Of a stretch of DNA of 64,000 bases, positions 1 through 64,000 are shown in pieces. The stretch covers positions 1 through 64,000 of the IMG/VR virus record IMGVR_UViG_3300044839_000009; one strand, given 5' to 3'. The notes beneath the pieces were generated by a model, which searched no databases, was not told where the DNA came from, and saw only the letters and a list, made by a program, of their open reading frames with translations. Positions within the stretch are counted from its first letter, which is position 1. Each line of letters starts with the position of its first letter. The translations under genes were made by a program, and so were the position numbers. This stretch comes from a virus.

Positions 1-17
1 CGGTGGTCGCCGTATCA

Positions 18-494
18 TTAGTCCCGGCCAAGCCGATCGACGATGCGAAGTTCGCCGTGGGCTACCTGGTGCAACAGCCCCTGCGCCGTGAGCGGACGGG
101 ATTCGACGACGTCGCATGCTTCGCACGGGAATTCGTCATCGGCAGCCTTGACTGCACTAGCGACCGGATCGAAGGGCAGAGAAGATGCGAAGGCGAACAC
201 GTCGCGGAAGTTGATGCCGGCGAAGTACTCGCCCGACAGTGCACCTGTGGTGCGAGGAGCCTTTGCCGCACAGAAGGCGATCAGCCGTCGCTCGTTCTCT
301 CGGGCGTTGGCGTGCGGCGCGGACACCCACGACTGGGCGACTTGGCCGCCCATCTGGCGTGCGGCCCGAACGTGGACGCGCATGCGCTCCGTGGGGCGCG
401 AGGTGTATCCGACTTTCACCACGTCGTTGCTGAACTGCAAGACATAGATGACTGGGCCAGTCTCGGGGGTGCTCGGGGATGGGACCATGGTCAT
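18..494 (-). CDS. GIY-YIG-like (T5orf172-type) domain protein
   Basis: 158 aa. Residues 15-75 carry a GIY-YIG-like core: a YVLQ strand, then VKVGYT, then arginines in TERMR, and a downstream glutamate in ENERRL. This is the pattern of small stand-alone GIY-YIG/T5orf172 proteins. The C-terminus (about 100-158) has two cysteines (CEAC) and no domain I recognise. Family members are nucleases or DNA-binding accessory domains of phage and mobile elements. The gene heads away from the integration module and has its own 84-bp upstream gap. Whether it is catalytically active cannot be judged from sequence. Confidence 0.75.
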   Translation of the reverse strand: MTMVPSPSTPETGPVIYVLQFSNDVVKVGYTSRPTERMRVHVRAARQMGGQVAQSWVSAPHANARENERRLIAFCAAKAPRTTGALSGEYFAGINFRDVFAFASSLPFDPVASAVKAADDEFPCEACDVVESRPLTAQGLLHQVAHGELRIVDRLGRD

Positions 495-577
495 GGTCCA
501 CTCCTGTCTTCTGTGGGATGAGCGGGTGGATCGAGGCCCTGTCCTGGCGTGCCTGCCGGGGCGGGGCCGAATGCCGT

Positions 578-862
578 CTAGGCGGCGGGCTTCTTGCGCT
601 GGTTGGGCAGCGCGAGCGCGGGCTCGTCGAAGAGTTCGGCGGTGGCGCGGATGTGGGGGAGCCGGAACCTGACCCGTCCGCCCATGCGGCTGTGGGGGAT
701 CTTCCGCTGGTGGGCCCAGATGTGGAGCATTCGGGCGGTGGTGGGGAGCCGGAATTCCCCCTCGGGGTCAACTAGTTCCTCGGCCGTGTAGTACCTGAGG
801 TCGTTCTCGCCGCCCGTCGTCTCGTCGGGGGTGGGGGGCCTCTTTCGGGCCTCGGCGGTCAC
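578..862 (-). CDS. Excisionase-like small helix-turn-helix protein
   Basis: 94 aa. The middle part (about 25-75) reads YYTAEEL..., then LPTTARMLHIWAHQRKIPHSRMGGRVRF, the arrangement of MerR-like/HTH_17 excisionases, where a short winged helix is followed by a basic wing ending in RF. Its start overlaps the stop of the preceding XRE gene (ATGA), so the two are probably translationally coupled. Position next to regulators and 1.6 kb from the integrase supports a recombination directionality factor. A plain transcription regulator is the alternative. Confidence 0.65.
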   Translation of the reverse strand: MTAEARKRPPTPDETTGGENDLRYYTAEELVDPEGEFRLPTTARMLHIWAHQRKIPHSRMGGRVRFRLPHIRATAELFDEPALALPNQRKKPAA

Positions 863-1065
863 GGCTTCTCCTTTCGGCTGATTGCGTCGGGCGGCACCTG
901 CAGGGCTCGGGCGATGAGCTGCTCCGTCTCATGGCTGGCGGGGGTGAGCTCCCTTTCCACCTTGGAGAGGAAGCCCTTGCTCCGGCCGGTCCTGCGCGCA
1001 AGCTCATTTAGGCCCATTTTCTGGGCCCTTCTGATGGCTCTGACTGCGATGCCGTTCAATGTCAC
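859..1065 (-). CDS. XRE-family regulator (Cro-like side of the switch)
   Basis: 68 aa, almost entirely one helix-turn-helix: the segment MGLNELARRTGRSKGFLSKVERE is the HTH. It is transcribed divergently from the XRE gene starting at 1279, with about 210 bp of operator-rich DNA between them, and is followed by the excisionase-like gene. The arrangement resembles a lambda-type cro/cI switch with the leftward transcript carrying the excision function. That role is inferred from layout. Confidence 0.75.
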   Translation of the reverse strand: MTLNGIAVRAIRRAQKMGLNELARRTGRSKGFLSKVERELTPASHETEQLIARALQVPPDAISRKEKP

Positions 1066-1066
1066 A

Positions 1067-1121
1067 CCCAGAATCTATGGCTTCCGAACCCAGAGTGCAA
1101 GCACTCTGCCCACATTCTGGG
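1067..1121. promoter_or_regulatory. Nested operator cluster between divergent XRE genes
   Basis: A perfect 18-bp palindrome, CAGAGTGCAAGCACTCTG, lies at 1091-1108. It is flanked symmetrically by CCCAGAAT (1067-1074) and its inverse ATTCTGGG (1114-1121). The half-site CCCAGA recurs in all of them. The cluster lies close to the 1065 start, as expected for operators shared by two divergent repressors. Confidence 0.65.
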
Positions 1122-1278
1122 CGCAGTTTCTGTGGCGACACAGGCGCCGACAGGGGCGTAGACGCGCTCGTAGGGCGCACGATGCAACCCAAAGGCCTCA
1201 CATCTACGCCTAATGCGCAGGTCAAACGCCCGAAACATGTCTAGGTGGTTGCATGGAAGTAGGGCATGATTGAGGACC

Positions 1279-1827
1279 ATGACGATGAACTGGGTGCGGC
1301 TCGGGCAGGAGCTTGCGGCTGCCCGCCGAACAAGGAAGCTCAAGCAGCGTGAGCTTGCCGACCTCGCAGGTGTCTCCCTGGCGACGGTGCAGGCCATCGA
1401 GGGCGGCAAGACATTCGCCCGGGTCACCCCCACCATCCGTGCCCTTGCGCGCCTCGTCGGATGGCAGGAGGGCTCAGCAGAAGCCGTCCTCGCCGGCGGC
1501 GAGCCCACCTACATGCCGGCCGCCGCCACCGGACAGCTGGAGCTCCTCGATCACGGGGCACCCGAGCCCGCCGAAAGAGATGACTGGGCCGAGCGCATCC
1601 CTCTGCGCATCCGCGAGGAGGTCCGTGAGGGGCAAGTTTTGGACAGTGGCACCTACGACCTGTCCCAGAAGGACACGGACGTTCAGATTCTGGTCATGAT
1701 CAAGGCTCCGTCGGGTGCGACGCCAGAGCAGATCCGCGAGTACCTGCAGGTATGGCGGCGCGCGGAGCGGGAGTTGCGGAAGATCGGCGAGTCAGGTGAG
1801 GGTGAACCCGAACCGAACACCCAATAA
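1279..1827 (+). CDS. XRE-family repressor, likely prophage immunity repressor
   Basis: 182 aa from the ATG at 1279, chosen because GAGG lies 6 nt upstream. Residues 3-60 form an XRE helix-turn-helix (RELADLAGVSLATVQAIEGGK). The remainder is charged, with a conserved-looking segment IREEVREGQVLDSGTYDL and an ARE-rich C-terminal helix that could mediate dimerisation. It diverges from the smaller XRE protein across an operator cluster and is followed by a small gene and the integrase, the usual place for a lysogeny repressor. No LexA-type protease domain is visible. Confidence 0.7.
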   Translation: MTMNWVRLGQELAAARRTRKLKQRELADLAGVSLATVQAIEGGKTFARVTPTIRALARLVGWQEGSAEAVLAGGEPTYMPAAATGQLELLDHGAPEPAERDDWAERIPLRIREEVREGQVLDSGTYDLSQKDTDVQILVMIKAPSGATPEQIREYLQVWRRAERELRKIGESGEGEPEPNTQ

Positions 1828-1937
1828 CAGATGACCCGTCAGTTACGCACGGACTCTCCACATGTGACTGATAAGTGTGGTTGCATGACCGAACACCACG
1901 AGGGGGGCCACCCGCAGAGGTTCTTGGGGGAACCCAC

Positions 1938-2330
1938 ATGCACGTCCGTGTTCTGTGTGACCGCAAAATAGCCCTCGGCCGGGTAGGGATCGAAGACATC
2001 TACGACGACCTGGAGATCGTTGAGGTCGTCTTCCACTTCCACGAAGACGATCTGCGGGAGTCCTGCCGGATAGAGTTCGGGGAGATGCTCAACCGTCAGG
2101 CGAAGGCCTGGGCTCAAAGAGTCACCGCGCCGGCAGCCGAATGGCATCCTGTTGAGGTACTCGCCGTGTGCGACCCTCACCTGCCGCCCGGAGTCGAGGT
2201 GCTCATTGGGGACGCTGACGCCGCCGTCACGTACCTGTTCGCGCCGGACGCCATCGCTGATCCCGCCCGCCGCAGTTTCGAGCGGATGATGCAGGCCCGG
2301 ATTCCGGCCTGGTGCCGGGTTGGCCGGTAG
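1938..2330 (+). CDS. Hypothetical protein upstream of integrase
   Basis: 130 aa from the ATG at 1938, preferred because GGGGGA sits 6 nt upstream. The protein is acidic and soluble, with VCDPHLPPGVEVLIGDADAA near the middle and no recognised domain. It lies between the XRE repressor and the integrase in the same direction and is followed by a strong hairpin, so it may be cotranscribed with the repressor. Function unknown. Confidence 0.6.
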   Translation: MHVRVLCDRKIALGRVGIEDIYDDLEIVEVVFHFHEDDLRESCRIEFGEMLNRQAKAWAQRVTAPAAEWHPVEVLAVCDPHLPPGVEVLIGDADAAVTYLFAPDAIADPARRSFERMMQARIPAWCRVGR

Positions 2331-2367
2331 GTGTAGCAGTCAGCGCGTGGCGCAAGGAGTCGTCGCA

Positions 2368-2396
2368 TGGGGCCGCCCAGGGCTGGGGCGGCCCCA
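2368..2396 (+). terminator. Stem-loop terminator before integrase
   Basis: An 11-bp perfect stem, TGGGGCCGCCC/GGGCGGCCCCA, closes a 7-nt loop. It lies between the 1938-2330 gene and the integrase. No T-tract follows, as is common for Streptomyces terminators. Confidence 0.55.
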
Positions 2397-2416
2397 CGAC
2401 TGTGAAGAGGTGAACC

Positions 2417-3697
2417 GTGGCGCATGCCGAGAAGCGCCGGTCGAAGAAGGACGGTCGCTGGTACTGGCGGGTTAAGTACAAGCTCCCGAATGGCAAGTGG
2501 GGCTCGGCGTCCCGGGACGCCGACGGCAACCGTTTCACCACCGAGGCGGCGGCGAAGAAGTACGGGGCTGCACTGGAGACCGATGTCGACCGTGGGGTGT
2601 TCATCAACCCCCGCGACGGTCGGCTCACGGTGGCGGCCTGGGCGGAGTTGTGGCTGGAGTCCATCGACGTCGGGCCGTTGAGTGAGCGCGAGTACCGGGG
2701 GCGGCTCAACTCGGTGATCCTGCCAGAGTGGGGGAGTGTCGCCATCGGGGACATCACGACCATTGCCTACAAGACGTGGGAGAAGCGGCTCCGGCGGCAG
2801 TACAAGCCGAACTACGTGAAGGCCGTGACGTCGGTGCTGAGGACGATGCTCGATGACGCCGTGGCGTCGAAGGTCCGCCCAGACAACCCGGTCCCGACGC
2901 TCAGGACGAGCCGGCGGGGTAAGCACAAGGGTAAGCCGGTGGATGAAACTGTTGTCGTCACGCCTCGCCAGGCGCTGCTGGTGGCCCGCAATGCGCACGA
3001 CCTCCGCGGCTCGGTCGGCTACGTGATGGTGCTGACGATTGCGTACACAGGCATGCGGATCGGGGAGATTTCCGGGCTCCAGCGCAAGCGGCTGATCCTG
3101 CCGACGTTGGGAGCCGACGGTCGGTGGTGGCAGCCGCCGGGTGGCCCCCGGATTCTGCTCGATGTCCAGACGCAGTATGTCGACGGCAAGCCTGCACTGG
3201 TCTCTGCCAAGTACGACTCCCATCGCAGCCTGATCATCCCGCAGTTCTTGGCCGAGCTGCTGCGGGAGTTGATCGCCTCGCACAAGAGCGAGTTCGTGTT
3301 CACGGCGCCGAAGGGTGGCCGGATCCTCATTGGCGGGGACTTTTACAAGGACACCTGGCGTCCGATCGCCGACGGGCGTCCGGCTCGCCCGAGCGGTCCG
3401 GGCTGGCCTCCGCGGCTGCCGATCCGGCCTGTTGAGGGCGTCCGGGATATGACGCCGCATGATCTGCGGCACTCGCACAAGGTGTGGCTCGATGAGGCGG
3501 GGCATCCTCGGGTTGCTGTTGAGGAGCGCATGGGTCACACGCTGCCCGGCGTGGAGGGCACGTACTCTCACACGACGCTGGCGATGGAGCTGAAGATCGC
3601 CGAGTCGCTTCAGGGTCTATGGGAGGGCTCGCAGCGGGTGGTCGTGGACCGGCGGGAGTGGGGCCCCGTGCCGTCGGCCGAGTCTTCTGGCGGTTGA
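2417..3697 (+). CDS. int: Tyrosine recombinase integrase
   Basis: 426 aa from the GTG at 2417 (GAAGAGG just upstream). An N-terminal arm-binding region with KKDGRWYWRVKY is followed by a core-binding SAM-like domain (about 70-160). The C-terminal catalytic domain shows R214 (TGMRIGE), H348-x-x-R351 (HDLRH), H374 (GHTLPG) and nucleophile Y383 (TYSHTT). The protein should catalyse site-specific integration and excision. The attachment region lies immediately downstream, within 110-350 bp, the usual int-attP arrangement. All canonical catalytic residues are present. Confidence 0.95.
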   Translation: MAHAEKRRSKKDGRWYWRVKYKLPNGKWGSASRDADGNRFTTEAAAKKYGAALETDVDRGVFINPRDGRLTVAAWAELWLESIDVGPLSEREYRGRLNSVILPEWGSVAIGDITTIAYKTWEKRLRRQYKPNYVKAVTSVLRTMLDDAVASKVRPDNPVPTLRTSRRGKHKGKPVDETVVVTPRQALLVARNAHDLRGSVGYVMVLTIAYTGMRIGEISGLQRKRLILPTLGADGRWWQPPGGPRILLDVQTQYVDGKPALVSAKYDSHRSLIIPQFLAELLRELIASHKSEFVFTAPKGGRILIGGDFYKDTWRPIADGRPARPSGPGWPPRLPIRPVEGVRDMTPHDLRHSHKVWLDEAGHPRVAVEERMGHTLPGVEGTYSHTTLAMELKIAESLQGLWEGSQRVVVDRREWGPVPSAESSGG

Positions 3698-4045
3698 TCT
3701 CCCAAATATCTCCCAGAAGCTGAGAGGCGGTCGCTGGGGGCGACGTAGACCGCCTCCGGAGATCCGGAAGGGGGTCTATGCTTTTCCTGCCTGGCCTGCT
3801 GGTTCGCTAGGGGAGTCCGAGCTCCCGGGCGATCAGCATGCGCTGCACCTCGCTGGTGCCCTCGCCGATCTCCAGGATCTTGGAGTCCCGCCACATCCGG
3901 GCGTTTGACCAGCCGATCTCACTCGGCCTCATCGGCTCTGACCTGTAGCAATGCCCGAGGGTGCCCATTCTTCCTACAATCTGGAAACAGGCTCCCGACA
4001 CTCTCCCTGCGGAAGATCATCGCCCAGCCGTCTCCCAAAAACCCG
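3698..4045. other. attP: Candidate attP with acyl-CoA dehydrogenase 3'-end core (3807-3906, minus)
   Basis: On the minus strand, 3906 down to 3810 encodes [19 protein letters not shown]... ending IARELGLP and a stop, the unmistakable C-terminus of an acyl-CoA dehydrogenase. The reading frame upstream of the alanine no longer resembles that enzyme. Such a gene tail in a phage attP restores the host gene on integration. TCTCCCA occurs at 3699, 3711 and near 4031 and may be an arm-type integrase site. Element genes lie on both sides, so this looks like an unsplit attP. Confidence 0.65.
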
Positions 4046-4075
4046 CTGCGCCGTCGTGGCACCCTCAAAGGGCAC

Positions 4076-4108
4076 GAGCCCTCCCCTGACTAGAGCAGGG
4101 GAGGGCTC
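4076..4108. terminator. 13-bp perfect stem-loop
   Basis: GAGCCCTCCCCTG pairs perfectly with CAGGGGAGGGCTC around a 7-nt loop. It lies in the gene-free stretch between the att segment and the next regulator and can stop transcription from either side. Confidence 0.6.
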
Positions 4109-4113
4109 GCTCA

Positions 4114-4159
4114 GCGCCGGGACACCACGGGAGGGCCATCCCTGAACGTGTCCCGGCGC
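4114..4159. terminator. Second strong hairpin in the att-side intergenic region
   Basis: GCGCCGGGACAC pairs with GTGTCCCGGCGC (12 bp) and encloses a smaller GGGA/TCCC stem. It directly follows the 4076-4108 hairpin. Together they insulate the att side from the genes at 4.5 kb. Confidence 0.5.
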
Positions 4160-4206
4160 GCATGGGGGGCCGCACCTAGTTCAACGCATGATCGGGTGAA
4201 GAGTCA

Positions 4207-4224
4207 TTCACTCGTTCGAGTGAA
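4207..4224. promoter_or_regulatory. 18-bp palindrome TTCACTCGTTCGAGTGAA
   Basis: A perfect 8+2+8 palindrome in the gene-free stretch 3931-4527, with the half-site TTCACTCG. It is probably an operator for one of the small regulators of this element. Apart from this, the two hairpins and the palindrome at 4477, I see no gene in that stretch. Confidence 0.45.
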
Positions 4225-4476
4225 CATGTGTGCGATTTAGGCAGTGCGATCCCAGCCGTGCGGCCCAGTCGCACGGACGGTTGGCATATGCAGCTATGCG
4301 ACGAATAACAGGTGCTTCACCGACTTGGCTGATTACTTCTACAGGGCGTAGAGCCCTGAGCGGAAGGGCCCGCCCGGCTTACGAGACCGGGCGACGTGAG
4401 CGTTCACGTCCACACCTGCTCTACGTGGGCAGTCTGGCCGTCCGTCGCGAGAACGCCTGTGGCCTGGGTCACAAAA

Positions 4477-4494
4477 TGTACATGGTCATGTACA
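4477..4494. promoter_or_regulatory. 18-bp palindrome TGTACATGGTCATGTACA
   Basis: A perfect 8+2+8 palindrome 34 bp before the start of the XRE gene at 4528. Its position suggests autoregulation of that gene. Confidence 0.5.
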
Positions 4495-4527
4495 GACTTC
4501 AGATCATGGGCCCATCACGGTTGGCGC

Positions 4528-4773
4528 GTGCCACAAGATCCGCCCGACTGGGCCCTCGCCCGCCGCCGCGAGATCGGCCACCGACTACGCACCCACCGCC
4601 GCCAAGCAGGACTCTCCATGGAGCGACTCGGCGAGCAAGTCCGCGGTGTCGACCGCCGCACCATCAGCGCCTGGGAGTACGGCACCAGCGACCCGACGCT
4701 CACCGACCTACTCCTCATCGCCCGCGCCTTAGGCATCGACCCCGCCGAACTCATCGCCGGCCTGCCGGACTAG
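4528..4773 (+). CDS. XRE-family transcriptional regulator
   Basis: 81 aa from the GTG at 4528; the reading frame stays open upstream, but the family similarity begins here. Residues 12-70 are an XRE domain (RRQAGLSMERLGEQVRGVDRRTISAWEYG) followed by a typical ALGIDPAELI helix. It is a single-domain repressor. The palindrome at 4477-4494 lies just upstream. It is transcribed alone, convergent with the coupled pair at 4896-5557. Confidence 0.75.
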   Translation: MPQDPPDWALARRREIGHRLRTHRRQAGLSMERLGEQVRGVDRRTISAWEYGTSDPTLTDLLLIARALGIDPAELIAGLPD

Positions 4774-4895
4774 CCGCCCGCCGCGGATGCCCGGCTGGCC
4801 CTATCCCGAGCGCGTCCACCAGGCCAGCCGCACCCAGCAGCAGGGCGATGACGGCGAGGAACCCGATCACGGGAAGCTGGCCGAGGCAGCAGCCG

Positions 4896-5132
4896 CTACG
4901 CACTGGTGCCCTTCCGGCGAGGTGTGGCCGTGGCGCAGGTCGGTGCGCACGCCCATAGCTCGGCCATGCGCTTGCGTATCCCTTCGCCGACCTCGACTTC
5001 ACCGATCGGCCGGTCGTCGAGGATCTCGACCAGTGGGCGGCGGCACAGTGCGCAGTGGGTCTGCGAGATCTGACAGGGCCACAACGTCGCCGGGTCCGGA
5101 AGTTGGACCTCGGGCTGCGCTTCGGCCGTCAC
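4896..5132 (-). CDS. Small cysteine-rich protein coupled to a degenerate recombinase
   Basis: 78 aa. The start GTG overlaps the stop of the upstream gene (GTGA). The central segment has CQISQTHCALCRRP and later WACAPTC, a set of cysteines that could hold a zinc ion. Otherwise the protein is acidic and without a recognised domain. It is probably always made together with the recombinase-like protein. Function unknown. Confidence 0.65.
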   Translation of the reverse strand: MTAEAQPEVQLPDPATLWPCQISQTHCALCRRPLVEILDDRPIGEVEVGEGIRKRMAELWACAPTCATATPRRKGTSA

Positions 5133-5557
5133 AGCTGCCCCCGCTTCAGTGCAGCGAGGGTGCCGCGCGTGAGCGGATCCCGGTCGTTCTCGCCTTGCGC
5201 CGTGTGCGTGCTGCCGCCGGCTGAGCGGACGCGGCGCTGGAGTGCGGCCCGGGCTTTGGTGTCGCGGGACAGCCGGTCCCAGTCGTGTATGAGACAGATC
5301 CGCTCGCCGCCCGCAGCGGCCATGGTGTTGCACAGGGAGTCGAGGGCGGGCCGGGTCGTGTCGGAGAGGGCGTCGGCGTCGGTGTCGACGAACCAGCCGC
5401 CGAACTGCCAGCCCTGCGCCGCGGCGTAGGCCTTCACCCTGGCGATGCGTTCGTCGAGCATCAGGGTGGTGTGGGTGGCGTGCCGGTCGTAGATGAAGGC
5501 GAGCGGCGCCGGGCCGGGGTCCTTGCGGGGGCCGTCTGCGTCCGTAGGCTTGTCCAT
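5129..5557 (-). CDS. Degenerate serine-recombinase-like catalytic domain protein
   Basis: 142 aa. The fold signature of a resolvase N-terminal domain is visible: YDRHATHT, LDERIARVKAYAAAQGW, a VDTDADALSD turn and a HDWDRLSRD strand. The serine expected early in the domain is not present (YDRHAT), and no DNA-binding domain follows. It is therefore probably not an active recombinase. Similar stand-alone domains are common in Streptomyces mobile elements. Its stop is coupled to the cysteine-rich gene at 4896. Confidence 0.65.
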   Translation of the reverse strand: MDKPTDADGPRKDPGPAPLAFIYDRHATHTTLMLDERIARVKAYAAAQGWQFGGWFVDTDADALSDTTRPALDSLCNTMAAAGGERICLIHDWDRLSRDTKARAALQRRVRSAGGSTHTAQGENDRDPLTRGTLAALKRGQL

Positions 5558-5624
5558 GTCGCCTGCTCCAATCAGGTGGACAGCTCCACCCCCCGGTGTC
5601 CGTGTCTGCGGCGCCGGGGGTTTT

Positions 5625-5671
5625 GTCGTCTAGGAGACGACCGTACTACCCCTTACTACCCACGTGGGTAG
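5625..5671. promoter_or_regulatory. Two palindromes upstream of the GntR gene
   Basis: GTCGTCT-AGG-AGACGAC occupies 5625-5641 and the perfect 16-mer CTACCCACGTGGGTAG occupies 5656-5671. Both lie between the divergent genes starting at 5557 (minus) and 5710 (plus). The second has the GT...AC symmetry typical of GntR operators, so autoregulation is likely. Confidence 0.6.
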
Positions 5672-5709
5672 CTATGGTGCGCGGGGCGTGGTCACCTAGC
5701 TTCGTGATC

Positions 5710-5961
5710 ATGAGCACGATTGACCGGGAAGGACCCATCCCGCCCTACCGGCAGATCGCCGACGAACTACGAGGCGAGATCGCCGACGGCACCATTCCCG
5801 TAGGCCGGCGCATCCCCACGCTCGTCGAGCTGGAGGCCCGCTACGAGGTCGCCCGGGACACGCTGCGCAAGGCCGTGAAGGTGCTGAAGGATGAGGGGCT
5901 GGTGGAAACCGTCACCGGAATGGGCGTGTACGTCGTGAAGCAGCCGGCTGACGAAGCCTGA
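5710..5961 (+). CDS. Minimal GntR-family regulator (DNA-binding domain only)
   Basis: 83 aa from the ATG at 5710. The entire protein is a GntR winged helix: PPYRQIADELRGEIADGTIPVGRRIP, then VARDTLRKAVKVLKDEGLVETVTGMGVYV. No effector domain follows, so dimerisation and control must come from this domain or a partner. It diverges from the degenerate recombinase gene across two palindromes. No clear ribosome-binding site precedes the ATG, so a leaderless or weakly translated message is possible. Confidence 0.8.
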   Translation: MSTIDREGPIPPYRQIADELRGEIADGTIPVGRRIPTLVELEARYEVARDTLRKAVKVLKDEGLVETVTGMGVYVVKQPADEA

Positions 5962-6075
5962 CCCGCATATGCCACCCCGGACGCCGTTCATCCCGCTGTC
6001 ACTGCCGGGCCCTATCCTTGGATCATACCCCCGACCCCTGCCGTTCCCGGCCCTCCTGCGCGCACGTCGGCGCAG

Positions 6076-6231
6076 GTGAACGCCGCGATCCGGGCGCTGC
6101 TGAGGCCGCGTTGGGGGCGTGGTCTGCCGGAGGATGAGCGCGTGGAGTACGACGCGCTACTGGAGGAGTGGAACAGGGCCGACCGTGCGGAGAAGGCAGC
6201 CAAGCGGGGCGGGTACGGGCGGGCCGCGTAG
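6076..6231 (+). CDS. Small hypothetical protein
   Basis: 51 aa from the GTG at 6076. The sequence VNAAIRALLRP..., DERVEYDALLEEWNRA and an AEKAAKRGG tail resembles small conserved proteins found next to regulators in Streptomyces elements. The frame is open upstream to the GntR stop but has no ATG or GTG there. It converges on the gene at 6232 with no gap. Function unknown. Confidence 0.5.
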   Translation: MNAAIRALLRPRWGRGLPEDERVEYDALLEEWNRADRAEKAAKRGGYGRAA

Positions 6232-6444
6232 CTACAGCTGGCCCCCGTAGAGGTTGTCCATCTCGTCGTCGAGCGTTGTCAGGTCCGGGTGGTCGCCGAA
6301 GGTGATGATGTCCTGGCAGTGACGGACGACGCCCACGATCTCGTCCTGCAGGGCGCGGAGGCCCTTCAGGCGGATGGCCAGCTGGCGCATCTGGTCGCGG
6401 TCGATGCGGCTAGCTGGACTCGGACCGGGCTCGTCAGGGGCCAT
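6232..6444 (-). CDS. Small hypothetical helical protein
   Basis: 70 aa from the ATG at 6444. Mostly helical and acidic, with a C-terminal DDEMDNLYGG motif. It is the last gene of a minus-strand run that begins at 8612. No domain recognised. Confidence 0.55.
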   Translation of the reverse strand: MAPDEPGPSPASRIDRDQMRQLAIRLKGLRALQDEIVGVVRHCQDIITFGDHPDLTTLDDEMDNLYGGQL

Positions 6445-6493
6445 GGGGTCAGGGTAGCGGCGGGCGCTGCATGAGGCCGCGCGGGGCGAGTAG

Positions 6494-6670
6494 CTACCAG
6501 CGGAAGTTGGTCCAGCCGTCATTGATGTCCTGCAGTGCCTGCCCGAGCCAGCGGCCGAGGCGGGCGAGTCGGGTGGGCGGCTTCGGCTGGCCGATCGGCA
6601 GTACCCACTCGTCGGACAAGATGACCGGGGGCAGGGCGCGGTTGGCGCGCGGGTACGGGCGGTAGGTCAC
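6494..6670 (-). CDS. Small hypothetical protein, translationally coupled
   Basis: 58 aa, starting at a GTG that overlaps the stop of the upstream gene (GTGA). Proline- and arginine-rich N-terminus, then ARLGRWLGQALQDINDGW, an amphipathic helix. No domain recognised. The stop-start overlap and actinobacterial codon usage are the evidence that it is real. Confidence 0.6.
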   Translation of the reverse strand: MTYRPYPRANRALPPVILSDEWVLPIGQPKPPTRLARLGRWLGQALQDINDGWTNFRW

Positions 6671-7017
6671 GGGGTCTCCCGGACACCGAGTTCAGCCAGC
6701 GTCTCCGGCGTCAGGACGAGCCGTGATGGCATCTGTTCCATCTGGCGGACCTGCGCGGCGTGGTCTTCGATGCGCTGCACGGCTTCGTCCTCATCGAAGC
6801 TGCCGAAGACCACGGCGGCCGCCACTCGGCGTCGGGTGTCCTCGGGGATGCCCTCGTGCTCCATGGCTTGGTCGGCGAGGCTGAGCGCCATCCGGCTCCA
6901 ACGCAGTTGCGCGGCGTACAGCGGGTCGTCCAGCGCGGCGGCATGGGCGTTGCTGGTGCGCTCCATGTAGCGGTCCAGGGTCTCGTCCGGGATGTCGCGG
7001 GGCTCGTTCGGGTCCAT
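6667..7017 (-). CDS. Hypothetical protein
   Basis: 116 aa. Starts MDPNEPRDIPDETLDRYMERT and is helical and acidic throughout, with no cysteines and no recognised domain. Its stop overlaps the next start (GTGA). It belongs to the minus-strand early-gene run 8612 to 6232. Confidence 0.65.
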   Translation of the reverse strand: MDPNEPRDIPDETLDRYMERTSNAHAAALDDPLYAAQLRWSRMALSLADQAMEHEGIPEDTRRRVAAAVVFGSFDEDEAVQRIEDHAAQVRQMEQMPSRLVLTPETLAELGVRETP

Positions 7018-7109
7018 GCCCCCATGGTGCCGTACCCGGGGCGGGAAGCGGGTGGCCCGGCCGCACGGGGGACGCGGCCGGGCTGAGTCGAGCGTAGCGC
7101 GGGGCAGGA

Positions 7110-7541
7110 TCAGGCGGTGGTCCGCTCTTCGTAGGCGGCGCGGTAGGGCTTCTCGTGCCTGCGCACCGCGTCGGCGATCCGCTCGGCAATCCCGGCTCCG
7201 ACCAGCCCGAGGAGCCTCGGAGTCTCGCCCGGGTCGTAGGGCTGGTGCACGCTGGCCTTCGAGTAGAGAAGGCAGGGCGGGTCGTCGTCGTACCCATAGA
7301 CGAGGGTCGCCTCGATGTGGCAGCCGTCCGGGTGGGGCTTGATGTCGATGTTGTACGTGCGGGTTTGGTCGTCGGGGTGGTCGGGGTCGTTGAACTCGGC
7401 GAACCCGGTCATGTAGTCGTCGGCGACGGGCTGGACGGCGTCGGGGCGGTCGTGGTCGAACGGGTACATCTCAAAGCCGAGTCCGGACGCCTCAAGCGCG
7501 GTGGCGGCTTCGAGGATGGCGTGGGCTTGGCGCAGGCGCAT
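7110..7541 (-). CDS. Hypothetical protein
   Basis: 143 aa, strongly acidic. It has an N-terminal helix (LRQAHAILEAATALE), a beta-rich middle (TRTYNIDIKPHPDGCHIEATLVYG) and a C-terminal helix (GIAERIADAVRRHEK). The layout suggests a small alpha/beta domain, but I recognise no family. Confidence 0.65.
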   Translation of the reverse strand: MRLRQAHAILEAATALEASGLGFEMYPFDHDRPDAVQPVADDYMTGFAEFNDPDHPDDQTRTYNIDIKPHPDGCHIEATLVYGYDDDPPCLLYSKASVHQPYDPGETPRLLGLVGAGIAERIADAVRRHEKPYRAAYEERTTA

Positions 7542-14171: not shown

Positions 14172-14552
14172 TCAGCGGCTGAGCGCGAGGATGATGGTGG
14201 TGACGGTCCCGATGAGCGCGGCCGCGCCGAGGAGGATGCCCCACCCGGCGTTGAGGCCTGAGCTCCTGCCCTCGGATCGGTCGACGCGTTCCTTCAGCTC
14301 CGTGAACTGGGCAAGCGTCACGAACTGTGCGGCCTGGTCAGAGAGGGTTTCGCGGAACTCGTTGACGCCGTCGAACCGTTTCTCCATGGCCAACTCGGCC
14401 TTGATGACGGCTTCCTTCGCGGCCAGCAACGCCGCCTCAACGGCCTTGGTCTGCGCATCGAAGCGCTGCTGGTAGCGGAGGTCTCGCTCGTCGTAGATCG
14501 CGGTGAGGTGCGACTTCAGCGTCCCCGGGGTCCAGCCGTCGCCGTCGGCCAT
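14172..14552 (-). CDS. Coiled-coil protein with C-terminal membrane anchor
   Basis: 126 aa from the ATG at 14552 (GGGAGG upstream). Residues 10-95 are helical with coiled-coil character (KAVEAALLAAKEAVIKAELAMEKRF). The C-terminus is one membrane helix (GWGILLGAAALIGTVTTIILAL). Such proteins sit near actinophage lysis cassettes and may act as spanin-like or holin-accessory factors, which is inference from position. Confidence 0.7.
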   Translation of the reverse strand: MADGDGWTPGTLKSHLTAIYDERDLRYQQRFDAQTKAVEAALLAAKEAVIKAELAMEKRFDGVNEFRETLSDQAAQFVTLAQFTELKERVDRSEGRSSGLNAGWGILLGAAALIGTVTTIILALSR

Positions 14553-14695
14553 CGGACCTCCCGCCGCCACTGCCGCTTCTCCCGGGCGCGCTGCGTCTTC
14601 TTGTCCACCCCATCGTCCGGGCAGTCGATCCCTGCCGGACCGCGACGGCAGACCGGACAGAACGACGGGTGCATCCGGCTAAGCATGCGAGGCAT
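14516..14695 (-). CDS. Small cysteine-containing basic protein
   Basis: 59 aa. The ATG overlaps the previous stop (ATGA) and the 3' end overlaps the coiled-coil gene by 37 bp. N-terminal FCPVCRRGPAGIDCPDD, then a basic tail (KKTQRAREKRQWRRE). A small zinc-ribbon-like protein of unknown role; the overlaps argue that it is translated. Confidence 0.6.
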   Translation of the reverse strand: MPRMLSRMHPSFCPVCRRGPAGIDCPDDGVDKKTQRAREKRQWRREVRWPTATAGPRGR

Positions 14696-14916
14696 CAGGC
14701 ACCCCCGTGGTCCTGCTCGGCCAGTTCGCGCCGGTCGGCCGCATTGTGGGTGAACAGGCTTGCCGTCGTGCCGTCAGTGCAGTCCACCAGACTCCAGCGC
14801 GGGTCACACGGGCAGGCCGTACCGCGCTCGTGTTCCATCAGGTCCGCGACCGGGATGACGTCAGCCTCAGTCGGCGAAGCGTGCACGTCCACCCGCCACC
14901 CGGGATCAGTCGACAC
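14695..14916 (-). CDS. Small protein of the CxCxP...HNAxDxRE family
   Basis: 73 aa from the GTG at 14916. The central VADLMEHERGTACPCDP and the later HNAADRRELAE match a small actinophage family whose second member in this window is at 43287 (EHDRASDEPDCLCGPDV...HHSLDGREH). It overlaps genes on both sides. Function unknown. Confidence 0.6.
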   Translation of the reverse strand: MSTDPGWRVDVHASPTEADVIPVADLMEHERGTACPCDPRWSLVDCTDGTTASLFTHNAADRRELAEQDHGGA

Positions 14917-15628
14917 GGCGGGCTCCGATCTTCCGGTAGGCCGCCGTCGCACTGAGCGCGCCCACACCGAGCAGCCCACGGTTCGGCGACGGGGTATCCG
15001 ACGGGGTGGGTGACGGGTTGCCGCTCGACGTGTCCTGGCAGTCATACTGCGGGTCGCTGTCCGGCGAGTCCGCGGTCCGTGTGCACGTCGTGTGGTGCGT
15101 GACGCCGGTGCCGTCCGTCCACGAGTAGGACCAGCCGGCAGGCGGGGCGCCGTTGGCGCCGTCCCGCCCGTCTGCCCCGTTCGCTCCGTCCTGGCCCGCC
15201 GGTCCGGCGACCGTCGATGCCGGCCCGGGCTCGCCCGCGCTCCCAGGAGACCCCGAGGTGCCAGGTGAGGGCGTGATGGTCGGCGCCGGTTTCCCCGAGG
15301 CCCCGGTGGGCCCGGGTGGTCCCGGAGGTCCGGGGATCGGCACCGGCACCTCAGCCCGCGACGACAACGACGGCACGGCCCGCGTCGGGTCCGGTGCGAC
15401 CGGCGTGCCGCCCCTCGACTTCACCTGCTGCCGCAGCGCCCGCACATCCCCGGCCAGCGTGCTGACTGCGTTGCCGCGCAGGTCAGCCTCGGTGGCCAAC
15501 TGGTCGGCGCGGTGGGATTCCTGGGCGATCATCAGCAGGGCCGCCGCCACCCCGCCGCCCAGGAACAGCAGGGCCGCGACGATCAGGCCGAAGCGACGCC
15601 GGTACAGCAACTTCTCGCTGCGGGTCAC
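14906..15628 (-). CDS. Membrane-anchored protein with collagen-like repeats
   Basis: 240 aa. One N-terminal membrane helix (FGLIVAALLFLGGGVAAALLMI) is followed by a coiled-coil segment (about 40-70). Then come Gly-X-Y repeats (GPPGPPGPTGASG, GANGADGRDGANG), a cysteine pair (CTRTADS, YDCQD), and a Ser/Pro-rich tail. It sits between the lysis genes and small proteins. It may span the cell wall during lysis or act as a surface fibre. Confidence 0.7.
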   Translation of the reverse strand: MTRSEKLLYRRRFGLIVAALLFLGGGVAAALLMIAQESHRADQLATEADLRGNAVSTLAGDVRALRQQVKSRGGTPVAPDPTRAVPSLSSRAEVPVPIPGPPGPPGPTGASGKPAPTITPSPGTSGSPGSAGEPGPASTVAGPAGQDGANGADGRDGANGAPPAGWSYSWTDGTGVTHHTTCTRTADSPDSDPQYDCQDTSSGNPSPTPSDTPSPNRGLLGVGALSATAAYRKIGARRVD

Positions 15629-15912
15629 GGCGTACCCCCGAGTTGCGTCACCAGGAGCCGCAGGCGGCCGATCTCCGACTCGAGGGCCGCGACCCGCGCC
15701 TCTGCGATGGCCACCCGCGCCTCGGCCGCCTTCTCGTCAGCCTCTGCCTTGTCGCGCTCGGCGATCAACTTGCTCGCCAGGCTGTCGTATCCACCAATCA
15801 CTCCGCCCTCCCGCTGCGCGCGTGCCGCGCCCCGGGTTCCGTACACGGTCGCCGCCGCAGCCACGGGCCCGCCGATAACGGCGGCTATCGCTGTGACCAG
15901 GGCGGCGTCCAT
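15625..15912 (-). CDS. Small membrane protein with coiled coil, lysis-associated
   Basis: 95 aa from the ATG at 15912. An N-terminal hydrophobic segment (ALVTAIAAVIGGPVAAAATVYG) precedes a long charged coiled coil (AERDKAEADEKAAEARVAIAEARVAALESEI). It lies directly downstream of the holin gene and overlaps the collagen-like gene by 4 bp. Possible second holin or spanin component. Confidence 0.7.
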   Translation of the reverse strand: MDAALVTAIAAVIGGPVAAAATVYGTRGAARAQREGGVIGGYDSLASKLIAERDKAEADEKAAEARVAIAEARVAALESEIGRLRLLVTQLGGTP

Positions 15913-15943
15913 GTGCCCTCCGGGCCGCTTGCATGGGGCAGAA

Positions 15944-16261
15944 TCAGGCGCCCGACGGGGCGGCGGTGACGAGGGAGTCCTGCGCCTTGCCGGAGATCCC
16001 GGTCGGCTTCCACAGGCCGAAGTGCGCCAGGACACCGGTGCCGAACGCGACCACGGCGAGGATCGCAGCGGTACCCAGGTTGAAGCCCGGTCCCGGGTTG
16101 GCGACCTCCACGAGCAGTCCGTTGAGGATGGACAGGGCGAGGAGCAGTACGGCCTTGACGCCCGCAGAGGTGACGCGGGTGGTGACGAGGCCGACGAGGA
16201 CCGGCAGGACGACGCTGACGAGCAGGCCGAGCCAGTAGGCGGTATCGAGAGTGACGGTCAT
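15944..16261 (-). CDS. Holin
   Basis: 105 aa with two or three membrane helices (WLGLLVSVVLPVLVGLVTT, GVKAVLLLALSILNGLLV, GTAAILAVVAFGTGVLAHFGLW) and a short soluble tail. Size, topology and position 26 bp downstream of the endolysin gene are typical of actinophage holins, which form the membrane lesions that release or trigger endolysin. Confidence 0.85.
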   Translation of the reverse strand: MTVTLDTAYWLGLLVSVVLPVLVGLVTTRVTSAGVKAVLLLALSILNGLLVEVANPGPGFNLGTAAILAVVAFGTGVLAHFGLWKPTGISGKAQDSLVTAAPSGA

Positions 16262-16287
16262 GGCAGATCCGTTTCTGCGGGGAGGGG

Positions 16288-17226
16288 TTAGTGGGTGGTG
16301 ACGTTGAGGGTGATGCCGACCTTGGCGAGTTCGGCGATGAGCTGGTCGGCGAGGCCGCCAGCCCCGAGCGTGCCGAGGACTGCCTGAATGTCCTTGAGGC
16401 GGGCGATGGCCTCGCGGATTCCCTCGGTCTGGGTCTGCTCGGTGTACTTCGCCGACCAGGTGACGTTGGCCGGGGTCTTGCCGTCCGCGGCGAAGTAGTC
16501 GCCGTTGTTGTACGGAGGGCGGGCGGCGGGGATGACGTCGGCGGCGTAGATGCGGTCGATGTCGCTGCCCTCCAGTACGCCACCGCCCGCGAGGAGCTTG
16601 GCCACGACGGCGTCAGCGACGGCGGCGATCTCGGCAGGTGTCACGGGGTTCTCCTGAGGGGTGTTGGGCCGGGGGTACTGGCCGTAGTCGGTGACCGTGG
16701 CGTAGTCGAGGTCGGCGCTGCCGCCGAGGACAGTGCCGCCGCGCTGCTGGATCGTGGCGTGCACCGACCAGACGCCGCCGGACCAGGCGACGGTCTGCCA
16801 CAGGAAGCGGATGCCGTGCCCGTAGGCGCCGGTGATGACCTTGACGCCGCCGTAGCAGCCGGTCCGGGCGAGGCCGATCACGGAGATGATGCCGTCGAAA
16901 TAGGCCTGGACCTTCGCCCAGGTGGTGTCGAGGTCGACGGCGAAATGGATGACCATGTCGTCGGGCAGGCCGACGGCCTTGCGCTGCGCCTCGGCAGCCT
17001 TGGCGTCCGTGATACCGGCCGCACGTCCTGCGAGGGCGCGGCCCGCGGTGGTCTCCCACACGACGACGGAGCCGATGTTGGCCGCCTTGTAGGCGGTGAC
17101 CTGGGAGGCGGTGAGGTTCTTGTTGGGGTCGTGGGAGAAGTAGCGGGCCACGAACTGCGCGCCTACGCCCTTGATCTGCGCGATGGACGGCTTCGCCCAC
17201 GCGACGTCGATGCCCTTGATGGTCAC
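16288..17226 (-). CDS. Endolysin with DUF1906/GH25-like domain
   Basis: 312 aa from the GTG at 17226, which overlaps the stop of the peptidase gene (GTGA). Residues 1-200 form a Rv2525c-like/DUF1906 TIM-barrel: GIDVAWAKPS, FVARYFSHDPNKNLT, VVVWETTAGRAL and IHFAVDLDT. The C-terminal 110 residues look like a helical cell-wall or oligomerisation module (EGIREAIARLKDIQAVLG). Predicted to cut peptidoglycan at the end of the lytic cycle together with the holin. Confidence 0.85.
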   Translation of the reverse strand: MTIKGIDVAWAKPSIAQIKGVGAQFVARYFSHDPNKNLTASQVTAYKAANIGSVVVWETTAGRALAGRAAGITDAKAAEAQRKAVGLPDDMVIHFAVDLDTTWAKVQAYFDGIISVIGLARTGCYGGVKVITGAYGHGIRFLWQTVAWSGGVWSVHATIQQRGGTVLGGSADLDYATVTDYGQYPRPNTPQENPVTPAEIAAVADAVVAKLLAGGGVLEGSDIDRIYAADVIPAARPPYNNGDYFAADGKTPANVTWSAKYTEQTQTEGIREAIARLKDIQAVLGTLGAGGLADQLIAELAKVGITLNVTTH

Positions 17227-18149
17227 AGGTGCCTTCCCTTCAGGGATGCGACCTTGTTGTCTGCGGCCCACGCCTGCATCAGAGCCAGCGCCTGAACCAG
17301 GCGAGGATCCGGAGTAGGAGTGGGCGACGGAGGAGGGGTGGGCACCGGGGTCGGTGTGGGGACGGGCGGCACGACGGTGGGGAACGGCTTGCCGGTGATC
17401 GCGGTGTAGTCCGCGGCGAACGCCGTCAGGTCGACGCCTGCGAGGAACGCCGGGTTGGTCAGGTGTTCGGGCCAGATGACGACCCAGGCCTCTTCCACCT
17501 CGTGGCGCCAATAGGAGTCGGTGAACGATGTCTCTTCGGCCCAGGTGATGAACCGTTCGTCCCCGCCCAGGGGGCCCGGGCCGGCGGGTCCGTAGCCGCC
17601 GGTGATGACGGAGTGGCCGCCGTCGACCGGGGAGGACCGAACGTAGTCCCACGGCTTGCCGTTGCCGAACTCGGTCTGGTTCACATTGAGGACCGTGATG
17701 CCGGTCCACACGCTGCCGAAGATTGCGATGGCGGCCTTGACCTCTTCGGCGTTCGCGACGTTGACGGCCGCGAAGCCGACCGCCTTCACGCCATCCGGGC
17801 CGCCGTGCTTGACCAGGTACTCCAGGGCTGTCTGGATCTCCATCCCGTCGTCCTGGGACGGGAAGTCGGGGTTCTGCGTCTTGTAGAACGCGATGACCTC
17901 GTCCATCGTCGGGTACTTCTCCGTCGCCAGGGCGGCGGTGACCAGGCGCCGGACGTTCGCCCAGGTGACCGCGACACAGTCGCCGTACTGGTCGTTGCCA
18001 AGCATCTGCCAGCCGCCGTTCAGACGGGCGAGCTGGTCGACGGCGGCAGGGTGCGCGGGGATGACGCCGGTGAGGGACCGGGAGAGCTGGATGGCGCGGG
18101 CCCGCTTGGGGGCTCTACGGCCGTACTGACGCTGACGAGGGATGGTCAT
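17223..18149 (-). CDS. Papain-like cysteine peptidase, second lysin or tail-associated
   Basis: 308 aa. GDCVAVTWAN carries the candidate nucleophile cysteine and VDGGHSVITGGYG the histidine, followed by a WAEETSFTDSYW strand. This is the pattern of phage papain-like peptidases. A Pro/Thr-rich linker (VPTPTPVPTPPPSPTPTP) leads to a short C-terminal helix. It is coupled to the endolysin gene, so a role in cell-wall opening is likely. Confidence 0.75.
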   Translation of the reverse strand: MTIPRQRQYGRRAPKRARAIQLSRSLTGVIPAHPAAVDQLARLNGGWQMLGNDQYGDCVAVTWANVRRLVTAALATEKYPTMDEVIAFYKTQNPDFPSQDDGMEIQTALEYLVKHGGPDGVKAVGFAAVNVANAEEVKAAIAIFGSVWTGITVLNVNQTEFGNGKPWDYVRSSPVDGGHSVITGGYGPAGPGPLGGDERFITWAEETSFTDSYWRHEVEEAWVVIWPEHLTNPAFLAGVDLTAFAADYTAITGKPFPTVVPPVPTPTPVPTPPPSPTPTPDPRLVQALALMQAWAADNKVASLKGRHL

Positions 18150-18227
18150 TGGGGCTCCGGAAGGGCGTGATGGGGCATGCGAGAGCCCCCGGGCCGGCGG
18201 CCGAGGGGCAGGCAGGGAGAAGGCGGG

Positions 18228-18464
18228 TCAGGGGGTGACGGTGTCGGTCTCCACCTTGTGCCGGGTGATCGTGCCTGACGTGAGATCCGTCAGGACGCTT
18301 TGAATCGCGGACTGCACGGCGATGGCGATGTCGTCCATCTGCTCGTCGGTGACAGTGATTTCATCGGCGCCCCCCAGGAGGAAGCTGAAGCTCACACCCC
18401 CGTCGGCCAGAGGATTGCTGAGCAAGTAGTCGTAGGCCACGGTTCCGTACTCGGCGGTGAACAT
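18228..18464 (-). CDS. Small tail-region protein
   Basis: 78 aa. Beta-rich N-terminus (FTAEYGTVAYDYLLS, GVSFSFLLGGADEITVT), then a helix and a threonine-rich end. It lies between the peptidase and a fibre-head gene. No recognised domain. Confidence 0.6.
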   Translation of the reverse strand: MFTAEYGTVAYDYLLSNPLADGGVSFSFLLGGADEITVTDEQMDDIAIAVQSAIQSVLTDLTSGTITRHKVETDTVTP

Positions 18465-18506
18465 CGGAGCATCTCCTCCATGGGGTGAGGTATCAGGTGG
18501 ACTGAT

Positions 18507-19064
18507 TTAGGTGTGGATCCAGATCGCGAGGAGGCTGCAGTTCTTGCCAGCGGCCGCATCTGCCTGGGTACTGAGGGCCCCGCCGGAGACCTGGTTGCCG
18601 AACATTTCGATGTAGTCGCCGACGGCGAGCGGCACGATGATCGGGGACTGGACAACGATGGTCGTCCGGGTTGCGGCGTTGCCGATCTGGGTGTTGGCGC
18701 CTCCGACGACCTGCACGCCGTTCTTGTAGATCCCTGCTCCGCGGTAGTCCGTCGCGTTGGATGCGAACGAGGTGCACCCGCTGACCAGGTACGATCCGGC
18801 GACTTGGCAGGTGTATCTGCTGGTGTTGGTGACGGTGGAGTGGCCGCCGTCGGTGTCGATGACCTCCGTGTCGATGGTGACAGCGGTCCACACGTTGCTC
18901 GGCATCGACTGCGAGGTGGCCTGGTAGCCGTAGAACATGGGCAGGCCGTTGCTGCCGGAGCCGAGGAGCCATTGCATGGTGGCGGCGACCTGCGCGTTCC
19001 ACAACGCGGCCGTCTGATAGTTGCCGGGGGCTTCGGTGGCGATGACGGGCAGGGTGCGGGGCAT
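18507..19064 (-). CDS. Minor tail protein with C1q-like head
   Basis: 185 aa. After an N-terminal helix (YQTAALWNAQVAATMQWLLG), the pattern FYGYQATSQSM...VTIDTEVIDTDG...VAGSYLVSGCTSF...RGAGIYKNGV...GDYIEMFGNQVSGGAL is that of a C1q/TNF-like trimeric jelly roll. Such domains form receptor-binding tips. It follows the large minor tail gene, consistent with the distal tail. Confidence 0.75.
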   Translation of the reverse strand: MPRTLPVIATEAPGNYQTAALWNAQVAATMQWLLGSGSNGLPMFYGYQATSQSMPSNVWTAVTIDTEVIDTDGGHSTVTNTSRYTCQVAGSYLVSGCTSFASNATDYRGAGIYKNGVQVVGGANTQIGNAATRTTIVVQSPIIVPLAVGDYIEMFGNQVSGGALSTQADAAAGKNCSLLAIWIHT

Positions 19065-19106
19065 GCGGGCACCTCCGGGCGGGGGGCCCGCATGGGCCCG
19101 TGGTGG

Positions 19107-22100
19107 CTAATAAGCGAAGGTCACTGCGTCGAAGGCGCTGACCGTGTCCCAGGTGGTGGGGTCGGTGGCGCCTGCGGGGAGCTGGTCGCAGACGACGGCG
19201 CCGATGGCGTGGGCGTTGGCGGTGGCGCTGATGGTGAGGACCGCGGATGTCCATCCGGTGGAGGTCGCGCCGACTGCAGTGACGGTGACCTGCTCCGCGA
19301 GCGAGGTGCCCGGCTCGAGGGTGAGGACTTCACCGACCGCGAGTTGGGCGGCCAGTACGTTGGTGTTGTCCTGGCTCGGGTTGATGGTGATGGACGTGGC
19401 GCCGGCACTGATGGCGGTCTTCAGGGTGGTGTGCCAACTGGAGAAAATCCCGTAGGGCGTGAGGTCAGCCGGGGAGCATTGGAGGGTCTGGAAGGCCTCA
19501 CCGTTGTCGCCGAAGTCCCACTGGATGTTCTCGACGAAGCATTCGATCTGGACGGCGGGGACGTTGGGTGCTCGTCGCATGACGCGGACGCGGGTTCCCA
19601 GTTCCAGGGCGAGGCACACCGGCCACATGCTGGGGTTGGCGCTCGGGTGGAGCTTGATGCTGGAGACGCGGGTCGCGGGCTGCTTGTACCGGGACAGCAG
19701 GTAGTTCGCGGCGTCCTGGCATTCCAGGGCCGATGACGAGTTGACGGTCCGGCCCATGGTGCGCGGGAAGTAGGCCGTCATCGACGTCTGGTCCTGCGCG
19801 TAGAACGCCTGAGAAGTGGACTCCTGAGTGACGGTGACCTGGTTGGACAGGTGCGTCGAGTCGTAGTCGAGGCTGACGTCCTCGTATGGCCACTCGCCGG
19901 ACGCTGCGTTCTCCCCGAAGGTGTACATGGGGGTGGTGGCGTTGTAGCGGGCCGAGCGGCTGCGGAAGGTGACGGCGCCCGCCCGGTCGACGTAGTGCGC
20001 GCCGCCCTCCGTGTCGACCACGGCCTGCAACGCGCTGACAGCGTCCTGCCCGTCGATGGCGGCCGGGCCCATGGACGTCGTCAGCCCGGTCTGCACGGAG
20101 GACGCCCCGGTGTAGCCCGCCCACTTCAAGATCCTGGAGTAGCGGGTAGAGGTCGAGTCGCCCACGAAAGACGACTTCCAAGCCGCATACATGTTGGTCA
20201 ACGCGGTAGGACCGGAGAAGTCCGCGAACTCGGCGAACTCGGCGACGAAGCTAATGTCGCCTTTGAAGTTCAGGTAGGTGCCGTTACCGACGGTGGCATC
20301 AACGAAGGTGCCGACGTTGTCGGCGATGATTCCGGTGGGCGTGTACGTCGTTGGCACGCTGTTGTAGAACGCTACGACGGACCCATCCTGGGACGCTACA
20401 ACCTGGTTGGTGGCCAGGTTGTAGCCGAAGATCAGCAGATGCCAGTCGCCGTCGACACAGTTGGTGGCTCCGCCGAATCCGTAGGACGCCCCAGCACCCG
20501 AGGGGCCCTGTACGACAACGCGTGGCATTCCACCTGTGTCGAGGTAGACGTTGATCTGGGTGCCGGATGGATTGCTGCCAGCCCTCTGGCTGTCCATGGC
20601 CGACCACATGTAGGCGGCAGTGGTGATCGTGGGCCCGGTGTAGCGGAAGGCGATCATCCGAACCCATTTGGTCGGGTCGACCGGGCCCTTAATGCCTGCA
20701 CTGGACAGCTTGATGAACGTGGCGGCGCTGAGGAGATTCGTGCCCGGGCTGGGGTTGTTGATCCTGACGACCGACCCGGAAGACCCCGTGTAGGTGCCGC
20801 CCGCGTCGGTCGACGTGATCGCATTGCCGAAGGTCAGGCTGCCCGCCCCGTACTTGGACACCGCGAGTTGCGCGCCGGGAAAGTTACCGGTGGCGTCCGA
20901 CACGGAGGTGCTGCCAGCCGGGTCGTCGAGCTTGTAAAGCCACCTCGGGGTGTGGCTGTTGATCTCCATGGTCAGCGGGTCAGACAGCTGCTGCTGCGAC
21001 AGCAGCGAGAACGCGTCAGTCACCGACGGCTCGACCTTGCCGTAAGTCCCGGACATGTCCCACGACGACGGCCACCGCTCCATAAACCCCGCATACACCG
21101 GGTTCCACGCGCCCGGGCACGTCCACGACGAGGCGACAGAGCCCTTCTCCAACTGCCAGCCATCGACCTGGATCGAGCACAGCGCGCCCGCCGTCGAGGC
21201 GACGGCGACACCGAACAGCATCCCCGCAGCGGACGCCGGGGCGGTCGCCGTCACTGTGATGGGTGTCCATCCGGCCGTCGCCGACCCCGTCAGGACCGCC
21301 GTCGAACCGTAGCTGTAGCTCGCCGGGTTTCCGCCAGCCGCCGTGTACCAGCCGAAAGCACCCTCCACCGTCAGCGACGTCGACGCAGTCACATCACGGA
21401 CGTACATCCGCATCGTGTACGCCTGCCCCGGGATCACCGAGAACCGCGGCGTGTAGCAGATCAGCGTCGTCGCGACCGTCGCGTTCGGCACCGAAAACTG
21501 CATGACGCTGCCGCCGGCCCACGCCGAGGCAGACGCCACGAAGGAGCCGTTGGCGGCGTCGGTCGCTGAGAAGATGTCGGTGGCGCTCGACGAGATCGCA
21601 CCCGCAGCGAAACCCCCGAGGTCGCCGCCCGTGGCCATGACCTGATCGACCAGGTTGCGGGTCGGCGGCCACTGCGCGCGGCGCCGGTAGGGCTGGTACG
21701 GCAGGATGTGGCCCGCCCACGGACCTGAGGCGTTGACCGGGTCAAGGGCGGCGTCTTTGTTGCCCAGCGTCAGCGACGCTTCGCCTGAGCGGACCTGATC
21801 CGTCTCGTACTGGCGCCCCCGCGACACGGTGACGCTGCCCCGCGTGCGGTCGGAGACCTCAACGTACCGGTCGGCCGGGCTGCTGCCACCATTGGCCGAC
21901 CAGTACGGACCCCACGCGTCCTCGACGGCCGGCCAGTTGATGTTGAAAGGGCCGCCCAGCATCGTGTTGACGTGCTGGATCGTCGCCACATTCCCGGCGA
22001 CCTCAGTGACCGACGCGCCCACCTGAAACACGAACTGCACGGCGACCGCCGACCAGCTGTAGACGCTCGAGGTGAGGGTCGTCCAGTTGTAGCCATCGGC

Positions 22101-22532
22101 ACTCGTGTCCGCGAACCAGGTGCCGGACGCTTCCCGAAGGCGCCACCAGCCGTGCGCGTTCGGGTCATACGTCGGCAGCGTCGTCGTGACCGTCGACCCG
22201 GCGGTCTGCAGCGTGAACTTGAAGACGTTCGACTCGAGCCTGAGGGCAACGCTGTTGTTGGCGTCGAGGAGCACCTTGAACGCGACCTTCGTGCCGCCCG
22301 CACCGTTCGGGGTCGGCCCGACCTCGGCGTAGATCGCGGACGACGTGGCGTCGTACAGCAGAGTCGTACCGAACGTGTTCGTCGAGCCGGACACCGTCGG
22401 CGACGCCACCGACACCAGATCGTTGACGGCGTCCAGCGTCGCCGTGCCGCCCGTGATCGAGTTCCACAGGACCGTGTTGATCGCGGCCGCCTGGAACGAA
22501 TCGCTGAGGGTGGACAGCTTGGGGTTAGCCAC
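19107..22532 (-). CDS. Large minor tail protein with lectin-like domains
   Basis: 1141 aa. Residues 20-190 form a beta-sandwich with a WRLREASGTWFADTS motif, typical of LamG/concanavalin domains. A segment RGRQYETDQVRSGEASLTL...PYQPYRRRAQWP is a conserved hallmark of Streptomyces phage tail proteins. Two further carbohydrate-binding-type sandwiches follow (about 320-480 and 560-800). It comes directly after the tape measure gene, so it is probably the distal tail/adhesion protein. Confidence 0.85.
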   Translation of the reverse strand: MANPKLSTLSDSFQAAAINTVLWNSITGGTATLDAVNDLVSVASPTVSGSTNTFGTTLLYDATSSAIYAEVGPTPNGAGGTKVAFKVLLDANNSVALRLESNVFKFTLQTAGSTVTTTLPTYDPNAHGWWRLREASGTWFADTSADGYNWTTLTSSVYSWSAVAVQFVFQVGASVTEVAGNVATIQHVNTMLGGPFNINWPAVEDAWGPYWSANGGSSPADRYVEVSDRTRGSVTVSRGRQYETDQVRSGEASLTLGNKDAALDPVNASGPWAGHILPYQPYRRRAQWPPTRNLVDQVMATGGDLGGFAAGAISSSATDIFSATDAANGSFVASASAWAGGSVMQFSVPNATVATTLICYTPRFSVIPGQAYTMRMYVRDVTASTSLTVEGAFGWYTAAGGNPASYSYGSTAVLTGSATAGWTPITVTATAPASAAGMLFGVAVASTAGALCSIQVDGWQLEKGSVASSWTCPGAWNPVYAGFMERWPSSWDMSGTYGKVEPSVTDAFSLLSQQQLSDPLTMEINSHTPRWLYKLDDPAGSTSVSDATGNFPGAQLAVSKYGAGSLTFGNAITSTDAGGTYTGSSGSVVRINNPSPGTNLLSAATFIKLSSAGIKGPVDPTKWVRMIAFRYTGPTITTAAYMWSAMDSQRAGSNPSGTQINVYLDTGGMPRVVVQGPSGAGASYGFGGATNCVDGDWHLLIFGYNLATNQVVASQDGSVVAFYNSVPTTYTPTGIIADNVGTFVDATVGNGTYLNFKGDISFVAEFAEFADFSGPTALTNMYAAWKSSFVGDSTSTRYSRILKWAGYTGASSVQTGLTTSMGPAAIDGQDAVSALQAVVDTEGGAHYVDRAGAVTFRSRSARYNATTPMYTFGENAASGEWPYEDVSLDYDSTHLSNQVTVTQESTSQAFYAQDQTSMTAYFPRTMGRTVNSSSALECQDAANYLLSRYKQPATRVSSIKLHPSANPSMWPVCLALELGTRVRVMRRAPNVPAVQIECFVENIQWDFGDNGEAFQTLQCSPADLTPYGIFSSWHTTLKTAISAGATSITINPSQDNTNVLAAQLAVGEVLTLEPGTSLAEQVTVTAVGATSTGWTSAVLTISATANAHAIGAVVCDQLPAGATDPTTWDTVSAFDAVTFAY

Positions 22533-22580
22533 CGGGCACCTCCTCGTGACGGCGCCCGGTGGCGCCCCTACATGGGCTGG

Positions 22581-25500
22581 TCAGCGCTTGTACTGCTGGT
22601 AGGTCAGCGGGTTGCGCGCACCGCGCCGGAGGAAGGCCGCTTCGACGTCCTTGGAGAGCTTGTCGATTGTGGCGACGCTGCCCTCGATGTGGAATTCGAA
22701 GTGGTTGTGGATGACCGCCCCACCGCCGCCGGCGCTGGCGAGCCCAAGGCCGCGGCCGCCAATCGATCCGGCGCCGACGACTGCGCTGGCGAGGTTCGTC
22801 GCCGCCGTCGTCGCATGGTGGCTGCCGTGCTGGATGCCCAGTGCGAGGCCTTGCGGGATGAACTTGCCGAGTTCCGCGAAGACCCGCGACGGCGAGTGGA
22901 TCCCGAGGGCTTTCTCGATGGCTTTCCGCATAGCCTTGGCGATCTTCATCATCTGCTTCTCGATCGCCTTCTCCTGCGACTTCAGCCCCTTGACGAGGCC
23001 CTTCGCCGATTTGATGCCCGCCCCGTACATGGAGTCGGCGACGGCCGCGCCGGTGGAGTTCGCGGCGGTCTTCATCTGGCCCTGCATGCTGTTCAGCTGG
23101 GCGATAGTGCCCTTACTGGCCCCGGCCAGGGCTGCCGCCGTCGCTCCTCCCTGGTCAACTCCGGCGGCGGCGATCTGTGCGACTAGGTCCGAGCTGAGGC
23201 CCTTCTTCTTCAGGGCCTGCAGCTGTGCCGCGAACTGGGTCGCCTTCTGGACCTGTTCGCGCATGTTGTTGACGACGTCCTGCGAGGTGAGGGCGAAGCC
23301 CTCCTGCGGGGCGGTCGTCACGACAGATGCGGACTGCATGATGCCGGAGGCGACACTGTTGCGCTCCGACGTCCACGACTTCTGCAGGTCGGCGAGCTTC
23401 TTCTGCGCGGACTTGAGCCTCTTCGCCACCGAGTCGCGCTTGTTGGCGAGCGACATCAACAGCCTGTCGTCCTTGGCCATTGCCGCCTGGAGCTTCTTGT
23501 GGTGGCTGCCGAAATCCACATACAGGTTTCGGGCGAGGCGTTGTGTCGCCGACCGCACCCGCGCGGTGCTGCCGGTGAGCCCGTCGATGAGGCCGTGCAT
23601 GACCCAGGCGCCGAGTGCCTTGAACTTCTTGCTCGGGCTTGCGATACCCAACTCGCTGGCGAACGTTGACTGGGTGGCCACCGCGGCGCCTCGCATCGAC
23701 GCCACCACGCCGCCCGTGCCGCCGGTGATGCCGTCCGCCAGGCCCTGCATGAGGGCGATGCCGGAGTGGAGAGTCCAGCCGCGGCCGGAAAACGGCCCCT
23801 CCTTCGCTGGGGAGAACGGCAGCAGGTTCCGGGCCGCGTTGAGCGCTGACCTCACGGCGTTCGCCGGGGCTGAGATCATGCTCTTGATGCCGTTGACGAA
23901 GCCCTGCAGCAGGGACTTGCCGGAGTTGTACAGGTAGGAGCCGAGGCTTCCGAGGGCGCCGATGACACGCTTGGGTAGCCCCCTCACCCACGCGACGGCG
24001 AGCATGGCGACCGCGATGTTGGCCTGCTTGAAGCGCTGCCAGGCAGACGATGCGGCGTTGTACAGGTTGGCGCCCAGGGATGCGATGCCGCCGATGATGC
24101 GGCCCGGCAGTGCGGTGACCCAGCTGATCAGGGTGCGGCCCACTGCGACCGTCGCGCGGTAGGCGGCCGAGAACCCGGCGGTGATCTGCTTCCAGTGCTT
24201 GACGATGTAGGCGACCGCAAGGCCGATCGGTCCGGCGAGCAGCCCGATGAGGAGCACCCAGTGGGATTTGACGAAGTTCACGCAGAAGCCGACGGCGGCA
24301 TTCACCGCTGACTTGATCTGTGACCAGTATTTGATCACGCCGAGGACTGCCAGCCCGATCGGGCCGGTGATCAGCGCGAGGATCAGCTGCCAGTGCGCCT
24401 TGACGAAGTTGATCACGAAGGAGACGGCGGTAGCGATCGCGTGGAAGGTCGCGTTCACGGCATTCCGGAACCACGTGAAGTGCGTGTAGGCGTAGACCAG
24501 GCCCGCGACCAGTGCGGCGATCGCCAGCACGATCAGCATGATCGGGTTGGCGTCCATCGCGACGTTCAGCGCCCACTGCGCGACCGCAGCAGCCTTCTCT
24601 GCGATCGCCGACGCGATCAAGGCGATCTTCTGAGCCGTCCACGCCGCCGCAGCCCGGAGTCCAGCCAACGCCGACGCCGCCATCGACTTCGTGAAGTTCA
24701 GCGCCGCCAACGAAGCAGACTTCATCGCCCCGCCAACAGCGCGGACCCCCGAAGCCAGACCGCCCCACGCCGCCTTGCCGGCCGAGGCACTCACGCGGCC
24801 CACGCTCAACGCAAACGACTTCACCGCACCCGTGGCGCTCCTTGCCCCGGATGCCGCCATGCTGAACCCGCTGCGCAACTTCCCGCCGAAAGTTCCAGCG
24901 GCCCCGGTGGCTTCGGACGCCGCCGAGCTGGCGCTACGGAAGCCGCGAACCAGATTCGCGCTCGCCTTGCCCGCGCCGCCCAGGGCCGACGTGAACGGCT
25001 TGAGAGCGCCGCCGATGAACTTCAGCACCGAGCCGGCCAGGATGATGCCGATCGCGGCAGCCAGAACTTTCGTGGCGGCCGTGTGCTGGGTGAAGAATCC
25101 GATGACGGCCGACACGATCGGAATGAGCTTCGTGCCGATGGTGATCGCCGTTGTGGCGACGCGCTCCTTGAGCTGCGCCATCTGCACGTTGAACGTCTTC
25201 TGGGTCTGCGCCCAGCCCTCAACGTCCTTCCCGGCGTGCTTACTGGCTTCGCCGACCGCGGCGACGTTCTTGTTGAAGTCGCTGGCGTTCTCACCGCCGA
25301 GCATGAGCGCGGTGTTGAGGCCAGTGGCGCCGCCCATCATCTTCTTCATCGCCGCGTTGTAGGTCTCGGCCGCCGGACCGCCGCGCTTGAGCGCGTCATT
25401 GAAGCCGTGGGACTTCTCGTACAGGGCGAGAAACTGGGCGCCGAGGACGTGCTGGTCGGCTGGGAGAGCCTTGATCGACTTGTTGTAGTTTTTGACACTG

Positions 25501-26468
25501 GTGGATCCGTTGGCGAGGCCGTCGGCCAGGTGCTTCACGGTGGGTGGCATCGAGCCGAGCATCGTTTTGAGGTCGGCCGATGCCTGCTTGGTCTTGTTGA
25601 ACGTGGACAGCAGGACCGTCCCCGCCTTGCCCATGTGAGTCAGGACGGCCTTCTGCAGCAAGTCGATGGTGCCAGTCAGGCCGCGCTTCCCGAGGTGCGT
25701 GGAGACGTCGTTGCTGGAGATGCCCAGCCTCTGCATCTCTTGGACGGCGACGTTGTTCGGTGCCTGCAAGGAGCGAATGGAGAACGCCAACTCCTGGGTG
25801 GCTTCGCGCGCCGACGTGCCGTGGTTGGTGAGGGTGGCGATGGCGCCGCCGACCTCGGCGAATTTCAGGTGTGCGGAGGCGGCGATCGGCAGGACCGTCG
25901 ACAGTGATCCGGCGAACTCGGCGAACGTCATCTTGCCGTGGCCGACGGCGGCGATCATCTGGTTGGTGATGGTCACGGCCGCCGACGCGGGCATGTGGTA
26001 GCTCTTGAGCGCAGAGGTCACCGCGTTGGTGACCTCCGCGAGCGGAGCCTGCTCCGCGCGGGCGCCCTGCGCCGCCACTCGCAGCACCTCGAGCCCGGCC
26101 TTGCCGTGGAACCCGGCGGACTCCACCATGTACATGCCGTCGGCGAGTTCCTTGGTGCCGGTGCCCGTCTGTACGGCGACGCTCTTGACCCCGTCGGACA
26201 CCATTTTCAGCTTGCCCTGCGACTCGCCGGCCGTGGTGACGAGCTTTTGCATCGACGCCTGGAAGTCGCCGGCCATCTTGACGCTAACGGCCGCGATGCC
26301 CAGTCCAGCAATGGTGGTGGCCTTGCCGACCTTGGTCATCATGCCGCCGAGGCCGCCCATGCGCTGCGTAAAAGACTCGCCGCGCACCGCCGCCTCACCC
26401 AGGCCGCGAGCGAACGGGGCGGTCTCCACCCGGAGGACAGCGAACAGGTCGGCAACCTCAGCGCCCAT
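22581..26468 (-). CDS. Tape measure protein
   Basis: 1295 aa from the ATG at 26468 (AAGGGGG upstream). The N-terminal 350 residues match the TP901-type tape measure core (GLGIAAVSVKMAGDFQASMQKLVTTAGES, ELAFSIRSLQAPN). A central region has hydrophobic helices (VLAAAIGIILAGSVL, IVLAIAALVAGLVYAY), followed by coiled coils and two GIxSPSK/R motifs near the C-terminus. Longest gene of the window; it sets tail length. Its start lies 48 bp from a divergent lipoprotein gene. Confidence 0.95.
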   Translation of the reverse strand: MGAEVADLFAVLRVETAPFARGLGEAAVRGESFTQRMGGLGGMMTKVGKATTIAGLGIAAVSVKMAGDFQASMQKLVTTAGESQGKLKMVSDGVKSVAVQTGTGTKELADGMYMVESAGFHGKAGLEVLRVAAQGARAEQAPLAEVTNAVTSALKSYHMPASAAVTITNQMIAAVGHGKMTFAEFAGSLSTVLPIAASAHLKFAEVGGAIATLTNHGTSAREATQELAFSIRSLQAPNNVAVQEMQRLGISSNDVSTHLGKRGLTGTIDLLQKAVLTHMGKAGTVLLSTFNKTKQASADLKTMLGSMPPTVKHLADGLANGSTSVKNYNKSIKALPADQHVLGAQFLALYEKSHGFNDALKRGGPAAETYNAAMKKMMGGATGLNTALMLGGENASDFNKNVAAVGEASKHAGKDVEGWAQTQKTFNVQMAQLKERVATTAITIGTKLIPIVSAVIGFFTQHTAATKVLAAAIGIILAGSVLKFIGGALKPFTSALGGAGKASANLVRGFRSASSAASEATGAAGTFGGKLRSGFSMAASGARSATGAVKSFALSVGRVSASAGKAAWGGLASGVRAVGGAMKSASLAALNFTKSMAASALAGLRAAAAWTAQKIALIASAIAEKAAAVAQWALNVAMDANPIMLIVLAIAALVAGLVYAYTHFTWFRNAVNATFHAIATAVSFVINFVKAHWQLILALITGPIGLAVLGVIKYWSQIKSAVNAAVGFCVNFVKSHWVLLIGLLAGPIGLAVAYIVKHWKQITAGFSAAYRATVAVGRTLISWVTALPGRIIGGIASLGANLYNAASSAWQRFKQANIAVAMLAVAWVRGLPKRVIGALGSLGSYLYNSGKSLLQGFVNGIKSMISAPANAVRSALNAARNLLPFSPAKEGPFSGRGWTLHSGIALMQGLADGITGGTGGVVASMRGAAVATQSTFASELGIASPSKKFKALGAWVMHGLIDGLTGSTARVRSATQRLARNLYVDFGSHHKKLQAAMAKDDRLLMSLANKRDSVAKRLKSAQKKLADLQKSWTSERNSVASGIMQSASVVTTAPQEGFALTSQDVVNNMREQVQKATQFAAQLQALKKKGLSSDLVAQIAAAGVDQGGATAAALAGASKGTIAQLNSMQGQMKTAANSTGAAVADSMYGAGIKSAKGLVKGLKSQEKAIEKQMMKIAKAMRKAIEKALGIHSPSRVFAELGKFIPQGLALGIQHGSHHATTAATNLASAVVGAGSIGGRGLGLASAGGGGAVIHNHFEFHIEGSVATIDKLSKDVEAAFLRRGARNPLTYQQYKR

Positions 26469-26479
26469 GGCGAACCCCC

Positions 26480-26507
26480 TTGGCAATCGATCAGGGGCCG
26501 CTACGGT
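26480..26507 (+). promoter_or_regulatory. Promoter of the lipoprotein moron
   Basis: TTGGCA (26480-26485), a 16-bp spacer, and TACGGT (26502-26507). The ATG follows 8 nt after the -10, so the message is nearly or fully leaderless. Confidence 0.6.
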
Positions 26508-26515
26508 GTGGCGGC

Positions 26516-26908
26516 ATGAGAACACGAAGAGCAGCGGCAGCGTTGGTGTTGTGTGCGGGAATGGCCCTGGCGGGCTGCGGGAGCAGTGGCGGTTCGACAA
26601 GCCCGGCCAGTAGTCCAGCGGAGCCGGTCCCTCAGGAGGTGCGGGACCTCGACGTAGCCGACTTCGGCAACGCCAGCGCGCAGGCCGCCTACGACAAGGC
26701 GTTCACGACCCTGTCCGGACGCTGCAAAGAGAAGGGCGTAGGACTCGCCAACGAAGTCGGCGAAGTGCTGAAACTCCTCAAGGAGAGCGGCGTGCACGAC
26801 GAGACCCGGCTCACCGTCATGCAGCACATGACCCAGTCCATCCCCGCCGGCCAGAAGATGAGCTGCGCCGACATCGGCGGCGCCTACGTCACCCTGCGCA
26901 CCACCTGA
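26516..26908 (+). CDS. Lipoprotein moron, candidate superinfection-exclusion protein
   Basis: 130 aa from the ATG at 26516. A lipoprotein signal peptide (MRTRRAAAALVLCAGMALAGC) with lipobox LAGC and lipidated C21 is followed by a Ser/Gly linker and an 85-residue helical domain with two cysteines (GRCKEKG, MSCADIGG) that could form a disulfide. It is the only plus-strand gene in the 13.8-48.4 kb late block, wedged between the tape measure and tail-completion genes, with its own promoter. Lipoproteins such as Ltp of phage TP-J34 block DNA entry of related phages through the tape measure; that role is inferred here. Confidence 0.75.
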   Translation: MRTRRAAAALVLCAGMALAGCGSSGGSTSPASSPAEPVPQEVRDLDVADFGNASAQAAYDKAFTTLSGRCKEKGVGLANEVGEVLKLLKESGVHDETRLTVMQHMTQSIPAGQKMSCADIGGAYVTLRTT

Positions 26909-27373
26909 TCAGATACGTGGCCAGCCCGGGCGGTACACCATCTGGTACAGCTGCGGAGCGACGACCCGCACTCCGAAATCGAAGGCGGGCTTCAGGAACG
27001 GGTACGTCGCGCCGTTTTTCAGGCCCGTCTCCAGGTACAGCCCGTACTTGCTGGACTGGGTGCGCCCGTAAGGCGGGGTGAAGCCGACCCCGGTGCCGAC
27101 TCTCGTCTCCCACCCGCCGCCCGTGAACACCACCGGCGAGTGGGTGATGGAGCGCCGCAGCGTCCCCGAGACGACCGCCGGACCCGACCCGGGCCGGGCC
27201 GGTGTCGGCGTGCCGCGCTTGTGCGCCCCACTGCTGGCGTTGATCTTCGCCTGTCGTTCGACGGCCTGGGCGAGCCGGACCAGGACCGTGCGGGACTTCT
27301 TCTGTGCGTCTGCGTTGATCTCGGCGAACAGGCGCGTGAACATGCCCGGTCGAAGTTCCGGCACCGCAATCAC
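26909..27373 (-). CDS. HK97 gp10-like tail-completion protein
   Basis: 154 aa from the GTG at 27373, overlapping the stop of the upstream frame (GTGA). The layout RLAQAVERQAKINASSG, VVSGTLRRSI, WETRVGTGVGFTPPYGRTQ...YLETGLKNGATYPFLKPAFD is that of the HK97-gp10/neck-tail completion family. Its place between the chaperone genes and the tape measure is less usual than upstream of the tail tube. It ends 1 bp from the lipoprotein stop. Confidence 0.65.
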   Translation of the reverse strand: MIAVPELRPGMFTRLFAEINADAQKKSRTVLVRLAQAVERQAKINASSGAHKRGTPTPARPGSGPAVVSGTLRRSITHSPVVFTGGGWETRVGTGVGFTPPYGRTQSSKYGLYLETGLKNGATYPFLKPAFDFGVRVVAPQLYQMVYRPGWPRI

Positions 27374-27642
27374 CCCCGGCTCTGGCGGTCGGCCTTGCGG
27401 CGTTCCCGTTCCATCTCGCGTTCCTCGTACTGCCCGACCATGCCGAGGAAGTCGAGGGTGTATCTGCGCACGTACATGGGTGTGGCCTGCAACTGCTCCC
27501 ACGACCAGTGCATGCGGCGCATCAGCAGGAAGTCCGCCCACTCCGGGGGTGCGCTGTCTCCGGCCCAGGTGCCCTCGATGATGGACTCGACCGGGATGAG
27601 GACGTCCTCGTAGTAGGGGCTGCCGGGCCCTACTGAGGGTTT
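27370..27642 (-). CDS. Tail assembly chaperone, -1 frame extension (T)
   Basis: About 90 codons read in the -1 frame from the slippery site at 27636-27642: KPSV at the junction, then VESIIEGTWAGDSAPPEWADFL and a charged end (EEREMERERRKADRQSRG). No good independent start exists. It is expected only as the C-terminal part of a fusion to the 27630-28034 protein, like lambda G-T. It should bind the tape measure and the tail tube during assembly. Confidence 0.75.
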   Translation of the reverse strand, partial: KPSVGPGSPYYEDVLIPVESIIEGTWAGDSAPPEWADFLLMRRMHWSWEQLQATPMYVRRYTLDFLGMVGQYEEREMERERRKADRQSRG

Positions 27643-28034
27643 GTGACGCGGCCGATCTCCTCCATGACGCGGTTGAGGATGACCATGGGGAGCTTCGCGA
27701 CGTTCTCTGCGGTGACCTTGCCGAGGCGGGGCTGTGTGCCGCCTTCGAGGCGGGCGAGGATGTCGGCGGGGTCGGCATCGGGGTCGATGTCGAGGCTGTC
27801 GCCAGGGCTGAACGCCTCGTAGACCTTCCAGGCGACGATGAGACCAGCCATCATTTTGTAGCCGGCGTCATTGGCGGCCTTCGGGTCGACGGGCTCGCCG
27901 TTCTCCTTGAGTTCGACGTCCTCAGGGGTGAGGTCGGCGGGCGGCAGGAGCTGCGGGTTCTTCATGAGTACAGAGCAGCCTTCGCCCAGGTCGGGAAAGG
28001 CCATCAGTACATACGGGTTGGTGTAGCCCGGCAT
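27630..28034 (-). CDS. Tail assembly chaperone (G-like)
   Basis: 134 aa from the ATG at 28034. The second half is helical (KAANDAGYKMMAGLIVAWKVYEAF, VAKLPMVILNRVMEEIG). The heptamer A AAC CCT lies two codons before the stop, a classic XXXYYYZ slippery site that moves ribosomes into the -1 frame. Position between tail tube and tape measure genes is diagnostic. Confidence 0.85.
   Translation of the reverse strand: MPGYTNPYVLMAFPDLGEGCSVLMKNPQLLPPADLTPEDVELKENGEPVDPKAANDAGYKMMAGLIVAWKVYEAFSPGDSLDIDPDADPADILARLEGGTQPRLGKVTAENVAKLPMVILNRVMEEIGRVTNPQ
27636..27642 (-). promoter_or_regulatory. Programmed -1 frameshift site A AAC CCT
   Basis: The heptamer fits XXXYYYZ in the zero frame, and the -1 frame stays open for about 90 codons from here. 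The zero-frame TAG follows after one codon. Confidence 0.8.
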
Positions 28035-28052
28035 GGGTGGTTCTCCTAGCGG

Positions 28053-28100
28053 GTGAGGGCGTTGAGGGCGTGGACCCTGGCCGTGCCGCGACGCCCTCAC
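28053..28100 (-). terminator. Long hairpin after the tail tube gene
   Basis: GTGAGGGCGT pairs with ACGCCCTCAC over a 28-nt loop, between the tail tube stop and the chaperone start. It may reduce read-through from the strongly expressed tail tube gene. Confidence 0.5.
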
Positions 28101-28139
28101 GCACGACACAGCCAGGGAGTAGAAAAGCGCAGGTCAGGG

Positions 28140-29297
28140 CTAGTACGCCGCCGAAACGTAGTTCTTCAGGATGGCCTGCACAGACCCGGAGTCGGTGGTG
28201 TTGTAGACGCCGTTGATCTCGAAGTCGGCCTGCACGTAGGTGCCGGACACGTCGGGCTTGCCCTTCGACCAGCCGCCCTGCGTCGTGGTGATCGTCAGGG
28301 ATGCGCCGCCCGCGTCGACGCCCGCGCCGATGGGCTGGACCAGGGCCATGCTGGTCGGGTTGCCCTGGAGCGCGTTGAGGTACAGGTTGTAGTCCGCGTC
28401 CGACTCGTAGATCGCCTTGTAGGTGATGTCCGCATCGAGGACGCCGGTGAACACTTCGCGGGGCTGCTGGCTGCCGTTGCTGGCGTGGATGGCCTCGCCC
28501 GGGCGCTTGAGCGCCAGGTCGTAGGACAGGCCGCGCGTACTGGTGGCGCCGGCGTTGGTCATGGCGAACTGCCAGCCGAGGAACGGCGGCGGCTCGCTGA
28601 ACGCGGGGGTCGCACTTTGGACCGAGCCGATCCAGCCGATGTACTTGGCGCCGACGGTGGCGATGCCCTTCGGGTCGACCTTGAGGGAGACGTCGGTCAG
28701 CATGCAGCCCGGGTAGCCCCAGGCCTCGAACGCGTTGTGCTGGGTGAGGCTGTAGGTGGGCTTGGCGGCGGACGCGGACTGCTTGAAGGTGTGGGTGGTC
28801 TGGCTGAGGACGGCGACGGCCGAGGTGTGGGCGAACGTCAGGCCGCCCGCGGGGGTGACGATGGGGATGGTGAACGGTCCCACGCCAGTGGGGGTGCCTG
28901 TGGTGGCGTACTCGATCTTGGCGCCGGTGTCGATCTGGATGGTGGAGCCGAGCGGGATCGTCGCGGCCGTGGTGATTGACGTGGCGCCCGCGGTCGTCGA
29001 CGCCGACAGGGTCGTCGTCACGCCCGGGGTGACAGTGTCGGGGCCGATGATCCGCAGCGCGTAGCCGACCGAGTCGGGGTAGGCGTTCCACTCCAGGTCG
29101 ACCGTCGAGTCCCCGGCGCCCTGGTACAGGCCCTGCAGGTTCGAGTCGTTGTTGCGGTACGACTCGTCACGCAGCGGGTCGTAGCCGATCTCGAAGTCCA
29201 GCTTCGTGCACGGCAGGTAGTACGTGGGGGTCAGCCACGTTCCCTGGGTGGCTTCCTTGGCCAGGCCCACATATGCGAGCCGCCCGAGAAGGGTCAT
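28140..29297 (-). CDS. Major tail (tube) protein
   Basis: 385 aa. Begins LGRLAYVGLAKEATQGTWLTPTYYLP, the common start of actinophage tail tube proteins, followed by DESYRNNDS and beta-rich repeats. A central insertion (about 95-165) is rich in Thr/Ala with TSITTAATIPLGSTIQI, like an Ig-like surface domain. Position upstream of the frameshifted chaperones supports the call. Confidence 0.85.
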   Translation of the reverse strand: MTLLGRLAYVGLAKEATQGTWLTPTYYLPCTKLDFEIGYDPLRDESYRNNDSNLQGLYQGAGDSTVDLEWNAYPDSVGYALRIIGPDTVTPGVTTTLSASTTAGATSITTAATIPLGSTIQIDTGAKIEYATTGTPTGVGPFTIPIVTPAGGLTFAHTSAVAVLSQTTHTFKQSASAAKPTYSLTQHNAFEAWGYPGCMLTDVSLKVDPKGIATVGAKYIGWIGSVQSATPAFSEPPPFLGWQFAMTNAGATSTRGLSYDLALKRPGEAIHASNGSQQPREVFTGVLDADITYKAIYESDADYNLYLNALQGNPTSMALVQPIGAGVDAGGASLTITTTQGGWSKGKPDVSGTYVQADFEINGVYNTTDSGSVQAILKNYVSAAY

Positions 29298-29548
29298 CGC
29301 GGCTCACCTCCTTCGGTGTCCGCCGCGGTCGCCCGCCGGGTCTTGGTGGTGGTCTTGGGCTGCGGCGCCTCGTCGGCGGCAGGCTGCTCGGGTTCGTCGT
29401 CGACGGGTGTCCAGCCGTCGAGGAGCACGGGGTGTTCGTGGACCTCGCCGACCTCGACCCGGACGGGCGGCTCGCTGGCGAACGTCCAGGCGCTGCCGGT
29501 TGTGTTGCGTTGACGGACGGGCGGCTGTTCGGTGGGGTCGGGGCTCAC
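29294..29548 (-). CDS. Small acidic head-tail region protein
   Basis: 84 aa. The core VEVGEVHEHPVLLDGWTPVDDE is typical of small actinophage proteins encoded beside the tail tube gene, and a low-complexity tail (AADEAPQPKTTTKTRRATAA) follows. It overlaps the tail tube start by 4 bp (ATGA). Role unknown; possibly a tube-associated protein. Confidence 0.65.
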   Translation of the reverse strand: MSPDPTEQPPVRQRNTTGSAWTFASEPPVRVEVGEVHEHPVLLDGWTPVDDEPEQPAADEAPQPKTTTKTRRATAADTEGGEPR

Positions 29549-29624
29549 GGTGGACTCCTGCGACAGGGAGGGGGCATGGAAAAGGCCCCCGCGAGACGGG
29601 AGCCGAAGGAGAGGGAGGGGCAGG

Positions 29625-30146
29625 TCAGGACGTGTAGTCCTTGTCGTCCGCCTGGTAGGTGATGGTTGCGCTCAGGTCGGCCTTGGCGAGCATCGACTGC
29701 TCCGGATCGGCGAAGTCGACGGCGATGGCGTTGGGGTCCTGGGCGACGCTCATGAAGCGGGCGCCGTGCGTCTTGTCGAGCGGGAACGTGAGGACCGGCC
29801 CGCTGATCCGCCGAAGGACCAGCTCGACCGCGGCGTCGAAGTCCCGCTGTACGGATTCGGCTTGGCCGGACGGTGACGACTGCGGCCAGTACAGGCGCAG
29901 CACGAACGGATAGTGGTTGATCATCCGGTTGAAGCCGAAGCGCTCCGCCCGGATCTGTCCGCGCGTCACATACAGTCGCCGCTGGCGTTGCGCCGGGGTG
30001 CGTGGCACATACGCCTGCACCACATCGAACGGTCCGCCGTAGGCCGTCAGCAGCCCCGGTAGGCCGTCCGTGGCGTCGTAGGCGGCCAGCCATGCCGCCT
30101 CGCGATCGACGGCGTCAGCACTGCTCACCAGATCCGGAGTGCTCAC
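29625..30146 (-). CDS. Tail terminator-like neck protein
   Basis: 173 aa with FDVVQAYVPRTPAQRQRRLYVTRGQ, MINHYPFVLRLYWP and an alternating helix-strand order ending LSATITYQADDKDY. Size, position between connectors and tail tube, and fold pattern fit a tail terminator/neck protein. Confidence 0.55.
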   Translation of the reverse strand: MSTPDLVSSADAVDREAAWLAAYDATDGLPGLLTAYGGPFDVVQAYVPRTPAQRQRRLYVTRGQIRAERFGFNRMINHYPFVLRLYWPQSSPSGQAESVQRDFDAAVELVLRRISGPVLTFPLDKTHGARFMSVAQDPNAIAVDFADPEQSMLAKADLSATITYQADDKDYTS

Positions 30147-30158
30147 CAGCCACCACCC

Positions 30159-30833
30159 TCACGTGCGCTGGTAGTTGCAGAGGATCTTCTCCGCCTGCGC
30201 GGAAAGCGCCCCCGGATCGTGGGAGAACTGCGTACCGGCAGGGTCGATCTCGCCCAGCACCAGCGAGGCGGTGAGCAGCTTGCAGGCGCGCATCAGGTCG
30301 GCCGGCACGGTGGTGTAGCCGCCGTCGTAGGTGACGCGGATCAGCGAACCGGGGGGCAGGAACGTGCCGAGCTGGAACCAGATGTGACCGGAGTCCGGCT
30401 CAGCGCCGACGATCTGCGCCGGCGCGATCTTCTGCGAACCGCCATAGGACTGGAAGATCGTCACCGTCAGGTTGGCGTAGGTCCACATCTCCGGGTAGCG
30501 GGGCGCGAACTCATTCAGCCACACATGCCGGACCAGATCGGTGCCAGTGCCGCCCATCGCCGAGGCGTAGGACGCGCCGACGGTGGCCTGCAAGCTCATC
30601 GGCATGTCCGTGCCGCCGGACAGTTCGTCCGGGTCGATGCCGGTGGCCCGGTGGGTTTCCGGCACGCTGGCGAACGGTGCGAGCCGGCGTCCGGCGATGC
30701 CCTCACACTGGCGAGTCGCCTCGCCCATCAGCGTGCTGAGGGCGTCGGGCGCGTAGTCGCGGACCAGGTCGGCGAACTGCCCGGTCTGCATGTCCGCCGA
30801 CGTCGCGAGCGGGACCGGGGAGTCCGCGGTCAT
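30159..30833 (-). CDS. Head-tail connector (adaptor) protein
   Basis: 224 aa. N-terminal helices (FADLVRDYAPDALSTLMGEATRQCEGIAGRRL), a beta region with IVGAEPDSGHIWFQLG and LIRVTYDGGY, and C-terminal helix VPADLMRACKLLTASLVLG. This is the pattern of gp6/gp15-type adaptors between capsid and tail. Confidence 0.7.
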   Translation of the reverse strand: MTADSPVPLATSADMQTGQFADLVRDYAPDALSTLMGEATRQCEGIAGRRLAPFASVPETHRATGIDPDELSGGTDMPMSLQATVGASYASAMGGTGTDLVRHVWLNEFAPRYPEMWTYANLTVTIFQSYGGSQKIAPAQIVGAEPDSGHIWFQLGTFLPPGSLIRVTYDGGYTTVPADLMRACKLLTASLVLGEIDPAGTQFSHDPGALSAQAEKILCNYQRT

Positions 30834-30836
30834 CGG

Positions 30837-31202
30837 CTACTCCTCGACGGGTGCGGGCTTGCGGGCGGACGTCTTGCGGGCCGCGGCCTTCTTCGCCGCG
30901 GGCTTGGCCTCCGGCTCGGGCTCGGCGGCCGGTTCACCCTCCGGCGCGTCGGGGTCGATCTCCGACAGCTCCGGGGTTTCACCGCTGTCCGGCTCCGGCT
31001 CGGGTTCGGGATCCGGGGCGACCTGGGGATCCTCGGCCAGCTCTGCATCGGCCGGGGTGTCGACGACGGAGAAACCGCCGTCCGGGATGGCCAGCAGGAT
31101 GACAGCCTGCTCGTAGGGCACCGGGACGACCGCGCCGTCCTCGGGCCACGTGTTGCCGAAGCTGTCGGCTCCGGCCTGGGACTTGTGGACGTTGACGTCC
31201 AT
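30837..31202 (-). CDS. Small capsid-adjacent protein with acidic and Lys/Ala-rich tail
   Basis: 121 aa from the ATG at 31202 (AAGGAGG upstream). A short globular start (YEQAVILLAIPDGGFSVVD) is followed by a Pro/Glu-rich stretch and an AAKKAAARKTSARK tail. Immediately downstream of the major capsid gene. Could be a head decoration or DNA-binding protein; unproven. Confidence 0.6.
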   Translation of the reverse strand: MDVNVHKSQAGADSFGNTWPEDGAVVPVPYEQAVILLAIPDGGFSVVDTPADAELAEDPQVAPDPEPEPEPDSGETPELSEIDPDAPEGEPAAEPEPEAKPAAKKAAARKTSARKPAPVEE

Positions 31203-31220
31203 GAGTGCGCCTCCTTGGCG

Positions 31221-31259
31221 CCGCACGGGACCGCGGCGAGCAGCAGCGGTCCCGTGCGG
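31221..31259 (-). terminator. 14-bp stem-loop after the major capsid gene
   Basis: CCGCACGGGACCGC/GCGGTCCCGTGCGG around an 11-nt loop, located 12 bp past the capsid stop. Confidence 0.7.
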
Positions 31260-31270
31260 GGTTGGAACGG

Positions 31271-32638
31271 TCAGAGGCTCGGAGACACGCGGGCGAGCCG
31301 GCCGAGATACTTCTGCGCCCGCACAGCAAGGGTCGTGTCGCTGACCAGGGCGAACGGCAGGCTGTCCGGCGAAGTCGCGGTCGGGTAGACATCCAGGGGG
31401 ATGGCCTCGCGAACCCGGGGGCGGACCACGAAGTTCCGGTCACGGGACATCAGGTAGATGTTCTCGTGGCCGGTCGCCGGCGGCAGCATCGACGCGTTGG
31501 TGCCGACGTAGGTCGCCGGGGGGTTCGCCGGGGCGGTGGCGCCGTTCTTCGGGGTCAGCTTGGCGCCGTCGTCCACGATCGAGGTGGTGAGGATCGGGGT
31601 GATGCCGTCGGCGGCGAGTCCGACAGTGGCGTCGACGTAGCCGAGGAACGTCTCGGTGTTGGTCGCGGTGGCCCGGTAGACCTTGTACAGGATGGGCTGC
31701 GCGCCCTCCAGGCCGGTCGGGGTCGAGAACGACAGGGTGACGGTCGAGGTGGCGCCGGTGGTGACCTGGGAGACCTCAGTGGAGACGGGGATCTCGCCCT
31801 GGCGTGCGACGACCGCCGACACCTTGTAGTAGTAGGTCGCCGCGGCGAGGGTGCCGCCGGTGGTGGCGGTCGCCGAGCTGACGGTGCCCATCGAGAAGCC
31901 GCGGCCCTGCAGGAAGCTGGACTTGATGATGGGGATGTTGCGGTAGGTCGGCACGATCAGACCGGCGGCGATCTCCGTCTTGTCGGCGAACCACTGGTTG
32001 GCCTGCAGCAGCTGCGACAGCTTGCTGTTCGCGCTGGAGCTCATCACGAACATCCAGCTCGAGTCGAACACCTGCATGGCGGCGTTCGTCTCGACCATGT
32101 CGATCAGCTGGTCGAGGTGGCGCAGGGCCAGGGTCGCGCCGGCCTCGTCGATGGCGTTCTGGTTGCTGCCGGAGAACGTCGAGATCTGGCTGTCGAGGCC
32201 GTCGAACTGGGGCTGTGCGCCGGACAGGGTGGAGGTGGCGTTGCCCCACAGGAGGGCGGTCTCCATGTCCCAGTAGGTGCCCTTGATGGCGCCGTCGACT
32301 TCGGACTGACGCAGGTTGCCGATGACGTCCTGGGTGACGGCCTGCGCGTAGCCGGTGACGCCGCCGACGACCTGCAGGTGCTTCATGGCGAAGTTGGACT
32401 GCACGTAGGTGCTGTTGGCCATGACGGTCGCGCCACCGTCGATGACGAAGCCGCCGGACGCGTTCTGGGTGCGCTGGTTGAACGTGTAGATGTCCGCGTT
32501 CCACGGGATCGACGGGATGGAGCGCACCAGCGGCGAGTAGCGGCGCTGGTACTCGACCAGAACGGGGTCGATGACCTTCGGGACGAGGGCGGAGGCTCCG
32601 GCGGCTGTCAGCGCCTCGCGGAGTTCGGTGTTGGTCAC
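31271..32638 (-). CDS. Major capsid protein (HK97 fold) with inserted Ig/FN3-like domain
   Basis: 455 aa. The N-arm/E-loop region (VEYQRRYSPLVRSIPSIPWNADIY, FVIDGGATVMAN) and the A-domain (SSWMFVMSSSANSKL) fit actinophage HK97-fold capsid proteins. Residues about 262-345 (YYYKVSAVVARQGEIPVS...YKVYRATATNTETFLGYV) are an Ig/FN3-like insertion, probably displayed on the capsid surface. Preceded by the protease-scaffold gene. Confidence 0.85.
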   Translation of the reverse strand: MTNTELREALTAAGASALVPKVIDPVLVEYQRRYSPLVRSIPSIPWNADIYTFNQRTQNASGGFVIDGGATVMANSTYVQSNFAMKHLQVVGGVTGYAQAVTQDVIGNLRQSEVDGAIKGTYWDMETALLWGNATSTLSGAQPQFDGLDSQISTFSGSNQNAIDEAGATLALRHLDQLIDMVETNAAMQVFDSSWMFVMSSSANSKLSQLLQANQWFADKTEIAAGLIVPTYRNIPIIKSSFLQGRGFSMGTVSSATATTGGTLAAATYYYKVSAVVARQGEIPVSTEVSQVTTGATSTVTLSFSTPTGLEGAQPILYKVYRATATNTETFLGYVDATVGLAADGITPILTTSIVDDGAKLTPKNGATAPANPPATYVGTNASMLPPATGHENIYLMSRDRNFVVRPRVREAIPLDVYPTATSPDSLPFALVSDTTLAVRAQKYLGRLARVSPSL

Positions 32639-32780
32639 GGTGATGCCTCTCTAAGCAGCTGGGTATGGCGAAGCCCCGCACCACAGGGGTGGGCGGGGCC
32701 GGGTGACCATTTCTGCCGAGCGGCACCAGCAGGGCTGGCGGTCCAGGGTGAGGTGCCCGGCGACTGCCGGGCGGGGTGGG

Positions 32781-34556
32781 TCAGCCGCGGGTGCGGGCGC
32801 CGAAGACGTGCTGCTCCAGAGCGGGCCCGAAGTACTGGGCGCGCTCCTCGTCGGTGTAGGTGTGCGCGGGCTTGTCGGGCCAGTCGGCAGGCATGCCATG
32901 CCCGTTGAGGCCGCCGCCCTGACCGGCCGGGGCGGAGTGCTCGGTGACGGGAACGGCGAGGCCCTTGCGGGTCGGCGGGCCCTGGCGCTCGACGTGCTCC
33001 TGGATGGCCTGCGGCATGGCGGCGGCGATGCCTTCGGAGACGAGGCGGGCGATGCGCTGGTCGTCGGTCTCAGCGACCGCGACGGGGGCGGCTTCGGCGA
33101 CCGGTGCGGCCGGGGCCGACTCGGTCGTCGGGGCTGGGGCCATCTTGGTGACGAGGCCGGTGATGGCGTCGGTGAGCTTGTCGAACTTCGCCGACAGGGC
33201 GTCGAGGCCGCTGTCGGTGCCCGGGGTCTCGGCCGCCGGGGTGGGGGTGGACTCCGCCATGGCGGGCTCCTTCTCCTGGGTGGGGGTTTCGGCGGCCGGG
33301 GTTTCCGGTGCCGGGGTCTGGGGGGCGGTCTCCATGGCGTCGTCGTCCTCGGCCATGCAGTGGACGCACGACTCGCAGCCGCACGGGCAGGCGCCCGGGA
33401 CGGCGGGGATCGCGCAGCCGCAGTTGCAGGGGCACGGCGCGCCGGCGGCGGTCGCGGTGCCGTCTCCGCTGCCCATGTCGTCGTCGGTGTCCTCACCGGG
33501 CGCGCCGGGGACGTCGATGTCGCCATCCATGTCCGGGTCGATCTGGGCGGCTGCACCCAGGGCGCCGGCCATGGCCGAACGGCCGACGCTCATGAGGTCG
33601 TGCGCGTCAAGGAGCGTGGACGACACGGTTACGGTCGTTGGCCCATTCGTGAGGGAGACGTACAGACTGCCCTGCGGCGACGCGACGTCCATGTCCCAGC
33701 ACTCCGCGAGCGCCTCGGTCACTGCGGTGGCCGGGTCGATCAGCCATCCCTCCGCAGTTGCCACGGTCACCCCGAACGACTTCAGGGCCTTGGTGATGCG
33801 CTGCTTGATGCGCTTGAGCTGCGCGGACGTGTAGAGGCGGGCGTTGTCTGCCTGACCGACGAAGGCCCAAGCGCTCTTGGCGTGAGCCTTCGTGTCGACG
33901 GGATACCGCTTCTTCTTGTCCTTCTGGTAGCCGGGGTCGGCGTACACCACATCGCCGTAGGGCTTGCTGGTGTCACCGCCCGCGTCCGCTTCTTCGATGG
34001 TCGCTGTCACCAGCGCCTCCTGAACTGACTCGGTGATCAGCACCCGACCATCGGATGCGGATTCCGCAGGCGATGTGCCGGCGGGAGTGAACGTGTCGAT
34101 CGCAGCGCCGGGGACGCCGGGCTTCCTCGTGAAGTCCAACCCGTCGATTTCCAGATCACTCCCGGCCTCTTGAGGCTGACCGTCGGGGCCAATCTCGCGG
34201 CGCACCTTGCCGATCCAGGCGCCCCGGATGGATACGCCCTTGAGGAAGGCGGGGGTGCCACGGGGATCGATGAGGGAGGCGATCTTCCTGCCCTCGTCGG
34301 TGTCGGCGATCTGCGCGGCGAAGCGAGCTGACCCGTCGTCGGCGAGCGACACCGACGAGAGGAGCCCGACGATGCATCGGGAGTCATCGTCGGCGCTATG
34401 GGAGGTGAGCATCACGGCCGGGTTGGTGCCGGTGGCGATCCGTTCGGAGAGTCGGGCCACTGCCTTCGCGATCACGTCGGGCGAGTAGTAGCGGCCGTTC
34501 TTGCTGATGCCCGGTACGAGGGCGGTTCCTTCGATGGTGGCGATCGACTTGACCAC
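32781..34556 (-). CDS. Capsid maturation protease fused to scaffold, with cysteine cluster
   Basis: 591 aa. Residues 1-190 are the prohead protease (GTALVPGISKNGRYYSPDVIAKA, AVMLTSHSADDDSRCIVGLLSSVSL, GVSIRGAWIGKVRREIG). A KSAWAFVGQADNARLYTSAQLKRIKQRI segment follows. An unusual cluster CPCNCGC...CPCGCESCVHC lies near residue 385, then an acidic, Pro-rich linker and scaffold-like helices (LDALSAKFDKLTDAITGL). Such fusions cleave themselves during capsid maturation. Confidence 0.8.
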   Translation of the reverse strand: MVKSIATIEGTALVPGISKNGRYYSPDVIAKAVARLSERIATGTNPAVMLTSHSADDDSRCIVGLLSSVSLADDGSARFAAQIADTDEGRKIASLIDPRGTPAFLKGVSIRGAWIGKVRREIGPDGQPQEAGSDLEIDGLDFTRKPGVPGAAIDTFTPAGTSPAESASDGRVLITESVQEALVTATIEEADAGGDTSKPYGDVVYADPGYQKDKKKRYPVDTKAHAKSAWAFVGQADNARLYTSAQLKRIKQRITKALKSFGVTVATAEGWLIDPATAVTEALAECWDMDVASPQGSLYVSLTNGPTTVTVSSTLLDAHDLMSVGRSAMAGALGAAAQIDPDMDGDIDVPGAPGEDTDDDMGSGDGTATAAGAPCPCNCGCAIPAVPGACPCGCESCVHCMAEDDDAMETAPQTPAPETPAAETPTQEKEPAMAESTPTPAAETPGTDSGLDALSAKFDKLTDAITGLVTKMAPAPTTESAPAAPVAEAAPVAVAETDDQRIARLVSEGIAAAMPQAIQEHVERQGPPTRKGLAVPVTEHSAPAGQGGGLNGHGMPADWPDKPAHTYTDEERAQYFGPALEQHVFGARTRG

Positions 34557-34560
34557 AGGG

Positions 34561-34968
34561 TCACCTCCCGATCAGGGCGATTGACGTCTGCGGGTACATC
34601 GGCGTGGTGCCGCCGAGGGTCCAGGTGACGCGGCACCAGTGCGGCAGGACGAGGGCGGCGCTGCTGGTGGTGACGTTCGGCATATGGAGGCCGAGGTAGG
34701 CGGTGCCGCGTCCTGCGACCGTGGTGAGCTGAGTGATTTTCGCGATGGACGGGTACCAGTTGCCGTCCGGGTCCTGGATGTCGATCTGGACGTCCAGGGT
34801 TGGGGTGGTGCCGGTCGGGGTGCCGGTCACGTTGACCATGAGGGCGAGGTCGGTGGTGCCTTCGCAGGTGATCGCCCCGCTGTTGCCGGTCGCGGTCAGG
34901 GTGGTGCTCGTTGTCGCGGCTCCGGCCAGGTTCCACAGCACCCGAGCGATCGGGTGGTACATCGACAT
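34561..34968 (-). CDS. Hypothetical beta-rich structural protein
   Basis: 135 aa, Thr/Gly-rich beta-sandwich pattern (TLTATGNSGAITCEGTTDLALMVNV, VQIDIQDPDGNWYPSIAKI). It could be a head fibre or decoration protein given its place in the head gene block. No family recognised. Confidence 0.6.
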   Translation of the reverse strand: MSMYHPIARVLWNLAGAATTSTTLTATGNSGAITCEGTTDLALMVNVTGTPTGTTPTLDVQIDIQDPDGNWYPSIAKITQLTTVAGRGTAYLGLHMPNVTTSSAALVLPHWCRVTWTLGGTTPMYPQTSIALIGR

Positions 34969-34995
34969 GCGCCCTCCTCGGGCCGTAGAAGAGGG

Positions 34996-35976
34996 TTAGC
35001 TGAACCAGTTGGCGAAGCTCGCCAGGCTGACATCTGCGGCATAGCAGCAGCGGCACGCAGGGTGGGTTGGAAGGCGCGGCACGTCGGCGGTGTGCCACGG
35101 GCTTCCGGTCTCATAGCCGAGGCAGGACTCGCAGACTCTGCCATCGCCTGCCGTGATGACGTCGACGCCGCTGACGCCCTCGGATCGGTACAGGTCGAGA
35201 GCGCCTTGGTCGGCTGCGGTGGTCATTGCCCAGTCGACGACGAACGCCACGGCTTCCGCGTCGCTGGAGGTGAGGACGTCCATGGCGGCGTCGATCATCT
35301 CGTCGCGGGAGGATCCGTCTTCGGCGCCCTGCGCGAGGACTCGGCCGAGGTCGGCGGCGGCCCGGTCAATGGTCCGTCCGAGCCATCCGCCGGTGTCGGC
35401 CCAGATCTCGTCGAGGCGTTCCAGCGAGTCGTAGGCGTGCTGGAACGCGATGTTCCAGTCGAGGCCGATGCGGCTGGCGCGCTCTGCCGCGATGGCGACG
35501 GCGTTGACCATTCCTTCGGCGCGGCCTGCTGCGATGGCGTCGCGCAGGAGGTTGCGGAGCTTGGAGAAGCCTGTGAGGTCGGCCAGTGCATGCAGCATGT
35601 TCGTGGCTGCGGCGAGGGCTTCGGCGCGGATGCTGGCCTTGTCCTGGTCGGCCTCATGGAGTCCGGCGTTCTGCCGGAACCTGTCGACCGTCGCGGCGAT
35701 GGCATCCCGGTCGATGAGGTCCCGCCACACGGCGGCCACCAGCGGCACGTGCTTGGCCTGCTGCTCCTCACGGCGTTGGAAGAGGAGCGCCCACATGCCT
35801 TCGAGCTTGCCGAGATCGATGGTGACTTCGAGGATCCGCGGATCCTCGGCGTGCTCGACGGCGAGTTGAACGGCGGCGGTGCAGGCGGCCCGTACCCGTT
35901 CCGTCATCGGGCCGCCGGAGACTGCCCAGCCGGCGGCGAACGCCTCACGGGTTGGCCCCTCGATGGGATGCGCCAC
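34996..35976 (-). CDS. MuF-like minor head protein
   Basis: 326 aa. Long helical body, then a C-terminal MuF-type signature: VITAGDGRVCESCLGYETGSPW, then PTHPACRCC. The cysteines are those usual in this family. MuF-like proteins associate with the portal inside the capsid. It lies right after the portal gene. Confidence 0.8.
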   Translation of the reverse strand: MAHPIEGPTREAFAAGWAVSGGPMTERVRAACTAAVQLAVEHAEDPRILEVTIDLGKLEGMWALLFQRREEQQAKHVPLVAAVWRDLIDRDAIAATVDRFRQNAGLHEADQDKASIRAEALAAATNMLHALADLTGFSKLRNLLRDAIAAGRAEGMVNAVAIAAERASRIGLDWNIAFQHAYDSLERLDEIWADTGGWLGRTIDRAAADLGRVLAQGAEDGSSRDEMIDAAMDVLTSSDAEAVAFVVDWAMTTAADQGALDLYRSEGVSGVDVITAGDGRVCESCLGYETGSPWHTADVPRLPTHPACRCCYAADVSLASFANWFS

Positions 35977-35990
35977 AGCACCCCCTACGA

Positions 35991-36080
35991 TCAGCCGATC
36001 CGCTTCTTGATGAGCGCCGGTACGTCTTTGGCCCGCAGCGGGTGCGGCGGTTCGGGTGGCGGTTCAGGCGGCACGCTCAT
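35991..36080 (-). CDS. Very small proline-rich protein
   Basis: 29 aa, MSVPPEPPPEPP then HPLRAKDVPALIKKRIG. GGAGGTG precedes the ATG, and the gene overlaps the portal 3' end by 17 bp. Probably translated, but its role is unknown. Confidence 0.45.
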   Translation of the reverse strand: MSVPPEPPPEPPHPLRAKDVPALIKKRIG

Positions 36081-37641
36081 CGACACCTCCGGGCAGGGTG
36101 GCTAGCGCCTCGCGGAGCCTCGCTTTGTATCGGGCGTGCAGCGACTCGACGGGCGGGGGCTCCGGCTCTGGCTTTGCGGGCTCGGCCGGCTTCCCCGGTG
36201 GCGCCTTGCCTGCGAACGTCGCGAGCTGCGGCGGCACCGGTGCCGGCTCGGGCTTTTCCACGGCGATCGGCTCGCCATGCGCTGGCGCGGCTGGCTCCAG
36301 AGCGGTTCCTCGGAGCTTGTTCGCGACGAACGCCTTAGATGCGGCGTCCATGTCGGCCCACTTCACCAAGTTGGCGCGGTCGATGAGCACCGGCTGGTCG
36401 CCACCCTCGACCGGGGGTTCGCCGATGTCGGCGCGGGCCCGGTTGAGGGTCCATTCGCCGTTGCGGATCCGCATGTCGCGGATGTCCTCGACGGTCTTGG
36501 AGTCCCGCATGTCGACGTCCTTGAACTGGATCTTCCAGCCTTCGATGCCGAATCCGAGCTTCGCCAGATGCCAGTTCAGGGCCTCCAGGACCAGTTCGGC
36601 GATGGGCTGGCAGGTGTTGACTCGGAACGTCTTGTCCTGCTCCTCACCTGTGCCCCCACCCAGGTTCCCGGACTCGATGACGCCGACCTTCGCCGGGGGT
36701 ACGCCGTAGCAGGACAGGATCTCGTCACGGCGCTGGTCGAGGTACTTGATGTAGTCGACGGTGCGCGAGGTCGACAGTTCCTTGACGCCCGCGCCGCCCT
36801 TGGTGGTGATCGGGACCCCGATGTTTTTCGGCCCGACGTTGCGGGTCATGTACTGGGCGGTCCACTTGTTCATCTCGCCCTGGGACGTCCCGGCGGGATG
36901 GTCGGCCCAGATCTGCGGCGGGTTGCCCTTCCGGAAGATTTCCTTCGCCGTGGCAGCGCCGAACAGGTAGCCGGTGATCGGGAGCATCGCAGCCTGCGTC
37001 GGCGACACGCCGAAGATGCTGGACCGCGGCGAGTCCAGCGAGATGTGGATGACCTCGCGCGGATCGAACTCCGCCCGCTGGCCAATCTCCGTGAGCTGCA
37101 CGTACCGGATGACCTGCCCATGCGCGTCCGTGATGGGCAGCATGCTCGGGCAGTCCAGCGAGTACAGGGCCACGGGCTGCGCGCCGACCCACACGACCTC
37201 GAGGTAGGCGTCGCCGAACACTTCCAGGTCGGCGATGACTCCCCGCAGAATCTTGGTGATCGATTCACTCGGGTTGCAGTACGCCAGCATCCGCTCCAGC
37301 GCGATGACCTCGGCGGGCTTCGGCGGCTGCTCCTCCTCCGCGCCCTCCGTGGGCTCCCACTGCATGACGAGGCCGCCGGCCGTGATGGTGCGGGCGATCG
37401 CGTTGACGCAGGCCCACGCCCACGGGCATGCAAGGTAGGCGTCATTGAGCTGGGTCAGAAGTGAGCGGCGGTCCGAGCCGGTTGAGGCGCCGAGACCCTG
37501 GTCCCACTCGGACAGGCCGCCGGTGCCGACGCCGTACTCGAAGCCCGTCCGGTCCGGAAGCCTCTCGGGTGTCGACCTGGCGGTCTCCGTGACTTCCGCA
37601 TCGGCGCCGGTGACACTCTGCCACCAGGTCTTGAGACTCAT
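36064..37641 (-). CDS. Portal protein
   Basis: 525 aa. Features of phage portals: an N-terminal helix-rich wing (LNDAYLACPWAWACVNAIARTI), GDAYLEVVWV, IRYVQLTEIGQRAEFDPREVIHISL, ILSCYGVPPAKVGVI and a long C-terminal Pro-rich tail ending in a basic helix. It follows the large terminase gene with a 4-bp overlap. Confidence 0.9.
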   Translation of the reverse strand: MSLKTWWQSVTGADAEVTETARSTPERLPDRTGFEYGVGTGGLSEWDQGLGASTGSDRRSLLTQLNDAYLACPWAWACVNAIARTITAGGLVMQWEPTEGAEEEQPPKPAEVIALERMLAYCNPSESITKILRGVIADLEVFGDAYLEVVWVGAQPVALYSLDCPSMLPITDAHGQVIRYVQLTEIGQRAEFDPREVIHISLDSPRSSIFGVSPTQAAMLPITGYLFGAATAKEIFRKGNPPQIWADHPAGTSQGEMNKWTAQYMTRNVGPKNIGVPITTKGGAGVKELSTSRTVDYIKYLDQRRDEILSCYGVPPAKVGVIESGNLGGGTGEEQDKTFRVNTCQPIAELVLEALNWHLAKLGFGIEGWKIQFKDVDMRDSKTVEDIRDMRIRNGEWTLNRARADIGEPPVEGGDQPVLIDRANLVKWADMDAASKAFVANKLRGTALEPAAPAHGEPIAVEKPEPAPVPPQLATFAGKAPPGKPAEPAKPEPEPPPVESLHARYKARLREALATLPGGVDERAA

Positions 37642-39188
37642 CCGGAGGTCACCGTCCCTCCGGGTTTGGGGCCGTCGTCTTCATCGAGGGACAGCCACCA
37701 GTCGGCGCCATCAGCGGTCTGGCGTACCGCCATGGCGCCACCGGCGATCGGCGTAGCTAGGAGCACGGCTGGGTCCGGAATGGCGTCGAGGATCAGGAAC
37801 TCGGGGCCGGCGCCGAGGTTGAGCAGTAGGTAGCGCAGGGCGTCAGGTGCGTGGTCTTCGGCTTTGCTGTCGGCGTCTTCGGGGTCGCCTGTGGTGGCGT
37901 GCGGGAGTGCGGACAGGGTGCGGATGAGTTCGCCGCAGGTGGTGAATACGTGGATCAGCGGGCAGGTCTGCCAGCCCATGGCCCGGTGGTGGGCGCAGGC
38001 GGGCCCTTCGGCGAGGTAGGAGTGGACGCGCTGCCAACCAGCGACACGGCCACCCTTGCCCGCGGGAGTGAGGGGCACGCCGTTGTCTGCGTACACGGTG
38101 GCGACGGGCTTGGCGTCACCGCGGGTGGCCCACATGGCGTCATCGCCATACCGGACGGCAACGTGCTCGCCCTCAGCTTCGGCGGCGAGGATCCGCTTGG
38201 CCTGGTCGCTTTCGCCGACCTGGGTGGCGTAGATCTCGCGGTAGACCCAGACGCGCTTGTCTTCGTCCTGTGCGGCCCACAGGGTGCACCAGGGCGCGGT
38301 GTAGCCCCAGTCGATGCCGTTGTACCGCTTGATCGACGCGGGGAGCGCGATGGGGTCGAGGGTGTGCCGGTCGTGCCGCCACTCGGGGAACATCATTCCG
38401 GCGAACTGGTCCCAGTCTCCGTCGCGCATTGCTGCGCGGCGCTGCGGGTCGGGGATGGAGTTGAGGCGCTTGTGGTAGCCGTCGTCGAGGTGCGGGTTGT
38501 CGGTGGCCTTGGCCTGCACGAACTTGACGGTGAGGCCTTGATCGTCGGTGACGGTGCGCTGCCCGTGGTTGGTGCCGTCGATGTAGCGGGCCTTGACCTG
38601 GGCGTGCGAGGGGCCGCCCGGGTTGCAGGTGGAGCGGGTGCCGAGGACGGGCACGCCGCTGCCGGAGCGCAGTCGCTCGAACTTGATGATGTCGACGACG
38701 CCGGGCGGCATGAGGGTCGCTTCGTCAACGAGCAGGAGTTGGTAGGCGCCGCCCTGCCGGCGGGAGGCATCGGCGGCGTTCTCCATGTACCGGAACCGGA
38801 ACAGCGACCGGTTCGGGAAGCGGAGCTCCCGGTCGGTACCGTTCCACCGGCCGCCGAGTGCGGCCCCGTACTCGAAGTGCGCGAGCACCGGGAAGATGGA
38901 CTCGGCAAGTTCGTCGTAGGTCCGCCGCAGTAGCAGGACCCGCATGCCGGGGTGGCGGGCGCAGGCCCGAAGGCCCTCGGCGACGATGGCGAACGACTTG
39001 CCGCCACCACTCGCCCCGCCATACAGGACGTCGTCCTCGGTGGCGGCGTGGAATTCGGCCTGCTGTGGGTGCGGGTCGTAGCCGATCAGGTCGAAGACGT
39101 CGAGTTTCGACATGCGCTCGGCTTCACGCTGGTCGAATTCAGCCTGAAGGCCACGGAGCTTCTTCAGCTTCTCCAGCTTCGCCGTCAC
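37638..39188 (-). CDS. terL: Terminase large subunit
   Basis: 516 aa from the GTG at 39188. The ATPase domain has Walker A GGASGGGKS (57-65) and Walker B LLLVDEA. The nuclease half includes GIDWGYTAPWCTLWAA, YGDDAMW and DHAPDALRYLL, which hold the acidic residues. It is the packaging motor. The gene overlaps the small subunit by 50 bp. Confidence 0.95.
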   Translation of the reverse strand: MTAKLEKLKKLRGLQAEFDQREAERMSKLDVFDLIGYDPHPQQAEFHAATEDDVLYGGASGGGKSFAIVAEGLRACARHPGMRVLLLRRTYDELAESIFPVLAHFEYGAALGGRWNGTDRELRFPNRSLFRFRYMENAADASRRQGGAYQLLLVDEATLMPPGVVDIIKFERLRSGSGVPVLGTRSTCNPGGPSHAQVKARYIDGTNHGQRTVTDDQGLTVKFVQAKATDNPHLDDGYHKRLNSIPDPQRRAAMRDGDWDQFAGMMFPEWRHDRHTLDPIALPASIKRYNGIDWGYTAPWCTLWAAQDEDKRVWVYREIYATQVGESDQAKRILAAEAEGEHVAVRYGDDAMWATRGDAKPVATVYADNGVPLTPAGKGGRVAGWQRVHSYLAEGPACAHHRAMGWQTCPLIHVFTTCGELIRTLSALPHATTGDPEDADSKAEDHAPDALRYLLLNLGAGPEFLILDAIPDPAVLLATPIAGGAMAVRQTADGADWWLSLDEDDGPKPGGTVTSG

Positions 39189-39609
39189 CAGCGGCGAGCC
39201 CGGCACGAGCAAGCTCGGACTCAAGCTTGGCGATCTGCGCGTCGAGGGCGTCAACGGTCAGCACCTCCAGCTTGATGGCGGTGTTGAGGCCGAGGTACTT
39301 CGCGCGCTGGTCGAGGATCTTCAGGCACGTCTCGATCGCCCGGGAGTCCCCCTCCATCGCCTTGGGCCAGATCGCCCGCTGCATGGCGTCGAGGCGGCTG
39401 AGCTCCAACTCGCGCCACGCTTCGATGGCGAGGCCCTGCTGGATGACGTTCTGCTCGAGAGCGCGCTGGACGTCGGTGTAGGCGGAGCCCTTGTGGGAGT
39501 AGCCGAGGGCTTTGGCGATCTCGTCCCAGGTGGCGCCTTCGATTTTCATCTGGACGGCTTTGGTGCGGCGCTCGGCGGTGACGACGGCGCGGGCTTTCCT
39601 GGCGACCAT
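39139..39609 (-). CDS. terS: Terminase small subunit
   Basis: 156 aa from the ATG at 39609. An HTH (AVQMKIEGATWDEIAKALGYSHKGSAYTDVQRALE) is followed by oligomerisation helices (LSRLDAMQRAIWPKAMEGDSRAIETCLKILDQRAKYLGL). Predicted to recognise the packaging site and recruit the large subunit. Confidence 0.85.
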   Translation of the reverse strand: MVARKARAVVTAERRTKAVQMKIEGATWDEIAKALGYSHKGSAYTDVQRALEQNVIQQGLAIEAWRELELSRLDAMQRAIWPKAMEGDSRAIETCLKILDQRAKYLGLNTAIKLEVLTVDALDAQIAKLESELARAGLAAGDGEAGEAEEAPWPSG

Positions 39610-39622
39610 GGGGCATCTCCCC

Positions 39623-40051
39623 TCAGGTGATCCAGTGCTTGGGGAGCCGCGGCGGTGCGGGCTCTTCGGCGGGCACGGACTTGGGCGGTGGTTCGGGGGT
39701 GCAGTCGCAGCCCGGGAGGTCCGCAGCGTTGGGCGCGGTGCACGCCTTGGTGTGGACGAGGACCGCGGCGGCCTGGTTGATCGCGTGCGCACCGCAGGCG
39801 AACACCGGCCTCGTGCACTCTTCGGGCTGTGGTAGCGGCCCGAAGTCGGGGGTGGGGAGTTGCGGGTCGGCGAGGAGGAGACGCTCGTCCCGCCTGCCCT
39901 GCTCCAAGGAGACGTGCGCGGCCAGTTCGTCGTCGGTCAGGCGGCGCAGCCAGTGCACCCACGCCTCATTGCCGCATGCGGCGCACACCAGGCCAGCAGG
40001 CTGCGCAACGGGGGCGGGGGCGGACTCGGGGGCCGGAAGGAAGTCGGTCAC
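39623..40051 (-). CDS. Cysteine-rich hypothetical protein
   Basis: 142 aa with CAACGNEAWVHWL, ECTRPVFACGAHA and CTAPNAADLPGCDC. The cysteine and histidine pattern suggests two zinc-binding knuckles. A WVHWLRRLTDDELAAHVSLEQGRRDE helix links them. It sits between small terminase and fibre genes. Function unknown. Confidence 0.6.
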   Translation of the reverse strand: MTDFLPAPESAPAPVAQPAGLVCAACGNEAWVHWLRRLTDDELAAHVSLEQGRRDERLLLADPQLPTPDFGPLPQPEECTRPVFACGAHAINQAAAVLVHTKACTAPNAADLPGCDCTPEPPPKSVPAEEPAPPRLPKHWIT

Positions 40052-40061
40052 GGTCGCCTCC

Positions 40062-41258
40062 TTAGCTGAGTCCGTACCACTGGGAGCCCCAGCCCTGGCT
40101 GGCCAGGGTGGCGTTCATGGTCGACAGCGTGATGCTGGCGGGCAGGGCGGTCCATGTGCTGCTGGTGATGAACCCGATGTTGAGGTGCGGGGCGGTCAGG
40201 TTGGCGTTCGTTGTGATGCCTCCGCCGCTCGCTTTGAAGTTGAAGCTGCCGGTCCAGGTGCCGTTCAGCAGTAGGGCGATGAAGTATTCGCCTGCCGGGG
40301 CGGCGTAGCTGCCGGTAAAGGCTTTGGTCTGGACGGTGGCGCTCATGAAGGCGCTGGACAGGTCTGCGGTCGTTGCCTGCAGCGTGCCGTTGGAGTCGTA
40401 CAGGCCGAGGTAGCAGTTGGTGAATGCGGCGCCGGCGTCGATTGCTGAGATGCCGTACAGGATGTTGCTGAGTGTGGCTGGGCTGCGGAGGACCAGTCGC
40501 TGGAGTGTGATGCGTCCGGCGATCGCGAAGTTGGCGCTGGCCAGTGTGGCGGTGGTTCCCGCGAGGACGGGGTTGTAGGTGGCCCATGTGAGGCCGTTGT
40601 CTGCTGCTACCCAGTTCCCCGATGCGTGGACGTGGCCAGCATCTGCCGCTTTCCCGGTGACGCCGGCCGCTGCGGTGGCTGCGACGGGCTGGATGTCGGT
40701 CGCGGTCCCGTCGAGCTGGACCAAGCCTGCGGCGCCCGTCGTGGCGGTGGGTAGCGCCTGCCAGGTTGCGGCCGACGCGCCGGTGGCACGGGGTACGTAG
40801 CCGGTGGAGGGGGCGCCTGTGACTGCTACGCCGTTCACCTTGGCGACTGTCGGCCCCGGGTAGGTGCCGGTGAGGTCGCCAGTGGCAGAGCCGTTCGGTG
40901 GAACGCTTGCGGGGTCCTGCCAGGTGGCGGCCGTACTGGAGGTGGCGGCGATGACCCGCCCGGTTGCCGGGGTGCCGCTCACGGTGACGCCGTTGACCTT
41001 CGCCACCGTGGGCGCCGGGTAGGTACCCGACAGATCCCCGGACGCCGCCCCGGTGGATCCGTTACTCATCGTCATACCGCTGGCCGGCCACGCGCCAGCG
41101 GCCTTCGGGCCGTAGACGACGATCGACGCCGGATAGCTGGCGATGTCGACGTAGAAGTCACCGTCGAAGCCGACGGTGTTCGACGGTGCCCCACTACCGC
41201 TGAGCCAGCCCGAGCCGCGAGGGCCCGAGGTGCCGTTGGAGGAGATGGTCACGGACAT
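40062..41258 (-). CDS. Tail fibre/minor tail protein
   Basis: 398 aa from the ATG at 41258. Two copies of GDL[ST]GTYP[AG]PTVAKVNGV alternate with linkers, then AAGLVQLDGTATDIQPV and a DAGHVHASG motif. The C-terminal 180 residues form a beta-sandwich. The N-terminus is near-identical in layout to the neighbouring 541-aa protein (GSGAPSNTVGFDGDFYVDIASYP), so the two are paralogues. Confidence 0.75.
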   Translation of the reverse strand: MSVTISSNGTSGPRGSGWLSGSGAPSNTVGFDGDFYVDIASYPASIVVYGPKAAGAWPASGMTMSNGSTGAASGDLSGTYPAPTVAKVNGVTVSGTPATGRVIAATSSTAATWQDPASVPPNGSATGDLTGTYPGPTVAKVNGVAVTGAPSTGYVPRATGASAATWQALPTATTGAAGLVQLDGTATDIQPVAATAAAGVTGKAADAGHVHASGNWVAADNGLTWATYNPVLAGTTATLASANFAIAGRITLQRLVLRSPATLSNILYGISAIDAGAAFTNCYLGLYDSNGTLQATTADLSSAFMSATVQTKAFTGSYAAPAGEYFIALLLNGTWTGSFNFKASGGGITTNANLTAPHLNIGFITSSTWTALPASITLSTMNATLASQGWGSQWYGLS

Positions 41259-41276
41259 TGCGAGCCGCACCTCCCC

Positions 41277-42902
41277 CTAGGCAACGGCGGCCCAGAAGCC
41301 GGACGCCAACGTGTTGGCGGATGGCGTGAGGGTCGGCAGTGAGGTGCGGGTCGTGCCGTTGGTCGCGAACCTCGCTGCCGACGCCGTCACGCCGACGTTG
41401 ATGAGCGTTCCGATGCCGGTGATGCCGACTCCGGCAGGTCGCGGCATCTGAGGCGCGGTGGCTGCAACGAACACGAATGCGACCCAGTAGAGGCTGCCGG
41501 CGGTAAGCGATGCCGCCATGGCCGTGGCCTTGGTGCCGGTGGAGAGAACATCGGAGTCCACGCCGGCCGATGCCAGCAACGTGCCGCTGGAGTTGTAGAT
41601 GCCGACGAAGTTCTGACCTGCGGTTGGCGTCACTGCCACCGACGAGACGTGCCAGTACAGGGTGGTGCTGGTGAACGTCTCAGCTGGGTAGATGGCGCTC
41701 AGGAACAGCGTCTGACTGGTCGCAGTCGCAGTGTTAGCAGCAGAGGCCGGGTCGAAGGTCCACGCCTTGACGTTGCTGTTGATCGGCTGCGGACTGCCGA
41801 AAGCGTTGGCGGATGTGGCCAGGTTCCCGGTGAGCTTCCCGCCGGCCAATGCCAGGTAGGTGGCGTCGTTGTAGGACTTGCGGGCGAGGGATGTGCCGCC
41901 TGCGGGGTCGGCTGATGCTGCGGGGGCCGCGGTGAAGGTGTTGGCGCCGCCCCAGGTCTGGTTTCCGGCGAGGAGTCCGACGCCGGTGGTGGGGTGTACG
42001 TGACCAGCATCGGCTGCGAGTCCGACCGCGCCGGCGGCTTGCGTGCCGAGCGCGGCGATGTCGCCTGCGGTGCCGTCGAGCTGCACGATGCCTGCGGTCG
42101 AGGTGCTGGCGGTGGGGAGTGTCGGGGTTCCGTGGGCGTGGTCGGAGTGGGCGACGGTGGCTGCGGTGCCGTTGGCGGAGGCCGCGGCGAACGTGGTCTG
42201 GGCCGTGACCGCGCCGAAGCCTTCACGGGCGTGGACGTGATCGGAGGCCGCGAACGTGGTGGCGACGCCGGTCGCCTGGGTGCTGGTGACGGCGGATGCG
42301 GCGGGGGCTGCGGCGGCGGCCATCGGGTGGACGTGGTCGCCGCGGGCCGGGGTCGTGGCGGTGCCGACGGCTGCGGCGGTGCCGATTGCTTCGGTGGTGG
42401 CGGGTGCGCTGCCGGTGAGGGCGACGCTGCCGTGGGTGTGGTCGCCGCGCGAGTACGTGTTGGCGGCGCCCGCACCGGATGCCTGACTGTAGGCGGTTTC
42501 GGCGGTGACCGTTGTCGCGGCTGAGGCTGAGCCTGAGGGGGTCTGCCAGGTGGCGGCGGTAGTGGATGTCGCGGTGGGCACCTGCCCGGCCTGGGGTGTG
42601 CCGGTGACGGCGATCCCGTTGACCTTGGCGACGGCCGGGTTGGGGTAGGTGCCGGTGAGGTCGCCGCCTGCTGGGCCGGTCGCACCGTTGGTCATGGTGA
42701 CGCCGCTGGCCGGCCATGCTCCGGCCGCCTTGGGCCCGTAGAACGTGACGGCGGTCGGGTAGGTGGCGATGTCGACGTACATGTCGCCGTTGATGCCGAC
42801 CGTGCTGGCGGGCGCGCCGGAGCCGTTGAGGACCGAGTAGCCGCGCGGGCCGCTGGTGCCGCCTGCGGAGACGACGACTACGACGTCACTGATGACGGTC
42901 AC
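41277..42902 (-). CDS. Long tail fibre with repeated His-loop motifs
   Basis: 541 aa from the GTG at 42902. N-terminal anchor GSGAPASTVGINGDMYVDIATYP, a GDLTGTYPNPAVAKVNGIAV repeat, then several short repeats ending GDHTHG, GDHVHP, SDHVHAR, SDHAHG and AGHVHP. The C-terminal 170 residues are a beta-sandwich similar to that of the 398-aa paralogue. The DHxH repeats suggest a metal-stabilised trimeric shaft. Confidence 0.75.
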   Translation of the reverse strand: MTVISDVVVVVSAGGTSGPRGYSVLNGSGAPASTVGINGDMYVDIATYPTAVTFYGPKAAGAWPASGVTMTNGATGPAGGDLTGTYPNPAVAKVNGIAVTGTPQAGQVPTATSTTAATWQTPSGSASAATTVTAETAYSQASGAGAANTYSRGDHTHGSVALTGSAPATTEAIGTAAAVGTATTPARGDHVHPMAAAAAPAASAVTSTQATGVATTFAASDHVHAREGFGAVTAQTTFAAASANGTAATVAHSDHAHGTPTLPTASTSTAGIVQLDGTAGDIAALGTQAAGAVGLAADAGHVHPTTGVGLLAGNQTWGGANTFTAAPAASADPAGGTSLARKSYNDATYLALAGGKLTGNLATSANAFGSPQPINSNVKAWTFDPASAANTATATSQTLFLSAIYPAETFTSTTLYWHVSSVAVTPTAGQNFVGIYNSSGTLLASAGVDSDVLSTGTKATAMAASLTAGSLYWVAFVFVAATAPQMPRPAGVGITGIGTLINVGVTASAARFATNGTTRTSLPTLTPSANTLASGFWAAVA

Positions 42903-42910
42903 GGCACCCC

Positions 42911-43282
42911 CTACGGTTGTGCGACGGGGTTGGCGTAGAACGTCCCGGCGACGAGGCAGGTGGCGTCGGTGAGGGCCTGGTCCATCCACAGCGCGTAGGG
43001 CTTGCCGCCTGCGGGGACGGCTGCCGTTGCGGTGGGGCTGAGGACGACTTGGACGGTGGCGGCGACGGTGTCGATGACCATGTAGCCGTAGGCGTTGGCC
43101 GCAGCGCTGGTCACGGACCAGATGACGGTGCCGCTGGTGGCGGTGGTGGTGCGCACGACGAACTCGAACGTCTTGTTCGTGATCGTCATCGGGGTGCCGT
43201 CGGCGTTTTTGAGGACGAACGTCGCAGCCCACTGACCCCCGGCTGAGGCGGACACGTTCCACTGGTTCGGCAGTGCCGCCAC
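42911..43282 (-). CDS. Small beta-rich structural protein
   Basis: 123 aa. Starts LPNQWNVSASAGGQWAATFVLKNADGTPM and is beta-rich with PYALWMDQALTDATCLVAGTF near the end. The pattern resembles BppU-type N-terminal baseplate domains found beside fibres. The family assignment is tentative. Confidence 0.6.
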   Translation of the reverse strand: MAALPNQWNVSASAGGQWAATFVLKNADGTPMTITNKTFEFVVRTTTATSGTVIWSVTSAAANAYGYMVIDTVAATVQVVLSPTATAAVPAGGKPYALWMDQALTDATCLVAGTFYANPVAQP

Positions 43283-43286
43283 AGCG

Positions 43287-43466
43287 TCACCGCCTCTCGT
43301 TGTGCTCCCGGCCGTCGAGCGAGTGGTGGACGATGAGCCAGCCCATCGACCCGTCGTCGCGTTTCACCGGTAGGACGTCGGGGCCGCACAGGCAGTCGGG
43401 TTCGTCGCTGGCCCGGTCGTGCTCGATGACGTCACCGACGGGCGAGACGTGCAAGATGTTGCTCAC
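43287..43466 (-). CDS. Small protein of the CxCGP...HHSLDGRE family
   Basis: 59 aa from a GTG that overlaps the upstream stop (GTGA). HVSPVGDVIEHD, CLCGPDVLP and WLIVHHSLDGREHNE define a small conserved actinophage family; a divergent second copy is at 14695. Function unknown. Confidence 0.65.
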   Translation of the reverse strand: MSNILHVSPVGDVIEHDRASDEPDCLCGPDVLPVKRDDGSMGWLIVHHSLDGREHNERR

Positions 43467-43615
43467 GACAGGTGCTGGACGGCGTGCACGAGGAACGGGA
43501 ACACCCAGGCGGCGAGCCCGGCCCAGGCGATGCGGTCGCGGAGTACGCCGTTGGGGAGGAACGCGGCGAGGATCAGCAGGACGAAGGCCAGCAGGTAGCA
43601 GAGGAGTTCAAGCAT
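43463..43615 (-). CDS. Small membrane protein
   Basis: 50 aa with two membrane helices (LELLCYLLAFVLLILAAFLP and AWAGLAAWVFPFLVHAV) around a short basic loop. Overlaps both neighbours by a few bases. A second holin-like or membrane accessory protein is possible. Confidence 0.65.
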   Translation of the reverse strand: MLELLCYLLAFVLLILAAFLPNGVLRDRIAWAGLAAWVFPFLVHAVQHLS

Positions 43616-43811
43616 CAGCGGCCTCCGGGTGGGCGGCGGCGAGGTGCTCGCGGATCACTTCACGCAGAGCGTCCTCGGAGATTGAGAGGTTCAGGGTGAG
43701 CGCCTTGGTGCCGTCCGGGCCATCGCTGCTGCTCTGAATCGGGAGCGTGATCAGCTCGGAGCACACGGGGCACGGGACGCTGAGGTTGGGGAGTGAGCCC
43801 GAGGCGGCCAC
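43608..43811 (-). CDS. Small CxxC protein
   Basis: 67 aa. VPCPVCSELITLPIQ is followed by a strand (LTLNLSI) and a helix DALREVIREHLAAAH, the order of small zinc-finger-like phage proteins of the CPVC...H...H type. Function unknown. Confidence 0.6.
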   Translation of the reverse strand: MAASGSLPNLSVPCPVCSELITLPIQSSSDGPDGTKALTLNLSISEDALREVIREHLAAAHPEAADA

Positions 43812-43853
43812 GGGTGCCTCCCATCGGCGGGTGTACGGCGCGTAGGCGGCGGG

Positions 43854-44105
43854 TCATGTGCGTCGCCGGTAGGGGCCCGACGCGATGGCGGCGAGGGCTT
43901 CGCTGTTACCCGCCCGGCGCAGGGCCCGCCGGAGTGTCCCGTCTGGGCCGCCCTCGACGGTCGCCGCGAGCTGCTTGTTGAGCGCGACCATCTCGCACAC
44001 CGGGCAGTGCTCGCAGCCGATGTGTGTCGGCAGCCAGTGCCCGCAGTCCGGGCAGACGATGTCGACGCGATTAGCGACACCGGGCTTGCGCGTGCAGTAC
44101 GTCAT
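43854..44105 (-). CDS. Zinc-ribbon protein
   Basis: 83 aa. CPDCGHWLPTHIGCEHCPVC supplies cysteines for one or two zinc sites; a helical, Arg-rich half follows (GTLRRALRRAGNSEALAAIASGPYRRR). Probably nucleic-acid binding. First of several zinc-binding small proteins in this stretch. Confidence 0.65.
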   Translation of the reverse strand: MTYCTRKPGVANRVDIVCPDCGHWLPTHIGCEHCPVCEMVALNKQLAATVEGGPDGTLRRALRRAGNSEALAAIASGPYRRRT

Positions 44106-44129
44106 GCGGGTCTCCAGGGGTTGCGGTGG

Positions 44130-44180
44130 CCCCGGCGCCTGGAACGCCGGGGCTACCTACCCGCCGCGATCAACGGCGGG
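44130..44180. terminator. Two adjacent hairpins
   Basis: CCCCGGCG/CGCCGGGG (44130-44152) and CCCGCCG/CGGCGGG (44160-44180). They separate the 44.1-kb and 44.7-kb genes. No further gene is visible between 44106 and 44282. Confidence 0.5.
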
Positions 44181-44282
44181 CGAAGGGGGAAGATCGGGCG
44201 CCGCTCCGGAGTCACCGGTGCTGGCCAGCGTGCGGGCCGCCCTTGAGGCAGACCCAGCGGCGCCCGCGACTTGGGGTGGCGG

Positions 44283-44681
44283 TCAGGCGCCCGTCGGCCT
44301 GGTGCTCGGGCCGGGGATGAACAGCGGCGCGTAGGGAGCGCCGGGATACCCCCAGGCGATCTTGCGCTCGCGCCACAGCTGGTCGAACTCGTTGCCCTGC
44401 TCCTCGCTGAGGTGCTGGGTGTAGAACTTGCCGTGCCCAGTGCCCACGTACAGCTTGTACGACTTATCGGTGGGGCCGATCTCGGTGCCTTCGCGGACGG
44501 CCTGCATGAAGTCGTCCGGGCTCATGGAGCCGCAGTAGCTACAGCCCCGCGCCTGGCCGACGAGGCCATGTCCCGACTCGTAGGTGTCGAGGTCCGTGCC
44601 GCTTCCGACGAACGGGGAGTCCGGGTCGGCGTGACCGTTCTCGACGCGGCGAGGGCAGGTGTGCCGGTTGTCGGTGGGCAT
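44283..44681 (-). CDS. Hypothetical protein
   Basis: 132 aa. Contains CSYCGSMSPDDFMQAVREGTEIGPTDKSYKLYV and later FDQLWRERKIAWGYPGAPYAPLF. The CxxC and a nearby histidine and cysteine (GHADP, HTCPRR) may bind metal. I recognise no named family. Confidence 0.6.
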   Translation of the reverse strand: MPTDNRHTCPRRVENGHADPDSPFVGSGTDLDTYESGHGLVGQARGCSYCGSMSPDDFMQAVREGTEIGPTDKSYKLYVGTGHGKFYTQHLSEEQGNEFDQLWRERKIAWGYPGAPYAPLFIPGPSTRPTGA

Positions 44682-44758
44682 CAGGCCACCGCCCTTCGGT
44701 CGATTGGGGCCCGCCGCCCGGGGGCTCGGGTGAAGTGCCGGGCAGCGGGGGTAAGGGG

Positions 44759-44823
44759 CGGCACCGCCCGGAGTTGAACCGGCCTCCCGATCCTGGTCGG
44801 GCGCGCGGCGGCGCTACGGTGCC
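44759..44823 (-). tRNA. Truncated tRNA-like gene
   Basis: On the minus strand, GGCACCG/CGGTGCC forms a perfect acceptor, U-A follows, and CCGG-TTCAACT-CCGG is a T-arm. The D-arm is reduced to GCGC-CGCC-GCGC, and the central stem CCCGA/TCGGG has a 6-nt loop without the invariant U33. At about 65 nt it is shorter than a tRNA. A decayed tRNA or tRNA mimic. Confidence 0.45.
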
Positions 44824-44829
44824 AAGTTG

Positions 44830-44925
44830 TGGAGCCGACCGGATTTGAACCGGCGACCTCTCCGTTTGGACTCCAGCAGATGCGGGAGTGGGCCCAAGTG
44901 CTCTACCAAGCTGAGCTACGGCTCC
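44830..44925 (-). tRNA. tRNA-Trp(CCA)-like gene with insertion in the anticodon arm
   Basis: Acceptor GGAGCCG/CGGCTCC, D-arm GCTC-AGCTTGGTA-GAGC and T-arm GCCGG-TTCAAAT-CCGGT are well formed. The 3' side of the anticodon arm reads GTCCAAA-CGGAG-AGGTC, i.e. loop with CCA (Trp) and a normal variable loop. On the 5' side, about 22 extra nt lie between CTTGG and that loop and form their own ACTCC/GGAGT stem. Not a standard bacterial intron. It lies 6 bp from the truncated tRNA-like gene. Confidence 0.6.
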
Positions 44926-45055
44926 GGCCCCCGTCGGGGCCACACCTTGCGGCGCGCCTCAATCGTAGTGGTGGGCCGGGCGTCTCAGGTCCCGGCCAAC
45001 GGGGCGCGCGCTACCGCAAGGGCGCGAGCCCCAGCCCCGCGAACGGGGCAGTCTG

Positions 45056-45280
45056 TTAGGCCGCCGCGTAGGAGCGGCGGGCCTTCTCCCGGGTGGCCTT
45101 CTCCGCGCGGATCACATCGATGGCGCGGAAGAGGGGCCGCCCGTTGCGATCCCGGGCGGCGACTTCCAAGCGCCCGCGGTACCGCCAGTTGTGCACGACG
45201 TTCGGCGTGACCTGAGCGGCCTCAGCGGCTTCGGCGACGTTCCACAGGGTGGCCTGCAGGTCCACCGACAGATCAACCAC
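45056..45280 (-). CDS. Helix-turn-helix (HTH_17/MerR-like) protein
   Basis: 74 aa from the GTG at 45280 with GGAGG 6 nt upstream. TLWNVAEAAEAAQVTPNVVHNWRYRGRLEVAARDRNGRPLFRAIDV is a MerR-like/excisionase-type HTH ending in a PLFRAIDV wing. Could be a small transcription regulator of the right half. A CCCCG-CGAA-CGGGG hairpin lies just downstream. Confidence 0.7.
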   Translation of the reverse strand: MVDLSVDLQATLWNVAEAAEAAQVTPNVVHNWRYRGRLEVAARDRNGRPLFRAIDVIRAEKATREKARRSYAAA

Positions 45281-45311
45281 GATGCACCTCCATGCCGTGC
45301 GGTTGACATGC

Positions 45312-45341
45312 AAAAAGACCCCGCATCTCGCGATGTCGGGG
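45312..45341 (-). terminator. Rho-independent terminator with T-tract
   Basis: CCCCG-CATC...GATG-CGGGG with one bulge, followed on the minus strand by CTTTTTG. It ends the operon whose last gene stops at 45404. Confidence 0.7.
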
Positions 45342-45403
45342 CCTTCCGTAAGTCTGCGGGCATGCCGCTTGTGACCCCAGATTCACGCATGAGAGCGAAA
45401 AAA

Positions 45404-46147
45404 TCAAGCTGCTGCCAGGATCGACTTGTTCATGGCCTTGACATACGAGTCGTACTCGATGCTGGTCATGATCCGTTGGCAGTCTGGGTTGCGGCATTCG
45501 ATGTATGGCAAGTCATTGACGAGCCGCAGCTCACGGGACTCCACCAGCCATGGGCCGTGGCACCTTGGGCACGGGGCGAGGCGTCGCACTTCACGCTGCT
45601 CATCCTGCTTCGTGAAGTGAATGGCAGTCCAGTACCAGCCAGTTACCTGCCCGCCCGGGTTGGCGTTGTCGCGGCCGTGCAGCTCCCATGCGGCGGGGTG
45701 GCTCTGCATGGCCCAGTCCCAGTGAATGGCAAGAGCGCCAGCGATTCCAGCGATGCGCTTGTCCTCGTTGGCGGTGGTGCCCGGGCCAGCTTCGCGGTCT
45801 GCCGACCAGATGCCGCGCAGCTTGAGGATGTCAGCCTGCAGTTCGGCCATCTCGCCGACGATCCGATCGATGAGGAGCCGGGAGGCTTGGCCGGGCCAGG
45901 ATGCGACGGTGACGCGCCCGATGGTTCCGGTGAGCTTGGTCGGCGTGCCTTCCAGGGCTTCGTCGCGGACTTCGGTGAGGAGCTTGGGGAGTTCGCTGAG
46001 TTGCCAGCGGGTGCGGTCTACACAGCCGAAGCACTGGACGTCTTGGCCCCAAGAGGGCTGGATGTGATGTTCGGTGCCTTTAGCGGAGAGGGCTTCTTCG
46101 GCTTTACGCCACGCGGTGTTGCACGGACCTGGACACACTGCGGGCAC
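45404..46147 (-). CDS. Hypothetical zinc-ribbon protein
   Basis: 247 aa from the GTG at 46147 (GGGAGG upstream). N-terminal CPGPCNTAW, a central CFGCVDRTRW, a helical middle (LLIDRIVGEMAELQADILKL) and a C-terminal CPRCHGPWLV...CRNPDCQRIM ribbon. Such multi-CxxC proteins are common in actinophage replication and early regions. Precise function unknown. Confidence 0.65.
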   Translation of the reverse strand: MPAVCPGPCNTAWRKAEEALSAKGTEHHIQPSWGQDVQCFGCVDRTRWQLSELPKLLTEVRDEALEGTPTKLTGTIGRVTVASWPGQASRLLIDRIVGEMAELQADILKLRGIWSADREAGPGTTANEDKRIAGIAGALAIHWDWAMQSHPAAWELHGRDNANPGGQVTGWYWTAIHFTKQDEQREVRRLAPCPRCHGPWLVESRELRLVNDLPYIECRNPDCQRIMTSIEYDSYVKAMNKSILAAA

Positions 46148-46235
46148 GGCGGGCCTCCCGGGGAGCATGCGGCTGCTGTCCCCTATTGTGCACACCCTCG
46201 GTGACAACCCAGGCCACAACCTCACGCGGTGTTGC

Positions 46236-46568
46236 TCACGTCGCTTCCTTCACGTGCCGCGCACTCGGGTCTTGGTACACGATCTCGACGCTTCCGTCGG
46301 CGCGGACGATGGGACGCGAGCTGGCGGCGACCCGGGCGTGCGCGGCGGCGAACTCTTCAACCTCCCGGAGTGACATGCCCTTGGGAAAGGTGATGACGCC
46401 TGCGGCTTCTACGCGCGGGCCTGGCTGACCGAACGCCTGCTTCAGGTTGATGGCGAACCACGCGGCCGTGTTGGGCTCGGGTTCGATGCCGAACAGTTCC
46501 CATTCCAGGATTGCGATCTGCATCCGGTCCGGACGGCATGCGGGCTTCCGGCGGCGGGGCCACCTCAT
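46236..46568 (-). CDS. Hypothetical protein
   Basis: 110 aa from the ATG at 46568, overlapping the previous stop (ATGA). MQIAILEWELFGIEPEPNTAAWFAI is followed by FPKGMSLREVEEFAAAHARV and a beta end. A small alpha/beta protein with no recognised family. Confidence 0.6.
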   Translation of the reverse strand: MRWPRRRKPACRPDRMQIAILEWELFGIEPEPNTAAWFAINLKQAFGQPGPRVEAAGVITFPKGMSLREVEEFAAAHARVAASSRPIVRADGSVEIVYQDPSARHVKEAT

Positions 46569-46942
46569 CGCTGCTCCTTCCGTGGCCGACAGCAGTATTG
46601 CCGGTCGTCGCATTCGTCTACGGGGTGCCAGTCGCCCCGGCAGCCGCAGTCGCAGCCGCCCATCTTGCCTGCGGCCTTGAGCTTCCGCGCCTTCGCCATG
46701 AGGAGGTTTCCCGGGATCGGCCCGAGCGTCTTCTCCAGCTCGGTCTGGACGTCCCACCGCATCCGCCACGTGCCTGTCGGCCCGGCGCGCCGTACTGCGT
46801 CGAGGAACGCTTCGTCGGGGATGTCTTTGCACTGCATGCGACGGCTGCCGACCATACGGATCGTGACGGGCGGCTCGGGCGGCATGACGGGCTGACGCGG
46901 CAGCCAGAGGGTGCCGACGCGGCGGAAGTCGAACGTCATCAC
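46565..46942 (-). CDS. Hypothetical protein with cysteine-rich end
   Basis: 125 aa. A helical body (DEAFLDAVRRAGPTGTWRMRWDV, IPGNLLMAKARKLKAAGK) precedes GGCDCGCRGDW and CDDRQYCC at the C-terminus, a likely zinc site. Overlaps both neighbours by 4 bp. Confidence 0.6.
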   Translation of the reverse strand: MMTFDFRRVGTLWLPRQPVMPPEPPVTIRMVGSRRMQCKDIPDEAFLDAVRRAGPTGTWRMRWDVQTELEKTLGPIPGNLLMAKARKLKAAGKMGGCDCGCRGDWHPVDECDDRQYCCRPRKEQR

Positions 46943-47262
46943 GGCGTCTCCTCGGTCCAGCCATAGCCTTCAGCCCGGCTGACGGGGTGTTTGTCGGTGT
47001 ACGCAGTTTGGTAGCCGTCGCATTTCGTGCAGTGCCTGCGGCGCTTCGGCCTCCCGTCGCTGGGCAGGGGCGCCCAGGGCCCGTAACTGTGGTCGACGCA
47101 GGGCAGCGGTGTCTGCGAAGGATCGTTGAGCCATTCGATGCAGGTCTCGTGAGCACGTAGTCCGCCCCAGTGCGTAAGACCGTCCGGGTCATGCATGCCG
47201 CATATCCGACACGTTCCGGGCGGAGATGGGATTCCGGCCCGGTACCTCGGCAGATGCGTCAC
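46939..47262 (-). CDS. Zinc-finger-like protein with EGYGWTEE tail
   Basis: 107 aa from a GTG overlapping the previous stop. CRICGMHDPDGL and CTKCDGYQTAY are two knuckles. The last residues EGYGWTEETP repeat the tail of the next upstream gene product (EGWGWTEETP), and the DNA encoding both tails is a direct repeat, so this gene probably acquired its end by local duplication. Confidence 0.6.
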   Translation of the reverse strand: MTHLPRYRAGIPSPPGTCRICGMHDPDGLTHWGGLRAHETCIEWLNDPSQTPLPCVDHSYGPWAPLPSDGRPKRRRHCTKCDGYQTAYTDKHPVSRAEGYGWTEETP

Positions 47263-47711
47263 GGCGTCTCCTCGGTCCAGCCCCAGCCTTCGGCGAGGGC
47301 GACGACCGTCGCGCAGTTCCCGCGCCCTTCGGGGACGCCGTCCCAGTTGTGGCAGGTCTCGCAGCCGAACCCGGCCGACTGCAGGCCGCATCCCGGGTTG
47401 ATGACTCTCGTCGTGTACGGGTGCGCTTCGAGGATCTTCCGGTCGCTCGCGATGCGGCGCAGCACCGCATCAGGGTCAGGCAGGAACGCATCGAACGCCG
47501 GGTGCAGCTCGATCCACGAAGCGTGGGTCACCTGCTCCCGCATCTTCGTCCGAGAGCGCAGCACCGGAGCTCCGGCGCGGTTCTCCAGCGCGTGGTAGCC
47601 GCCTTCCGGATCAGTGCGACGAGCCCACATCCATGGGCCCTTCGGCAGCGCGCTGGCTACCATCTCGGCCCGTTTGTGCGCGGCTTCCAGGAACTCGACT
47701 GGTCTGGTCAC
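47259..47711 (-). CDS. DUF6221-like protein (copy 1)
   Basis: 150 aa. VLRRIASDRKILEAH, CGLQSAGFGCETCHNWDG and a VVALAEGWGWTEE end fit the Streptomyces DUF6221 pattern (RIAADRRIL..., CETCH, ...LALPYA). N-terminal VEFLEAAHKRAE is the usual start. Family function unknown. Tandem with a second copy upstream. Confidence 0.65.
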   Translation of the reverse strand: MTRPVEFLEAAHKRAEMVASALPKGPWMWARRTDPEGGYHALENRAGAPVLRSRTKMREQVTHASWIELHPAFDAFLPDPDAVLRRIASDRKILEAHPYTTRVINPGCGLQSAGFGCETCHNWDGVPEGRGNCATVVALAEGWGWTEETP

Positions 47712-48112
47712 TGCTGCTCTTCCTTCCAGCCCCAGCCCTCGGCCATGGCGCGGATGACGGCTTCCAGGACCGCCGTGCGTTCGCGGCCCCGGTCTGACTC
47801 GCCATCCCAGGTGACGCCTTCGGCCTCGTACTCGGCGCGCGCCTTCTCGTACTCGGCGAGGGTCTTCCGGTCGGCGGCGATCCGGCGGAGCGTCGCCTGC
47901 GGGTCGTGGCGGGCGATGTGGGCGACCAGTTCGGGTGCCGTGTATCCGTAGGCGTCAGCGAGGAACGGACCGGGGTGGTTGCTGGCGTCATCGCTGTACA
48001 GTCCGCTGTCCGAACCGCGCCAGCCAGGGGCGCCAGTCTCGGCCGCTGCCGCTTCGGCGTCTCGCTGCGCCGCATCCAGGGCGGCCGCGAGGAAGGCGAG
48101 GGGGTCAGTCAC
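47708..48112 (-). CDS. DUF6221-like protein (copy 2)
   Basis: 134 aa. Shows PLAFLAAALDAAQRDAE, AHIARHDPQATLRRIAADRKTLAEYE and the tail AMAEGWGWKEEQQ. Lacks the CETCH motif of copy 1. The two genes overlap by 4 bp and share the EGWGWxEE tail. Confidence 0.65.
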   Translation of the reverse strand: MTDPLAFLAAALDAAQRDAEAAAAETGAPGWRGSDSGLYSDDASNHPGPFLADAYGYTAPELVAHIARHDPQATLRRIAADRKTLAEYEKARAEYEAEGVTWDGESDRGRERTAVLEAVIRAMAEGWGWKEEQQ

Positions 48113-48350
48113 TCGTTCCGCCCATCAGGTCAGGGTGCTCGGCGAACATCGCGTCAGCCTCGCGCCGCCGTGCGTCCACTGCCTCGGCTGTCGGCTCCGT
48201 GTACACGGCGGAGCAGCTACCGCACAGCCAGCGTCGGATGCCGTTGCCGAGGTCGCCGTAGGTGGTGATGTAGTGCTGCTCACCGTCGTCATGTCCGCAG
48301 GACGTCACCGGGCCGCCGTCGGGCTGAGGCAGTGCGTGGCGATCGCTCAT
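48105..48350 (-). CDS. Small zinc-ribbon-like protein
   Basis: 81 aa from the ATG at 48350. CGHDDGEQHY and RWLCGSCSAVYTEPTAEAVDARRREA suggest one zinc site followed by a helix. First gene of the leftward small-gene operon that continues to 45404. Divergent from the small plus gene at 48432. Confidence 0.6.
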   Translation of the reverse strand: MSDRHALPQPDGGPVTSCGHDDGEQHYITTYGDLGNGIRRWLCGSCSAVYTEPTAEAVDARRREADAMFAEHPDLMGGTSD

Positions 48351-48431
48351 GCCGTCAGTATGCGACCCCCGCCGACCCCAATCCCTCGCATTCCGCCCCC
48401 AGCCAGACGCCCCGCCGGTCACACTGCCCTC

Positions 48432-48611
48432 ATGGCCACGGTCGTCAGTGTGCAGGCGGATACCCGGCAGGAGTGTGCCGCCGAGGTGGACTGGCAGGTC
48501 GAGCACCGCGGCGCCGTCCCCGTGCTCCCGCCGATGCTGCCGACGGGGTCCCGCCGGTGGATCGCCCGCGTGAGCGTCCCCGACCCGCAGCCGGCCCCCG
48601 CACAGCATTGA
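48432..48611 (+). CDS. Small hypothetical protein
   Basis: 59 aa, MATVVSVQADTRQECAAEVDW... ending DPQPAPAQH. It is isolated on the plus strand between two minus operons and ends in a bidirectional hairpin. No domain; codon usage looks genuine. Confidence 0.5.
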   Translation: MATVVSVQADTRQECAAEVDWQVEHRGAVPVLPPMLPTGSRRWIARVSVPDPQPAPAQH

Positions 48612-48644
48612 GGCCGCCGCGCACGGGGGGTGCGAGACGGCCTC
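48610..48644. terminator. Bidirectional hairpin
   Basis: GAGGCCG/CGGCCTC around a GC-rich inner stem, between the plus gene ending at 48611 and the minus gene ending at 48659. Confidence 0.55.
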
Positions 48645-48658
48645 AGGGGTGGGGCGGC

Positions 48659-49270
48659 TCAGTGTTCAGTGGCCTCCTCCTTCTCCTTGTCACCGAACAG
48701 GATTTCGGCGGCGATGCCGAATCCGGCGAGTTCGGGGTGTTCGTCGAGGATCCGCCGGTGCTCGAACGCTTCGCGCAGCTGTGCGGCATGCAGGGCGGCC
48801 TCGGCGACGTCACGTGCGCCGCGAACCTTGGTTTCGGCGAGGGTCTCCTTGTGCTGGTATTCGGCCCGGGCCCGCTCCAGCGCGCGCAGGTGTTGGAGTT
48901 CGGCCCTGCGGTCGTCGCGCCAGTAGCGGGCGGCCATGGCGTAGGTGGCGATGGTCGCGATCAGCCAGAGCAGGATCGGCAACGGCAACGGGTCGGTGTA
49001 GGCGGCGACTCCGGCCAAGGCGAACGTGCCGGCTCCGGCGAAGCCGAGGGCGGTGATGGCGGGGTCGCCGTGCGGTTTGCATGCGGACACGAGTCCGCCG
49101 AAGCCCGACCCGGCGGCGAAGGCGCCCATGAGGAATGCGGCGCCCACGGAGTGTTCGGCGCCGTTGATGTTCCATGCGCGGGCGGCGGCGAGGATGGTGG
49201 TGGTGGCGATGGCGGGCGCGGCCCGGGCGGTGAGGCGGCCGAGGCGGGCCGCGGTGTCGGTGGTGGTCAT
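48659..49270 (-). CDS. Multi-spanning membrane protein with coiled-coil tail (SpdB-like)
   Basis: 203 aa from the ATG at 49270. About four membrane helices in the first 120 residues (VGAAFLMGAFAAGSGFGGLV, ITALGFAGAGTFALAGVAAY, ILLWLIATIATYAMAARYW) precede a long charged coiled coil (ELQHLRALERARAEYQHKE). Small polytopic proteins of this type accompany TraB in actinomycete elements and act in mycelial spread. Similarity is by topology and place only. Confidence 0.65.
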   Translation of the reverse strand: MTTTDTAARLGRLTARAAPAIATTTILAAARAWNINGAEHSVGAAFLMGAFAAGSGFGGLVSACKPHGDPAITALGFAGAGTFALAGVAAYTDPLPLPILLWLIATIATYAMAARYWRDDRRAELQHLRALERARAEYQHKETLAETKVRGARDVAEAALHAAQLREAFEHRRILDEHPELAGFGIAAEILFGDKEKEEATEH

Positions 49271-49467
49271 CGCTGGTCCCGCCTGGTGCGTCGCTTGCTG
49301 GTGCGCCAGCCCCAAGGCCCGGGCAGGTCGCCGGAAGTGGTGGTGCGGCCGGTGCTGGACCAGGTGCGCTTGAGCCACTTCGGGCCGATGGTGATGGACC
49401 GGGACTTCTTTCCGATGTTCACCCGGACGCCGGGCGCGATCTTGAACGACTTGCGGAAGGTGAGCAT
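49267..49467 (-). CDS. DUF4236-like protein
   Basis: 66 aa. FRKSFKIAPGVRVNIGKKSRSITIGPKW is the DUF4236 signature, followed by a basic Ser/Thr tail (TSGDLPGPWGWRTSKRRTRR). Overlaps the next gene by 4 bp. The family occurs in phages and mobile elements; function unknown. Confidence 0.75.
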   Translation of the reverse strand: MLTFRKSFKIAPGVRVNIGKKSRSITIGPKWLKRTWSSTGRTTTSGDLPGPWGWRTSKRRTRRDQR

Positions 49468-49488
49468 GACGGGACTCCTTGAGGTGAG

Positions 49489-50268
49489 TTACGGACGCGC
49501 TCCGACGGCGGCTTTGCCGGTGCCGTGGCAAGGTGCGCAGGTGGCCGTGATCTGCTGGCCGCCGAACGCGGAGTAGAGGGCGCCGTTGCCGGCGCAGCAC
49601 CAGCACTTCCCTTCGCGGGCGGCCCGGGCGGGGCTGATGTGCTTGTTCTGCTTCTCCCATTCGGCGTCGGTCATGGCAGGCCCGGTGTTGGCCTTCGTGA
49701 CGGCGGGGGTCGCGGCAGGGGTGGGCGTGTTGCTGGTGGCGGGCTTGGCGTTCTCGGGGAGCTGCTGGTACCAGGCGCCGCCGACGGACTGCCCGCTGTG
49801 CTTCTTCCGCTCGTGGGTACGCAGCGCGGCGGTCGCGGCTTTGGCGTCGCGGTAGCGGGCCTTCTCCCGTTTGCCGCAGGGGCACTTCCAGCCCATGAGC
49901 CCGCTGTTCTTGTCGACGCCGAACCGGGCCTGCTTGGCGACCTGCACCCGGGAGACCTTCATCGTCTTCGGGGTGGCGGTACACGACTTGGAGCCGGTGA
50001 GACGCCCGTCCTTGCCGTGGGTGGCGATCGTGCCGGTGCCGTGGCACTTCGCGCAGCCCTCGTGGGTGGCGCGGAGGATCGCGGCGTCCTTGCGGGTACG
50101 GACGGTGTCGCGGCGGGACTCGGCGAAGCGGACGATGAGCATGGTCAGCCGGAGTGCGGCCCGCTGGCCGAGGGTCTTGCCGCGGGGCGGCCGGCGGGTG
50201 ACGGACTTGCGGGTCACCACCTTCTTCCGGGTGGTTGTGCGGCGGGCGGGCCGCTTCTTCGCTGCCAT
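49489..50268 (-). CDS. Basic protein with DnaJ-type CxxCxGxG repeats
   Basis: 259 aa. A strongly basic N-terminus (KKRPARRTTTRKKVVTRKSVTRR) is followed by CAKCHGTGTI, CPCGKREK, then at the C-terminus CWCCAGNGAL and CAPCHGTGKA. The CxxCxGxG motifs are DnaJ-like zinc centres. Probably binds DNA or the transfer complex; it is directly downstream of the phased repeat array and the translocase gene. Confidence 0.65.
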   Translation of the reverse strand: MAAKKRPARRTTTRKKVVTRKSVTRRPPRGKTLGQRAALRLTMLIVRFAESRRDTVRTRKDAAILRATHEGCAKCHGTGTIATHGKDGRLTGSKSCTATPKTMKVSRVQVAKQARFGVDKNSGLMGWKCPCGKREKARYRDAKAATAALRTHERKKHSGQSVGGAWYQQLPENAKPATSNTPTPAATPAVTKANTGPAMTDAEWEKQNKHISPARAAREGKCWCCAGNGALYSAFGGQQITATCAPCHGTGKAAVGARP

Positions 50269-50312
50269 GGTCGGGCTCTCCTCGGGTTCGGAACGAATGT
50301 GGATCTTTCGGG

Positions 50313-50447
50313 TGTCTATGGGGGCGTCTACACCCCGTCTTGAGGGCGTCTACAGGGCGTCTGGCCTGCGGGGATAGACAGCGGCAAGACGCCCCGTAGA
50401 CGGGCCATAGTCGGGGGTTAGACGGCCCCTAGACGGGGGTCAAGACG
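50313..50447. repeat. Helically phased hexamer array (candidate clt/TRS or centromere)
   Basis: NGTCTN hexamers start at 50313, 50325, 50336, 50347 and 50358. In inverted orientation, TAGACG-type hexamers start at 50375, 50386, 50397, 50408, 50419, 50430 and 50442. Spacing is 11 bp with three 12-bp exceptions or fewer, i.e. about one helical turn. The orientation flips in the middle. The array overlaps the stop codon of the translocase gene. In pSVH1 the clt site bound by TraB also lies next to traB and consists of short repeats. Confidence 0.75.
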
Positions 50448-52542
50448 GGGCAAGTAGGGCATTGGCTGCCGCCTCCACCGTTGAGCGCATCCAGCCGCGA
50501 ACCTGCGGCTTGTTGTTCCAGCTCTGCCGCGACGCGGTCGCCCCGGGCACCAGATCCGCCAACAGAGACTGCAGCTCCGCGCCATCGGCGGCGATCTTTT
50601 CGTCGATGATCAGAGCGGTCGGCAGGAACGTGGACCGCTCCTCCTCGAACAGGCCCAGCAGTGCGGAGATCTTCAAGGCGCGGGCGTCGTCGACGAGCAT
50701 CAGGCGATCCGACAGCGACAAGCCGCCATCGCCAGACATCGACTCGGGCCCGTACTCGTCCGCCAGGTGCAGCAGCTTCGCCTCAGCGAGCGTGTCGTAG
50801 TCGAACCACGGACGGCCCGCAGCCTTGCGCTCCTCAACGGCCCGCCGGATGCCCCCGTTCGAGTGCTCGTTCCACCCGTACAGCAGCGCCCGAACCAGAC
50901 CAGCACCCTTGATGTAGGACCGGCCCGCGTCGTTCTTGATGTCCTTGTTCTGCGCAGGCTCCAGCCGGTCCGGACGGAACCCAGCCGCACCGGCACCCGG
51001 ACCGAACACGAGGCGGATGTCGTCGAAGCGGGAAGCGAGCATCACGCGGAACGTGAACGAGTCCGCCACGGCGTCACCGAGGCTGTCGCTGGTGGCGTCC
51101 TGGCCGGCGGCGATCGGGAACATACCCACCTGCTTGCCGAGGCGGCAGAGCTGAATGAACAGCTCCTTCGCCTTCTGGCTGAGGTAGATGAACTCGTCTA
51201 CGCAGGGATAGATGTCGGGGTACTCGCGGGACGCCACCCACGTGTCGCCCATCTTGAGCCTGTTGCGGACCACATTGCGGGCCTCGGCCATCTTCACGAG
51301 GTAGCCGAGCCACAGTTCGCAGTCCTTGTTGCCGCGGATCGGGGGGACGGCCATGACGCCTTCGAACTCGCGCAGTCCGTCCTTGACGGGGTCGAGGTCG
51401 AGGGCGATCGCGTTGTGACAGGCCGTGATGACCTCGGCCAGGTCGCGCAGGACACCGGTGGTCTTCGCAGACCCGGACGATCCGATGACGAGGATGCGGA
51501 GGCCTTCGAGGACCACGTCGAGGGCGGTGCCGTCCATGCAGCGGCCGAAGTTGTGCGGGTCGGAGATGCTGAGGCTGTTCGGGGCGTGAACGGTCGGCTT
51601 GGGCATGTCGGCGAACGGGTCGCCGGTGACGAGCCGCAGCGTGATGTGGGCCCGGTTGCTGGCGTCTGTTTCGACGAGGAGGCCGCCGGACCGGAGGTGC
51701 ATGTGGGCTTCGAGTTTGTCGGCGGCCTTGTTGACGTCGTCGGGGGTGGAGCCCTTGAGGTCGATGTCGACCTCCCAGCCCCAGCCGCGGTGCCCCAGGA
51801 TGTCGACGCGACGAGTGCCGATGCCTTCGTAGGTCAGTGCGCGGCCCAGGCACTCCTCGACCTGCTGGCCACCGGTGCACCAGGCGAGCGGGAACGGCTC
51901 TTCTCCGTCGTCGGCGTCGGCGGCGGCGATCAGCTCCTGCGGGGCGAGCTTGTTCTCGAGCCGGTACCGGCCGTACAGGGTGAGGAGCGCCCCGGCAGCG
52001 AGGGCTTCGGTGCCGGGGGCGACGGCCCACGAGTAGTCCACCGCGGTGAGGCCGGCGTACTTCACGAGCGCCCACCACGACGCCAGGTCCGTAGCCACGG
52101 TCCCGGCGGCGAGCCAGCCCAGGGTGCGCCAGCGCTTCTTGCGGGTGATCTCGACCTTGTTCCAGTCGGCGCCCCGGCTCATGCCGCCGATGACCTCCTG
52201 GAGGTCGTGGGCGCGGACGTACCGGTAGCCGAGGTGTCCAGCGGCTTTGGCGCCGTGACCGAAGTAGTAGGTGAGTCCACACGCCCGGCGCGCCGACAGG
52301 CCGACGACGCGGCCGGTGCGCGAGGCGACGACCATGGCGGCGGACGCGCCCCGGTAGAGGACGGGCGGGCGGGGCGTGTAGTACTCGACGACGCCCGGCG
52401 CGATGTCGTCCTCGTCTCCGTGGGGCTGCGGGATGACCTCGCCGACGATCGTCTCCGTCACGCCCGCGGGCTTCATGAAGTCGGGCACGTCGAGGTCGTC
52501 GGCCGGGTCGGCGGGCGGACGGTGGAAGCCGTTGATGGTCAC
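50440..52542 (-). CDS. FtsK/SpoIIIE-type DNA translocase, TraB/TraSA-like
   Basis: 700 aa. An acidic N-terminus and two to three hydrophobic segments (about 65-190) are followed by an FtsK motor with Walker A GSSGSAKTT (354-362) and Walker B YPCVDE (445-450). The C-terminus has further HTH-like helices (GATASRQSWNNKPQVRGWM). In Streptomyces elements such proteins move double-stranded DNA between hyphae by hexameric translocation. The neighbours are Spd-like membrane proteins. A role in phage DNA handling cannot be excluded. Confidence 0.85.
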   Translation of the reverse strand: MTINGFHRPPADPADDLDVPDFMKPAGVTETIVGEVIPQPHGDEDDIAPGVVEYYTPRPPVLYRGASAAMVVASRTGRVVGLSARRACGLTYYFGHGAKAAGHLGYRYVRAHDLQEVIGGMSRGADWNKVEITRKKRWRTLGWLAAGTVATDLASWWALVKYAGLTAVDYSWAVAPGTEALAAGALLTLYGRYRLENKLAPQELIAAADADDGEEPFPLAWCTGGQQVEECLGRALTYEGIGTRRVDILGHRGWGWEVDIDLKGSTPDDVNKAADKLEAHMHLRSGGLLVETDASNRAHITLRLVTGDPFADMPKPTVHAPNSLSISDPHNFGRCMDGTALDVVLEGLRILVIGSSGSAKTTGVLRDLAEVITACHNAIALDLDPVKDGLREFEGVMAVPPIRGNKDCELWLGYLVKMAEARNVVRNRLKMGDTWVASREYPDIYPCVDEFIYLSQKAKELFIQLCRLGKQVGMFPIAAGQDATSDSLGDAVADSFTFRVMLASRFDDIRLVFGPGAGAAGFRPDRLEPAQNKDIKNDAGRSYIKGAGLVRALLYGWNEHSNGGIRRAVEERKAAGRPWFDYDTLAEAKLLHLADEYGPESMSGDGGLSLSDRLMLVDDARALKISALLGLFEEERSTFLPTALIIDEKIAADGAELQSLLADLVPGATASRQSWNNKPQVRGWMRSTVEAAANALLAPS

Positions 52543-52563
52543 GGTCGAACTCCTCTCAGGTGG

Positions 52564-53979
52564 TCAGTTGGCGGGGCTGGTGGCGGTCTGCTCGATGGAT
52601 GCCTGCCGCTTCGCGAGCGGGCTGTTCGGCTGCGCGTCGCCGGGCGTGCGGAGCGGCGGGATGCCGCCGTTGTTGCGGCGTCCGTCGGGGGCGTCGGGGT
52701 CACGCTTCGCGCGTGGTGCCTTTTGGGATTCGACCTGTGACAATGCGTCACCGGGAGCGATCTCCATGGCGGCCTTCATCCGGGCCTGAGCGAGACGGCT
52801 CAGCTCCTCGATGTCGGGCGTGATGCCGACCGTCCGGGAGCCGGTGACGCGAGACCAGGCGTCGCTCCAAATCTGCTCGGTGACGAACTGCGAACCACGC
52901 GCGGAACGCATCGCCTCGGCGACCTCCCACACCTGCGGGTGGCCCTCCTTGCGGTCCTCGTCCCGGCGCTTCTGCTCGGCCCCGGCTTGCTTCTGCTGCT
53001 CGGCCTTCTCGGCGGCGGCCTTCTTCGCGGCGGCGTCCTTCTCTGCCTTCGCCTTCTCCCGGTCGGCCGCCTCCTTGGCCTTCGCCTTGTCGCTGGCGCG
53101 GCGCTCCCGGAGCGACGGGATGCCGTCAGCCTTCTGGGCGATGCCATGCTCGTAGGCCATGAGGACGATCGGGCCACCAAGAGAAGCGAGGGCACCAATC
53201 AGTCCGGCGTTCAGGCCGATCGCGGGGTCGGTGAGGCCGTGCCACAGGTTGACACCAGCGGCGATCATCGCGCCGAACATGATGCCGATCCGGTACGGCA
53301 TTACGTCACGGCGGTGAGCGACCGCCCAAGCTGCGCCACACGCCAACACCAACGCCAGGCCTTCGAGCAGGGCCGGGGCCGCCACCATGAACTTGCGCTC
53401 GGGGTCCCAGAAGGCGATGAACTGCACCGGCGCGGCGATGATCAGACCCACGGCGTAGATACCGCGGGCGCCCCACTTCCACAGAGACTCGGTGCGCTGC
53501 TGCTCGGCGGCACGCTCGGCTTCACGCTGAGCCTCGTCCTCCGCAGCCTTGTCGGACTTCTCCTTGGCGGCCTTCGCGGATGCTTCCTCGTTGGCCTTCT
53601 TGGCGAGGTATGCAACCTGGTCGGCCTGGTCGCGCTCCAGCTTCATGCGGGCGCGCTCGTTGGTGATCCGCAGCCGCTCTGCCTCCTCGGCGGCCTTGAT
53701 CTCAACGGCCTTCGCCTCGGCCTCGGCACGGATGCGCCGCTCCTCAGCCTCAGCCTCGGCACGGGTGCGGATGGCCTCGGCCTCGGCCTCCGCAATCGGG
53801 TCGACTCCAGGGGCGGTGGCGGTCTTGGCGACCACGGGAGCGGCCTCGACGGTCTCGGGCGCCTCGGCCTGGCGCTCCCACACGGTGGCACCGCGGTCGA
53901 AGTTGATCGGCTGCCAGGGTCCGAGCTCGCGGACGGCAGGCCGCTTGGTGCCGTTCATCTGGGTCGGGCCGGCGTTCAC
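52564..53979 (-). CDS. SpdB/DUF2637-like membrane protein with long coiled coils
   Basis: 471 aa from the GTG at 53979 (AGGAGAT upstream). A 120-residue charged coiled coil (AEAEAEERRIRAEAEAKAVE) precedes four membrane helices (about 172-285: GIYAVGLIIAAPVQFIAFW, LEGLALVLACGAAWAVAH, IGIMFGAMIAAGVNLW, LIGALASLGGPIVLMAY). A second coiled coil and an HTH-like tail follow. This is the SpdB layout of AICEs, which cooperate with TraB in intramycelial spread. Confidence 0.75.
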   Translation of the reverse strand: MNAGPTQMNGTKRPAVRELGPWQPINFDRGATVWERQAEAPETVEAAPVVAKTATAPGVDPIAEAEAEAIRTRAEAEAEERRIRAEAEAKAVEIKAAEEAERLRITNERARMKLERDQADQVAYLAKKANEEASAKAAKEKSDKAAEDEAQREAERAAEQQRTESLWKWGARGIYAVGLIIAAPVQFIAFWDPERKFMVAAPALLEGLALVLACGAAWAVAHRRDVMPYRIGIMFGAMIAAGVNLWHGLTDPAIGLNAGLIGALASLGGPIVLMAYEHGIAQKADGIPSLRERRASDKAKAKEAADREKAKAEKDAAAKKAAAEKAEQQKQAGAEQKRRDEDRKEGHPQVWEVAEAMRSARGSQFVTEQIWSDAWSRVTGSRTVGITPDIEELSRLAQARMKAAMEIAPGDALSQVESQKAPRAKRDPDAPDGRRNNGGIPPLRTPGDAQPNSPLAKRQASIEQTATSPAN

Positions 53980-54015
53980 GACTGATCTCCTGTCTGGTTG
54001 ATGCGGGGTGGGTGG

Positions 54016-54315
54016 TTACGCGGCGGGCCGGCTGGCCCATCCGCGGTGGAACTCGGCGGTGAACGCGTCGGCCATGCCGACGCCGATGGTCTGACCGACC
54101 GGCGGCTTCCCCGCCCGGGCCGCGGCCTCGAACTCCAGCCGGGCCGCGAACGTCGCCGCCAGCCCGATCAGCGCCCGGGCCGCACGCAGACCGAACACCG
54201 CCAGACCGAGCAGCAGGGGGCCGCTCCACACCAGGACACGAGGGATCCAGCGGCCCAGCCAGCGCACGGCCTGCTGGCGCCGGGACGGCTTCGCGGTGAT
54301 CAGATAGGCGTGCAT
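54016..54315 (-). CDS. Small membrane protein of the transfer operon
   Basis: 99 aa with one hydrophobic region (VLVWSGPLLLGLAVFGLRAARALIGLAATFAARL) and a conserved-looking end GVGMADAFTAEFHRGW. Lies between the SpdB-like gene and another small membrane protein. Spd-type accessory role inferred. Confidence 0.65.
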   Translation of the reverse strand: MHAYLITAKPSRRQQAVRWLGRWIPRVLVWSGPLLLGLAVFGLRAARALIGLAATFAARLEFEAAARAGKPPVGQTIGVGMADAFTAEFHRGWASRPAA

Positions 54316-54340
54316 GACGGGCCTCCTTCAGGGGTCGGGG

Positions 54341-54577
54341 TCAGTCGCTGTCGGACGTGACGGTCTTCGCTCGCTGCCACGCAGCCCACAGGTGGCCGAG
54401 GCCCATGTAGACGCTGGTGAAGCTGCCGAACAACGCGAACAAGCCCCACGCGAACGGCATGTGGTGCGCGACGAGCTGGGTGCCGAGAAGCACGGCGAAG
54501 ACGAGGGCGATTGCGGCGAACACCCAGTAGGCGATGCTGTCGTCACGGGCCTGGGCGGGCTTGTCGGTGGCGGTCAC
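54341..54577 (-). CDS. Small membrane protein, two helices
   Basis: 78 aa from the GTG at 54577 (AAAGGA upstream). Helices IAYWVFAAIALVFAVLLGTQLV and FAWGLFALFGSFTSVYMGLGHLW with short charged ends. Part of the transfer-like operon; function unknown. Confidence 0.65.
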   Translation of the reverse strand: MTATDKPAQARDDSIAYWVFAAIALVFAVLLGTQLVAHHMPFAWGLFALFGSFTSVYMGLGHLWAAWQRAKTVTSDSD

Positions 54578-54620
54578 GATGGTCCTTTCAGTGGTCGGGA
54601 TCCGGTCGGGATGGCGGGGG

Positions 54621-54848
54621 CTAGTTGGTGCGGACGCGCCGTGAGTCGTTGATGGAGTCGGCGAGGAGTCGCCTGGCGTCGATGCCGCGCGGCACGGCGA
54701 AGTCGTGCCTGCGCGGGCACCGCAGGCGGGCCTGGCCACCCGCGCGCCCGTGGACCGTCAGGCCCGTGCGGGCGCTGCACGACGGGCACACGGCGGCGAC
54801 ACCGCCGCCGGTGATCTCGCCGTCATAGGTGGTCTCGAAGTAGTTCAT
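54621..54848 (-). CDS. Small zinc-ribbon protein
   Basis: 75 aa from the ATG at 54848. VAAVCPSCSARTGLTVHGR...LRCPRRHDFAVPRG gives CxxC and CxxxH pairs for a zinc ribbon, then DARRLLADSINDSRR. Common small protein of actinobacterial elements; role unknown. Confidence 0.6.
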   Translation of the reverse strand: MNYFETTYDGEITGGGVAAVCPSCSARTGLTVHGRAGGQARLRCPRRHDFAVPRGIDARRLLADSINDSRRVRTN

Positions 54849-54932
54849 GGGGTTCCTTCCGAGTCGGGCGGTACGGGGTCGCTGGCTGTTCTCCTTGGTG
54901 CTCACCCGGGGGCTGAGCACCGCGGACAGCAG

Positions 54933-55112
54933 TCAGCTCTTCGCGGCCTGCTCTTCGGCCCAGTCGGCGAGGCGCGTCTGACGGTCGGCGGCTTCGGTGT
55001 CGCCGTTGCGCTCGTGCCTCTCGGCGTTGCGACGGGACTGCTTGGCTTCGGCGGCGAAGTTCTGACTGTCGGTGTTGGTGGACGACTGGCCGGAGCGGTT
55101 GAACAGGCCCAT
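54933..55112 (-). CDS. Small charged helical protein
   Basis: 59 aa, MGLFNRSGQSSTNTDSQNF then AEAKQSRRNAERHERNGD and DRQTRLADWAEEQAA. Highly charged helix pair without a recognised domain. Real by operon context and ribosome-binding site (GAAAGGA). Confidence 0.6.
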   Translation of the reverse strand: MGLFNRSGQSSTNTDSQNFAAEAKQSRRNAERHERNGDTEAADRQTRLADWAEEQAAKS

Positions 55113-55146
55113 GGCTGGGTCCTTTCGGGTCGCGGTGCGGGGCTGG

Positions 55147-55497
55147 TCAGAGACCGAGGACGTGGTACGGGAACGGCTCGTGCTCCATCCCGACGCCGAA
55201 ACTCTTGATCCAGTACCAGTGGAACGGGAACTCCCGGACGCCCAACTCCATGAGGGCGATGGCCCGGTGGTGCCCGTCACCGACGTACACGTCGTCCGGG
55301 AAGCGCTCGGAGATGCCCAGCTCAATCGGCTTCCGCAGCCCGACCTTCGCGATCGACTCCTTCAGCTCCTCAACCAGCTTCCGGTCCTTCCCGGGGCGGG
55401 CGAACTCGCGCTCGGCGTCAGCCCACTTCCGGAACTGGATCGGACGGATCTTGCTGTCGGTGAGGAGCGACGTCCGCATCTGGCCCAGGTACTTCAT
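55147..55497 (-). CDS. ParB/Srx-type nuclease-fold protein
   Basis: 116 aa. ELKESIAKVGLRKPIELG...VYVGDGHHRAIALMELG contains the GDGHHR motif of the ParB N-terminal (CTPase/nuclease-like) domain. No HTH follows, so it is not a full partition protein. Stand-alone ParB-fold proteins occur in AICEs and phages as nucleases or DNA-processing factors. Confidence 0.75.
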   Translation of the reverse strand: MKYLGQMRTSLLTDSKIRPIQFRKWADAEREFARPGKDRKLVEELKESIAKVGLRKPIELGISERFPDDVYVGDGHHRAIALMELGVREFPFHWYWIKSFGVGMEHEPFPYHVLGL

Positions 55498-55595
55498 CGG
55501 TCGATCCCTTCAGGTAAGTGGGGCGGGGGGTGGGTCACCGGGTTCGGGTCTGGCTGGGGGAGCCGTAAGCCACCCGAACCCGGCGGTCTGTGGGT

Positions 55596-55679
55596 TCAGC
55601 GGGGCCGGTTCTCGCTGCGCCGGTTGGCCTCAGCGACCCTGCGGGCCAGCTCGGCACGCTCGGACTCGGTCACGGTCAC
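55596..55679 (-). CDS. Very small helical protein
   Basis: 27 aa, VTVTESERAELARRVAEANRRS.... The GTG overlaps the preceding stop (GTGA), which is the main evidence that it is translated. Function unknown. Confidence 0.4.
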   Translation of the reverse strand: MTVTESERAELARRVAEANRRSENRPR

Positions 55680-55834
55680 CACCCCCACACATCTGCTTCG
55701 TGACGCGACAGGGGACGGGACGGGGCCTGGGTCGGCTGCGCGGCGATCGCCTTACGGAGGGCGGCCTCGACGACCGACAGTGCGGCGACCTTCGGCGGCA
55801 AGGGCGGGATGGCGGGCGGCGTGGGCTGAGTCAT
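55676..55834 (-). CDS. Small Pro/Ala-rich protein
   Basis: 52 aa from the ATG at 55834. PTPPAIPPLPPKVAALSVVEAALRKAIAAQP then LSRHEADVWGW. Coupled by 4-bp overlaps on both sides. Role unknown. Confidence 0.5.
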   Translation of the reverse strand: MTQPTPPAIPPLPPKVAALSVVEAALRKAIAAQPTQAPSRPLSRHEADVWGW

Positions 55835-56196
55835 TCGTCCCACGTCCCGTCGCACAGCGCGTAGGTGACGGCGACCGCACCAGCGGTGTCGGCCTTCGCG
55901 GGATTGGCGTACCAGTCCTCTTCGGCGCAGTCGCACACCTCGAAGTCGGCCTCGCTACACCCCTCGATGTGCCGCTCGAACACCACCCAGTCGCGGTCGA
56001 CGTTGCCCTGCAAGGTCAGCGCGCCACTGTTGGGGGTCTCCACGATGCGGAGCCGCCGCACGATCTCGTCCTCGTCGATGTGCCCGAGGAACAAGGTGCG
56101 GTCCCAGTTGTCCGCCATGACCGGCGCGAACGCCTCGACGGGAATCGGGGTGCCGGCACGGTCGACGAGGACCTCGGTCAGGGTCAGGGCGATCAC
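55831..56196 (-). CDS. Hypothetical protein
   Basis: 121 aa, acidic. A strand-rich start (MIALTLTEVLVDRAGTPIPVE) is followed by RTLFLGHIDEDEIVRRLRIVET and a cysteine pair (GCSEADFEVCDCAEEDW). No recognised family. Overlaps both neighbours (ATGA). Confidence 0.6.
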   Translation of the reverse strand: MIALTLTEVLVDRAGTPIPVEAFAPVMADNWDRTLFLGHIDEDEIVRRLRIVETPNSGALTLQGNVDRDWVVFERHIEGCSEADFEVCDCAEEDWYANPAKADTAGAVAVTYALCDGTWDE

Positions 56197-56489
56197 AGCT
56201 CACCACCGGCGGCGAGCTCGTAGGCCAGCTGGTGGGCGTCCTGGCGGTCGTCGAACCAGTAGGCGACCGTGGTCGTCACCCGGTCCAGAGCGGCGTGGCC
56301 AGCCGAGGACAGACCCGTCAGATCCGTGCGGACCGGAAGCGGCACAGCCTTGGCGGCCTCGACGAGACGCTCATACACCTCGAAGTCGAAGCGCGACCAC
56401 ATTGAGAGGTCCGGGTGGGTGGCGCGGAAAGCGGTGAGGGCGGGGGCGCCCTGGGGGCGGAGGGCGGTGGCGGTCTGGGTAAGGTTCAC
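56193..56489 (-). CDS. Hypothetical protein
   Basis: 98 aa from the GTG at 56489 (GGGAGAT upstream). Helical, with HPDLSMWSRFDFEVYERLVEAAKAVP and YWFDDRQDAHQLAYELAAGG. Second gene of the transfer-like operon. Confidence 0.6.
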   Translation of the reverse strand: MNLTQTATALRPQGAPALTAFRATHPDLSMWSRFDFEVYERLVEAAKAVPLPVRTDLTGLSSAGHAALDRVTTTVAYWFDDRQDAHQLAYELAAGGEL

Positions 56490-56571
56490 TTCGATCTCCC
56501 GGGTGCTTAGTGGCTTCGGGTGGTCTAGCCCCGATCCGGCGTTCGCAGCGCTGGGTCGGGGTTCTTGCATG

Positions 56572-56763
56572 TCAGGCGATCTCGGACTCGGGGATGCGGA
56601 TCGCTCCGCCTCGCCCTTCCTGTCCGCGCGACCACTGCTTGCCGTGGCGGATGGCCTTGAGCTCTCCGTCGTGAACCCACCGGTAGACGGTCGACTTGCT
56701 GACCCTCAGTCGGCGCGAGACCTCGCCCACGGTCAGCATCGGCGGGCTGTTTACGGGCTGCAT
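56572..56763 (-). CDS. HTH_17-type regulator/excisionase-like protein, first gene of the transfer-like operon
   Basis: 63 aa from the ATG at 56763 (GGAGGG 4 nt upstream). MLTVGEVSRRLRVSKSTVYRWVHDGELKAIRHGKQW is a clear HTH_17 excisionase/MerR-like domain with a basic wing ending IRIPESEIA. Driven by the regulated promoter at 56801-56830. It could be a second directionality factor or an activator of the operon. Confidence 0.75.
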   Translation of the reverse strand: MQPVNSPPMLTVGEVSRRLRVSKSTVYRWVHDGELKAIRHGKQWSRGQEGRGGAIRIPESEIA

Positions 56764-56800
56764 GAAGCCCTCCAATCGAGTCGGGGCGGGGCAACAAAAC

Positions 56801-56830
56801 GACCGTACAGGGTTTCCTGAATACCTGCAA
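56801..56830 (-). promoter_or_regulatory. Regulated promoter P-left of the transfer-like operon
   Basis: On the minus strand TTGCAG (-35), a 17-bp spacer and TACGGT (-10). The spacer and -10 contain TTCAGGAAACCCTGTACGGT, which includes the inverted pair CAGG/CCTG. A near-identical copy lies at 58290-58318 in front of a plus-strand gene. Confidence 0.8.
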
Positions 56831-56916
56831 TCCTCTCGCCGTTCTCACAGTCCAAATCGGGCCACCTATCCTGAACACCAGAGGCAGTAGCAGTCATGGA
56901 CAACACAGGAGGACGT

Positions 56917-57447
56917 GTGGACGGAGAGTGGGTCAGCACCTCGGCCCCGTATCTCGACCCGCGAGGCGGGGATGCATGGGGCGCCGAGGCAGAAGCACTC
57001 GGGGGGCGAGGAGCGCAGCGCTTGGCGTTCGTCGGCGAAATCGACCCACCGGAAGCCGTCGCGCGCGACCTCGGCATCCCGGAAGGGGAACGCGCCATCG
57101 TCCGGCGGCGCGTCATGCTCCTCAACGACAAGCCAGTCGAGCTGACCGACTCGTACTACACGACGTCCGTGGCCGCAGGCACCGCCCTCGCGACCCCCCG
57201 CAAGATCCCCGGCGGCGCCGTCAAGCTACTGGCCGACCTCGGCTACGTCGGGGCCACCGTCCAGGAATCCGTCACGGCGCAGCCAGCGACCGATGACGAA
57301 CGAGATGCCCTCGACCTCGACGACGGCGAATGGGTGATGACCCTCGCGCGTCTCACTCTCGCAGCGGACGGCACGGCGATTGAAGCCAGCGTGATGACCA
57401 TGCCCGCCCGGCAGCGCAGGCTGCTCTACACCATGAAAGTCGGCTGA
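56917..57447 (+). CDS. UTRA-domain protein lacking a DNA-binding domain
   Basis: 176 aa from the GTG at 56917 (GGAGGAC 4 nt upstream; an ATG at 56896 is the alternative). The C-terminal 140 residues match a UTRA effector domain: PPEAVARDLGIPEGERAIVRRRVMLLNDKPVELTDSYY and GYVGATVQESVTAQPATDDERDALDLDDGEWVM. No helix-turn-helix is present. It closely parallels the UTRA half of the next gene, so heterodimerisation with that repressor is likely. Confidence 0.75.
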   Translation: MDGEWVSTSAPYLDPRGGDAWGAEAEALGGRGAQRLAFVGEIDPPEAVARDLGIPEGERAIVRRRVMLLNDKPVELTDSYYTTSVAAGTALATPRKIPGGAVKLLADLGYVGATVQESVTAQPATDDERDALDLDDGEWVMTLARLTLAADGTAIEASVMTMPARQRRLLYTMKVG

Positions 57448-57449
57448 CC

Positions 57450-58214
57450 ATGCCCGAGAACGAAGACGAGCAGAGAGGCCCGTGGGCCAAACACGAGCTG
57501 ATCACCGCCTACCTGCGGTACGGCATCCTGACAGGCGAGTACCCGCCGGGAAGCAACCTGCCTCCCACCCGCATCCTGAAGGAGATGTTCAAGGCCGCCC
57601 CGCAGACCATCCGCGAAGCGACCATGAAGCTCGCCGAGGAGAAGCTGGTCTACAGCAAGATGGGCAGCGGCATCGTGGTGCGCGATCACCGGCAGACCAC
57701 GATGACGCCCGCGGCCTACAAGGATCCGGCCGGACCCGGAGAGAAGTACCGGTGGATCGCCGAGGCGGAACGGCACGGCCGGGCAGGACGTTCTGACCTG
57801 CTCTTCGTCGGCGAGGTCACTCCGCCGGCCGACGTGCGCGCAGCCATGGGACTCGCCGAGGACGGCACGGCCATGGAGCGCCGCCAGGTGATGTACCTGG
57901 ACGACGAGCCGTGCGAACTGGTCAAGTCGTACTACCCGATGGACCTTGCGCGCGACACGGCCATGGCCGTCAAGCGGAAGATCAAGGGCGGCACGCCTCG
58001 CCTGCTGGCCGACATGGGCTACCCGCCAGTGAAGTGCATCGACAAGGTGTCGGCGATCCAGCCGACTCCGGAGCAGTACGAGGCTCTTCAGATGCCTACG
58101 AAGCTTCCCGTGTTGCGCACCTTGCGGACGGTGTTGAGTGTCGACGACCGGATCATCGAGGTGTCAGAGATGGCGAAGGCTGGTCACCTGTACGAGATGC
58201 AGTACGAGTTCTAG
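57450..58214 (+). CDS. GntR/HutC-family repressor (KorSA-like)
   Basis: 254 aa. GntR winged helix at residues 12-75 (ELITAYLRYGILTGEYPPGSNLPP, APQTIREATMKLAEEKLVYSKMGSGIVV), then a UTRA domain (about 100-250: RRQVMYLDDEPCELVKSYYPM, GYPPVKCIDKVSAIQPTPEQYEAL). The position between two identical outward promoters, one in front of the transfer-like operon, suggests that it controls transfer as KorSA does in pSAM2. Two bases separate it from the UTRA-only gene. Confidence 0.85.
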   Translation: MPENEDEQRGPWAKHELITAYLRYGILTGEYPPGSNLPPTRILKEMFKAAPQTIREATMKLAEEKLVYSKMGSGIVVRDHRQTTMTPAAYKDPAGPGEKYRWIAEAERHGRAGRSDLLFVGEVTPPADVRAAMGLAEDGTAMERRQVMYLDDEPCELVKSYYPMDLARDTAMAVKRKIKGGTPRLLADMGYPPVKCIDKVSAIQPTPEQYEALQMPTKLPVLRTLRTVLSVDDRIIEVSEMAKAGHLYEMQYEF

Positions 58215-58226
58215 GCGGCACCAAGA

Positions 58227-58263
58227 GGCGCCCCCACCCGGTCCAGGGAGGGGGCGCCTTTGC
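58227..58263 (+). terminator. Terminator of the repressor operon
   Basis: AGGCGCCCCC/GGGGGCGCCT, 10-bp perfect stem with a 14-nt loop, followed by TTT. Confidence 0.8.
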
Positions 58264-58289
58264 GTTGATCTACCCTTAGAGAGAAGTGA

Positions 58290-58318
58290 TTGCAGCCTTT
58301 CAGGAAACCCTGTACGGT
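58290..58318 (+). promoter_or_regulatory. Regulated promoter P-right, twin of 56801-56830
   Basis: TTGCAG (58290-58295), 17-bp spacer, TACGGT (58313-58318). From TTCAGG to TACGGTCG it is identical to the promoter at 56801-56830 read on the opposite strand, so the same regulator should bind both. Confidence 0.8.
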
Positions 58319-58359
58319 CGGACTGTGGCTCAGCCCACACCGATCTACGAAGGGACGCC

Positions 58360-59007
58360 ATGACCACGCCTGCCGAGCGCCCGGTCGTCAGTTTGCGGAC
58401 CGGCTACATGCAGGAGCTGAACAAATCCCCATCCGCGCTCTACCGCCTCTACGACTCGGAAGACCGCCTGATGTACCTGGGCATCACCATGAATCCGAAG
58501 CGGAGATTCCAGCAGCACGGGGCCGACAAGTTCTGGTGGCACCTGGTCGTCCGCCATGAGATCGAGTGGCACGCGAACCGGGTTCTGGCGGCAGAGGCCG
58601 AGCATGCGGCGATCCTCAGTGAAAAGCCCGTACATGACGCCTCGTACCGCTTCGCCACCGGCCTGAAGTACGCCTACGTCAACCCTCCGAGCGACCCGTA
58701 TTGGCGACCCCTCGCCCAGCTCATCTACCACGAGATCGAGGCAGGGATCTATCCGCCCGGCGAAGACCTCCCCCGACCGACCAAGATGGCGGCCAAGTAC
58801 CGGGTCTCTCGCGCGTCGGTGGAAAGGGCCCTCAGTCGGTTGATCGAGTGCCGAATGGTGGAGAGTCGCCTTCCCGCGGGGTCGTGCCGGGTGTACACCG
58901 CCTGCCCTTCCCCTGATCGTCGCCCGGTCGAGTCCGTATGGGGGCCGACAATCGGCGAGGCGCGGGAGTTCCGTGAGCGCACCCGGCGCGCCGCCAGCTT
59001 TCGATAG
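58360..59007 (+). CDS. GIY-YIG domain fused to a GntR helix-turn-helix
   Basis: 215 aa from the ATG at 58360. Residues 20-95 form a GIY-YIG-like domain (ALYRLYDSEDRLMYLGIT, MNPKRRFQQHGADKFWWHLV, ending LAAEAEHAAILSEKP). Residues 115-190 are a GntR winged helix (LAQLIYHEIEAGIYPPGEDLP, VSRASVERALSRLIECRMVES). A DNA-binding domain could direct nuclease activity or the nuclease fold could serve as an effector module. Controlled by the twin promoter. Another GIY-YIG-like protein is at 18-494. Confidence 0.75.
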   Translation: MTTPAERPVVSLRTGYMQELNKSPSALYRLYDSEDRLMYLGITMNPKRRFQQHGADKFWWHLVVRHEIEWHANRVLAAEAEHAAILSEKPVHDASYRFATGLKYAYVNPPSDPYWRPLAQLIYHEIEAGIYPPGEDLPRPTKMAAKYRVSRASVERALSRLIECRMVESRLPAGSCRVYTACPSPDRRPVESVWGPTIGEAREFRERTRRAASFR

Positions 59008-59100
59008 CAGCACAACGGCCGGGGTGGTGACCCCGGCCGAAGTAACCAGCGGTGTCCGCCGCTGATCCGTGATCCATCCCCGCGAAGAGAGGACACACCC

Positions 59101-59529
59101 ATGACTGTAATGGACGAAGCCCCCGCGATGCCCGCCCCGATCCTGGTGGCCCCGGTCACCACCACACCCCCGCAGCCGCGCTGGGCGACGGTCACTGTCT
59201 GCGGTTCCCCGGTCCAGGTCGAGGAGCCCGTCTGGTGCACCGGCTGCGAGGGCGACGCGGTGGTGTGCTTGGAGGATCTCCAGCACTCGGGCGAGGAGCT
59301 GTCCCTGTCACTGCCGGGCAGCAACGGCGCGGAGACCGCGGTCACCGTGCAACTGATCTGCTGGCCGTTCTCGGAGAAGCCGGCGGAGCGCACGCCTTAC
59401 GTGTCGCTGCAGGCGACGTCCGGGGATTGCACGCCGTTGACGGCGTCTCTCGCGGAGTCTGTGGCGGCCGGTCTGGAGCGGCATGCGGCGATGCTGCGGG
59501 CGTTGACTGGGCAGCTCGCGGGCGTCTGA
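59101..59529 (+). CDS. DUF6907-like protein
   Basis: 142 aa. VWCTGCEGDAVVCLEDLQHSGEELSLSL...YVSLQATSGDCTPLTASLAESVAAGLERHAAML follows the pattern of the Streptomyces DUF6907 family (zinc-like CxxC, then a beta domain ending in a helix). GAGAGGA precedes the ATG. Function unknown. Confidence 0.65.
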   Translation: MTVMDEAPAMPAPILVAPVTTTPPQPRWATVTVCGSPVQVEEPVWCTGCEGDAVVCLEDLQHSGEELSLSLPGSNGAETAVTVQLICWPFSEKPAERTPYVSLQATSGDCTPLTASLAESVAAGLERHAAMLRALTGQLAGV

Positions 59530-59549
59530 TCTACCTCTGAACACCCCTT

Positions 59550-59579
59550 CGGCCGGGCGGGATTCGACACGCCCGGCCG
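59550..59579. terminator. Hairpin after the DUF6907-like gene
   Basis: CGGCCGGGCG/CGCCCGGCCG, perfect 10-bp stem with a 10-nt loop. Confidence 0.65.
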
Positions 59580-59610
59580 TTGTCATAGCAACGACTTCGA
59601 GGAGTAGTTC

Positions 59611-59865
59611 ATGGACGAGAACACCATCATCCGCGTGGTCCATTCGGGCCCGGAGTTGATGCCGCCGGAGTGGGCGCAGGACGAGAGGCTGACCTACGGG
59701 GCGCGAGGCCTGCTCGGTCTGATCATGGCGCACGGCGGCAAGTGGGACATCGACGCCGCCGGCATCGCAGAGCAGAACCCAAAGGACACCGTCGAGGAGA
59801 TCGAGGGCTACATCGCGGAGCTGGTGCGCGAGGGCTACCTGGATCCGGACTCGCTCGACAAGTAG
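59611..59865 (+). CDS. Small winged-helix protein
   Basis: 84 aa. MPPEWAQDERLTYGARGLLGLIMAHGGKWDIDAAGIAE...EEIEGYIAELVREGYL has the helix spacing of replication-associated winged-helix proteins of actinomycete elements (L-S-x-x-A-R-G-L-L). Paralogous in layout to the gene at 59995. Confidence 0.65.
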   Translation: MDENTIIRVVHSGPELMPPEWAQDERLTYGARGLLGLIMAHGGKWDIDAAGIAEQNPKDTVEEIEGYIAELVREGYLDPDSLDK

Positions 59866-59876
59866 CAGACATGCGA

Positions 59877-59903
59877 ACGGCCGGGCTGTGGAGGCCCGGC
59901 CGT
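59877..59903. terminator. Hairpin between the two winged-helix genes
   Basis: ACGGCCGGGC/GCCCGGCCGT, perfect 10-bp stem with loop TGTGGAG. Confidence 0.65.
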
Positions 59904-59994
59904 CTCGATCAGCGGGTGGCGACCCGCATGACCCAAAGAGGTTCCCCTTGAAGGTACAGAGCCACGCACGCTTCCGCCAGCAGGCGGCGGTGCG

Positions 59995-60348
59995 GTGAGG
60001 ACTCATCGGTCACGCCCCAAGACGGGCTGGACGCCACTCAGCAACAAGGACGTTGCCCAGAACTACCGATTGAGCCTGAAGGCGAAGGGCCTGCTGCTGA
60101 CGTTCCTCTCGCACCCTGACGGCAGTGGCATGACGGTCGAGCGCCTCGCCTATCTCCACAAGGCGGCGGGCGGCAAGGGCGAGGGCGAGCACGCCATCCG
60201 CGAGGGGCTGAAGGAGCTCCGGGCCGCCGGCCTGGTGGCTCACGCGAAGGAGAAGGGCACGGGCGGCCGGTGGCAGACAACGACTGCGGTAAGTGACACC
60301 CCGGAGGGCCTGTTGTGGCTGCTCAGGCAGATCACACCGGACCCCTGA
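59995..60348 (+). CDS. Winged-helix protein, replication-associated type
   Basis: 117 aa from the GTG at 59995. TPLSNKDVAQNYRLSLKAKGLLLTFLSHPDGSGMTVERLAYLHKAAGGKGEGEHAIREGLKELRAAGLVAHAKEK is a winged helix typical of actinophage and AICE genes near replication functions. The protein ends soon after, shorter than relatives that carry a long C-terminal extension. An AT-rich patch follows. Confidence 0.7.
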   Translation: MRTHRSRPKTGWTPLSNKDVAQNYRLSLKAKGLLLTFLSHPDGSGMTVERLAYLHKAAGGKGEGEHAIREGLKELRAAGLVAHAKEKGTGGRWQTTTAVSDTPEGLLWLLRQITPDP

Positions 60349-60585
60349 TTTTCCGGGGTCCGGGTGCTCCGGGTGCCGGACGGTCCGGGGTCCCAAAATT
60401 GGGGGTTCTCTATAAAGAGGGTTACTGAAAGAAGGCTGGCTAGAAAATCATCATCCTCAAAGAGTGCAAGCCCCCTGGCTTGCCCGCCGTGTTTCGCGCG
60501 TGAGGCCGCGTCAGCCGAGCACGAGCAAGCAGGCAAGCGAGCCAGATCGACGCGACGCATCATCGCTGACTACAGGAGGTAACCA
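60349..60585 (+). other. Gene-poor stretch with AT-rich patch
   Basis: 60395-60460 is markedly AT-richer than the surroundings and holds CCAAAATTGG and CTCTATAAAGAG. A 72-codon frame (60364-60582) lacks family resemblance and a ribosome-binding site. It may be a leader, a remnant of the preceding gene's C-terminus or a replication origin. Confidence 0.35.
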
Positions 60586-61317
60586 GTGCCACCAACGAAG
60601 GAGGAGCTCGCCCCACTGATCCTGTGGGGTCGCTGCCGTTCGGGCCGCCGCTGGTTCTGGGCGGCCTACGAGTTCGACGGCGACCGCGCGCACGGCTGGG
60701 CGGATAGCGAGGAGCAGGCCGGCGAAGACGCCAGGGCGGCCGTGGAGCGCCTCGCAGATGGTCGGGTGGCCACGGTGGTCGTGCGGCACGGCGTGGCCTC
60801 TGGGCGGCTGCGTGAGGTCAATGCGGAGAAGCGAAAGACGCTGGCAACGGATGGAGCGGGCGCGGCCCCGGTGGAGTACCTGTACGCCGTCGCGGCTGGG
60901 CACTTCGACGGCAACGATGACTGGGTGGACGCCGCCGTTACGTCGTTTCGGATCACGCGGCGGACGGCGAAGCGGGTCTATTACGTGCGGCGGGAGCGCG
61001 GCGGCGAAGTTGAGATCGGCTACGTGGACCGGCGGCGGCTCGAGGAGGCCGGCGAGGTTGTCAATCGTGGCGCTGGTGGCTGGTGGGCGCCGGACCACCA
61101 CCTGTACGCCGCGCCGCCCGTACTGGAGCCGGCGAGGCCGGAGCCGCCGGACGTCCGGGAGTTGAAGGCTGCGATGCACTCCGCTCATCCGGACCGTGGT
61201 GGCACGGACGAGGCGTTCATCGCGGCGCGGGAGCGGTATGAGCGGGCTCAGCGGGCCGACTTGGCGCGGCTGACCGAGCTGGTAGATGCGACGCCGACGA
61301 CATGGAGGGCGTCATGA
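60586..61317 (+). CDS. Protein with C-terminal J-domain-like segment
   Basis: 243 aa from the GTG at 60586 (AGGAGGT upstream). The first 170 residues are a mixed alpha/beta region with RRWFWAAYEFDGD and RITRRTAKRVYYVRRE. Near the C-terminus, LKAAMHSAHPDRGGTDEAFIAARERYERAQR has the HPD and following helix of a DnaJ J-domain. A phage J-domain protein could recruit host DnaK to replication complexes. Confidence 0.65.
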   Translation: MPPTKEELAPLILWGRCRSGRRWFWAAYEFDGDRAHGWADSEEQAGEDARAAVERLADGRVATVVVRHGVASGRLREVNAEKRKTLATDGAGAAPVEYLYAVAAGHFDGNDDWVDAAVTSFRITRRTAKRVYYVRRERGGEVEIGYVDRRRLEEAGEVVNRGAGGWWAPDHHLYAAPPVLEPARPEPPDVRELKAAMHSAHPDRGGTDEAFIAARERYERAQRADLARLTELVDATPTTWRAS

Positions 61318-61868
61318 CCACGGTCGTCCTGCCTCACGCCCCGCAGGTCCGCTCAGCGTCCCTCCTGGTGGCCGTGGACCCGGTGGAGGACGCCCGCCGT
61401 CGCACGGCCGGACTGGGCGCGGTGACGGACATGGTCGCCCTGACGCTGCTGCTCGCCCTGCCCGCTGGCTTCCCGGTCCCGGTGGCGTCCCTGTCGGTCC
61501 GCGACCGCCGGGCCCTGAGGCGGCTTCCTGCGGGCGCGGTGGAGGTGTCCGGCGGTGAGGTGGTCAGGCTGGCCGTGAAGCCGCTGCGGGCGGTCCTGGC
61601 GACCGTGACGGGCACCTGCTCGCAGACGGCCCTCGGGAAGGCGTCGAGCTTCGCGCCGTTCTGCGCCCGCCGCGTCCTCACCCGGGTCCGGCCGACGATG
61701 CCGGAGACCCTGATCGAGTTCGACTTCTACGGCGTCGGCATCACCCACCGCGCCTCCGACGGCAGCGAGGAAACGCTCGTCGAGCCGCGACCGTGGCGGC
61801 CGATGCGGCACACCCCGGCCGGCTGGCGGTTCATCGAGCAGGCGTATGAGCAGTACCGGAAGCGATAG
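61314..61868 (+). CDS. Hypothetical protein coupled to the J-domain-like gene
   Basis: 184 aa from an ATG overlapping the previous stop (ATGA). A helical N-terminus (GAVTDMVALTLLLALPAGFPVPVASLSV) precedes TGTCSQTALGKASSFAPFC and IEFDFYGVGI. No recognised family. Last plus-strand gene before the convergent minus block. Confidence 0.6.
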   Translation: MTTVVLPHAPQVRSASLLVAVDPVEDARRRTAGLGAVTDMVALTLLLALPAGFPVPVASLSVRDRRALRRLPAGAVEVSGGEVVRLAVKPLRAVLATVTGTCSQTALGKASSFAPFCARRVLTRVRPTMPETLIEFDFYGVGITHRASDGSEETLVEPRPWRPMRHTPAGWRFIEQAYEQYRKR

Positions 61869-61916
61869 TAGCCGCACGCAGCAGTGAGCCCCCGACCATC
61901 AGGCGCGGGGGCTTCG

Positions 61917-62141
61917 TCACGTCTCGGGCAGCGTCTCCTGCTCGACCTCGAACCGGCCCACGCCCGGCCCGCTGCTCAGCCCGAGCTTCCGCCGGCAGTG
62001 GCGGCCGAGACCCCACCGTCGGGACTCGGCGGCCGTCAGCGGCTCCTCGCACAGGCGGCAGACGACAAGGGGACGCCCCTCCGCCGGCAGCTCGGGGAGC
62101 AGGCCAGGGAGGGGCGTCGGGTCGGGGCTGGTGGTCGCCAC
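61917..62141 (-). CDS. DUF6011-like zinc protein
   Basis: 74 aa from a GTG overlapping the stop of the RNA ligase gene (TAGTG). CRLCEEPLTAAESRRWGLGRHCRRKLG is the DUF6011 signature (CxxCgrpLtdpeSrxxGxGpxCrr). Coupled to the ligase, so possibly part of the same process. Confidence 0.75.
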   Translation of the reverse strand: MATTSPDPTPLPGLLPELPAEGRPLVVCRLCEEPLTAAESRRWGLGRHCRRKLGLSSGPGVGRFEVEQETLPET

Positions 62142-62734
62142 TACTTCGGGAAGTCGCGGGCCTTGAGCTTCGCCATCCGGCCGTCTGGGTGATGCCATAC
62201 GACGCCTTCCATGCCGTACTCCTTGGCGAGTTCGAGCAGTCGGGGCTGCAGGGTGTCGTAGAGCAGCGGCTCCGTCAGCTTGACCACCCTGGCGTTCGTG
62301 TGGGCGATGAGCTCGTGGACCTCGCGGCGCTCCGGGTTGCCGTTGACCTTGGGGCCGACCAGTTCGTAGGTGCCCGGCTTCCATGAGCCCGGGTCCACGC
62401 CTTCCGGGTAGTCCGCTTCCTCCGCGTCGGCGACCGCTTCGGCGTGGAACTTCGCGAACGCCGACTGCGCGACTGGCTCCCAGCCGACGGTCTTACCCGT
62501 CTCGTCGTCGGTGGAGATCGGTACGTAGTTCGGCGGCGCGGTCTTGTCGGCCTTCACCTCACGCCGGGCCCACCACTCGCCGGACTCGTCGAGCATCACG
62601 CACGTGCCGTCGTACTTCCGGGTCGCCACGCCCTCGCCGGCGAGGACCCACTCGCAGCCGGGGTTTACCTTCGGCAGGACGTGTGCTGGCCGGGCATCGA
62701 AGTCGCGGATGAACAGGGTCGGGATCTTGCGCAT
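62141..62734 (-). CDS. RNA ligase (nucleotidyltransferase superfamily)
   Basis: 197 aa from the ATG at 62734. Motif I K40-Y-D-G (TRKYDGTCVML) is the adenylation lysine. YELVGPKVNGNPE is motif III/IIIa, EGVVWHHPDG motif IV and AKLKARDF motif V. The protein consists of the catalytic domain alone, as in small phage RNA ligases (DUF5565-type). Expected to seal 5'-phosphate/3'-hydroxyl RNA ends, for example nicked tRNA. Coupled to a DUF6011-like gene. Confidence 0.8.
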   Translation of the reverse strand: MRKIPTLFIRDFDARPAHVLPKVNPGCEWVLAGEGVATRKYDGTCVMLDESGEWWARREVKADKTAPPNYVPISTDDETGKTVGWEPVAQSAFAKFHAEAVADAEEADYPEGVDPGSWKPGTYELVGPKVNGNPERREVHELIAHTNARVVKLTEPLLYDTLQPRLLELAKEYGMEGVVWHHPDGRMAKLKARDFPK

Positions 62735-62802
62735 GGGTCGGATCTCCTCCGGGTGGCGGGTCGGTTCGAGGCTAGCGGCCCGCCCCGGCGTGGGGCGGGC
62801 GG

Positions 62803-63099
62803 TCACGGCTGGTACTCCTCGACGATGCCGAAGGTGGCGGTGAGCTGCTGGCGTTGGGGGCAGGGGAACTCGCCGGTCCCGCAGGCGCAGACGGTGGCGG
62901 CCCGCCAAAGGGGCTCGCCGGTCTCGGGGTCCTTCCTCCGGCCGTCAGTTACCCAGGTCATGGTCGGCCGGTGCCAGTGAAGAGCGAGGCGCGCAACGTC
63001 CTGAAGCTGTCGAATGCCGTCGGGGCGGACTGCGGCACGTTCGATCACGTCGGGCAGCGGGTCGTAGGGCTCTGGTAGACGCTCAGCGGGGCCGTTCAC
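62803..63099 (-). CDS. Hypothetical protein downstream of WhiB
   Basis: 98 aa from a GTG overlapping the WhiB stop (GTGA). RPDGIRQLQDVARLALHWHRPTMTWVTDGRRKDPETGEPLW then VCACGTGEFPCPQRQQL. The cysteine trio may bind metal. Small proteins of this type accompany WhiB in actinophages. Function unknown. Confidence 0.6.
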   Translation of the reverse strand: MNGPAERLPEPYDPLPDVIERAAVRPDGIRQLQDVARLALHWHRPTMTWVTDGRRKDPETGEPLWRAATVCACGTGEFPCPQRQQLTATFGIVEEYQP

Positions 63100-63356
63100 G
63101 CGGTCACCCGCGTCCGGTTGCGTGCGGCCCGCCGCTTGATGCTGCGCCGCTCCTCCTCGGACAGGCCGCCCAGGACCCCGTGTTCCTGGTTGGTGGCGAG
63201 CGCCCACGCCTGGCACTGCTCCATGACGGGGCAGCGGGTGCGGCAGACGGCCTTCGCCTCCTCGATCTGCAGGAGGTGGGGGCCGGTATTGCCCGGCGCG
63301 AAGAACAGCTCTGGATCTTCCTCGCGGCAGGCGGCGCGGTGGCGGAAGTCCATCAT
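63096..63356 (-). CDS. WhiB-family transcription factor
   Basis: 86 aa. Four cysteines for an iron-sulfur cluster (C10, C38, C42, C48; CRTRCPVMEQC), then the GVLGGL turn and a basic C-terminus (RRSIKRRAARNRTR). Phage WhiB proteins bind the housekeeping sigma factor and can block host WhiB2-type functions or septation. The C-x3-C spacing differs slightly from the usual C-x2-C. Confidence 0.9.
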   Translation of the reverse strand: MMDFRHRAACREEDPELFFAPGNTGPHLLQIEEAKAVCRTRCPVMEQCQAWALATNQEHGVLGGLSEEERRSIKRRAARNRTRVTA

Positions 63357-63838
63357 GCGGGGTCTCCAAAGACGTCGGCGTGTGCAGCCTTCCAGGCGGT
63401 CCAGCGTGGCGAGGGCTCGTCGTCGCCGTGCGCGTGGATGCGGTCCATTAGCTGCGCCAGGCTGAGCGGGCCCAGCGTGCGGTCAGCGAACGCGGGCGAC
63501 TGGGGGACGAACATCGGGCCCATCGTCCAAGTGCGGCGGCGGTAGCCCCAGTCGTCGACGCCCCACTTGCGGAATACGACTCCGTTGGCGCCGCCGTCGA
63601 TGTCGAACGGCCGCTCGGCGAGGGTCTGCTTGTAGCTGTCGGAGTACCAGTACTCGATGTACTGCCGGTTGAAGCTGGCGAGCATCGCCGCCTCGGTGTC
63701 GGTGGGCCGCTCGGCGCTGTCGCGGTCGAACGCGGTCAGGTAGCACCAGTCCGGGTACGCGGAGGTCACCGGGATGCGGAGCGCGGTCAGCGGGTCGTGC
63801 TCGTCGGCGTCGTAAGGCCAGGTGGTCTTGGCGGTCAC
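63353..63838 (-). CDS. Hypothetical protein
   Basis: 161 aa from the GTG at 63838. PYDADEHDPLTALRIPVTSAYPDWCYLTAFDRDS, FNRQYIEYWYSDSYKQTLAERPFDIDGGANGVVFRKWG and a C-terminal helix. Rich in aromatic residues. No recognised domain. Overlaps the WhiB start (ATGA). Confidence 0.6.
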   Translation of the reverse strand: MTAKTTWPYDADEHDPLTALRIPVTSAYPDWCYLTAFDRDSAERPTDTEAAMLASFNRQYIEYWYSDSYKQTLAERPFDIDGGANGVVFRKWGVDDWGYRRRTWTMGPMFVPQSPAFADRTLGPLSLAQLMDRIHAHGDDEPSPRWTAWKAAHADVFGDPA

Positions 63839-63840
63839 GG

Positions 63841-64000: not shown

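What the first reader, a model, noticed from the sequence alone, without database searches (positions are those of the whole stretch)
50313..50447. Twelve hexamers in 11-bp phase with central inversion at the 3' end of the translocase gene
Five NGTCTN copies face seven TAGACN-type copies, with starts about every 11 bp, so all lie on one face of the helix. The array lies exactly where clt is found in Streptomyces conjugative plasmids, beside traB, and TraB recognises short repeats there. A partition centromere or an operator for the downstream basic protein are alternatives.
Basis: partly seen in the sequence, partly recalled or inferred. Interest (0 to 1): 0.8.

Follow-up and report, generated by a model that had tools for sequence, protein, structure and literature searches.

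The report
Prophage DNA pump's private docking array
A Streptomyces-type prophage carries a row of twelve short, regularly spaced DNA words beside the gene of a conjugation-type DNA pump, and related elements change the words together with the pump's DNA-reading end, so the row is most likely the pump's own docking site.

Summary
Window 50313-50447 holds 5 GTCT then 7 AGAC-type copies (one is AGTC), 11-12 bp apart. The phased convergent score is 9; 20,000 dinucleotide shuffles reach at most 5. Nothing else in the 87-kb record exceeds 6.

Homologous translocases carry the same architecture at the same place: 38 of 40 close and 23 of 36 distant relatives pass. The word differs between lineages: CCGTCTA, CGTCC, CCCGGC, TGCTCA, TGCTCG, TGCTA, CCCTCG, GTGAC, GATCGG, GATCCG.

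Word similarity follows the translocase C-terminal domain (r 0.89; 0.83 after removing the ATPase core). It does not follow the core, the gene just across the array (0.16), or the upstream gene. That domain models as a winged helix. Word-linked residues lie mainly in its beta-wing.

So the array is best read as a clt-like recognition site for the element's own FtsK/TraB-like pump. The kind is known. New here are the two-arm layout, an invariant GCAGGTC element, the wing code and the carrier: a tailed prophage. Binding and transfer were not testable.

The parts
50313..50447 (.). convergent phased array, 12 sites (5 GTCT + 7 AGAC-type): proposed clt-like translocase recognition site
50314..50362 (+). 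arm of five GTCT sites (50314, 50326, 50337, 50348, 50359)
50376..50446 (-). arm of seven AGAC-type sites (50376, 50387, 50398, 50409 = AGTC, 50420, 50431, 50443); the last overlaps the end of the translocase coding sequence
50363..50369 (-). central GCAGGCC: degenerate copy of the invariant GCAGGTC element found in most homologous arrays
   Evidence: sequence; GACCTGC/GCAGGTC in 52 of 72 loci, best 7-mer in 30 shuffled sets 27
50440..52542 (-). FtsK/SpoIIIE/TraB-like DNA translocase, 700 aa
   Evidence: phrog_12531 E 1e-70; plasmid_TraB E 3.5e-6, far below the family cut-off
50449..50703 (-). C-terminal winged helix of the translocase (residues 614-698), the proposed reader of the array
   Evidence: AlphaFold2, pLDDT above 90 for most of this stretch; winged-helix matches; covariation
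50488..50532 (-). beta-wing (residues 671-685) holding most residues that switch with the repeat word (671, 675, 680; 682 in other lineages)
   Evidence: DnaJ_CXXCXGXG E 8.8e-5 (below cut-off); 39 other loci; no covariation
52564..53979 (-). long charged and hydrophobic protein upstream of the translocase, in the region where the plasmids have DUF2637 genes; conserved partner gene
   Evidence: 42 other loci; searches show DUF2637 genes upstream of the translocase in plasmids
54016..54315 (-). small protein conserved in the same module
   Evidence: 22 other loci

Best explanation
The array is the cis recognition and loading site (clt-like) of the element's own FtsK/TraB-like double-stranded-DNA translocase. 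SHOWN: the array, its conservation of place and layout, the switching of its word between relatives, and the covariation of the word with the translocase C-terminal domain but not with the ATPase core or the neighbouring genes. INFERRED: the C-terminal winged helix of each subunit binds one 5-6-bp word, with base choice set largely by residues of the beta-wing. Words 10-12 bp apart let subunits sit side by side along one face of each arm, and the two convergent arms seat two opposed sets of subunits. The seated motor then moves the element's DNA out of the cell or across a hyphal septum, as TraB does for Streptomyces plasmids. A private word per lineage keeps one element's pump from docking on another's DNA.
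For: Phased convergent arrays at the translocase 3' end in 38 of 40 close and 23 of 36 distant loci. Motif similarity against C-terminal identity r 0.89, partial on core 0.83, core given C-term -0.14; label permutations 0 of 2000 for residues 650-690 (n=38). 1109 cross-lineage pairs: r 0.69, permutations 0 of 1000 (63 loci). Sliding windows: partial r 0.63-0.87 only for residues 591-698, at most 0.29 elsewhere. The gene directly across the array shows none (r 0.16, partial 0.02, n=37), nor does the upstream gene, so mere linkage does not explain it. C-term model is a winged helix. Residue correspondences: 671 is T in 8 of 8 TGCTCA, P in 8 of 8 TGCTCG, Q in 3 of 3 TGCTA loci (one of them, L058, only 33% identical to the window protein); 680 is Q in 11 of 11 CCGTCTA, R in 2 of 2 CGTCC, Y in 6 of 7 CCCGGC. 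Arg at 682 is replaced where a G becomes C (L005; L081, L084, L089). Prior knowledge: TraB C-terminus reads 8-bp repeats at clt (passages of PMC4170104, PMC3583192, PMC5365140).
Against: No binding or transfer data. The translocase is far below the curated TraB cut-off. pIJ101 and four pIJ101-type TraB plasmids have no such array at the traB 3' end (pIJ101). Two phage FtsK homologues (Riptide, Mandalore) and L072 have none. In all, 15 of 76 loci fail the exact test, a few with degenerate copies visible by eye. Specificity residues fall mainly in the wing, whereas published TraB recognition is by helix alpha3 (PMC3583192). Partial Mantel tests do not fully remove shared ancestry.
Confidence: 0.82

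Rival explanations
1. The same translocase reads the site, but the job is not conjugation: it disperses or segregates the prophage or plasmid DNA across hyphal cross-walls or at division, KOPS-like. (This overlaps the best explanation, which leaves the purpose of pumping open.)
For: Translocases with arrays sit in tailed-phage records (tape-measure match in 19 of 26 records including this one). No TrwC-type relaxase in 22 records, as expected for dsDNA pumping of either kind.
Against: The array is clustered and convergent beside its own gene, unlike dispersed polar KOPS (recalled). Plasmids carry the same translocase-plus-array module with a DUF2637 gene upstream.
Confidence: 0.3
2. Operator controlling the downstream basic gene (or the translocase operon), bound by the GntR, another regulator or the basic protein itself.
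For: The array ends about 45 bp before the basic gene's start codon, and a GntR regulator is encoded at 57450-58214.
Against: Word does not co-vary with the basic protein (r 0.16) or the upstream protein. In several relatives the array runs into the translocase coding sequence. GntR matches were found in 6 of 76 loci, the window included (flanks often too short to tell), so its covariation could not be tested.
Confidence: 0.07
3. Partition centromere (parS-like) read by the ParB-like protein 55147-55497.
For: A weak ParB-like match (phrog_1033 E 1.5e-4).
Against: That protein was found in none of the other 75 loci within the flanks held, while the array persists; the word follows the translocase.
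Confidence: 0.02
4. A hairpin or replication structure: the inverted arms fold (ssDNA -43.3 kcal/mol, z -7.0).
Against: Flanks of mirrored partners are no more complementary (0.428, n=201) than flanks of random partners in the same array (0.411), while the words are 0.93 identical, so pairing is a by-product of the words. No Rfam match.
Confidence: 0.03
5. Phage packaging (pac/cos) site read by the terminase.
For: The record is a tailed phage with terminase and portal.
Against: Relatives with the array often have unrelated portal and terminase proteins (1 of 25 records share the portal; 2 of 32 records and genomes match the terminase), and the word follows the translocase.
Confidence: 0.01

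Closest known systems
clt / TRS of Streptomyces TraB plasmids (pSVH1, pWTY27, pJV1; Vogelmann 2011 known here only through citing papers)
   Same: Short repeats, in pWTY27 overlapping the 3' end of the translocase gene; C-terminal domain of an FtsK-like pump reads them; words differ between elements (passages of PMC3583192, PMC4170104, PMC12857230, PMC9513070).
   Different: About 12 sites in two convergent 11-bp-phased arms, an invariant GCAGGTC element, specificity residues mainly in the wing, carried by tailed-phage genomes; array absent at the traB 3' end of pIJ101 and four relatives.
Plasmid-phage pZL12 and pSLE1 (S. leeuwenhoekii)
   Same: Large Streptomyces elements with phage genes; [quoted passage not shown]
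   Different: pZL12 was not compared; the first 45 kb of pSLE1 shows no annotated translocase, the rest was not read.
TcpK boxes at pCW3 oriT
   Same: A winged helix reading tandem 9-nt transfer-site repeats through its beta-wing (abstract and passages of PMC6137059); 5vfx is in the fold list at Z 4.3.
   Different: Separate relaxosome protein, not part of the pump; oriT/relaxosome-type conjugation; Z 4.3 shows only a common fold.
FtsK gamma domain / KOPS, SpoIIIE / SRS (recalled)
   Same: Winged helix at the C-terminus of a dsDNA pump that reads short words.
   Different: KOPS and SRS are polar and scattered over a chromosome; here the words are clustered and convergent.

Membership tests
clt of Streptomyces TraB-type elements | lies at or next to the 3' end of the translocase gene (as in pWTY27) | tested here: met
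clt of Streptomyces TraB-type elements | several copies of a short word, different in different elements | tested here: met
clt of Streptomyces TraB-type elements | words read by the C-terminal domain of the translocase | tested here: met
   indirectly, by covariation; no binding assay
clt of Streptomyces TraB-type elements | recognition through helix alpha3 of the winged helix | tested here: inconclusive
   word-linked residues lie mostly in the wing; a role of the helix is not excluded
clt of Streptomyces TraB-type elements | needed in cis for transfer | not testable with these tools
   needs a mating assay
NCBIfam plasmid_TraB (NF041214) | score above the curated cut-off of 800 bits | tested here: not met
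   25.8 bits
FtsK/SpoIIIE-like translocases (phrog_12531) | profile match over the motor | tested here: met
   E 1.1e-70, residues 197-589
KOPS/SRS polar guide sequences | scattered, one-directional copies | tested here: not met
   one cluster with two convergent arms in 87 kb
parS centromere | a ParB gene travels with the site | tested here: not met
   the window's ParB-like protein in 0 of 75 other loci within the flanks held
pZL12-type plasmid-phage | tailed-phage genes and a tra-like gene on one element | tested here: met
   portal, terminase, major head, protease, tape measure, integrase and translocase
pZL12-type plasmid-phage | extrachromosomal replication and demonstrated conjugation | not testable with these tools
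   only a weak replication-initiator match (phrog_4707)

The most novel reading that the evidence does not exclude
Many otherwise different tailed prophages of Streptomyces share a shuffling conjugation-type module whose pump docks on a two-armed, twelve-word address. Each arm seats one hexamer, so two opposed motors handle a closed circle without a relaxase. The beta-wing is a readable code that gives every lineage a private address, while an invariant GCAGGTC element recruits a common partner. The phage thereby moves its genome between hyphal compartments or mates without making particles.
Probability: 0.25. Interest if true: 0.85.

Novelty: new variant of a known kind. Interest (0 to 1): 0.68.

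Why it matters
It turns one odd array into a natural series of about ten docking words paired with about ten reader domains, enough to work out how FtsK/TraB-type pumps choose their DNA, which is otherwise known from a few plasmids. [quoted passage not shown] a simple rule for finding docking sites at translocase 3' ends makes such sites searchable. The two-arm layout makes the question of how many motors load, and in which direction, directly testable. Tailed prophages that carry a conjugation pump would have two routes of spread.

Tried and rejected
Full-length AlphaFold2 model (9 sequences) was useless, pLDDT 37. Foldseek gave no match at E below 0.001; VIA-align best Z was 6.6 (Rex), 8 of 994 chains at Z 5 or more, which supports a winged helix and no closer kin; FtsK gamma was not in the rows shown, which proves nothing. 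GntR and ParB-like proteins could not be tested for covariation (too few loci). The first downstream-gene test used the longest open frame and took wrong frames in several loci; repeated with a conserved-motif anchor. L043 was mis-anchored and re-anchored. A tRNA at 44829 first suggested to me an integrated AICE; the phage genes overrode that. pWTY27 (footprinted clt) is not held, so its layout could not be compared. Canonical pIJ101-type plasmids as a source of arrays: none found. The RNA or hairpin reading was dropped.

Rows dropped before counts: duplicates of the same locus from repeated scans, or the same element seen twice (L010, L011, L012, L017, L020, L022, L036, L037); L042 and L045; L047 (no gene found); L064 and loci with weak arrays; L059, L062, L066, L072; one-mismatch sites were accepted only on an 11-bp lattice, so its spacing table is partly built in. 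L062 holds a masked stretch (N), which I left as it is; it had no shuffle test and is not counted as a pass in the 23 of 36. Earlier searches covered fewer loci and are superseded.

Full report
WHAT IS THERE. The window belongs to a virus record of 87,406 bases. Portal, terminase, major head protein, head protease, tape measure and integrase all match phage families, so it is a tailed phage genome, probably a prophage. Between a 700-aa translocase gene (50440-52542, minus) and a basic zinc-ribbon-like gene (49489-50268, minus) lies the reported array: five GTCT words facing seven AGAC-type words, 11 exact and one with a single mismatch, spaced 12,11,11,11 / 17 / 11,11,11,11,11,12. A score that looks for any 5-mer in two convergent chains at helical spacing gives 9; 20,000 dinucleotide shuffles give at most 5, and no other place in the whole record exceeds 6.

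THE TRANSLOCASE. Residues 197-589 match the FtsK/SpoIIIE-like phage family phrog_12531 at E 1e-70. The curated plasmid TraB model is hit weakly (25.8 bits against a cut-off of 800). It is therefore an FtsK-like pump related to, but outside, the classical TraB family; the two queries list largely different plasmids (window protein; pIJ101 TraB).

THE SAME ARRAY ELSEWHERE, WITH OTHER WORDS. I anchored 76 distinct loci at the translocase stop codon. Of 40 loci with 43% identity or more to the window protein, 38 pass the array test; L035 and L042 fail although degenerate copies are visible. Of 36 more distant loci, 23 pass. Failures include L059, L066 and L072, where nothing array-like was seen, and L061, L064, L069, L070, L077-L080 and L088, with weak, borderline or doubtful arrays. 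Two phage FtsK homologues (Riptide, Mandalore) and five classical TraB plasmids (pIJ101, L091-L094) have none at that place.

The word is not the same. Consensus words are CCGTCTA (window and ten others), CGTCC, CCCGGC, TGCTCA, TGCTCG, TGCTA, CCCTCG, GATCAG, GTGAC/GTGAT, TGACA, GGAAC, CTCTA, GATCGG and GATCCG. The layout is more constant than the word: 9-15 sites per array in the 40 close loci, most often 11-13, and 324 of 396 within-arm spacings are 10, 11 or 12 bp (partly built in by the lattice rule for mismatched sites). In the TGCTC/TGCTA/CCCTCG group (18 loci) the arrays are close to symmetrical: three words, a gap of about 21 bp, three words, then the mirror image; 9 of 18 count exactly 6+6. 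The CCGTCTA group, the window included, is less symmetrical.

WHO READS IT. If the C-terminal domain reads the word, the two should change together more than other parts do. Over 38 close loci, motif similarity correlates with C-terminal identity at r 0.89, 0.83 after removing core identity; the core, given the C-terminus, is at -0.14; 0 of 2000 label permutations reach the value for residues 650-690. Sliding along the protein, the partial correlation is 0.63-0.87 for windows within residues 591-698 and at most 0.29 elsewhere. The C-terminus is also the part nearest to the array, so linkage could mislead. The basic gene lies equally close on the other side and shows r 0.16 (partial 0.02, 37 loci), and the upstream gene about zero. 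Over 63 loci and 1109 cross-lineage pairs with low core similarity, r is 0.69 (0 of 1000 permutations). These permutations do not fully model shared ancestry.

AlphaFold2 on the C-terminal 126 residues with 49 sequences gives pLDDT above 90 for most of residues 614-698 and a winged-helix order of elements; structure matches are generic winged helices (Rex Z 6.6 over 72 residues, others lower). Residues that split the word classes cleanly are few. Position 671 is Thr in 8 of 8 TGCTCA, Pro in 8 of 8 TGCTCG and Gln in 3 of 3 TGCTA loci; position 680 is Gln in 11 of 11 CCGTCTA, Arg in 2 of 2 CGTCC and Tyr in 6 of 7 CCCGGC loci. Others that split TGCTCA from TGCTCG are hydrophobic swaps (640, 666, 672, 675), and 674, 677, 678 and 681 also split CCGTCTA from CCCGGC. 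Most lie in the beta-wing (strands 671-675 and 678-685 in the model). The Arg at 682, usually present, is Asn in L005, where TGCTCG has become CCCTCG, and Ser in L081, L084, L088 and L089, with GATCCG-like words (L088 reads GATCtG), against Arg with GATCGG (L065, L069, L082, L086, L087). Gln-with-A and Arg-with-G are the usual amino acid-base preferences (recalled), which fits CGTCT versus CGTCC. The Ser loci may be one lineage. Published TraB recognition is by helix alpha3 (PMC3583192 passage); wing-centred reading of transfer-site repeats is known for TcpK of pCW3 (PMC6137059 abstract and passages).

A SECOND, INVARIANT ELEMENT. GACCTGC/GCAGGTC is present in 52 of 72 arrays whatever the word; the commonest 7-mer in 30 shuffled sets reaches 27. 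It sits in the gaps of the symmetrical arrays as an inverted pair, and once near the centre in most CCGTCTA and CCCGGC loci. The window has GCAGGCC at 50363-50369 (minus). Its binder is unknown.

CARRIERS. The tape-measure family is found in 19 of 26 virus records (this one and 18 of 25 relatives), an integrase family in 19 of 22. The window's portal is shared by 1 of 25 and its terminase matches in 2 of 32 records and genomes, so the module travels among different tailed phages. It also occurs on plasmids, for example pSLUN2 and a plasmid of Streptomyces sp. NBC_00285. No TrwC-type relaxase was found in 22 of the virus records; some records are fragments.

HOW IT MOST LIKELY WORKS. Shown: array, place, word switching, covariation. 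Inferred: one winged helix per word, subunits stacked at helical spacing along each arm, two opposed sets of subunits, then dsDNA pumping to a partner cell or across a septum, as for TraB (passages of PMC4170104 and PMC12857230). Whether transfer, spread inside the mycelium or segregation is the main job is open.

RIVALS. An operator, a centromere, a hairpin and a packaging site were each tested against conservation and covariation and fare worse.

NOVELTY. clt sites with element-specific repeats read by a translocase C-terminus are a known kind. In the listings of seven literature searches I saw no paper about two-armed 11-bp arrays, the GCAGGTC element or a wing code; I read passages, not whole texts, and the library lacks most subscription papers, including Vogelmann 2011. 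I therefore call it a new variant of a known kind.

Noticed in passing
window 50363-50369 and arrays of L002-L058: Invariant GCAGGTC/GACCTGC element inside arrays whose other words differ (52 of 72 loci). Its binder is unknown. One GCAGGTC also stands near the 3' end of pIJ101 traB, which may be chance.
   Followed up: partly
window 11726-13435 and 62141-62806: A TROVE (Ro60-like) RNA-binding protein (PF05731, E 1e-15) and an RNA ligase (phrog_14301, E 7e-48) in the same phage.
   Followed up: no
between array and basic gene, e.g. L009, L024, L029-L032: A nearly constant block close to ATTGATCCATATATGTGAAGTTC precedes the basic gene in CCGTCTA- and CCCGGC-type loci; the window has only a weak remnant. 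Promoter or protein site unknown.
   Followed up: no
window 49489-50268: Basic, histone-tail-like N-terminus with zinc-ribbon-like motifs, encoded directly after the array in nearly all close loci; a candidate accessory DNA-binding partner.
   Followed up: partly
L070 and L071 (plasmids of Streptomyces sp. NBC_00285 and pSLUN2): These plasmid records with the module are typed MOBF-relaxase positive by PLSDB, while the phage records showed no TrwC match.
   Followed up: partly
G000:C1 22539-26402: The tape-measure family match spans an in-frame TGA; frameshift, sequencing error or two genes.
   Followed up: no
window 9269-9835 and 2417-3697: A serine resolvase (PF00239, E 5e-44) and a tyrosine integrase in the same record.
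   Followed up: no
window 44829-44925: ARAGORN reports a 97-nt tRNA-Val(cac) within the phage genome; unusually long, possibly intron-bearing or false.
   Followed up: no
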